DNA from: Thomasclavelia sp. | Lineage (GTDB): Bacteria; Bacillota_I; Bacilli_A; Erysipelotrichales; Coprobacillaceae | Reading direction: 5' to 3' | DNA length: 35,783 bases | Assembly (NCBI RefSeq): GCF_017889095.1 | Contig: NZ_JAGHEW010000015.1 | Location: forward strand, 1 to 35,783 | Shown here: in pieces, positions 1 through 35,783 of the stretch | How positions within the stretch are numbered: the stretch's first letter is position 1 | Layout of the letters: every line of letters starts with the position of its first letter | Made by a program: the position numbers and the translations under genes | Notes under the pieces: model-generated | What the model was told of the DNA's origin: nothing | Database searches by the model: none | The model's input: only the letters and a program-made list of their open reading frames with translations

Positions 1-259
1 GTCTAGTGCTGGTGCATTAGGATTTAAAGGTTCTCGTAAATCTACTCCATTTGCAGCACAAATGGCTTCTGAAGCAGCTGCAAAAGCATCAATGGATCAT
101 GGTATGAAATCTGTAGATGTTAACGTTAAAGGTCCAGGACCAGGACGTGAAGCTGCAGTTAGAGCTTTACAAGCAGCAGGATTAGAAGTAACTTCTATTA
201 CTGACGTTACCCCAATTCCACATAATGGGTGTCGTCCACCAAAACGTCCACGTGGATAA
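1..259 (+). CDS. rpsK: 30S ribosomal protein S11, C-terminal part
   Basis: The gene runs off the left edge; 85 residues plus the stop are visible, read in the frame that starts at base 2. The visible part has the S11 core, with [10 protein letters not shown] near the start and the conserved C-terminal stretch [15 protein letters not shown], then the [20 protein letters not shown] tail. S11 sits on the 30S platform and contacts the 3' end of 16S rRNA. It is followed after 46 bases by rpoA, the usual order at the end of the bacterial alpha operon. An in-frame ATG at 62 is internal and not a start. Confidence 0.97.
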
Positions 260-305
260 TTATTGCATGATCTAATAAAGAAATTCCTAGTGAGGAGGAA
301 AATAA

Positions 306-1250
306 ATGCAAAAGTTTGAAAAAGCAAATTTTAATATAGCTAATTATGATGAAACTGATAATTATGGTAAGTTTGTAATTGAACCATTAGAAAGAGGTTT
401 TGGGACAACTTTAGGAAACTCATTACGTCGAGTTTTGTTATCTTCATTACCTGGTTCAGCAATTTATGCTATCAAAGTGCAAGGAGCAATCCATGAATTT
501 TCAGCTGTTGATGGTGTAGTTGAAGACGTTACCTCAATCATTTTACGTCTTAAAAAGCTAGTATTTGATGTGGATAGTGATGAATCAGCAACAATGATCA
601 TTGATGTTGAAGGTCCAGCAACAGTAACTGGTGCCGATATTCAATGTCCTTCTGAAGTAACAATGATTTCTAATGATATGGTAATCGCACATGTTGCTCA
701 AGGGGCACACTTATACATGGAATTATATGCTAAAAAAGACCGTGGTTATGTAAGTGCTGATCAAAATAAACAAGAAATTAATACTATCGGTATTATTCCA
801 ACTGATTCGATTTATTCGCCAATTGAAAGAGTATCTTATGCAGTTGAACCAACTAGAGTTGGGGAAAGTGCTAAATATGATCAGTTAACTTTAGAAATAG
901 AAACCAATGGGGCCTTAAAACCTTATGAAGCTATCTCACTAGCTGCAAAGATTTTGGTGGAACATTTAAATATGTTTGTTGAAATGACTGATATGGCAGT
1001 TAATATGGAAGTTATGTCAGAAGCTCAAAATGATACTTCAAATAAAGTTTTAGATATGACTATTGAAGAACTTGATTTATCAGTTCGTTCATATAACTGT
1101 TTAAAAAGAGCAGGTATTCAAACTGTTCAAGATCTTGCCGCTAAATCTGAAGATGATATGATCAAAGTAAGAAACTTAGGTAAGAAATCTTTAAAAGAAG
1201 TTAAAGAAAAATTAGTTGAATTAGGATTAGGATTTAAACCTATTGATTAA
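306..1250 (+). CDS. rpoA: DNA-directed RNA polymerase subunit alpha
   Basis: This is the alpha subunit, 314 residues, the usual length. The N-terminal domain (about 1-225) forms the dimer on which the polymerase assembles; it carries the conserved [20 protein letters not shown] segment near residue 21. After a linker, the C-terminal domain (about 250-310) has the helix-hairpin-helix fold that binds UP elements and activators, with [13 protein letters not shown] and [16 protein letters not shown]. The start is set by a GAGGAGG ribosome binding site at 291-297, 8 bases upstream. It lies between rpsK and rplQ and is probably co-transcribed with both. Confidence 0.98.
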
Positions 1251-1282
1251 TTCGCAGTTTTATAGGAAGGAGCGCTAATCTC

Positions 1283-1645
1283 ATGGCTAGAAATAGAAAA
1301 TTAGGACGTACTTCTGATATTAGAAAATCAATGTTACGTTCTCTTGCAACAGAAGTAATTATGTACGGAAAATTAGAAACTACAGCAACAAGAGCAAAAG
1401 AAGTTCGTTCAGTAGTAGAAGAATTAATTACTTTAGGTAAACGTGGTGACTTACATGCAAGACGTCAAGCTGCTGCTGTATTACATAATGTAATTGATCC
1501 AGAAACTGGAAAAACTGCAGTACAAAAATTATTTGATGAAGTTGCCCCTAAATATAGCGATGTAAATGGTGGATACACTCGTATCTTAAAAACTTACAAT
1601 CGTAAAGGTGATAATGCTACAATGGCAATTATTGCATTAGTTTAA
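1283..1645 (+). CDS. rplQ: 50S ribosomal protein L17
   Basis: L17 is a 120-residue large-subunit protein near the peptide exit tunnel. The start [21 protein letters not shown] and the C-terminal [20 protein letters not shown] are family hallmarks, and the length is normal. A GGAAGGAG ribosome binding site lies just upstream. It closes the alpha operon: a strong hairpin terminator begins 4 bases after the stop, and the next gene has its own promoter. Confidence 0.98.
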
Positions 1646-1648
1646 CAT

Positions 1649-1672
1649 AAAAGACCTTCGGGTCTTTTTATT
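1649..1672 (+). terminator. Intrinsic terminator of the rpsK-rpoA-rplQ operon
   Basis: An 8-bp perfect stem AAAAGACC/GGTCTTTT (1649-1656 with 1661-1668) is closed by a TTCG tetraloop on a C-G pair, an unusually stable loop. A short T-rich run follows. Confidence 0.9.
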
Positions 1673-1676
1673 TTAC

Positions 1677-1705
1677 TTGACTAAATTAGTGATAAATAAT
1701 AGAAT
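1677..1705 (+). promoter_or_regulatory. Sigma-A promoter of the ECF operon
   Basis: TTGACT (1677-1682), a 17-base spacer and TAGAAT (1700-1705) lie between the rplQ terminator and ecfA1. This suggests that the ECF-truA genes are transcribed independently of the ribosomal operon. Confidence 0.7.
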
Positions 1706-1735
1706 GTAAAAAACAAATGTCAAGGTGGTGCAAAA

Positions 1736-2566
1736 ATGGATAAAATCATTGAAATCAAAGATTTATCTTTTGAATATGAAGAAGGTTTAAAGACAATTGA
1801 TCACATTTCTTTTGAGATAAAAAAAGGTGATTATGTTGCTATCTTAGGTCATAATGGCAGTGGTAAAAGTACTATTGCGAAATTGCTGATTGGATTATTG
1901 GAGAAAAAAAGTGGAACAATAATTGTAAATGGAATTGAATTAAATTTAGAAAATTTATATAAAGTACGCGATAGCATTGGAATAGTATTCCAAAATCCCG
2001 ATAATCAGTTTATTGGCGCAACTGTCCGTGATGATATTGCTTTTGGTCTAGAAAATAATTGTGTTCCTCCCCAGGAAATGGATGCAATTATTAATAACTA
2101 TGCCACTAAGGTAAAAATGGCTGATTTTTTAGATCACGAACCAACTAAACTTTCCGGTGGCCAAAAACAGCGTGTTGCAATTGCTGGGATTCTTGCAATG
2201 GCACCAAACATCATTATTTTAGATGAAGCTACAAGTATGTTAGACCCCATGGGACGACGTGAAATCAACGGTTTAGTTAAAGAATTAAATCAGGAAAAAG
2301 ATATTACGATCATTTCAATCACTCATGATATTGAAGAGGCTAAAAATGCTGATCAAGTTATCATTTTAAATAACGGAAAAATTGTTGCTTCAGGATCCCC
2401 AAATAAAGTATTAAGCGATGAAGCAACTTTAGTAAAATGCGAATTGGATATTCCTTTTGCTTTAAAAATAGCTAAGGAATTAGATAAAATAAAGATAAAG
2501 ACTAGTATGTCATTAGATAAGGAGGTATTAATTCAAGAGTTATGTCAGTTACATTCAAACAAGTAG
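1736..2566 (+). CDS. ecfA1: ECF transporter ATPase EcfA1
   Basis: This is one of the two ATPases of an energy-coupling factor vitamin/metal uptake system, 276 residues. Visible motifs are Walker A GHNGSGKST at 38-46, Q-loop Gln86 in FQNPDNQF, signature LSGGQ at 139-143, Walker B ending in Asp163-Glu164 and H-loop His197. FQNPDNQF is typical of the EcfA1 partner. The start has an AAGGTGG site about 7 bases upstream. It overlaps ecfA2 by 25 bases, so translation is probably coupled. No substrate-binding S component is encoded nearby, as in group II ECF modules that share one A-A'-T module among several S proteins. Confidence 0.95.
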   Translation: MDKIIEIKDLSFEYEEGLKTIDHISFEIKKGDYVAILGHNGSGKSTIAKLLIGLLEKKSGTIIVNGIELNLENLYKVRDSIGIVFQNPDNQFIGATVRDDIAFGLENNCVPPQEMDAIINNYATKVKMADFLDHEPTKLSGGQKQRVAIAGILAMAPNIIILDEATSMLDPMGRREINGLVKELNQEKDITIISITHDIEEAKNADQVIILNNGKIVASGSPNKVLSDEATLVKCELDIPFALKIAKELDKIKIKTSMSLDKEVLIQELCQLHSNK

Positions 2567-3393
2567 AACATATATATAGTCAAAATACTCCTTTTTCATA
2601 CTATGCTTTAAAGGGTGTTGATTTAAATATCAAAGATCAAAGTTTTACGGCAATTATCGGTCAAACAGGTAGTGGTAAAAGCACTTTGATTCAGCATATC
2701 AATGCTTTGTTATTACCAACTAGCGGTAGTGTCAAAATAGATGATTATTTAATTACTGCTACTGATAAACCAGGTAAATTAAAACCTCTTAGAAAAAAAG
2801 CCGGTTTAGTTTTTCAGTTTCCTGAATACCAATTGTTTGAGGAAACAATTGAAAAAGATATTATGTTTGGACCAACTAATTTTGGTGTTAGTGAAAGTGA
2901 AGCTAAAGAAATCACTTGCGAAGCTTTGAAAATGGTTGGTTTAGATGAAAGTTATCTAGAAAAATCACCATTTGATCTATCTGGTGGACAAAAAAGACGA
3001 GTTGCGATTGCTGGAATACTGGCAATGGATCCTGATATTTTGATCCTTGATGAGCCAACAGCTGGTTTAGATCCCCAGGGAACCAATGAAATGATGGCTT
3101 TATTTAAAGAAATTAATAATTTAGGAAAAACAATTATTCTAGTTACTCATGATATGAATCACGTTTTACAATATTGTGATGAAGTAGTTGTAATGAATCA
3201 TGGGAAAGTGGAAAAACATGATACTGTGGCAAATGTATTTAAAGATAGTAACTACTTAAATAGTCTTGGAATTGATTTACCAATCATTACTGATTTTATT
3301 ATTAAGTTGAACCAGCAAGGATTTAATATTGATACTTCAATTAATAATATCAATGATTTAGTAACCGCGATAGGTGGTGAGTTAAATGGATAG
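2542..3393 (+). CDS. ecfA2: ECF transporter ATPase EcfA2
   Basis: This is the second ECF ATPase, 283 residues, which pairs with EcfA1 beneath EcfT. Walker A GQTGSGKST is at 40-48, Q-loop Gln92 lies in FQFPEYQLFE (typical of EcfA2), LSGGQ is at 146-150 and Walker B ends in Asp170-Glu171. The start ATG lies inside ecfA1. The good AAGGAGG site at 2519-2525 is 16 bases away, longer than usual, so coupling with ecfA1 translation may help initiation. The gene overlaps ecfT by 8 bases. Confidence 0.95.
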   Translation: MSVTFKQVEHIYSQNTPFSYYALKGVDLNIKDQSFTAIIGQTGSGKSTLIQHINALLLPTSGSVKIDDYLITATDKPGKLKPLRKKAGLVFQFPEYQLFEETIEKDIMFGPTNFGVSESEAKEITCEALKMVGLDESYLEKSPFDLSGGQKRRVAIAGILAMDPDILILDEPTAGLDPQGTNEMMALFKEINNLGKTIILVTHDMNHVLQYCDEVVVMNHGKVEKHDTVANVFKDSNYLNSLGIDLPIITDFIIKLNQQGFNIDTSINNINDLVTAIGGELNG

Positions 3394-4186
3394 TATGACA
3401 TTTGGAAAATATATTCCCGTAAATTCAATCATTCATCGTTTGGATCCGCGCTTAAAGATCGGTGCTTTATTGATTTTTTTAATCGCTGTATTTTTTGATG
3501 CTGGTTTTATTGGTTATGGAATTTTAACTTTGTTTGTTTTATTAGTAGCCGGATTATCTAATATTTCCATAAAACATATTTTAAAAGCAATTAAACCTAT
3601 GGTCTTTATGATGCTATTTTTAATGGTATTCAACATTTTTTTAGTTAATACTGGTGAAGTTGTCTTTACAATTGGTTCATTTGATATCTATTCAGGTGCT
3701 TTGATTCAATCAGCGTATATTTTTATTCGTTTGATTTTAATTATAACGATGACAACAATTCTAACATCATCAACTAAACCATTAGACTTAACCTTAGGAA
3801 TTGAAAGCATGTTATCACCATTTAAAAGATTTGGTTTTCCAGCTCATGAACTAGCAATGATGATATCGATTGCTTTACGTTTTATCCCGGATTTATTAGA
3901 TGAAGCCAAGCGGATTATGAAAGCTCAGGCCAGCCGTGGGGTTGATTTTAATGAAGGTAAATTAACTGATAAGATAAAAGCTATTGTTTCTTTGATTATT
4001 CCCCTATTTATCTCAGCGTTTCAACGAGCTGAAGATTTAGCCAATGCTATGGAAAGTCGTAATTATAATCCTGAAGCCCCTAGAACACGTTATAAATCGT
4101 TAAAATGGCAAAAATATGACACTTTTGCTTTTGTATTAACGATTCTAGTAAGTACAGCAGTAATTACGATGAGTTTTATTCTTTAA
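3386..4186 (+). CDS. ecfT: ECF transporter transmembrane subunit EcfT
   Basis: EcfT is the 266-residue membrane subunit that links the ATPase pair to interchangeable S components. It has several hydrophobic helices (about 25-65, 70-90, 105-125 and a C-terminal helix at 245-265). Two coupling-helix signatures are visible: the AQASRG-type segment (family motif ARG) and the AMESRNY segment (second ARx motif). The N-terminal PVNSIIHRLDPRLKI matches the family. The ATG overlaps the end of ecfA2 and the stop overlaps the truA start by one base, so the four genes form a tight operon. Confidence 0.95.
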   Translation: MDSMTFGKYIPVNSIIHRLDPRLKIGALLIFLIAVFFDAGFIGYGILTLFVLLVAGLSNISIKHILKAIKPMVFMMLFLMVFNIFLVNTGEVVFTIGSFDIYSGALIQSAYIFIRLILIITMTTILTSSTKPLDLTLGIESMLSPFKRFGFPAHELAMMISIALRFIPDLLDEAKRIMKAQASRGVDFNEGKLTDKIKAIVSLIIPLFISAFQRAEDLANAMESRNYNPEAPRTRYKSLKWQKYDTFAFVLTILVSTAVITMSFIL

Positions 4187-4923
4187 TGGTTCGAGTTAAA
4201 GCGATTGTTAGCTATGATGGTAGTAAATTTCATGGCTTTCAAGTCCAAAATAATTTAAGAACAGTTCAAGGGGAAATTCAAAAAGCATTGAAAAATATTT
4301 GTAAAGAAAAAATTATTATTCATGGTTCTGGACGTACAGATGCTAAAGTTCATGGCGTAAAACAAGTTTTTCACTTTGATACTAACAGCAATTTACCAGA
4401 AAAACAATGGAAAAGAGCAATCAACCATTTTTTACCAAATGATATTTATATTTTAGACACGGAGTTTGTTGATGAGGATTTTCATAGTCGTTATAGTGCG
4501 ATAAAAAAAGAATATCATTATTTATTAAGTGTTAATGAATACAATCCATTTCAAACCAATTATATCTATCAATATGGTCGTGAATTAGATTTAAAAATAA
4601 TGCAAGAAACAGCTAAAATATTTATTGGTGAACATGATTTTGCTTCTTTTTGCAGCTATGATCAATATGGTAATACAATTCGAACGATTTATCACATTGA
4701 TATTACTAATGATCAGGGGATTATCAAGTTTGTCCTAGTTGGCAATGGTTTTAGACGTTATATGGTCCGTCATATTGTTGGGGGATTGATCCAGGTAGGA
4801 GCTAAACGAATTAATCAAGAACGCCTACAAGAGTTATTAGACAGCAAAGGAAAGCAAAAATGTTTATTTAAAGCAAAACCACAGGGTCTTTATCTACAAG
4901 AGGTATTTTATGATGAAGACTAA
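4186..4923 (+). CDS. truA: tRNA pseudouridine(38-40) synthase TruA
   Basis: TruA isomerises uridines 38-40 in the anticodon arm of tRNAs; at 245 residues it has normal length. The catalytic aspartate is Asp52 in GSGRTDAKVHG. Most family members read RTDAGVHA here, so Lys54 replaces the usual glycine and Gly57 the usual alanine. The nucleophile and its arginine are intact, and the C-terminal FVLVGNGFRRYMVRHIVGGL segment is normal, so I expect an active enzyme. The start overlaps the ecfT stop (TAATG). In many Firmicutes truA is followed by rplM-rpsI; here a PHP gene follows instead. Confidence 0.95.
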   Translation: MVRVKAIVSYDGSKFHGFQVQNNLRTVQGEIQKALKNICKEKIIIHGSGRTDAKVHGVKQVFHFDTNSNLPEKQWKRAINHFLPNDIYILDTEFVDEDFHSRYSAIKKEYHYLLSVNEYNPFQTNYIYQYGRELDLKIMQETAKIFIGEHDFASFCSYDQYGNTIRTIYHIDITNDQGIIKFVLVGNGFRRYMVRHIVGGLIQVGAKRINQERLQELLDSKGKQKCLFKAKPQGLYLQEVFYDED

Positions 4924-5788
4924 TTTTCATACTCATACATATCGCTGTGGTCATGCTGTAGGTGATGAAAGAGACATGGTACGATCAGCTATCGATGCTG
5001 GAATGGAAGTTTTAGGTTTTAGTGAACATATTGCTTTACCACATTATCGAAAACATTTACTTAAAGGCTTACCTAATACTATTGGTCACTTTCGTCCTTT
5101 TGCCTCTGCTTGTAGAGCAATTATTAAAAATGGACCAGCTATGCGTTTATCCTATCAACAATTGCCAATTCATTTAGCTAAGGTAAAACAATTAAAAGAT
5201 GAATATCAACAGCAAATTACGATATATCAGGGTTTTGAAGCAGAATACTTTGAAGAATATCTTGATTATTATCAGGAATTATTAGATAGTGGAAAAGCTG
5301 ATTATTTAATTTTAGGTAATCATTTCCATAAATATTCTGTTGCGACTAATTATTATGGTAAAGTAAATATAAGTGATGACGAAATCATTAAATACAAAGA
5401 TGATTTATTGAAAGCTTTAGATACTGATTTGTTTACCTATGTAGCGCATCCTGATTTATTTATGGTGGGCAAAGTCTATTTTGATGATTTATGTAAAAAT
5501 ATTACCCGGGAAATATGTCAAAAAGCGTTAGAAAAAGATATTCCTTTAGAAGTAAATGCTGGTGGTATCCGTCGGGGCTATCGTAAAGTCAATGATGAAA
5601 TGCTTTATCCATATCCTAATGCCCATTTTTTTGAGATAGTCAGTGAAATGGGATGTAAAGTAATTTTAGGAATTGATGTACATAGTCCTGATCATTTTAA
5701 TCAAGAGGATATTGAAGCATTAGAAAAATTTGTTAAACGACATCAGTTAAAAGTAGTAACAATGCCAAAATTTAAAAAAGGAAAATAA
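4910..5788 (+). CDS. PHP-domain phosphatase, histidinol-phosphatase-like
   Basis: This 292-residue protein is a metal-dependent PHP-family phosphoesterase. Metal-binding motifs are in order: N-terminal NFHTHTYRCGHA, SEHIALP near 38, GFEAEYFEEY near 107, GNHFHKYS near 142, AHPDLF near 181, and the final GIDVHSPDHF near 252. The closest family is the HisK/HisJ histidinol-phosphatases, but no other histidine gene lies in the window, so the substrate is not certain. The ATG overlaps truA by 14 bases with an AAGAGG site upstream; a second ATG follows at 4913. It ends the ECF-truA operon at a terminator. Confidence 0.85.
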   Translation: MMKTNFHTHTYRCGHAVGDERDMVRSAIDAGMEVLGFSEHIALPHYRKHLLKGLPNTIGHFRPFASACRAIIKNGPAMRLSYQQLPIHLAKVKQLKDEYQQQITIYQGFEAEYFEEYLDYYQELLDSGKADYLILGNHFHKYSVATNYYGKVNISDDEIIKYKDDLLKALDTDLFTYVAHPDLFMVGKVYFDDLCKNITREICQKALEKDIPLEVNAGGIRRGYRKVNDEMLYPYPNAHFFEIVSEMGCKVILGIDVHSPDHFNQEDIEALEKFVKRHQLKVVTMPKFKKGK

Positions 5789-5815
5789 GTGTCCAGGAAA
5801 CTGGATGCTTTTTTT
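5787..5815 (+). terminator. Intrinsic terminator after the PHP gene
   Basis: A 10-bp stem (5787-5796 with 5801-5810, including two G-T pairs) has a GAAA tetraloop and is followed by a T run. It overlaps the stop codon of the PHP gene. Confidence 0.9.
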
Positions 5816-5855
5816 ATTAAAGCAGATAAATATCTTATAATATAACAATCTTGTT

Positions 5856-5885
5856 TTGACAAATAGATCTAAGCAAAAGTAGGAT
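5856..5885 (+). promoter_or_regulatory. Possible promoter of the 5971-9538 operon
   Basis: TTGACA (5856-5861) is followed after 18 bases by TAGGAT (5880-5885). A second -10-like TATAAT lies at 5945-5950 without a clear -35, immediately upstream of the AGGAGGTG ribosome site. Either could be used. Confidence 0.4.
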
Positions 5886-5970
5886 AATAAAATGGATATT
5901 TATTTTTGTGTATTAGTTTTAAAGTTATTCAAGACGTGGTAAAATATAATCAAGGCTAGGAGGTGAATTC

Positions 5971-7173
5971 ATGGCACGTGAATGTATCCATAAATATTTA
6001 GAAGAACATCAAAGTAATTATCAAGGAAAATATCGCTGTCATAGCTGTGTACAAACAAAGCGTTTTGAACACAAGTTTCATTATTATATTCGAGATATTC
6101 AGTTTCGAGAAATTAATGTTTTTGTAACGGTTGACTATTCTGGTGATGAAGTGAAAACGACATTTTCAGTTGATCTTCATGAACAGGAACAAGAATATAT
6201 CACTAAGGATGCTTTAAAACAAATTTTATATTTTAATAAATATAGAACTATTTTACATTGTCATGTTTTTCAACATTATGTCAATAATAAAAATACTGCT
6301 AATATGTTAGAACCGCTTGATTATCGTAATATATTAGACTACTTAGAATACCATCGGGGTACTAATCAGGAAACAGTTGATGAATTTTATGAGTTTTTTA
6401 TGCCTTATTTACAACGTTTAATCAGTAATGGAAATTATCAAAAATATATGGATTCCATGAATTTAATATTAGATAAGATTCTTTATGAATATGAATGGGA
6501 TGGAACAACGGCAAAGTATTTAGATACCCAGTATCAATATCATCTTTATTATTTCAGATTAATTATTAAAGATGTCTTTAAACATCTAGATGGTTTCTAT
6601 AACAAAGTTAGAGAACCTTTACTTGAAGCAATATGGCGTTTGTGTAATTCACAGCGATTTGCATTTGCAATTATGACTGATTTTGGAAATCTAGTTTTAT
6701 CACATTATCGAATTACAAAAACAATTTTTAATTATATTGATAATCGAATCCATGAAGAAGGTAAAACTAGTAATATTGTGATTCCTTATCTAAAAGCAAT
6801 TTTTGAAAATGATATTGATGGATTTCAAGATGCTTCAATGGATGTAATTCGTTTTGTAATGAATGATATGCTTACTTTCGCTAATCATGATTTACAACTG
6901 GCAATCGGTAATTCAATAGTACAAAGTGAAGGGTATGATTTATTGATCAATTTATTTTCTAAAGATTATAATACGTTTATTTTTGTTTGCTTCCCAATTT
7001 CTACTTTCCCGCCTGAATATAAAGAGGTTATTCGAGAAAATCTCGAAACAGCAATTCGTTTTTATGCTGGTAGAATGGAGCATGAGGAATATCGTTTAAG
7101 CTCATTTGAGCAAGTTTGTAACATCAATCGTTTATTGATGGAAAATTATAAGGAGTATGGAAAACATGAATAA
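5971..7173 (+). CDS. Unrecognised protein with N-terminal Cys/His cluster
   Basis: I do not recognise this 400-residue protein. The N-terminus has Cys5, His7, Cys23, His24 and Cys26 (pattern C-x-H, then C-H-x-C), which could bind one zinc ion. The rest is soluble, rich in aromatic residues, and appears largely helical with no signal peptide or membrane segment. A beta-rich part may lie at about 45-85. No catalytic motif was recognised. The start has a perfect AGGAGGTG site at 5957-5964. It overlaps the downstream membrane-anchored pseudo-hydrolase gene by 8 bases, so the two products are probably made together and may interact. Confidence 0.85.
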   Translation: MARECIHKYLEEHQSNYQGKYRCHSCVQTKRFEHKFHYYIRDIQFREINVFVTVDYSGDEVKTTFSVDLHEQEQEYITKDALKQILYFNKYRTILHCHVFQHYVNNKNTANMLEPLDYRNILDYLEYHRGTNQETVDEFYEFFMPYLQRLISNGNYQKYMDSMNLILDKILYEYEWDGTTAKYLDTQYQYHLYYFRLIIKDVFKHLDGFYNKVREPLLEAIWRLCNSQRFAFAIMTDFGNLVLSHYRITKTIFNYIDNRIHEEGKTSNIVIPYLKAIFENDIDGFQDASMDVIRFVMNDMLTFANHDLQLAIGNSIVQSEGYDLLINLFSKDYNTFIFVCFPISTFPPEYKEVIRENLETAIRFYAGRMEHEEYRLSSFEQVCNINRLLMENYKEYGKHE

Positions 7174-8071
7174 AAACAAAAAAAGATTAGCTACGTCATT
7201 AGCAGTAGTTGCGGGGATCGCATCGAGTGCTGGAGCACTTAATGCTTTTGCCAATAAAATGGTTAAAGCAATGCTTTATCGTCATCATAAAGAAGATGAT
7301 AAGCCTAGTATTTTGGAAACAAAATACGCAAGTATTAATGTCTATTTAAAAAATTATCAAGGAATTAGATTAAGAGGTATTTTAATTGAAGAACAAAATG
7401 CTGATACTACTTTGGTAATTTTACATCCTTTTGCTTTAGAAGCTAAAGATATGACACTATATGTTCCATTTTTTAAAGAACGTTATCCAAAATGGAATAT
7501 CTTGTTAGTGGATGCTTGTGGCCATGGTCAAAGTGATGGTTATATTCGTGGTTTAGGAATTAAAGATGTTCGTGATTTAATTAGCTGGAATCGTTTTATC
7601 CTAAAGACTTATGGTAAAGATCATAAAATTGTATTATATGGAAAAGAAGCTGGTGCAAATACGATTTTAAAAGCTGCCAGTGAACATTCACTAAAAAATG
7701 TCAAAGCGATTATTAGTGATGGTGCCTATACTAGCGTTTATGATATATTAGGATATCGCTTAATTAAAGATTATAAAGTGCCTAAGTTTCCAACGATTCA
7801 ATTAATCAAGGCAAAAATCAAAAAAGAAATTAAGATCAATATTAAAACAAGTTATGTTGACATGGTTAAGCACAATGATATCCCAACTTTATATGTGCAT
7901 ATGAAAGAGGATGATTTTGTACCATTAAAAATGGTTTATCCATTATACAATGCAAATCGGGGCAGCAAAGTTTTGTTTGTTTTAAAAGATGAACGATATT
8001 TATATGAACTAACAGAAACTGATGAGTTTAAAAACACAATGACTAACTTTATAACAAAATACGTTAAATAA
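7166..8071 (+). CDS. Membrane-anchored alpha/beta-hydrolase-fold protein lacking the catalytic Ser
   Basis: This 301-residue protein has an N-terminal basic and hydrophobic segment (about 1-28), read as a signal anchor, followed by an alpha/beta-hydrolase domain. Fold landmarks are visible: the TTLVILHPF strand near 81, DACGHGQSDG near 115, and ISDGAYTSVYD after the elbow. The nucleophile elbow, normally G-x-S-x-G, reads G-K-E-A-G, so Glu161 replaces the serine. The late acidic residue is kept (KEDDFVPL), but the C-terminal His segment reads LKDERYLYEL with no histidine. It is therefore probably a non-catalytic relative. Start 7166 is preferred because AAGGAG (7150-7155) is 10 bases away; the ATG at 7157 is only one base from it. 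Confidence 0.8.
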   Translation: MNKNKKRLATSLAVVAGIASSAGALNAFANKMVKAMLYRHHKEDDKPSILETKYASINVYLKNYQGIRLRGILIEEQNADTTLVILHPFALEAKDMTLYVPFFKERYPKWNILLVDACGHGQSDGYIRGLGIKDVRDLISWNRFILKTYGKDHKIVLYGKEAGANTILKAASEHSLKNVKAIISDGAYTSVYDILGYRLIKDYKVPKFPTIQLIKAKIKKEIKINIKTSYVDMVKHNDIPTLYVHMKEDDFVPLKMVYPLYNANRGSKVLFVLKDERYLYELTETDEFKNTMTNFITKYVK

Positions 8072-8089
8072 TAATAGGAGGATTGGGAC

Positions 8090-9538
8090 ATGTATTTTAA
8101 ACAAAGTAACGGTTTCCCTAAAGATTTTTTATGGGGAAGTGCATCAGCAGCTTATCAAGTAGAAGGTGGCTGGGATGCTGATGGTAAAGGGGTTTCTAAC
8201 TGGGACAAGTTTGTTAGAATACCTGGAAAAACATTCAAAGCAACAACAGGTGATAAAGCAGTAGATCACTATCATCGCTATAAAGAAGATATTGCTTTAA
8301 TGGCCAAACAGGGATTAAAAACATACCGTTTTTCAATTGCCTGGACAAGAATTTATCCTAATGGAACTGGGGAAATCAATGAAGCCGGATTACAGTTCTA
8401 TGATGATTTAATTAATGAATTATTAAAATACGGAATTGAACCGATGGTAACTGTTTATCATTGGGATATGCCACAAGCTTTAGAAGATAAATATCATGGC
8501 TGGGAAAATCGTCAAATCGTTGATGATTATGTAAATTATGCGACAACTTTATTTAAACGATATGGAGATCGAGTTAAATATTGGATCACAATGAATGAAC
8601 AAAATATCTTTACGGGACATGGCTGGTTAGAAGGAATGCATCCACCAGGAAAAGTAGATGATCAAAAAACTTTCTATCAAGTGAATCATCATGCTAATAT
8701 GGCTCACGCTAAAAGTGTTTTAGCTTTAAAAGAATTATGGCCAGAAGCTAAAGTGGGTGCCAGCTTTGCTTATAGTCCAAGTTATGCGATTGATAATAAA
8801 CCAGAAAATGCCATGGCTAAAGCTGATTATGATGATTTAAAAAATTATTTCTGGATGGATGTTTATGCTTATGGTAGATATCCACGCGCAGCTTTAACTT
8901 ATTTAAAATCTCAAGGGATTACCATTGAAATGGAACCAGAAGATCAGGCTATTTTAAAAGAAGCAGCTCAATTAATTGATTTTATGGGAGTAAACTATTA
9001 CCAAACAACTACAGTTGAATTTAATGATATTGATGGTGTTGGTACAACTCATGAAATGAATAATACCGGTAAAAAAGGAACGGCAACAGTTCAAGGCGTT
9101 CCGGGATTATATAAAAATCCACCAAATGTCAATTTACCAACGACTGACTGGGATTGGACGATTGATCCAATGGGAATTAGAATGTGCTGTCGAGAAATAA
9201 CGTCACGCTATGATTTACCAATCGTTATTAGCGAAAATGGTCTAGGGGCATTTGATAAATTAGAAGATGGTAAAGTCCATGATCCATATCGAATTGATTA
9301 TTTAAGAGAACATATTAAAGAACTTAAAAAAGCGTGTGATGATGGATGTCGTGTTATTGCTTATTGTACTTGGTCTTACACTGATTTATTAAGCTGGTTA
9401 AATGGATATCAAAAACGTTATGGTTTTGTTTACGTTGATCGTGAAGAAGATGAAAATAGCGGAACGTTAGATCGTTATGAAAAAGATTCATATTACTGGT
9501 ATCAAAATGTAATTAAAACTAACGGTGAAGAATTATAG
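8090..9538 (+). CDS. GH1 6-phospho-beta-glycosidase (phosphogalactosidase-like pocket)
   Basis: This cytoplasmic family 1 glycoside hydrolase (482 residues) cleaves beta-glycosides. The acid/base is Glu170 in TMNEQN and the nucleophile is Glu382 in ISENGLG. The N-terminal [19 protein letters not shown] is a GH1 hallmark. Phosphate-pocket residues Ser435, Lys442 and Tyr444 (in SWLNGYQKRYG) are those that bind the 6-phosphate in LacG-type enzymes. Trp436 follows the serine as in LacG 6-phospho-beta-galactosidases; the other two GH1 proteins here have Thr. This hints at galactoside-6-phosphates, but specificity is inference. No PTS gene is in the window. An AGGAGG site lies upstream; it follows the pseudo-hydrolase by 18 bases. 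Confidence 0.9.
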   Translation: MYFKQSNGFPKDFLWGSASAAYQVEGGWDADGKGVSNWDKFVRIPGKTFKATTGDKAVDHYHRYKEDIALMAKQGLKTYRFSIAWTRIYPNGTGEINEAGLQFYDDLINELLKYGIEPMVTVYHWDMPQALEDKYHGWENRQIVDDYVNYATTLFKRYGDRVKYWITMNEQNIFTGHGWLEGMHPPGKVDDQKTFYQVNHHANMAHAKSVLALKELWPEAKVGASFAYSPSYAIDNKPENAMAKADYDDLKNYFWMDVYAYGRYPRAALTYLKSQGITIEMEPEDQAILKEAAQLIDFMGVNYYQTTTVEFNDIDGVGTTHEMNNTGKKGTATVQGVPGLYKNPPNVNLPTTDWDWTIDPMGIRMCCREITSRYDLPIVISENGLGAFDKLEDGKVHDPYRIDYLREHIKELKKACDDGCRVIAYCTWSYTDLLSWLNGYQKRYGFVYVDREEDENSGTLDRYEKDSYYWYQNVIKTNGEEL

Positions 9539-9564
9539 GAATAGCCAAATAGCTATTCCTTTTT
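9537..9564 (+). terminator. Intrinsic terminator after the first GH1 gene
   Basis: A 9-bp perfect stem AGGAATAGC/GCTATTCCT (9537-9545 with 9552-9560), a 6-base loop and a T run. It overlaps the stop codon. Confidence 0.9.
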
Positions 9565-9619
9565 GTCTATATAAATTATTTATTTTGAAAATTATAATAA
9601 ACAAAGATAGTCAATAAAA

Positions 9620-10822
9620 CTATTTGTGATTAGGAATCAAGATCTTAGCACTAAAAAAGAGATTATCTTGATCAAAAAATAATTTACCATGATACTTTTC
9701 AATGATTTTTTGACAAGAAATAATTCCTAAACCATGAAAATCTTTATTTTCCTTAGAAGTCAATAAATGAGGATTATTGTTTAAAATAGCTTCATTAATT
9801 GTATTTTTAATTGTTAAATAGAAAAACTCCTCAATTATCCCAGCACTAACCATTACTTGACATTTAGGATTAGGTTTACAGTTTTCAAGCGCATTTTGAA
9901 ATAAATTACCAAAGACAATAAATAAATCTTCATTATCAATCGGAATTAATTCTAAGTTATCACAAGTAATTCTAATATTTTTTTCTTCAATTAACTTAGA
10001 TTGTAAAGCAATACAATAATCAATCACATCATTTCCACTAATGACAGTTCTTTGAAAATTGTTTAACTCATTTAATTGACTTAAAATAATTTTTCGACAG
10101 TTTTGATAATGTTGTTGATCTAATTCATATAATAGATTGTTTAAAAGATGATGAAGATCGTGTTTTATTTTTTTTGTTTGTTTAATTGTTTCTTTTGATA
10201 GATAATAATTTTTCTTTTTCTCTTCTAAAACATTTAGTAATAACTGTTTTTGGTATAAAAGTTTAGACTGTTGATATGATTCTTTAAATAATGCAATGAT
10301 AATTATTGTAAAAACAACGATTATCATTAACATTAAACTAAGATCATGGTTACTTAATAATAAGTCTAAATATAAAGAACTGGTTAAAATTAAAAAGATA
10401 AAAGCAAAATTAATAAAAAAGTTGAAATATAAATGTAAACACAGTTTATTAGTTGTCAGAGTAAATAAAAAACATATCCGACTAAGCATAATAAAATAAC
10501 TGAAATTTAAATCATTAAAGTTAAACATAATTGATTCTAATAACATAAATAAATTAAAGACAATGGTCAAAATAGTAATTAAATAATCTTTTAGTTTTAA
10601 GTGCTTTAATAATAGCGAAAGATAAATATCCATGATCAGTAAATCAATCATAAAATAAAAGATATTTAGTTTTAATAAATTAGCTAGATTGATGGAAATA
10701 AATGAAATAATAGTAAACAGGCATAAAAGAAAATAATTCTTTTTTAAGTAAATTAAATTAATTAGAAAAAGAGTAGTAAATGAAGCTAATAAGTTAATTA
10801 TCAAAGTTAAATAATTGCTCAT
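9620..10822 (-). CDS. AgrC-type sensor histidine kinase (GHKL family)
   Basis: This 400-residue membrane kinase has about six hydrophobic segments in the first 180 residues, a linker helix, then the catalytic part. The phospho-accepting His221 lies in KHDLHHLLNN, the HD-type motif of peptide-sensing AgrC/ComD kinases. The N-box reads FGNLFQNALENC (305-315) and the G2 loop FHGLGI at 362-367; a DxGxG box is absent, as is common in this class. It overlaps the response regulator gene by 4 bases (ATGA) and is co-transcribed with it. No AgrB/AgrD pair lies nearby, so the signal may be an external peptide or antibiotic rather than a self-made pheromone. Confidence 0.88.
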   Translation of the reverse strand: MSNYLTLIINLLASFTTLFLINLIYLKKNYFLLCLFTIISFISINLANLLKLNIFYFMIDLLIMDIYLSLLLKHLKLKDYLITILTIVFNLFMLLESIMFNFNDLNFSYFIMLSRICFLFTLTTNKLCLHLYFNFFINFAFIFLILTSSLYLDLLLSNHDLSLMLMIIVVFTIIIIALFKESYQQSKLLYQKQLLLNVLEEKKKNYYLSKETIKQTKKIKHDLHHLLNNLLYELDQQHYQNCRKIILSQLNELNNFQRTVISGNDVIDYCIALQSKLIEEKNIRITCDNLELIPIDNEDLFIVFGNLFQNALENCKPNPKCQVMVSAGIIEEFFYLTIKNTINEAILNNNPHLLTSKENKDFHGLGIISCQKIIEKYHGKLFFDQDNLFFSAKILIPNHK

Positions 10823-11511
10823 AATAACTTACTAATATAATTAAAACGCGACTCTTTTACTAATTTACTTTGACTACGTGCGATATTAAAATAATTTATC
10901 CCTATTTTAACCATGTTACTAGTATATTCATCAACATATTGCCAATTGATTAAACGTGTGTTGCTGATCCGAATAAAGCAGCAATTATTGATCTTTTTTT
11001 CTAGATTACTTAATTTTTCTCTAATTCGATAGCTGTTATTAATTGTTGTAATGATGCAATAATGGCGATCACTTTGGATATATTTAATTTGATTTAAGAG
11101 AATTTTTTGAAAGTCACTATTGATTTTTATGATCAAAGTATTATTTTGCTGTTCTAGTTTTTCGACTAATTCTTGAATTAATCGTTTGATCATTATAGCT
11201 AATTCATTTTTTTTAATAAACTGATAAGGATGAACACTATAAGCATTATAAAACTGTTCATCATGATTACTAATGAAAATAATCATAGTGTTTTTATGTT
11301 GTTTTAAATACTCTCTTGCAAGATCAATTCCATTTTTAGGCATATCAATATCTAAAAACAAAACGTCATAGATTTGCTGTAAGTCAAACTGATCAACAGC
11401 GTTAAAACAAGCAATTTGATAAGCTAATTGATATTTTTTGATTTCATGATTGATCGCTTCATAAATTATCATCAAATCTTCTTTATTATCATCAATAATG
11501 GCAATTTGCAT
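10819..11511 (-). CDS. LytTR-family response regulator (AgrA-like)
   Basis: This 230-residue regulator has a receiver domain (1-115) with acidic Asp7/Asp8, phospho-acceptor Asp54 in LFLDIDMP, Ser81 and Lys100. A LytTR DNA-binding domain follows (about 125-220), recognisable from IKYIQSDRHYC and the later RISNTRLINWQYV. It is the AgrA/ComE/BlpR class partner of the downstream kinase. A minus-strand promoter and an AGGAGG site (11519-11524) lie upstream. The divergent transporter operon is the obvious candidate target. Confidence 0.9.
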   Translation of the reverse strand: MQIAIIDDNKEDLMIIYEAINHEIKKYQLAYQIACFNAVDQFDLQQIYDVLFLDIDMPKNGIDLAREYLKQHKNTMIIFISNHDEQFYNAYSVHPYQFIKKNELAIMIKRLIQELVEKLEQQNNTLIIKINSDFQKILLNQIKYIQSDRHYCIITTINNSYRIREKLSNLEKKINNCCFIRISNTRLINWQYVDEYTSNMVKIGINYFNIARSQSKLVKESRFNYISKLL

Positions 11512-11530
11512 AACTATTCCTCCTAATTTA

Positions 11531-11560
11531 ATTATATTAAATTCTAAGCAAACCCGTCAA
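11531..11560 (-). promoter_or_regulatory. Promoter of the two-component system
   Basis: On the minus strand TTGACG (11560-11555), an 18-base spacer and TATAAT (11536-11531). The predicted start of transcription falls almost on the ribosome binding site, so the leader would be very short. Confidence 0.6.
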
Positions 11561-11612
11561 ATAAATACAGTAGTGATTCTTGCCATAAAAATACCAAAGT
11601 TGCCAACAATAT

Positions 11613-11640
11613 TGTTATCTATTAACGATTAGTTATCATT
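11613..11640 (+). promoter_or_regulatory. Candidate promoter and direct repeat before the ABC operon
   Basis: TTGTTA (11613-11618), 16 bases and TATCAT (11635-11640). A direct repeat, GTTATCTATTA at 11614 and GTTATCATTA at 11632, overlaps both promoter boxes. It is a candidate operator for the divergent LytTR regulator, although the 18-base period is shorter than the roughly 21 bases usual for AgrA-type sites. Confidence 0.4.
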
Positions 11641-11674
11641 AAATTAAGTAGTAGAAAATAATAAGGAGATAATC

Positions 11675-12454
11675 ATGAAAATAGTTAAAAAGATTGGTAT
11701 TTTAATAATCATTGTTATGGTTGGCTGGTATTCATTAAATAAGTATATGACATCAGGAGTTGAAGAGGATTTTTTTACCGATATTTACTTATATTTATGG
11801 AATGGAAATTTAAATATTGCTTTTTTCTTGGTTTTTTTGCTTGGTTTTCAAGAACTTTGTGTAATTGACAGTTATCAATTAGTAAATAATGGCTTTGACA
11901 AAAAGATGATTGTTCGTCTTGGATATTTAAAATATTATTTTCATCAATTTAAAACTATAATTGTAAAAAGTATTGGCTATTATTTATTGATCCATGTAGT
12001 TTTTTTGTTTAGTGAATTAATGATTTACGGCTACCAGGAAGTTAGTGAGCTAGATAAGTTTAAATATCAGTTATTTAACGAGAATCCGTTAAGTAATTTA
12101 ATTATTTATATTCTTTTATCAGCAATCGGTGTTGCTATTTTTAACTGCTTAATTTTTTCTTTTAGTACACTAATAAAAAATAAATATGTTTTTCGTTTTT
12201 TACCATTAATATTTTTATTTGCCAGTATTTTACTTTCAGCACTAATTAGTCCATTAATTCAAGGAGTCTTGGGGTATGATGAGTTAGTTAAAACGATAGC
12301 TTTAAGTTTAATGATTATCAGCATTCTTGAACCAGGAATGGTATTTATGCGTTATGGTTATTTATCATTTAGTCTAGCTGTTATTTGGTATTTAATGATT
12401 ACAGGTTTAGTTATCTTGGTTACTAAAAAGATGAGGCAACGTTATGATGAATAA
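11675..12454 (+). CDS. ABC-transporter membrane protein, six segments
   Basis: This 259-residue protein has about six hydrophobic segments (near 6-20, 47-65, 95-118, 138-165, 172-195 and 230-250), the topology of an ABC-2-type permease such as LanE/LanG or BcrB. A basic stretch RLGYLKYYFHQF at 81-92, followed by IIVKS, loosely resembles the cytoplasmic Arg...Lys loop of that superfamily. The start follows an AAGGAGAT site at 11663. It overlaps the next membrane gene by 11 bases. It is probably the main permease of the transporter energised by the ATPase at 12962. Confidence 0.75.
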   Translation: MKIVKKIGILIIIVMVGWYSLNKYMTSGVEEDFFTDIYLYLWNGNLNIAFFLVFLLGFQELCVIDSYQLVNNGFDKKMIVRLGYLKYYFHQFKTIIVKSIGYYLLIHVVFLFSELMIYGYQEVSELDKFKYQLFNENPLSNLIIYILLSAIGVAIFNCLIFSFSTLIKNKYVFRFLPLIFLFASILLSALISPLIQGVLGYDELVKTIALSLMIISILEPGMVFMRYGYLSFSLAVIWYLMITGLVILVTKKMRQRYDE

Positions 12455-12965
12455 GCTAAAAAGAATGGTTATTTATTTACTGGTATCCTATCTATCCATT
12501 TTTTATTTGTTTAAGCAAAGTGCCATTGAAAATATTGATTATTTAGTTATTACCGCTAGTTTATTTGCCTTTTTAATTAATAATTTATTTTTGTCTTTTC
12601 AATTCTTTGACATTAATCAATTTTATGCAATTAATGTATTTATAATAATTAGAATATCTAAAAATGTTTTTAGGAAAATGGTCGTAAAAAGAATCTTTGA
12701 TAATACGTTAATAGTACTTATCTTTGCTTATATCATTCCTATTTTTACTTTTTATGATCGTTTATATAGTTTGATGACTACTCTAATTTATCTAATGATT
12801 CTTTATCTTTTGTTTTGTATCTATGATTTATTGATTATTGTTTCTTTTGAAATCAATAATAATATCTTAAAACTATTATTAAGATTTCTGCCGTTTATAT
12901 TAAATATCATGATCCAAATTAATTTTTTTCAATATTTTTATCAAATAATAGGAGGAGTTTTATGA
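12444..12965 (+). CDS. Small ABC-associated membrane protein
   Basis: A 173-residue, very hydrophobic protein with about five membrane segments and no recognised catalytic motif. Its central loop RISKNVFRKMVVKRI at 70-84 matches, with the same spacing, a loop of the 159-residue protein at 13539 (R-L-N-K...M-I-I-K-R). The two therefore appear to be paralogues and look like half-size ABC-2 permeases. It starts inside the previous gene, with a GAGG site upstream and a second ATG three bases on. It overlaps the ATPase gene by 4 bases (ATGA). Confidence 0.7.
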   Translation: MMNKLKRMVIYLLVSYLSIFYLFKQSAIENIDYLVITASLFAFLINNLFLSFQFFDINQFYAINVFIIIRISKNVFRKMVVKRIFDNTLIVLIFAYIIPIFTFYDRLYSLMTTLIYLMILYLLFCIYDLLIIVSFEINNNILKLLLRFLPFILNIMIQINFFQYFYQIIGGVL

Positions 12966-13564
12966 TCAAGATTAAAAACGTAACTAAACAGTTTCATAAT
13001 AATTTAGTATTAGATAAAATAAATTTAGATATTGAAGAGGGAGCATTAGTTAGGATAGTTGGTCAAAATGGCTGTGGCAAATCAACGTTATTAAAAATAT
13101 TAGCGGGGTTATTAAAAGCAGATGATGGAAAAATTACTTTTGATAAATCAAAAAATATTGGAGCAGTAATTGAAAATCCGGCATTTATTGAAAATGAAAC
13201 ACTAGAATATAATTTAAAGTTTTTATATGAATTGAAAAATAAATTCGATTATGATAAAGTGAACAAACTTTGCCAATATTTTAATCTAGATTTAAAATCA
13301 AAAACTCTAATTAAAAAATATAGTTTAGGGATGCGTCAAAAAGCAGCTATTATTCAGGCCGTTATGGAAGAGCAAAATATTATTTTATTAGACGAACCAA
13401 CTAGAGGACTAGATCAAGCAAGTATACGACAGTTTAATCAATTAATTGATCAGTTGCATCACCAAAATAAAACGATTATTATCTGCGCTCATGATGGAGT
13501 AGATGCAATAAAGTTTACCCAAGTATTAAAGTTAGAAAATGGAAAAATTAGTAAGATATCGTAA
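12962..13564 (+). CDS. ABC transporter ATPase with E-loop, LanF/BcrA-like
   Basis: This 200-residue ATPase is shorter than the usual 230-300 of the LanF/BcrA group, because it ends soon after the H-loop. Walker A GQNGCGKST is at 34-42, the signature SLGMRQK at 121-127, Walker B ends in Asp144-Glu145 and the H-loop is His177. In place of the Q-loop Gln there is Glu71 in VIENPAF, an E-loop as known in lantibiotic-immunity ATPases (LanF) and related bacitracin transporters. A GGAGG site lies upstream. It overlaps the following membrane gene by 26 bases. Likely role: expelling a peptide antibiotic from the membrane; the substrate is unknown. Confidence 0.88.
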   Translation: MIKIKNVTKQFHNNLVLDKINLDIEEGALVRIVGQNGCGKSTLLKILAGLLKADDGKITFDKSKNIGAVIENPAFIENETLEYNLKFLYELKNKFDYDKVNKLCQYFNLDLKSKTLIKKYSLGMRQKAAIIQAVMEEQNIILLDEPTRGLDQASIRQFNQLIDQLHHQNKTIIICAHDGVDAIKFTQVLKLENGKISKIS

Positions 13565-14018
13565 ATACACTTTTTTAATTGTTAGTTTGATAATTAGGCT
13601 TATTATTTATGGGATAACTAATGATAATTATCAACGATATTTATATTTAACTCAGGATTGTCCCCGTTCTTTAGTTGATTTTGCCATCATGTCTTTATTA
13701 TTAATCGTAGAGATTATTTTTATCATTAATTATGTTCTAGATTATCTTAATATCGAATTATGGGTGTTACTTAGATTAAATAAACAAGAATATTTAATGA
13801 TGATCATTAAACGAGTTTTATTAGTAAATGTTTTGTTGATGCTAGCGAGTAGTGTAATTATTTTATTGATGAAAGTGAATTTTGTTTATTTATTAATTGA
13901 TCGGTTGGTTTTATTATTTTTTTCAATGATAAGTACATTAATTTTAATCAAATATCAAAGAAATATTTGTTATATTTTTTTATATTTGATGATGATTATT
14001 TTCCGGTTATTATATTAA
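13539..14018 (+). CDS. Small ABC-associated membrane protein, paralogue of 12444
   Basis: A 159-residue hydrophobic protein with about four membrane segments (near 10-25, 48-70, 93-112 and 118-157). The loop RLNKQEYLMMIIKRV at 79-93 aligns without gaps to the 12444 product. The ATG lies 26 bases inside the ATPase gene and has no clear ribosome binding site, so expression probably depends on translational coupling. It is the last gene of the operon. The presence of a third small membrane subunit is not typical of LanFEG systems, which use two. Confidence 0.65.
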   Translation: MEKLVRYRKYTFLIVSLIIRLIIYGITNDNYQRYLYLTQDCPRSLVDFAIMSLLLIVEIIFIINYVLDYLNIELWVLLRLNKQEYLMMIIKRVLLVNVLLMLASSVIILLMKVNFVYLLIDRLVLLFFSMISTLILIKYQRNICYIFLYLMMIIFRLLY

Positions 14019-14053
14019 AAAGAAGAATTTATCTGTTTAAAGATAAATTCTTC
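14017..14053 (-). terminator. Terminator of the 14063-15475 GH1 gene
   Basis: A 12-bp perfect stem (14022-14033 with 14042-14053) with an 8-base loop. The T run lies on the minus strand, so it mainly serves the GH1 gene; it may also stop the converging ABC operon. Confidence 0.85.
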
Positions 14054-14062
14054 GCTTATTAA

Positions 14063-15532
<1,470 letters not shown>

Positions 15533-15604
15533 TTCCTATAAATGAAAAAGTTTTTATTATTACTACTAAAAATTACCGTTATATCCAATTAATGATAAAA
15601 ACAC

Positions 15605-15620
15605 ATTAAATTTTTTTGAT
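15605..15620 (+). promoter_or_regulatory. ArsR-like operator 1, upstream of the -35
   Basis: ATTAAA-TTTT-TTTGAT differs by one base from the other two dyads. Flanks extend it to ACATTAAA...TTTGATGT (15603-15622). It lies just upstream of the arsR -35 box. Confidence 0.5.
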
Positions 15621-15625
15621 GTATG

Positions 15626-15655
15626 TTGACAGAATAATTATCAGCAATATATAAT
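15626..15655 (+). promoter_or_regulatory. Strong sigma-A promoter of the ars operon
   Basis: Consensus TTGACA (15626-15631), an 18-base spacer and consensus TATAAT (15650-15655). The predicted transcription start falls at the edge of operator 2. Confidence 0.85.
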
Positions 15656-15662
15656 TATATAT

Positions 15663-15678
15663 ATCAAAAATATTTGAT
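15663..15678 (+). promoter_or_regulatory. ArsR-like operator 2, at the transcription start
   Basis: A perfect dyad ATCAAA-AATA-TTTGAT just after the -10 box and before the arsR ribosome site, a good position for repression by the ArsR protein. Confidence 0.7.
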
Positions 15679-15694
15679 GTGAAAAGAGGGTAAT

Positions 15695-15979
15695 ATGAAA
15701 GAAAAATACAAAGAAGATGCTAAGATCTTTAAAGCACTTTGTGACGAAAAAAGATTATGGATTCTTGATTTATTAAGTGATGGTGAAAAATGTGCCTGTG
15801 TATTAATTGAAAAAACTGGAATAGCTCAATCAGCATTGTCTTATCACATGAAAATCTTAGTTGAATCAAAGATCGTAAAAAGTCGTCAAGAGGGTAAATG
15901 GACTCATTATAGTTTAGATGCGAAAGGTATTGAAAACGCTAAAGAACGTTTGAATGAAATTACTAAAAGTGTTTTATAA
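15695..15979 (+). CDS. arsR: ArsR-family metalloid-responsive repressor
   Basis: A 94-residue winged-helix repressor of the ArsR/SmtB family. The recognition region TGIAQSALSYHMKIL lies at 41-55. Cys33 and Cys35 in EKCAC, at the start of the DNA-binding helix pair, match the C-x-C site (ELCVC in classical ArsR) that binds As(III)/Sb(III) and releases the protein from DNA. It leads a metalloid operon and probably represses itself and the downstream genes through the ATCAAA-N4-TTTGAT dyads. Ribosome site AGAGGG at 15686. Confidence 0.92.
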   Translation: MKEKYKEDAKIFKALCDEKRLWILDLLSDGEKCACVLIEKTGIAQSALSYHMKILVESKIVKSRQEGKWTHYSLDAKGIENAKERLNEITKSVL

Positions 15980-16009
15980 ATAAAGTCATATTAATGGCTT
16001 TTATTTATC
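15976..16009 (+). terminator. Imperfect hairpin between arsR and the permease
   Basis: A stem of roughly 12-13 bp with one G-T pair and one bulged T around an ATTA loop, with only a broken T run. It may reduce read-through from arsR; the third operator follows at once. Confidence 0.4.
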
Positions 16010-16017
16010 ATCAATAC

Positions 16018-16033
16018 ATCAAAAAAATTTGAT
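16018..16033 (+). promoter_or_regulatory. ArsR-like operator 3, before the permease
   Basis: A perfect dyad ATCAAA-AAAA-TTTGAT between arsR and the permease gene. I see no convincing promoter here, so it could be a roadblock site or mark a weak second promoter. Confidence 0.6.
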
Positions 16034-16057
16034 ATGTAATAGGAGGTATTAATTAGC

Positions 16058-17056
16058 GTGATTTTAAGTTTTATTCAAGATCAGTTATTAGGAATGAAGT
16101 GGTTAAATGAGGTTATTGGTAATTTTTTAACTATGTTAGGTCTTGATATTTATAGTCATTTAGGAAGTAGTATTCAGTTTTTTATTTATGATGTAACTAA
16201 AATAACGATTTTGCTTTGTTTACTGATTTTTATTATTTCATATATTCAAAGCTATTTTCCCCCAGAAAGAAGTAAACAAATATTAGGTAAGTTCAAAGGA
16301 ATTTGGGCCAATATAATTTCTGCATTATTAGGCACAGTAACTCCTTTTTGTTCATGTTCATCAATACCATTATTTATTGGCTTTACAAGTGCCGGTTTAC
16401 CATTAGGTGTAACTTTTTCGTTTCTTATTTCTTCACCAATGGTGGATATTGGCAGTTTAGTATTGTTGATGAGTATTTTTGGTATCAAGGTTGCCATTGT
16501 GTATGTAATTGTTGGTTTGGTGATTGCGGTAATTGGGGGAACGATCATTGAAAAAATGCGTATGGAAAAATATGTTGAAAAATTTATTTTAAATGCTAGC
16601 AGTATCGATGTTAATTCACCAGTTTTAACAAAAAGTGAGCGACTTCAATATGCTAAAGAGCAGGTTATTGATACCTTTAAAAAAGTTTTCCCGTATATTT
16701 TAGTAGGGGTTGCAATTGGGGCTTTTATTCATAACTGGATTCCAGAAACTTGGGTAGCGAGTATTTTAGGAGGAAAAAATCCTTTTGGTGTGATTCTGGC
16801 GACGTTTGTAGGTGTACCGATGTATGCAGATATTTTTGGAACTATTCCAATTGCCCAGGCGCTATTAGCTAAAGGGGCTCTGTTAGGAACTGTTTTATCA
16901 TTTATGATGGCGGTTACTACTTTGAGTTTACCGTCAATAATCATGTTGAAAAAAGCAGTAAAACCAAAATTATTAGCTTTGTTTATTGGAATATGTGTAA
17001 TAGGGATCGTTATTGTTGGTTATTTGTTTAATTTATTGGCATTTTTACTTATTTAA
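16058..17056 (+). CDS. arsP: DUF318/ArsP-type permease
   Basis: A 332-residue membrane permease with about eight segments. The core motif TPFCSCSSIPLFIGF at 95-109, with Cys98 and Cys100, is the signature of the DUF318 (UPF0718) family. That family includes ArsP, an efflux protein for trivalent organoarsenicals, and related metal exporters. The second half repeats the pattern around GVPMYADIFGTIPIAQAL. With arsR and arsC as neighbours, arsenic export is likely, but whether it takes organic or inorganic arsenic cannot be seen. The start is GTG, 11 bases after AGGAGG (16041-16046); the next ATG (16094) has no such site. Confidence 0.85.
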   Translation: MILSFIQDQLLGMKWLNEVIGNFLTMLGLDIYSHLGSSIQFFIYDVTKITILLCLLIFIISYIQSYFPPERSKQILGKFKGIWANIISALLGTVTPFCSCSSIPLFIGFTSAGLPLGVTFSFLISSPMVDIGSLVLLMSIFGIKVAIVYVIVGLVIAVIGGTIIEKMRMEKYVEKFILNASSIDVNSPVLTKSERLQYAKEQVIDTFKKVFPYILVGVAIGAFIHNWIPETWVASILGGKNPFGVILATFVGVPMYADIFGTIPIAQALLAKGALLGTVLSFMMAVTTLSLPSIIMLKKAVKPKLLALFIGICVIGIVIVGYLFNLLAFLLI

Positions 17057-17070
17057 AGGAGGCGGTAATT

Positions 17071-17328
17071 ATGAGTACAGTTTTTCATTTTAATATGGTT
17101 GTTGAAATTAATCAGTTATTAAAAGGTATGGGTATTGAATATTCTATTCATTCTGTAGGTGGTTGTACATGTAGTGGTTTGGAATTAAGGAGAGATGGTC
17201 ATGAGTATTCGAAAAATGAGATTATAAGGATTATTAATGATTATTTAGATGATAAATGGATGCGGGTCGTACCTGATAAAAATTATGAAATCTTAAATAT
17301 TGAATCAAAGTTTGATTATGAAAAATAA
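17071..17328 (+). CDS. Unrecognised 85-residue CxC protein of the ars operon
   Basis: I do not recognise this small soluble protein. It has a single Cys pair, Cys32-Thr-Cys34 in VGGCTCSG, and is predicted to be alpha/beta with a helix at about 48-60. A perfect AAAGGAGG site lies upstream. It sits between the permease and the thioredoxin-like gene with gaps of 14 and 12 bases, so it is part of the same transcript. The CxC could bind As(III) or a metal, or exchange disulfides, but this is only a guess. Confidence 0.8.
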   Translation: MSTVFHFNMVVEINQLLKGMGIEYSIHSVGGCTCSGLELRRDGHEYSKNEIIRIINDYLDDKWMRVVPDKNYEILNIESKFDYEK

Positions 17329-17340
17329 AAGGAGCGTAAA

Positions 17341-17658
17341 ATGAGATTTTTTAATAAAAAGAATGAATCTTGCTGTGGTAATTTTAATCAAGAAACAATA
17401 GTTAAAAATAATGAAAAAGGAATTAAGATATTAGGAACCGGGTGCAAAAAGTGTAATGCTTTACATACTGCAGTAAAAGAAGCAGTTGATGAGTTACAGC
17501 TAGATATAAAAATTGAACACATTAATGATTTTTCACAAATTGCAATGTATGGTATTATTAGTACACCAGCATTAGTTATTGATGAACAAGTTGTTTCCTT
17601 TGGCAAAGTTCTAAATAAAGATGAGGTTATAAAAATATTACAAACAAGGAGAAAGTAA
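17341..17658 (+). CDS. Thioredoxin-like small disulfide protein
   Basis: A 105-residue protein of the small glutaredoxin/thioredoxin-like group often found with DUF318 permeases. The active site is Cys35-Lys-Lys-Cys38 in GTGCKKC, and the cis-proline loop STPAL has Pro76. An extra Cys11-Cys12 pair lies in a short N-terminal extension. Its place directly before arsC suggests it is the electron donor for the arsenate reductase or handles As(III)-thiol exchange. An AAGGAG site precedes it, and the next gene starts at base 17659, directly after its stop. Confidence 0.88.
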   Translation: MRFFNKKNESCCGNFNQETIVKNNEKGIKILGTGCKKCNALHTAVKEAVDELQLDIKIEHINDFSQIAMYGIISTPALVIDEQVVSFGKVLNKDEVIKILQTRRK

Positions 17659-18075
17659 ATGAAAAAAGTGAAAGTTGCATTTATTTGTGTGCATAATTCA
17701 TGTCGTAGTCAAATCGCAGAAGCTTTGGGAAAACATCTAGCATCAGATGTTTTTGAAAGTTATTCTGCTGGGGTGGAAACAAAGCCTCAAATTAATCAAG
17801 ATGCTTTGCGTTTGATCAAAGAAATGTATGCTATCGATATGGAAAAAACACAGTATTCTAAATTGCTTAATGATATCCCTGAAGTAGATATTATTATTAC
17901 AATGGGATGTAATGTAGAATGTCCACATCTTCCTTGTAAGTATCGTGAAGATTGGGGATTAGAAGATCCAACGGGAAAAGATGATGCAGCATTTAAAGAA
18001 GTGATTTTAACGATTCATGAAAAAATTGAAAAACTATCAAAGCAAATTAAAAATAATTCTTTAAAGACTAACTAA
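17659..18075 (+). CDS. arsC: Arsenate reductase, thioredoxin-coupled (LMW phosphatase fold)
   Basis: This 138-residue enzyme reduces arsenate to arsenite in the cytoplasm. The phosphatase-type P-loop is Cys10-VHNSC-Arg16-Ser17 and the general acid is Asp103 in EDPTG. Resolving cysteines are Cys84 and Cys88 in MGCNVECP, the C-x3-C spacing of one ArsC subgroup rather than the C-x6-C of plasmid pI258 ArsC. Cys93 is an additional cysteine. The neighbouring thioredoxin-like protein is the likely reductant. A bidirectional terminator follows directly. Confidence 0.93.
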   Translation: MKKVKVAFICVHNSCRSQIAEALGKHLASDVFESYSAGVETKPQINQDALRLIKEMYAIDMEKTQYSKLLNDIPEVDIIITMGCNVECPHLPCKYREDWGLEDPTGKDDAAFKEVILTIHEKIEKLSKQIKNNSLKTN

Positions 18076-18100
18076 AAAGATGGCAAAATGCCATCTTTTA
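18074..18100. terminator. Bidirectional terminator between arsC and GH1 copy B
   Basis: An 11-bp perfect stem AAAAGATGGCA/TGCCATCTTTT (18075-18085 with 18089-18099) with an AAA loop and T runs on both strands. It serves both convergent genes. Confidence 0.9.
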
Positions 18101-18101
18101 A

Positions 18102-19520
<1,419 letters not shown>

Positions 19521-19553
19521 CTATTTCTTTTCCTCCTTCATATATATATCCTT

Positions 19554-19592
19554 ATTATACTATAAATGAAAATTAAAGTGAAACCGTTTTAC
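19554..19592 (-). promoter_or_regulatory. Promoter and operator-like palindrome of GH1 copy B
   Basis: Minus-strand TTCACT (19582-19577), 17 bases and TATAAT (19559-19554). A 15-base near-palindrome GTGAAAC-C-GTTTTAC (19578-19592, one mismatch) covers the -35. It resembles LacI/CcpA-type sites but does not fit the CcpA cre spacing by one base. Confidence 0.5.
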
Positions 19593-19740
19593 AAATTTTG
19601 AAAATACAAATAAAATCATGTCTTCATTGAATTTAGACAAATTGTTTAATGGAAATTATTTATACTGTTTTAAAGCATAAATCATTTATTGAAGCATATA
19701 TATAAATGGTTGATGTTTTGGTATAAAGGAGGAAATGGAG

Positions 19741-19944
19741 ATGTATATTAAGCCGTTATTATTATTGTTGTCGATTGATTTAGGTCTTTTAGCTATAGTT
19801 TTGACAATTAGATTTTTTCTTTATCCTTTATATAAATTAAACAAAGAAAAGAAGAAACACCAATTAGACATGCAAAAAACAATTGAAATTAAAGTAATTA
19901 AACCAAGTGTTTCCAAACATCAAGAAATAATTTTAAAAGAATGA
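19741..19944 (+). CDS. Small single-pass membrane protein
   Basis: A 67-residue protein with one hydrophobic segment (about 4-30) and a basic tail rich in Lys that should lie in the cytoplasm. No family is recognised. Start 19741 is chosen because AAAGGAGG (19726-19732) is 8 bases away; an in-frame ATG at 19735 is only 2 bases from it. It lies 13 bases before the next small gene. Confidence 0.6.
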   Translation: MYIKPLLLLLSIDLGLLAIVLTIRFFLYPLYKLNKEKKKHQLDMQKTIEIKVIKPSVSKHQEIILKE

Positions 19945-19957
19945 AGGGAGTTTTTTT

Positions 19958-20176
19958 ATGTGTAATTTACAGGTTAAACAGCAATATTTTGATAAAATCT
20001 GTAACGGAAAAATAAAACATATCATTGTTTGTAAAGAAGAAGGGATTAAAGTAGGTGACTGTATTAATTTACAAACGAGAAACAATAAACAGTGTTTAGT
20101 AAAAGTTGAATATTTAGATTGTGAAGGGTCACAAATGGCTGAGGATTATTGTATTTTAAAAGTAGAACCAATTTAA
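19958..20176 (+). CDS. Small ASCH/PUA-like protein
   Basis: A 72-residue protein. The pattern of an N-terminal YFDKICNGK, then EEGIKVGDCINL and a later beta strand QCLVKVEYLD resembles the minimal ASCH/DUF3850-type PUA-like fold, often linked to RNA or nucleotide binding. This is fold-level resemblance only. It has five cysteines, many for its size. An AAGGGAG site precedes it, and it is probably co-transcribed with the membrane peptide upstream. Confidence 0.6.
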   Translation: MCNLQVKQQYFDKICNGKIKHIIVCKEEGIKVGDCINLQTRNNKQCLVKVEYLDCEGSQMAEDYCILKVEPI

Positions 20177-20197
20177 AAAGCCCTTATTGCAGGGCTT
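20174..20197 (-). terminator. Terminator of the ABC-F gene
   Basis: A 7-bp stem AAGCCCT/AGGGCTT (20178-20184 with 20191-20197) overlaps the last codons of the ABC-F gene, with a T run on the minus strand. It may also stop the convergent small genes. Confidence 0.75.
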
Positions 20198-22037
20198 CCC
20201 ATTGTTCTAACAGTTCATTTAATTCATTTTCAAGATCAGCAATTGTAGCACTTAGTTCGTTATATTTTTGATAATCATTAACGATTTCATCACTATGCAA
20301 TTGTTTAGTTAGATCATTGATTTGATTTTCTAAAGTAGAAATTTGATTTTCTACTTTTTTTATTTTGTTTTGTTGCTTACGGAAAATGGCATTTTGCTGC
20401 TTCATGTTTAGATAATCCGTATTTTGCACTTTAACCGGCTTTTCGTTAAGTTTATGAGTAATATATAAATCATAATTACCATTATAACTAATAGCCTGAT
20501 TACTAGTTAATTCGATTACGCGTGTAGCTACTTTATTAATAAAATAACGGTCATGGCTAATAAAGAAAATCGTTCCTTCAAATTGATTTAAAGCATCTTC
20601 TAAGACTTCTTTAGAAGCAATGTCTAAGTGGTTAGTTGGTTCATCAAGAATCAAGAAATTTGCTTGTTTTAATAAAATCGTAGTTAAAACAACCCGGCTT
20701 TTTTCACCGCCTGATAATAAAGAAATTTCTTTAAAAACATCTTCACCTTTAAAATTAAACAAGGCAAGGCTGTTTCTAATTTCAGTGTTCGTTAAATTAG
20801 GAAAAGTATCCCCAATTTCATCAAAGATCGTTTTGTTTAATGAAAGAGTGCTATGCTCCTGGTCATAATAAGCAACATCAACTTTGCTGCCAAATTTAAC
20901 TTTACCAAGATAGGGAACAATTTGATTTAAAACAGTTTTAAATAAAGTAGTTTTCCCAATTCCATTATCACCAACTAGAGCAACTCGTTCTTGTTTTTTG
21001 ATATCAATATTAATATTTTGAAATAAGATTTGGTCAAATTTGACCGCTAAATTTTCAACTTTTAAAACATCAAAACCAGATTCCCGTTTAGGTTTAAAAT
21101 TTAAAGTAATGGTATCTGGTAAGTTTTCTGGTTTTTCAATAATTTCCATCTTAGCCAGTTGTTTTTCTTTAGATTCAGCCCGTTTTACTTGTTTTTCACG
21201 ATTATATGATTTTAAAGTGTCAATACTTTCCTGGATTCGTTTGATTTCTCTTTGTTGATTGATATAGTGTTTAAGATCAATCGCACGCTGTTTCTTTTTT
21301 TGCATTGAATATTGTTCATATTTACATTTATAAAGCTTACTTTTACCATTTTCAATTTCAACGATCTTATTAGAAACTTGATCGATTAAATAACGGTCAT
21401 GGCTGACAACTACGATTGCATTAGGATAATTTTTTAAATAATTTTCTAAAAAGTTGATTGCACTATTATCTAAATGGTTAGTGGGTTCATCTAAAAGCAA
21501 TAGCTTTGGTTCTTGTAATAATAATTTAGCTAAAGCTAGACGTGTTTTTTGACCACCAGATAAAACATTGACAGGATAATCAAATTCATCTTCACTAAAC
21601 CCTAGCCCTTTTAAGACCCCAGTAATTTTACTAGGATAGCTATAACCGTTTTGATCATTAAAGGTTTGGGTTAATTGATCATATTCGTTTAAGATTTGAC
21701 TATTATGGTCATTTGCCATTAATTCTTCTAGTTTGCGTAAGCGCTGTTCAATTAAAATTAACGGTTCAAACACCGATAAAACATTTTGATATACCGTTTT
21801 TCTCAAATCCAGATCATGATGTTGTTTTAAATAACCAATCGTTAATTCTTTGTTGCAAAAAAGATTACCACTATCATAATCCTCTTCACCAGTAATGATC
21901 TTTAAGATTGTTGTTTTCCCGGCCCCATTAACACCGATAATTGCAATTTTATCATGATTATCAATTTTAAAAGTTATATCCTTTAATAAAGGTATTCCCT
22001 GAAAGGATTTTTGAATATTTGAACATTCTAATAACAT
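20184..22037 (-). CDS. ABC-F family ATPase
   Basis: A 617-residue soluble twin-ATPase that acts on the ribosome rather than in transport. Domain 1 has Walker A GVNGAGKTT, signature LSGGQKTR and DEPTNHLD; domain 2 has GDNGIGKTT, LSGGEKSR and again DEPTNHLD. A charged helical linker joins them and a coiled coil fills the last 80 residues, as in the YdiF/Uup group. I cannot tell a translation factor from an antibiotic-protection type. Start 22037 (ATG) is preferred over a GTG at 22046, because GGTGAT just upstream pairs with the 16S tail and the GTG falls inside it. Confidence 0.9.
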   Translation of the reverse strand: MLLECSNIQKSFQGIPLLKDITFKIDNHDKIAIIGVNGAGKTTILKIITGEEDYDSGNLFCNKELTIGYLKQHHDLDLRKTVYQNVLSVFEPLILIEQRLRKLEELMANDHNSQILNEYDQLTQTFNDQNGYSYPSKITGVLKGLGFSEDEFDYPVNVLSGGQKTRLALAKLLLQEPKLLLLDEPTNHLDNSAINFLENYLKNYPNAIVVVSHDRYLIDQVSNKIVEIENGKSKLYKCKYEQYSMQKKKQRAIDLKHYINQQREIKRIQESIDTLKSYNREKQVKRAESKEKQLAKMEIIEKPENLPDTITLNFKPKRESGFDVLKVENLAVKFDQILFQNINIDIKKQERVALVGDNGIGKTTLFKTVLNQIVPYLGKVKFGSKVDVAYYDQEHSTLSLNKTIFDEIGDTFPNLTNTEIRNSLALFNFKGEDVFKEISLLSGGEKSRVVLTTILLKQANFLILDEPTNHLDIASKEVLEDALNQFEGTIFFISHDRYFINKVATRVIELTSNQAISYNGNYDLYITHKLNEKPVKVQNTDYLNMKQQNAIFRKQQNKIKKVENQISTLENQINDLTKQLHSDEIVNDYQKYNELSATIADLENELNELLEQWEALQ

Positions 22038-22078
22038 ATCTATCACCGCTAGTTATTCTATCATATTTTAAAGGTTAT

Positions 22079-22486
22079 TTATAGTTTATTAGTTAAATCT
22101 GCAAGGGTATAATTATCTAAATAATCATTGATTACTTGATTTAACCCTTCATAGAAACTAATAGTTGGACAGTTTTGAAACCGGGGACATTGATTAGGCT
22201 TATTTTCTAAACAGCTGACACAGGCAATGGGTCCTTCAAGTACCGTTAGGATTTCTTTGATCTTATAGTCTTGAAGGCTCCTGGTAAGTTTATAACCGCC
22301 ATGGCTGCCACGGATGCTTTTAATTAAGTTATTTTTAGTTAAAGGCTTAACGATTTGTTCCAAATATTTAATGGAAATATTTTGTCGTTTAGAAACATCT
22401 TTTAAAGAAACATTACCATCACTTTGATGCTTAGCTAAATCAATCATTAAACGCAAAGCGTAACGTCCTCTTGTCGAAATTTTCAT
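22079..22486 (-). CDS. Rrf2-family regulator with four cysteines
   Basis: A 135-residue winged-helix regulator. The N-terminus MKISTRGRYALRLMIDLA and the SIRGSHGGYKL wing are Rrf2 hallmarks. Cys89, Cys92, Cys100 and Cys106 in the cluster loop match the region that holds a [2Fe-2S] cluster in IscR, so iron-sulfur or redox sensing is likely. IscR genes usually precede iscS-iscU; here none follows, and the ABC-F gene lies 41 bases downstream in the same direction. The divergent gene is aconitase, an Fe-S enzyme. The start has a GAGGTGATT site. Confidence 0.88.
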   Translation of the reverse strand: MKISTRGRYALRLMIDLAKHQSDGNVSLKDVSKRQNISIKYLEQIVKPLTKNNLIKSIRGSHGGYKLTRSLQDYKIKEILTVLEGPIACVSCLENKPNQCPRFQNCPTISFYEGLNQVINDYLDNYTLADLTNKL

Positions 22487-22568
22487 GCAATCACCTCGCT
22501 ATAAATATATCATAATCATTACTTAAATACGATATTTTCAATTAGCTTTTAAAGATAAAAAATAAGGG

Positions 22569-22597
22569 TTGTGAATAAAAATAGAGTTTGTTATAAT
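22569..22597 (+). promoter_or_regulatory. Aconitase promoter P1
   Basis: TTGTGA (22569-22574), 17 bases, TATAAT (22592-22597). The -35 is embedded in ATAAGGGTTGTGA, a sequence repeated at P2. Confidence 0.65.
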
Positions 22598-22657
22598 CTA
22601 AACAATTTTGATAAATTTCATAATAATATTTTCTAGTTTAAAAATTGTTGATAAGGG

Positions 22658-22686
22658 TTGTAATCAAGATTGTTTTTTTGTATAAT
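22658..22686 (+). promoter_or_regulatory. Aconitase promoter P2
   Basis: TTGTAA (22658-22663), 17 bases, TATAAT (22681-22686), in the same ATAAGGGTTGTRA context as P1 and exactly 89 bases downstream of it. Confidence 0.7.
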
Positions 22687-22695
22687 TGTATGCAA
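22686..22695 (+). promoter_or_regulatory. Candidate GntR/FCD operator at the P2 start
   Basis: TTGTATGCAA is one base from the palindrome TTGTATACAA, similar to sites of FCD-type GntR regulators. It covers the predicted P2 start, and the operon's third gene encodes such a regulator. This is inference. Confidence 0.35.
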
Positions 22696-22723
22696 CATTG
22701 AATAATTGGAGGGTATAATCGAT

Positions 22724-24649
22724 ATGGGTATGAATTTAGCATACAAAATTCTAAGCAGTAAACTCAAAGATGGAAAATTAGTACCAGGTGAACAAATTGG
22801 AATTCAAATAGATCAAACTTTGACTCAGGATTCAACTGGGACAATGGCTTATTTGCAATTAGAAGCAATGAATATAAAACACGTTGCCGTAGAAAAAGCG
22901 GTTGCTTATATTGATCATAATATGTTACAAACCGGATTTGAAAACATGGATGATCATGAATTTATTCGTAGTGTGGCTAAAAAACATGGAATTGTTTTTT
23001 CAAAACCAGGTAATGGAGTGTGCCATCAATTACAATTAGAAAACTTTTCAAAACCAGGTAAAACTTTAGTTGGATCAGATTCACATACACCAACATGTGG
23101 TGCCATGGCCATGATTGCAATTGGGGCTGGCGGATTAGATGTGGCCGTAGCGATGGCAACTGGTAAATATTATTTACAATGTCCAAGTGTGGTAAAAGTC
23201 AATTTAACAGGAACTAAAGCACCTTGGGTTAGTGCTAAAGATATTATTTTGTATATTTTACAACAATTAACCGTTAAAGGCGGTGTTAATAAAATTATTG
23301 AATATACTGGTGATGGAATTGCATCATTATCATTAACAGATCGGGCAACGATTTGTAATATGGGAGCAGAACTGGGAGCAACTACTTCAATTTTCCCAAC
23401 TGATCAAAGAACTAAAGATTATTTGATTCAACAAGGCCGTGAAGAAGATTATGTTGAAATGAAAGCTGACGATGATGCTACTTATGATCAAGAGTTAACC
23501 GTTGATTTAAGTACCTTAGTACCAATGACTGCTAAACCACATAGTCCTGATGCGGTAGTACCAGTTAAAGATTTACAAGGGATGAAAATTAATCAGGTTG
23601 TAATTGGTTCATGTACGAATTCATCTTTTGCTGATATGATGAAGGCAGCCAAAATCTTAAAAGGGCGTAAAGTAGCTGATCATGTTTCTTTAGTAATTGC
23701 CCCTGGTTCTAGTTCAATTTTAGCGATGCTTTCACAAAATGGAGCTTTAGCGGATATGGTTCATGCTGGAGCTAGAATTTTAGAATGTGGCTGTGGTCCA
23801 TGTATCGGAATGGGACAGGCACCACTTTCAAAAGGAGTATCTTTAAGAACAATTAATCGTAACTTTAAAGGACGTTCGGGAACTAATGATGCTAGTGTAT
23901 ATTTAGTATCCCCAGAAATTGCCGCATTGAGTGCCATTAAAGGATACTTGTCACAAGAATTTGAAGATGATATGTATTTAGCTGATGTACCAAATACACC
24001 TTTTATTAAAAATGCGAATTTCTTTCTTGATGAATATGATGAAAATAATGAAGTGTATATGGGACCAAATATTAAACCAGTACCTCGTGGTGACAAAATT
24101 AATGATGAAATTAGCGGTAAGGTAGTATTAAAAGTTGGTGATAATATTTCTACGGATCATATTGTTCCTTCAGATAGTAAATTATTACCATATCGTTCTA
24201 ATGTACCGCATTTAGCTAAATATTCATTTAGTAAAGTTGATCCGGAATTTTATGATCGGGCAATTGCCAATGGCGGTGGATTTATCGTTGGCGGTGATAA
24301 TTATGGACAAGGAAGTTCAAGAGAACATGCGGCTTTAGTCCCTAATTATTTAAAGATCAAAGCGATTTTTGCGGTATCTTTTGCGCGAATTCATCGTTCT
24401 AATTTAATTAATAATGGAATTTTACCATTAGTAATTGAAGCTAAAGATCAAGAATTCTTCAATGATCAAGATAATTATAAAATTGTTAATATTAAAGAAG
24501 TAGTTGAACAAGGTGGCAAAGTAAAAGTTATCAATGAAACAACTAATGATTTTATTGAAGCAACGCTTACTTTATCACCACGGGAAAAAGTAATGATCAA
24601 CTATGGTGGTTTATTAAATGCAATTAAAGAATTGGGTGGTGATTTTTAA
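22724..24649 (+). CDS. acn: Aconitate hydratase
   Basis: This 641-residue enzyme interconverts citrate and isocitrate with a [4Fe-4S] cluster. Cluster ligands are Cys297 in GSCTN and Cys357/Cys360 in CGPC. Other landmarks are SDSHTPTCG at 118-126, NRNFKGRSGT, the swivel-domain GDNISTDHIVPS and GGDNYGQGSSREHAAL. The length fits the monomeric ~640-residue class found in clostridia. Start 22724 is chosen because GGAGGG (22708-22713) lies 10 bases upstream; a TTG at 22706 would overlap that site. Its stop overlaps the icd start by one base. Confidence 0.95.
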   Translation: MGMNLAYKILSSKLKDGKLVPGEQIGIQIDQTLTQDSTGTMAYLQLEAMNIKHVAVEKAVAYIDHNMLQTGFENMDDHEFIRSVAKKHGIVFSKPGNGVCHQLQLENFSKPGKTLVGSDSHTPTCGAMAMIAIGAGGLDVAVAMATGKYYLQCPSVVKVNLTGTKAPWVSAKDIILYILQQLTVKGGVNKIIEYTGDGIASLSLTDRATICNMGAELGATTSIFPTDQRTKDYLIQQGREEDYVEMKADDDATYDQELTVDLSTLVPMTAKPHSPDAVVPVKDLQGMKINQVVIGSCTNSSFADMMKAAKILKGRKVADHVSLVIAPGSSSILAMLSQNGALADMVHAGARILECGCGPCIGMGQAPLSKGVSLRTINRNFKGRSGTNDASVYLVSPEIAALSAIKGYLSQEFEDDMYLADVPNTPFIKNANFFLDEYDENNEVYMGPNIKPVPRGDKINDEISGKVVLKVGDNISTDHIVPSDSKLLPYRSNVPHLAKYSFSKVDPEFYDRAIANGGGFIVGGDNYGQGSSREHAALVPNYLKIKAIFAVSFARIHRSNLINNGILPLVIEAKDQEFFNDQDNYKIVNIKEVVEQGGKVKVINETTNDFIEATLTLSPREKVMINYGGLLNAIKELGGDF

Positions 24650-25644
24650 TGAAAGCTGTTTTAATTCCTGGAGATGGAATCGGTAAAGAGATTTCTAAAA
24701 GTGTTGTTGAGATAACTAAAGCGATGAATTTAGATATTGAATGGTTAGAATACCAGGCTGGAGCTGAATATGCCAGTGTTAGCAAAGAAGTATTTGAACC
24801 TGGTTTGGTAGATGCTATCAAAGAATATAAATGGGCTTTAAAAGGACCAACAGCAACGCCAATTGGTACGGGGTTTAGAAGTGTTAATGTGGCTTTAAGA
24901 CAACAGTTTGCTACTTATGCCAATGTCCGGCCAATTAAATCATTTAAAGGAATCAATTCGCGTTATGATGATATTGATTTAGTAATTATTCGTGAAAATA
25001 CGGAAGACTTATATAAAGGGATTGAATATATGATTAATCCCGATATGGCTAATGGGGTTAAATTAATTACCCGTCAAGCTAGTGAAAAAATAGCTCGCTA
25101 TGCCTTTGAATATGCTAGAAATAATGGTCGTAAAAAAGTTACTGCAGTACATAAGGCAAATATCATGAAATATACTGATGGATTATTTTTAGAAGCATTT
25201 AGAGATGTTGCTAAAGAATATCCAGAAATTGAAACTCAAGAAGTAATTGTTGATAATATGTGCATGCAATTAGTTATTCGTCCGGAAACTTTTGATGTAC
25301 TAGTAGCACCAAATCTATATGGTGACATCGTATCTGATTTATGTGCTGGATTAATTGGTGGACTAGGTTTTGCACCAAGCGGTAATATTGGCGATGAATA
25401 TCGGATTTATGAAGCTGTTCATGGTAGTGCTCCAGATATTGCGGGTAAAGGGATTGCGAATCCAAGTGCCTTATTATTAGCATTTGCTTTAATGTTAGAA
25501 GCATTAGGAAAATTAGACGAAGCGAATCAACTACGCGATGCATTAGCTAAAGTAGTAGCTGAAGGTAAGGTAATTACTCCAGATATTGGTGGTCAGGCTA
25601 CAACTGATGAGTTTACAGCAGCAATAATTGAAAAGTTAGGGTAG
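24649..25644 (+). CDS. icd: Isocitrate dehydrogenase, probably NAD-dependent
   Basis: A 331-residue beta-decarboxylating dehydrogenase that turns isocitrate into 2-oxoglutarate. The substrate loop [10 protein letters not shown] (Ser78, Asn80, Arg84), Arg94 in [14 protein letters not shown] and the C-terminal [16 protein letters not shown] are clear. Asp in HGSAPDI favours NAD over NADP. The loop with S-x-N-x-x-L-R separates it from isopropylmalate dehydrogenase. It is coupled to acn by a TAATG overlap. Together they feed glutamate synthesis; citrate synthase is not in the window. Confidence 0.93.
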
Positions 25645-25647
25645 GTT

Positions 25648-26346
25648 ATGGCAAAAAATATTTTAGAAAATACAGGACATGGGTCCTTAGGAAATAAGAT
25701 TTTTACTGTATTACGTGATAAAATTTTAAATGAAGAATATACTAAAGGACAAAAATTAAACGAAGTAGCTTTGGCTAAGCAATTAAATATTTCTCGAACA
25801 CCAGTTCGTGAAGCTTTAAAACAGCTCGAATTAGAAGGATTAGTTAAAAGTATTCCTAATAAAGGAGTCTATGTTTTAGGCTTTTCCCATCGGGATATTG
25901 ATGATATGTTAGAAATTCGCTATGCCTTAGAAGGTTTAGCAATCCAGCTGGCAATCGAACGAATCAATGATGAACAGCTTGGAAAAATTAAAGAAGTTTA
26001 TGATTTAATGGAATTTTATGCTAGTAAAAACGATCAAGAAAAGTTCAATGAATTAAATATTGCTTTCCATGAAGCAATCTATTGTGCAACCCAATCAAAA
26101 TATTTTGAACAGTTATTATCAGATATTAATTACTATATTCATGTTACATCAAGACATTCAATTAAACAGCCTGATCGTTTGGTTTCTGCAGCCAAAGAAC
26201 ATCAGGAAATTTACGAAGCAATTTTAGCTCGTGATAAAAATCTGGCTAAAGAAAAGATTCAAAAACATATTCGTAAGACTCAGATGTTAGTTCGTAATTA
26301 TTATGAAAGCAAGGAAAAAGAGGCTGAAAATAATCAAAATGGATAA
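25648..26346 (+). CDS. GntR/FadR-type regulator (FCD domain)
   Basis: A 232-residue regulator with an N-terminal winged helix (about 12-80; ISRTPVREALKQLE at 49-62) and a C-terminal FCD ligand domain (90-225) with the usual acidic and histidine metal site residues (FHEAIY near 139; EHQEIYEAI near 188). It follows icd by 3 bases and is co-transcribed, so it probably controls acn-icd in response to an organic acid such as citrate, and itself. A candidate operator lies at the P2 start. Confidence 0.9.
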   Translation: MAKNILENTGHGSLGNKIFTVLRDKILNEEYTKGQKLNEVALAKQLNISRTPVREALKQLELEGLVKSIPNKGVYVLGFSHRDIDDMLEIRYALEGLAIQLAIERINDEQLGKIKEVYDLMEFYASKNDQEKFNELNIAFHEAIYCATQSKYFEQLLSDINYYIHVTSRHSIKQPDRLVSAAKEHQEIYEAILARDKNLAKEKIQKHIRKTQMLVRNYYESKEKEAENNQNG

Positions 26347-26375
26347 AACTATCGTGATGATAGTTTTTTCTTTTT
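26345..26375 (+). terminator. Terminator of the acn-icd-gntR operon
   Basis: A 9-bp perfect stem AAAACTATC/GATAGTTTT (26345-26353 with 26359-26367), GTGAT loop and a long T-rich tail. Confidence 0.9.
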
Positions 26376-26437
26376 ATTAAAATAAGTATTTTTTCATTTG
26401 CAATAATGTTAAGATATAGATAACTAGGAGGGCTATT

Positions 26438-27025
26438 ATGATTCATTTTGAAAGAGAAGTAGTGGAAGTAGAATTTATTGAAGAAATGTTAAAGATGTTT
26501 CATCATGTCAATGTGGGGATCAATGGTGAAGATGGGTATCCTTATGTAGTACCATTAAATTATGGCTTTGAAATTAATGAAGATAAATTAATCGTTTATA
26601 CTCATTTTATGAAACGGGGATTAAAAGTAGATTTAATCAAAAAAGATCCTCGTGTCTGCTTAGAATTTAGTGCTTTTAATGATTTTCCTGATCGTAAATA
26701 CAAAGGACATTATCATGATTATCGTAGTGTGATTGCTAAAGGAACAATGAAATTAGTTGATGGAAATCAAGATTATGATACTTTTAAAAAGGGCTATGAT
26801 TTATTATATGTATGTAATAATCGGGAAATTAAACCGTTAGAAGACCGTCCGGCTATTCCACCCATGTATATTGGTGTAATTGAATGTGATATGGCTAATG
26901 TTACGGCCAAATCTGAATTTCCAATTCGTAAAAAAGAAGATGTTCCTTTTGTCGATGTTTATAGTCAAGAAATTGATGAAGAACCGTTTGATATTTCGGA
27001 TATCATTGCCGCTAGAAAAAAATGA
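26438..27025 (+). CDS. Flavin split-barrel protein (pyridoxamine oxidase-like, NimA-like)
   Basis: A 195-residue protein of the pyridoxamine 5'-phosphate oxidase-related split-barrel family, whose members bind FMN, F420 or haem. The core pattern is HHVNVGINGEDGYPYVVPLNYGF at about 22-44, then an IVYTHFMKRGLKVDLI strand-helix, and an ECDMANVTAKSE strand near 150. It resembles nitroimidazole-resistance NimA-like proteins. The physiological substrate is unknown. AGGAGG site upstream; single gene closed by a hairpin. Confidence 0.82.
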   Translation: MIHFEREVVEVEFIEEMLKMFHHVNVGINGEDGYPYVVPLNYGFEINEDKLIVYTHFMKRGLKVDLIKKDPRVCLEFSAFNDFPDRKYKGHYHDYRSVIAKGTMKLVDGNQDYDTFKKGYDLLYVCNNREIKPLEDRPAIPPMYIGVIECDMANVTAKSEFPIRKKEDVPFVDVYSQEIDEEPFDISDIIAARKK

Positions 27026-27028
27026 TAG

Positions 27029-27058
27029 TAAAAAGAGTGGACTTACCACTCTTTTATA
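27029..27058. terminator. Bidirectional terminator, split-barrel gene and PNP
   Basis: A 10-bp perfect stem AAAAGAGTGG/CCACTCTTTT (27031-27040 with 27046-27055) with a 5-base loop. It overlaps the PNP stop codon; the T run is better on the minus strand. Confidence 0.85.
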
Positions 27059-27855
27059 ATGTCTTTAATTAGTATTGTAAAGTTCTTTTCTGCTTTATTT
27101 GCAGTTTCGATAACTTCTTCATGATTCAACTTTTGCGTTGATAAACCAGCAGCTTTATTAGTAATTAAAGAAATACCTAATGTTTTCATACCGCAATGGT
27201 TGGCAACGACCGCTTCAGGAACGGTTGACATTCCCACCGCATCACCGCCTAAAACTTTAAAAGCCTGGATTTCGGCTGGTGTTTCATACATCGGTCCTTG
27301 AGCGTAAGCATAAACACCTTCAGTCAATGAAATATTATTCTTTTTAGCGACTTTTAAAGCTAATTCTCGAAGTTCTTGATTGTAAGTTTCGCTCATATCA
27401 GTAAAACGAGGACCAAATTCATCTAAATTAGGACCGCGTAATGGACTTTCCATAAATAAGCTAATATGATCTTTGATTAACATTAATTGACCAGGATTTA
27501 AATCATCACGAATCCCGCCACTGGCGTTGGTTAAGATAAGATTTTCAATTCCTAATCGTTTAAAAACACGAATTGGTAATGTTACAATTGACATATCATT
27601 ACCTTCATAATAATGAAACCGCCCTTTCATGGCAATAACCGTTTTTCCCTCCAATGATCCAATAACCAGTTTACCAGCATGACCAGCTAAATTAGATATT
27701 GGAAAATGGGGTATATCACGGTAGTCTAATTCAATTGGGTTTTTGATTGCATCAACTAAATGCCCTAAACCAGAGCCTAAAATAATCGCAAGATCAATTT
27801 TCCCATGATATTGCGACTTGATGTAATCAGTTGCTTCATTGATTTTAATATACAT
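27043..27855 (-). CDS. punA: Purine nucleoside phosphorylase
   Basis: A 270-residue phosphorylase of the trimeric PNP class, which splits purine (deoxy)nucleosides with phosphate into base and (deoxy)ribose-1-phosphate. Visible motifs are ILGSGLGHLVD at 25-35 (phosphate loop), AGHAGKLVIG, MKGRFHYYEG, LTNASGGI, YAQGPMYETPAEI and GMSTVPEA, ending with the base-binding TNKAAG. Expected role is purine salvage. An AGGAGGTAC site and an extended -10 promoter lie upstream. The next gene, on the other strand, is an HD-domain dNTPase-like protein, also in nucleotide metabolism. Confidence 0.95.
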   Translation of the reverse strand: MYIKINEATDYIKSQYHGKIDLAIILGSGLGHLVDAIKNPIELDYRDIPHFPISNLAGHAGKLVIGSLEGKTVIAMKGRFHYYEGNDMSIVTLPIRVFKRLGIENLILTNASGGIRDDLNPGQLMLIKDHISLFMESPLRGPNLDEFGPRFTDMSETYNQELRELALKVAKKNNISLTEGVYAYAQGPMYETPAEIQAFKVLGGDAVGMSTVPEAVVANHCGMKTLGISLITNKAAGLSTQKLNHEEVIETANKAEKNFTILIKDIIKEW

Positions 27856-27876
27856 ACGTTGTACCTCCTGACTTCA

Positions 27877-27885
27877 ATTATAGCA
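27877..27885 (-). promoter_or_regulatory. Extended -10 promoter of punA
   Basis: TGCTATAAT on the minus strand (27885-27877) is a full extended -10 element; no good -35 is present. Confidence 0.65.
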
Positions 27886-27999
27886 TAAACTTTTTAAATG
27901 TATTATAATGAAAACATAAAAATTATAAAGAATATTTAAATCGTTTATTATATAATCTAATAAATTATAACATATTTATTAGGGTAGGAGGGAAAAATA

Positions 28000-29226
28000 A
28001 TGAATCCATTAAATTATTGTCTAGAACAAACTGAATTAAAGGAAAGTAAAGTTTTTCGTGATGCTATTCATAATTATATTTATGTTGATCAGCCTCTTAT
28101 CCTTGAATTAATTGATACTCCAGAAATGCAGCGTTTGAAAAGAATTAAGCAGTTAGGTGGGGTTCATCAAGTTTATCAAAGTGCTGAACATTCGCGGTTC
28201 ACTCATTCTTTAGGAGTTTATCATGTTGTTTTAAAAATGATCAACGATACGATTCTTAAAGATGTTTTAAGTGATTATGATAAGTTAACCGTAATGTGTG
28301 CCGCTTTATTACATGATATTGGCCACGGTCCGTTTTCTCATTGTTTTGAAGAAGTATTTAAAAGCAGCCATGAAGAATATACAATTAGAATCATTAATGG
28401 TCATAGCCAGGTTCATCAGGTTTTAGAAAGTTTTCATCAAGGTTTTTCAAAACAGGTTAGCAGTATTATTACCAAAGAACATTCTAATAAGATCTTAGTG
28501 CAAATGGTATCTAGTCAACTGGATTGTGATCGGATGGATTATTTATTACGGGATTCTCATTTTACGGGAACTATTTATGGTCATTTTGATATGGCACGGA
28601 TTCTTCGGGTTTTGCGGGTATACGATGGCAAGATCGTTTTTAAAGAATCAGGGGTTCAGGCAATCGAAAACTATATTTTAGCTAGATATCATATGTATTG
28701 GCAGGTTTATTATCATCCAATGGGACGCAGTTATGAACAAATTTTAATGAGTATATTTAAACGAATCAAAGATTTATATTTACAAGGATTTGATTTAGGG
28801 GATATTCGTTATTTAGTACCGTTTATTAATGGTAATGTTAGTGAAGCGGATTATTTGAAATTAGATGAAAGTATTATTTTATATTATTTTACAGTATTTA
28901 AAGAATCTAAAGATCCTATTTTAGCGGATTTATGTGATCGGTTTTTAAATCGGCGGTTATTTAATTATTGCGATTTAGTTGATGCTGATGATATCGAAGT
29001 AATCAAAAAACGGTGTATTAAGCTGGGTTATGATCCTAAGTATTATGTTTTATTTGATGATCAAAGTCAAATTCCTTATTTTATTAGTCATGATGAACTT
29101 AGTGAGATTGAAATATTAGTCAATGGTAAATTGCGTTTTTTACCGGAAGTTTCCGAAATCGTTGGAGCGATTATTAAAGCAAAGAAAAATAAAGATGATC
29201 AAAAGATATTTTATCCCGAAGGATAA
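28000..29226 (+). CDS. HD-domain dNTPase-like protein (SAMHD1/YwfO type)
   Basis: A 408-residue HD-domain phosphohydrolase. Metal ligands are His69 (in RFTHSLG), His105-Asp106 (LLHDIGHG) and Asp175 (QLDCDRMDY). The opening RDAIHNYIYVD and the segment TPEMQRLKRIKQLG are shared with SAMHD1-like dNTP triphosphohydrolases such as B. subtilis YwfO. Family members cut dNTPs into nucleoside and triphosphate, often under allosteric control. The exact substrate cannot be read from sequence. An AGGAGG site precedes the start; it is a single gene convergent with the PBP gene. Confidence 0.9.
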   Translation: MNPLNYCLEQTELKESKVFRDAIHNYIYVDQPLILELIDTPEMQRLKRIKQLGGVHQVYQSAEHSRFTHSLGVYHVVLKMINDTILKDVLSDYDKLTVMCAALLHDIGHGPFSHCFEEVFKSSHEEYTIRIINGHSQVHQVLESFHQGFSKQVSSIITKEHSNKILVQMVSSQLDCDRMDYLLRDSHFTGTIYGHFDMARILRVLRVYDGKIVFKESGVQAIENYILARYHMYWQVYYHPMGRSYEQILMSIFKRIKDLYLQGFDLGDIRYLVPFINGNVSEADYLKLDESIILYYFTVFKESKDPILADLCDRFLNRRLFNYCDLVDADDIEVIKKRCIKLGYDPKYYVLFDDQSQIPYFISHDELSEIEILVNGKLRFLPEVSEIVGAIIKAKKNKDDQKIFYPEG

Positions 29227-29246
29227 ACTTCGGGATCATTCTTTTT
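29213..29246 (+). terminator. Terminator of the HD-domain gene
   Basis: A 9-bp perfect stem ATCCCGAAG/CTTCGGGAT (29213-29221 with 29228-29236) then CATTC and six Ts. It overlaps the last codons and stop; the converging PBP stop lies inside the element. Confidence 0.9.
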
Positions 29247-31113
29247 TAAACCAGTAAACAATACCGTTTTCATCAACATCACCAGTTAAGGGATTGATAG
29301 CAATTTGCTGCAACTTTGAAGTTGGCTGATACCATTTAGTTGTTTTAATTTCATTTGTATATTTTAAAATATCAACAACGGTTTTTTTAGCGACGGTTTT
29401 ATCTTCAGTAGTAGTCATTTTCCGATTATCATCATAACCAACCCAACTGGCAACTAAAATATCGGGATTATAGCCAACGGCAAGATTATCATAATCGGTA
29501 CTTCCAGTTTTACAGGCATTAACGTTATCAAGTTTATAAGCGGCCATAGTTGCCTGGAGATAGGTACTAAAAGTATCATTAAAACTAGAAGTTAATAATT
29601 GTGACAAGACTAAACAGGTATCCTGATTTAACATCTTTGTATCATCACTTTGATGCTGATATAAGATCTTTCCTTCATCATTGGTAATCTTTTCAATCAG
29701 ATAAAGATGATTATAAACGCCTTCACTGGCAATACAGTTATACATATTCGCTAAATTATAAATATTGGTATTTAAAGTACCTAGAGCTAATGAAGCATTA
29801 GCTTTAACATCATCAATGCCAAATTTTTTAATTAAAGCGGCGAGATTTTCTTCGCCTAAAAACAAATGGGTTTTAACGGCATAAATATTATCTGATACCG
29901 CAATTGCCTGGGCTAAAGTAATATCCTGATAAGCATATTTATCATTAAAATTACCAGGGCTATAAGTAGTATTATCATCTAATTTAAAAGTCGTCGGTTC
30001 GCATAAAAAAGTAGTAGTCGGAGTAAAACCATTTTCAAGCGCTAAATAGTATAATAACGGTTTAACGGTACTGCCAATTTGCCGATTGGCTTTAGTAGCC
30101 CGGTTATATTGTGAAATTGCATAATCTTTACCACCGGTTAAAGCTAATACTTTACTAGTATAAGGTTCAACAACGATACTAGCGGTTTCTACTTCACTGT
30201 CTTTAGTATATTCACTGGCGCTATTTGCTAAAACATCTTGATAGTCCTGGTTAAAAGTAGTATAAATGTTTAAACCTTGATTTAAATAAGTATTATTATA
30301 AAAACCTAATTCCTCTAATTCATCAATAACGGCATCTTTGTAATAATTATTAGCGATATTTTCATCAGTTTGATGAACTTTAGCTAAATTTAGATCACTA
30401 GCTAATACTTTTTCTTTTTGACTTTCACTAATTTCATCACAATTGATCAAAGCATCTAAAACTAAACTTTGACGTTTACGCGAAGCTGTTTCATCATTTA
30501 ATGGCGAATAGTAAGTAGGACCATTAACAACCCCCGCTAGCATGCTGCTTTCGTTTAGATCTAATTCTTTAGCACTTTTACCATAAAAATACTGAGCAGC
30601 ATTTTCAATCCCATAAATACCATGACCAAAATAAACATTATTAATATAACCCTCAAGAATTTCATCTTTACTTAAATGTGTTTCTAACTGCATCGTTAAA
30701 AAAGCTTCTTTGATTTTTCGTGACCATGATTTTTCATTAGTCAAATAAAGCAGCCGGGCATATTGCTGGGTGATGGTACTGGCACCTTGAGCCGTATCTT
30801 GAGTAGTTAAATTTACTTTGATGGCACGTACGATTCCAATTGGATCAAAACCACGATGTTGATAAAAGCGCTGATCTTCAATGGCAATGATGCTTTTTAA
30901 AAAATAATCGCTAACTTCATCAAGGCTGACATAATGACCGGCATAATCATTGATTGACTGGTAAAAGATACTATCAGTATCATCATATAATTTTAAATAA
31001 CGATTTTTATTTAAGTCAGGTTCACCCATACAATAGGCAACAACATAAAAAGATAAAGCGAGAGTAAACATTCCCGCTAGCGAAAAGACTAAGATTTTGA
31101 TTACTTTTTTCAT
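29236..31113 (-). CDS. Class A penicillin-binding protein (PBP1A family)
   Basis: A 625-residue bifunctional cell-wall synthase with an N-terminal membrane anchor (about 5-28). The GT51 transglycosylase domain has catalytic Glu79 in EDQRFYQHRG, GASTITQQ at 110-117 and KDEILEGYINNVYFGHGIYG at 149-168. The transpeptidase domain has Ser348-T-V-Lys351, Ser407-D-Asn409 and Lys535-T-Gly537. It lacks the long C-terminal extensions of some PBP1 proteins. It builds glycan strands and cross-links them outside the membrane. The gene is alone on the minus strand, with a GGTGAG-like ribosome site. Confidence 0.94.
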   Translation of the reverse strand: MKKVIKILVFSLAGMFTLALSFYVVAYCMGEPDLNKNRYLKLYDDTDSIFYQSINDYAGHYVSLDEVSDYFLKSIIAIEDQRFYQHRGFDPIGIVRAIKVNLTTQDTAQGASTITQQYARLLYLTNEKSWSRKIKEAFLTMQLETHLSKDEILEGYINNVYFGHGIYGIENAAQYFYGKSAKELDLNESSMLAGVVNGPTYYSPLNDETASRKRQSLVLDALINCDEISESQKEKVLASDLNLAKVHQTDENIANNYYKDAVIDELEELGFYNNTYLNQGLNIYTTFNQDYQDVLANSASEYTKDSEVETASIVVEPYTSKVLALTGGKDYAISQYNRATKANRQIGSTVKPLLYYLALENGFTPTTTFLCEPTTFKLDDNTTYSPGNFNDKYAYQDITLAQAIAVSDNIYAVKTHLFLGEENLAALIKKFGIDDVKANASLALGTLNTNIYNLANMYNCIASEGVYNHLYLIEKITNDEGKILYQHQSDDTKMLNQDTCLVLSQLLTSSFNDTFSTYLQATMAAYKLDNVNACKTGSTDYDNLAVGYNPDILVASWVGYDDNRKMTTTEDKTVAKKTVVDILKYTNEIKTTKWYQPTSKLQQIAINPLTGDVDENGIVYWFKKE

Positions 31114-31148
31114 TTATTAACTCACCAAAAGTATTCTTGCCTTATTTG

Positions 31149-31157
31149 TGTTATAAT
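31149..31157 (+). promoter_or_regulatory. Extended -10 promoter of the DUF1934-cls genes
   Basis: TGTTATAAT is a full extended -10 element. No -35 is recognised. Confidence 0.65.
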
Positions 31158-31197
31158 ATGCACTAACATCAAAGGTTTTTATGAAAGGTTGAAGATG

Positions 31198-31569
31198 ATG
31201 AAAAGATTAATAAAGTTGAATTATCACAGTGTGTTTAAATATGAACATGACCAGGAGTCATTTAAGTATAATGACGTTGCTTATTTAGAAGAAAAAGATG
31301 AGCGAACAGTTATTAGTTTTGATCAAGTTAAAATTGTTTTAAAAGATAATGAAGTTATTTTACATAACGCTAATGGAATCTTACGATTAAAGCAGGGTAG
31401 TGAGATTTTAAATCATTATCAGGTTCCTTATGGTACTTTAGAGTTAAAAACGCGTTTAATTAGTTATGAAACTGGTGATAGTATTAAAATAAAATATGAA
31501 TTATATGATGGTATAAATTTATTAAGCCGGGTTTATATTTTAATTAAATATCAAATTTTGGAGAATTAA
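31198..31569 (+). CDS. DUF1934 (YwiB-like) protein
   Basis: A 123-residue protein of the DUF1934 family, a small beta-barrel of unknown function with lipocalin-like topology. Recognisable parts are the central VILHNANGILRLKQG and the C-terminal ISYETGDSIKIKYELYDG. In many Firmicutes the gene neighbours argS, as it does here, with cls in between. Start 31198 is chosen for spacing from AAAGG (31184-31188). An ATG at 31195 and a TTG at 31189 in the same frame are possible but closer to it. Confidence 0.8.
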   Translation: MKRLIKLNYHSVFKYEHDQESFKYNDVAYLEEKDERTVISFDQVKIVLKDNEVILHNANGILRLKQGSEILNHYQVPYGTLELKTRLISYETGDSIKIKYELYDGINLLSRVYILIKYQILEN

Positions 31570-31571
31570 AG

Positions 31572-33092
31572 ATGCGAATTTTAAAGATCTTACAAAATCG
31601 AATCGTAGTGCTAGTTACTTTAATTGGACTACAGATTATTTTAATTGCTTTAGGAATGCGTTATTTATTTTATGATGCGACGATTTTAAAAGCCATTTCA
31701 ATTACCATTAGTTTATTAGTTACTTTATATATTATAAATAAAGATGATGACGATTCGGGTTATAAAATTATTTGGCTGATTCCAATTCTAGTGTTTCCGG
31801 TTTTTGGGGGTATTTTGTATTTGGTTTTTGGTAATAAAAAACCAGCTAAAAAGTTACAAGATGCTTATTTAAGTCAAGATGAAGCAATGGAATCGTGCTG
31901 TTATCCAAATAACATTCAAGAAAATATTGCAGATGAAGGAATTAAAGGACAGGTTAATTATTTAGTCGATCAAGAATTTCCGGTTTATGATAATAGTGAG
32001 GTTAAGTATTATCCCTTAGGTGATTGTGCTTTTCCTGATTTATTGGCGGAATTAAAAAAAGCTAAGCATTTTATTTTTATGGAATATTTTATTGTCCAGG
32101 AAGGTGAAATGTTTGATCAGGTATTGGAAATATTAAAACAAAAGGTTAAAGAGGGTGTAGAAGTCCGGTTTATGTATGATGATATGGGTTCTTTAACGAT
32201 GTTACCATTTCGCTATTATCAAGAACTAGAAAGCTATGGAATCAAAAGTATTGCCTTTAACCATATTGTTCCGTTTCTTTCAATTGTCATGAATAATCGT
32301 GACCACCGTAAAATTACGGTTATTGATGGCTGGGTTGGATTTAGTGGCGGTTTTAATTTAGCTGATGAATATATTAACGCTAAAGTTAAATATGGCCATT
32401 GGAAAGATACTGGGGTGATGATCAAAGGAGAAGCAGTCTGGAATTTAACGAGATTGTTTTTAGCGACCTGGAATGCTTCATTGCATCAGGTAGAAGATTA
32501 TGATAAATATCATCCCCGTCATTATTTAATGCCTAAAATTAATCCTAGCGGTTATGTTTTGCCTTATGGGGATTCGCCATTAGATGCTAAACCAGTTGGT
32601 AAAAATGTTTATTTAAATATTATTAATCAGGCTAAGCGGTATTTATATATTAATACTCCATATTTAATTATCAATGATGAATTAAAAAATGCGTTATGTT
32701 TAGCGGTTTTAAGAGGGGTTGATGTAAGAATTGTGACGCCGGGAATTCCTGATAAAAAAACGGTTTTTAAAGTTACTCGTTCATATTATGAATATTTAGT
32801 TTTAGGTGGTGTAAAGATTTATGAATATACTCCAGGTTTTATGCACGCTAAAAACTTTGTCTGTGATGATAAAATTGCCACAGTGGGAACGATTAATTTA
32901 GATTATCGTAGTTTGTATCTTCATTTTGAATGTGGTGTTTATATGTATGATTGTAAAGCTGTCAAAGATATTAAAGATGATTTTTTAAGCACGATTGCAC
33001 TAAGCAAAGAGATTAGCTATGATGATGTTATCAAAGGACGTTTTCGGGGCTGGTTAGAAGCAATTCTACGATTATTTGCACCGCTTTTATAA
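31572..33092 (+). CDS. cls: Cardiolipin synthase
   Basis: A 506-residue membrane enzyme that joins two phosphatidylglycerols into cardiolipin. Two or three N-terminal hydrophobic segments (about 11-30, 38-54, 62-86) precede two phospholipase D-type HKD motifs: HRKITVIDGWVGFSGGFN near 240 and HAKNFVCDDKIATVGTINLD near 423. The length is normal for bacterial Cls. It starts 2 bases after the DUF1934 stop, with a TTGGAG site, so the two share a transcript. Confidence 0.94.
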   Translation: MRILKILQNRIVVLVTLIGLQIILIALGMRYLFYDATILKAISITISLLVTLYIINKDDDDSGYKIIWLIPILVFPVFGGILYLVFGNKKPAKKLQDAYLSQDEAMESCCYPNNIQENIADEGIKGQVNYLVDQEFPVYDNSEVKYYPLGDCAFPDLLAELKKAKHFIFMEYFIVQEGEMFDQVLEILKQKVKEGVEVRFMYDDMGSLTMLPFRYYQELESYGIKSIAFNHIVPFLSIVMNNRDHRKITVIDGWVGFSGGFNLADEYINAKVKYGHWKDTGVMIKGEAVWNLTRLFLATWNASLHQVEDYDKYHPRHYLMPKINPSGYVLPYGDSPLDAKPVGKNVYLNIINQAKRYLYINTPYLIINDELKNALCLAVLRGVDVRIVTPGIPDKKTVFKVTRSYYEYLVLGGVKIYEYTPGFMHAKNFVCDDKIATVGTINLDYRSLYLHFECGVYMYDCKAVKDIKDDFLSTIALSKEISYDDVIKGRFRGWLEAILRLFAPLL

Positions 33093-33104
33093 AAGTGCTT
33101 TTAT
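33082..33104 (+). terminator. Weak hairpin after cls
   Basis: A CGCTTT/AAAGTG stem with TATA loop, one G-T pair, then CTTTTA. Mostly A-T, so efficiency is doubtful. Confidence 0.4.
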
Positions 33105-33191
33105 CATAAAATTTTTTTAAAAACATTGACTTAATGAGGGTTTAATGGTAATTTAATAAAGATATGTAAGGACGTTAAAAGGAGGACAATA

Positions 33192-34853
33192 ATGGCAGTT
33201 AATAAAATCGAAGCGACATTAAAAGAAGCCTTAAAGCAGGCAATTATTAAATGTGGTTTTGTTGATGAATATGATCAAAATAGTATAACAATTGAAATAC
33301 CAAAAGATAAGGCTCATGGCGATTATTCAACTAACTTAGCAATGCAGTTAACTAAGTTATTAAAACGTAATCCTCGTCAAATTGCTCAGGAAATTGTGGA
33401 TGCGATTGATCAAAATGCAGCCCAAATTGAAAAGATTGAAATTGCAGGTCCGGGTTTTATTAATTTATTCTTAGCTAAAAATGCAATGACTTCAATCATT
33501 AAAGAAGTTTTAGCTGAACAAGAAAACTATGGATGCAGTGATCATGGTCAAAAGATAAAATATAATGTTGAATTTGTTTCCGCTAATCCAACTGGTGATT
33601 TGCATTTAGGACACGCTAAAGGAGCGGCTGTTGGTGATAGTATTTGTCGAATCATGACAGCGGCTGGATATGATGTAACTAGAGAGTATTATATTAATGA
33701 TGCTGGTAACCAGATTTATAATCTAGCTTTATCTTTATATGCACGTTACCAGGAAGCTTTTGGAATTGATGCCAAGATGCCTGAAGATGGTTACTATGGT
33801 CAGGATGTTAAAGATATTGCTTTAAAGATCAAAGAAACTGAAGGTGATAAGTATTTAAATATGCCTGAAGATAAAGCAATTGCTTTCTTTAGAAATAAAG
33901 GAACTGAATATGAATTACAAAAAATCAAAGATATTTTAAAACAATTTAGAGTTTCTTTTGATGTGTGGTTTTCAGAAACATCTTTATATGAAAATAATTG
34001 TGTTGTACCAACGGTAGAAAAATTAAAAGAAGCTGGATATACTTATGAAGCTGATGGAGCTTTATGGTTTAAATCAACGGAATTTAATGATGATAAAGAT
34101 CGGGTCTTAATAAAAAGTGATGGCAGCTATACTTATTTAACTCCAGATATTGCTTATCATTTAAATAAATTAGATCGTGGTTATGAGTATTTAGTTGATT
34201 TATTTGGAGCTGATCATCATGGTTATATTAATCGAATGAAAGCAGCAATCCAGGCTTTAGGATATAACGCTGATCAATTAAATATTGATATTATTCAAAT
34301 GGTTAGAATGATGAATAATGGCGAACCAGTAAAAATGTCTAAACGAACTGGAAATGCCGTTACAATTCAAGATTTAATTGATGAAATTGGTGTTGATGCA
34401 ACTCGTTATTTCTTTGTTTCTAAAGCAGCTAATACCCCATTTGATTTTGATATCGGTTTAGCTAAATCTAAATCAAATGAAAACCCAGTTTATTATGCTC
34501 AATATGCACATGCTAGAATGTGTTCAATTAAAGCTCAAGCTTCTAAAGCAGGATTAACTGCTAGTGATCACTATGAATTATTAGTAAATCCTAAAGAAAT
34601 TGAATTAGTTAAACATATTAATGAGTTTAGAAACGTAGTAATAGATAGTGCGGTAAGTCGAATGCCTCATAAAATCGCTAACTATATTCAAAGATTAGCT
34701 CAATTATTCCATAGCTTCTATAATGAATGTTATGTAATTGATGAAAATAATTTAGAATTAAGTGCGCAAAGATTAGCATTAGTTGAAGCTAGTCGCATTA
34801 CGTTAGCTAATGCCTTGAATTTAATCGGTGTTAGTGCCCCAGAAAAAATGTAG
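33192..34853 (+). CDS. argS: Arginine--tRNA ligase
   Basis: A 553-residue class I synthetase that charges tRNA-Arg. The N-terminal Add1-type domain (1-110) is followed by the ATP site PTGDLHLGHAKGAA (HLGH form of HIGH, near 132-145) and KMSKRTGN near 379, and a C-terminal anticodon domain with the family's MYYAQYAHAR-like VYYAQYAHARM. A perfect AAAGGAGG site precedes the ATG. The 99-base leader has a TTGACT at 33126 but no T-box. rpoE follows after 12 bases. Confidence 0.96.
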   Translation: MAVNKIEATLKEALKQAIIKCGFVDEYDQNSITIEIPKDKAHGDYSTNLAMQLTKLLKRNPRQIAQEIVDAIDQNAAQIEKIEIAGPGFINLFLAKNAMTSIIKEVLAEQENYGCSDHGQKIKYNVEFVSANPTGDLHLGHAKGAAVGDSICRIMTAAGYDVTREYYINDAGNQIYNLALSLYARYQEAFGIDAKMPEDGYYGQDVKDIALKIKETEGDKYLNMPEDKAIAFFRNKGTEYELQKIKDILKQFRVSFDVWFSETSLYENNCVVPTVEKLKEAGYTYEADGALWFKSTEFNDDKDRVLIKSDGSYTYLTPDIAYHLNKLDRGYEYLVDLFGADHHGYINRMKAAIQALGYNADQLNIDIIQMVRMMNNGEPVKMSKRTGNAVTIQDLIDEIGVDATRYFFVSKAANTPFDFDIGLAKSKSNENPVYYAQYAHARMCSIKAQASKAGLTASDHYELLVNPKEIELVKHINEFRNVVIDSAVSRMPHKIANYIQRLAQLFHSFYNECYVIDENNLELSAQRLALVEASRITLANALNLIGVSAPEKM

Positions 34854-34865
34854 GAGGATAAACAA

Positions 34866-35213
34866 ATGGATAGTATGGATAAATATCGTGATATGTCAAT
34901 GGTTGATGTTGCCTTTGAATTAATGTCAAAGAAAAAAACTGCAGTTAATTTCTTCAAATTATGGGAAGAAGTTTGCCAAATGAAAAAATTTGATGATGAA
35001 CAAAAAGATGAAAAAGAATCTTTGTTTTATACAAACATTACTTTAGATGGACGTTTTATCACTGTTGGTGAAAATGCTTGGGATCTAAGAAGTCGTCATA
35101 AATTTAGTGATGTTCATATTGATATGAATGATATCTACAGTGATGATGAAGAAGATACGCCAGAAGAACCAGAAGAAGACGTTGATTCTACAATCGAAGA
35201 TGATTACAATTAA
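34866..35213 (+). CDS. rpoE: DNA-directed RNA polymerase subunit delta
   Basis: Delta is a small Gram-positive RNA polymerase subunit that speeds enzyme recycling. This 115-residue version has the HARE-HTH fold in the first ~75 residues (SMVDVAFELMSKKKTAVNF; LDGRFITVGENAWDLR) and a short, very acidic tail of Asp/Glu. The tail is shorter than that of B. subtilis delta (total there about 170 residues). An AGGAGG site precedes it; argS and rpoE form a pair closed by a terminator. This rpoE is unrelated to proteobacterial sigma-E. Confidence 0.93.
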   Translation: MDSMDKYRDMSMVDVAFELMSKKKTAVNFFKLWEEVCQMKKFDDEQKDEKESLFYTNITLDGRFITVGENAWDLRSRHKFSDVHIDMNDIYSDDEEDTPEEPEEDVDSTIEDDYN

Positions 35214-35220
35214 AACAAAC

Positions 35221-35251
35221 AAAAATGTCAGAGTTAGCTCTGGCATTTTTT
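35221..35251 (+). terminator. Terminator of argS-rpoE
   Basis: A 13-bp stem (35221-35233 with 35238-35250, one G-T pair), TTAG loop and a T run. Confidence 0.92.
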
Positions 35252-35279
35252 AAGTTAATTAAAATGTAATTGTTTATCT

Positions 35280-35381
35280 TTATTCTTCTTTAGGAGTTTT
35301 TAACTGGCTGCATATTTCATGGTATGTTCCTTCATGCTCGTCTGAGTTTTCTTCTAATCGTTTAAAAAAGCGTTTGCTTTT
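35280..35381 (-). pseudogene. Possible C-terminal gene remnant downstream of padR
   Basis: A 33-codon open stretch on the minus strand, with no start codon, ends in RLEENSDEHEGTYHEICSQ followed by LKTPKEE and a stop. Composition looks protein-like. PadR genes are often followed by a gene for a small regulated protein (for example HAAS/DUF1700); this could be what remains of one. Its first codons fall in the padR terminator hairpin, so it may also be chance. Confidence 0.3.
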
Positions 35382-35383
35382 TT
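35364..35383 (-). terminator. Terminator of the padR gene
   Basis: An 8-bp perfect stem AAAAAAGC/GCTTTTTT with a four-base loop, 39 bases after the padR stop. Symmetric T runs could work on both strands. Confidence 0.7.
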
Positions 35384-35422
35384 AGTGATAAAATGAAATG
35401 TCTATTTACATTCCTTGATAGT

Positions 35423-35764
35423 TTATTTATCCTTATCTCTTCCCATTATTTCTAAGATTGCATTATTAACAGTTAAATAGTTTGCATATAATTCGTTTAA
35501 ATATTCTTTTCCTTTAGGTTCTATTTGATAATAAATTCTCGTTTTTCTTTTCCCGACTAGAACTTTTTTGTCGCTGATATATTCTTTATCAAGAAGGCGA
35601 TAAAGAATAGGATACATCACCCCTTCAGCAATCTTGATTTTGTCATTAGATAATTCAGCCATTTTTTGAGCAATTTGATAGCCGTAATAATTTCCATCAC
35701 CGATTTCAATTATTTTAAGCAGCAGCATTTCCATCTTAAAAAAACTGTTAACAGATTTTGGCAT
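35423..35764 (-). CDS. PadR-family transcriptional regulator
   Basis: A 113-residue winged-helix repressor of the short PadR-s2 type. The N-terminal FKMEMLLLKIIEIGDGNYYGYQI helix pattern, the GVMYPILYRLLDKEYI recognition helix (about 48-63) and the KTRIYYQIEPKGKEYL wing (74-89) are typical. Such proteins usually repress neighbouring membrane or transporter genes in response to small molecules or cell-wall stress. The start follows a GAAAGGAA site. No intact target gene follows within the window. Confidence 0.9.
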   Translation of the reverse strand: MPKSVNSFFKMEMLLLKIIEIGDGNYYGYQIAQKMAELSNDKIKIAEGVMYPILYRLLDKEYISDKKVLVGKRKTRIYYQIEPKGKEYLNELYANYLTVNNAILEIMGRDKDK

Positions 35765-35783
35765 ATAAACATTCCTTTCTAAA

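Follow-up and report, generated by a model that had tools for sequence, protein, structure and literature searches.

A TCS-linked ABC transporter locus of Thomasclavelia with three permeases, a candidate protection module whose relatives accompany small secreted proteins of a new family

Transporters of the LanFEG type have an ATPase with a glutamate in the Q-loop (the E-loop) and two six-TM permeases, LanE and LanG. They are reported to expel bound peptide from the membrane (PMC5786555). In the NsrFE1E2G-XRK/Cpr-type LanFEG transporters of S. mutans and C. difficile, which have a resistance role, one ATPase is combined with several permeases under the control of a two-component system (TCS), and the S. 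mutans NsrFE1E2G is a Lan-type resistance transporter with three permeases (PMC5786555). In Lcn972-like loci, such as the pneumococcal scbABC, the gene of a Sec-secreted bacteriocin is followed by the genes of a membrane protein and an ABC ATPase (PMC11796350). A GHKL kinase and a LytTR regulator, together with AgrB and AgrD, are the components of agr quorum sensing. The phenol-soluble modulin exporter PmtABCD has two ATPases and two permeases. The E loop is reportedly the subject of Okuda 2010, as far as the title of that work tells.

We compared with these systems a locus in a 35,783-nucleotide stretch of Thomasclavelia DNA, the whole of which is called the window below (Table 1). Its six open reading frames (ORFs) have the positions given in the original prediction, which was also right about the kinase His221, the type of the regulator (Response_reg and LytTR domains in Pfam), Glu71 of the ATPase (within GAVIENPAF), and the overlapping operon of three membrane proteins and an ATPase. 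The kinase–regulator pair and the M1-M2-ATPase-M3 operon are divergent, with 163 bp between them, and adjacent genes of the unit overlap. The kinase and regulator types are common to the unit and to agr quorum sensing, but the target here is a transporter operon, and AgrB and AgrD were not seen among ORFs of at least 50 aa around the unit, which by that measure is not a complete agr system. As predicted, LanM and LanB were also missing among the nearby ORFs. Further downstream (15695-18075), genes of an ArsR-like repressor, a permease, a small thioredoxin-like protein and an arsenate-reductase-like protein stand in a row that, by reading, resembles an ordinary arsenic/metal resistance operon.

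Table 1. Positions of the unit and its parts in the window
Feature	Position	Strand	Basis
Kinase, membrane-bound histidine kinase of the GHKL (AgrC) type, 400 aa	9620..10822	-	PF14501 (GHKL ATPase domain) E 5e-19; His221 in KHDLHH
Regulator, AgrA/LytR-type, 230 aa	10819..11511	-	PF00072 + PF04397 (LytTR DNA-binding domain)
Putative LytTR-type site, TTGCCA direct repeat, 20-bp period	11580..11606	.	Divergent promoter region
M1, six-TM permease, 259 aa	11675..12454	+	Alignment, AF2 model, PmtD structural match
M2, short permease, about 5 TM, 173 aa	12444..12965	+	Alignment; profile match to M3
ABC ATPase, 200 aa, Glu71 (IENP) at Q-loop position	12962..13564	+	PF00005
M3, short permease, about 5 TM, 159 aa	13539..14018	+	Alignment; hydrophobicity
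Whole 4.5-kb unit, missing as one piece in sister species G036	9564..14062	.	Flank alignment

The ATPase was the only transporter part recognised by family models: M1, M2 and M3 match no family in Pfam or NCBIfam, and a PADLOC scan returned generic ATPase matches only. The best NCBIfam name for the ATPase is that of a lantibiotic protection ATPase, well below the cut-off; with the LanF model TIGR03740 it reaches 132 bits, as compared to the curated cut-off of 310. The E71-N72-P73 motif is invariant in 23 aligned homologues, and by Glu71 the protein has the E-loop described for LanFEG. The original prediction had taken this residue as a mark of LanF. However, a glutamate occupies the same position in several other, unrelated ABC ATPases of the window's genome, and we therefore rejected the E-loop as proof of lantibiotic immunity. 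As it is not diagnostic, the lantibiotic link is weak.

The number of permeases does not point to LanFEG either, since the window unit has three, with about 6+5+5 TM segments. The original prediction called this three-part design non-standard, but it has a precedent in NsrFE1E2G; the latter, however, has 2+4+6 TM segments and the F-E1-E2-G order, whereas in the window unit the ATPase is third. Because neither the TIGR03740 cut-off is reached nor the two-permease layout present, we did not file the unit as LanFEG. It could still be a Cpr/LanFEG-type transporter that confers resistance to lantibiotics or cationic peptides of competitors or the host and is functionally unrelated to the secreted proteins described below. 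Such a role would suit the E-loop and the NCBIfam name of the ATPase, the existence of TCS-driven Cpr-type systems, the one with three permeases included, and the lack of a secreted gene in the window's genome. Nevertheless, we consider it unlikely, as the LanF match is so far under its cut-off, the permeases are recognised by neither Pfam nor NCBIfam, and the relatives of the unit are accompanied by a gene of a secreted protein and not by lanthipeptide (lan) genes, as in Cpr-type LanFEG.

The three permeases appear to be related to each other to different degrees. Profile comparison connected M2 with M3 (93%, E 3e-7), while the relation of M1 to M2 was moderate (71%) and that of M1 to M3 weak and uncertain (31%). 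Family alignments revealed one invariant arginine in each: Arg81 in M1, Arg70 in M2 and Arg79 in M3. The AF2 model of M1, built from 3 sequences and of moderate confidence (pTM 0.66), has six TM helices, and Arg81 lies at the end of a short helix linking TM2 to TM3, which is predicted to occupy the place of a coupling helix. The best structural match of the model is PmtD (Z 14.0 over 223 residues, 11% identity), and NosY and ABCA/ABCG chains come next at the top of the list. Thus, as modelled, M1 has the ABC-2 fold, the six TM helices and the coupling helix of ABC-2/type V exporter permeases. PmtD is the closest solved fold for M1, and the Pmt ATPase is among the closest in the PDB.

The four-gene block is not peculiar to the window. 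The ATPase was found at E < 1e-50 in 18 of 43 family genomes, usually with M1 just upstream, and about 20 loci share the M1-M2-ATPase-M3 order, with similar overlaps. These loci come from many genera and include related gut Firmicutes, Lactobacillus, Bombilactobacillus and members of another family within the order. This conservation indicates that the three-part permease is real. The predicted linkage to Agr-type regulatory genes was also found in the genome collections: related regulators are divergent from the block in many loci, and related kinases adjoin it in G010 and G022. Two-permease homologues were absent from nearly all loci, the exception being three close relatives (L080, L081, L083) that have M1-ATPase-M3 without M2 and no adjoining secreted gene; these offer a natural test of the need for M2.

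Several other arrangements were noticed along the way. In G032 (L088), the M1-M2 part of one block seems to be disrupted by transposase-like genes beside the ATPase. The window's genome (G000) has further multi-permease E-loop ATPase blocks at L102 (G000:C251, 823-4847), L223 (G000:C177) and L227 (G000:C391), of which one starts with a different, 129-aa Sec-signal protein and one is divergent from another kinase–regulator pair, with relatives in L224-L226. A distant relative from another order (G218, L161 5217-8481) has a 146-aa secreted protein, three permeases and an LIEKP ATPase in one run; this secreted protein has no significant match to the family profile described below (E 2.9).

In nine or more loci, the block is adjoined by a gene of a protein of about 140 aa with a Sec signal, a link that, whether genomic or through LytTR control, is newly described here. 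The gene is directly upstream of M1 in L078, L079, L082, L087, L096/L101, L022, L120 and L140, and divergent from it in L139; the L021 copy is disrupted, with two stops and one frameshift. Most members of the family have a C-terminal EPSxxx...FSADN motif. The Lactobacillales proteins match a profile from which they had been left out, and still do so when the signal is removed (E 4e-9 and 6e-9), as compared to 0.002 at best for shuffled versions of both proteins. The family has no match in Pfam, NCBIfam or the PDB, and the Lcn972 models of Pfam and NCBIfam do not match its members, which are thus not lactococcin 972-like by that measure. An AF2 prediction from a single Lactobacillus sequence was uninformative (pLDDT 31). 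In the bee pathogen Melissococcus plutonius, the secreted gene and the block are on a large plasmid (L120, 6085-9081), where all the genes except that of the ATPase are annotated as hypothetical proteins only; the block order is the same, but the M3 gene is in two pieces.

In other genomes (L121-L128), the secreted gene is unlinked to the block and is divergent from a LytTR regulator, mostly accompanied by a GHKL kinase; the block of these genomes has a separate locus and is likewise divergent from a regulator. Two further LytTR-type regulators are often present beside the kinase–regulator pair at L121-L128, which suggests layered control. Among the 43 family genomes, the block was present in all 13 with the secreted gene and in 5 of the 30 without it (13/0/5/25; Fisher p = 2.3e-7, a value that overstates independence because the genomes are related). 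The genome of the window, which is 94% complete, has no homologue of the secreted family, and this we counted against our preferred reading, namely protection against a secreted protein of this family.

The association of the two could also be explained by a role of the transporter in production, that is, in the release, folding or processing of the co-encoded secreted protein, with the window copy as a leftover. Although this would suit an operon that starts with the secreted gene, we find it very improbable: the secreted proteins have Sec signals of their own, many genomes hold the block at a separate locus, and in the window the block is intact and free of stops even though no secreted homologue is there.

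The promoters provide a second connection between the block and the secreted family. LytTR sites are composed of 9-bp repeats with 12-bp spacers (PMC2766830). In fourteen TCS-linked intergenic regions of block and secreted-gene loci, some of them non-independent regions of related genomes, direct repeats peaked at 21 bp, with a z of 7.8 as compared to 3.0 for the 95th percentile of shuffles. This is the spacing of LytTR sites. The TTGCCA repeats of the window are located at 11580 and 11600, 20 bp apart, and the full element is present once in the window's genome. As a degenerate scan of this genome gave, besides the window site, weak matches at the level of chance (12 vs. 10 in controls), no second target was identified in it. 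In G029, where block and secreted gene are unlinked, their promoters share 27 of 29 bases, and none of 300 shuffles was as good. Outside G029, however, pairwise promoter likeness was weak, with 4-9% of shuffles as good, which was counted against the preferred reading, and common words such as TGTGCATTTTTA were individually weak. Judged from sequence, the kinase and regulator of the window, with a phased direct repeat as the putative target, fit an AgrC/AgrA-type TCS.

The history of the unit is that of a discrete element. It is located between two glycosidase genes, and the same pair is found without the unit in the sister species G036 (L243), where the matches of window positions 7000-9563 (84%) and 14063-15514 (88%) have only 4 bp between them; clearly, 9564-14062 was gained or lost as one piece. 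At the orthologous site of G041 (L214, G041:C25), the transporter is absent, and a frameshifted regulator, a kinase and a 153-aa four-TM protein are present. The latter, tested as a remnant of M1, aligned weakly with it and looks unrelated. In the tree, the window ATPase is sister to the secreted-protein-linked copy of L078 (67% identity, support 100/98), and both are placed in a larger group of secreted-protein-linked copies. A phage origin was also considered, but it gained no support, as there were no close relatives among viral contigs.

In several genera of one lineage, the RR-block has a fixed chromosomal place, which would fit a housekeeping function no less than immunity and was counted against the preferred reading. 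One may propose that transporter and kinase cooperate in sensing or in envelope stress, exporting a lipid or wall precursor, and that the secreted protein has a surface or signalling role and is not a killer. The vertical, syntenic inheritance of the RR-block and the uncharacterised nature of the secreted family would agree with that. We nevertheless regard this as a poor candidate, with little chance of being correct, given the patchy presence of the block within the window's genus, its clean absence at the G036 site, and the plasmid-borne copy in Melissococcus.

Taken together, these results make it reasonably probable, in our judgement, that the unit is an orphan TCS-controlled module of protection (immunity or resistance) against a new Lcn972-like bacteriocin family, the likeness being one of layout and not of sequence. 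The relatives' loci have the layout of Lcn972-like loci, a Sec-secreted protein with membrane protein and ATPase genes, but differ from them in the three small permeases; the window copy, in addition, is without a secreted gene. As its relatives adjoin the secreted family or share control signals with it, the window copy probably detects and clears a weapon of this kind, a bacteriocin-like protein, without making one. Of the original prediction, a unit for sensing and protection with a conserved three-permease transporter is supported, while its specific connection to lantibiotics and LanFEG is not, the partner in relatives being the Sec-secreted protein and not a lantibiotic precursor.

By analogy with Cpr/LanFEG or Lcn972-type protection systems, the unit may work as follows. 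The kinase would sense an extracellular agent, most likely a protein of the secreted family, and phosphorylate the LytTR regulator, which would turn on M1-M2-ATPase-M3 by binding to the repeat with 20/21-bp phasing in the divergent promoter. An ATPase dimer would then drive a permease made of the six-TM subunit and the two shorter, related subunits, and this pump would expel the agent from the membrane or free the agent's target. More tentatively, with rather less confidence than in protection as such, we suggest that the secreted proteins of about 140 residues could be new unmodified bacteriocins with a dedicated protection system of three permeases and a single ATPase, that paralogous LytTR systems could coordinate the separate producer and protection loci, and that the window could hold a free-standing resistance copy listening for the bacteriocin of neighbours.

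The combination of one ATPase type with three different permeases, each with its own invariant arginine, raises a question of ABC transporter architecture. If the preferred reading, protection against the secreted family, is right, common gut Firmicutes and bee-associated lactic bacteria carry an unrecognised bacteriocin-like family together with its protection pump, and the four-gene block would be a handle for finding more such systems.
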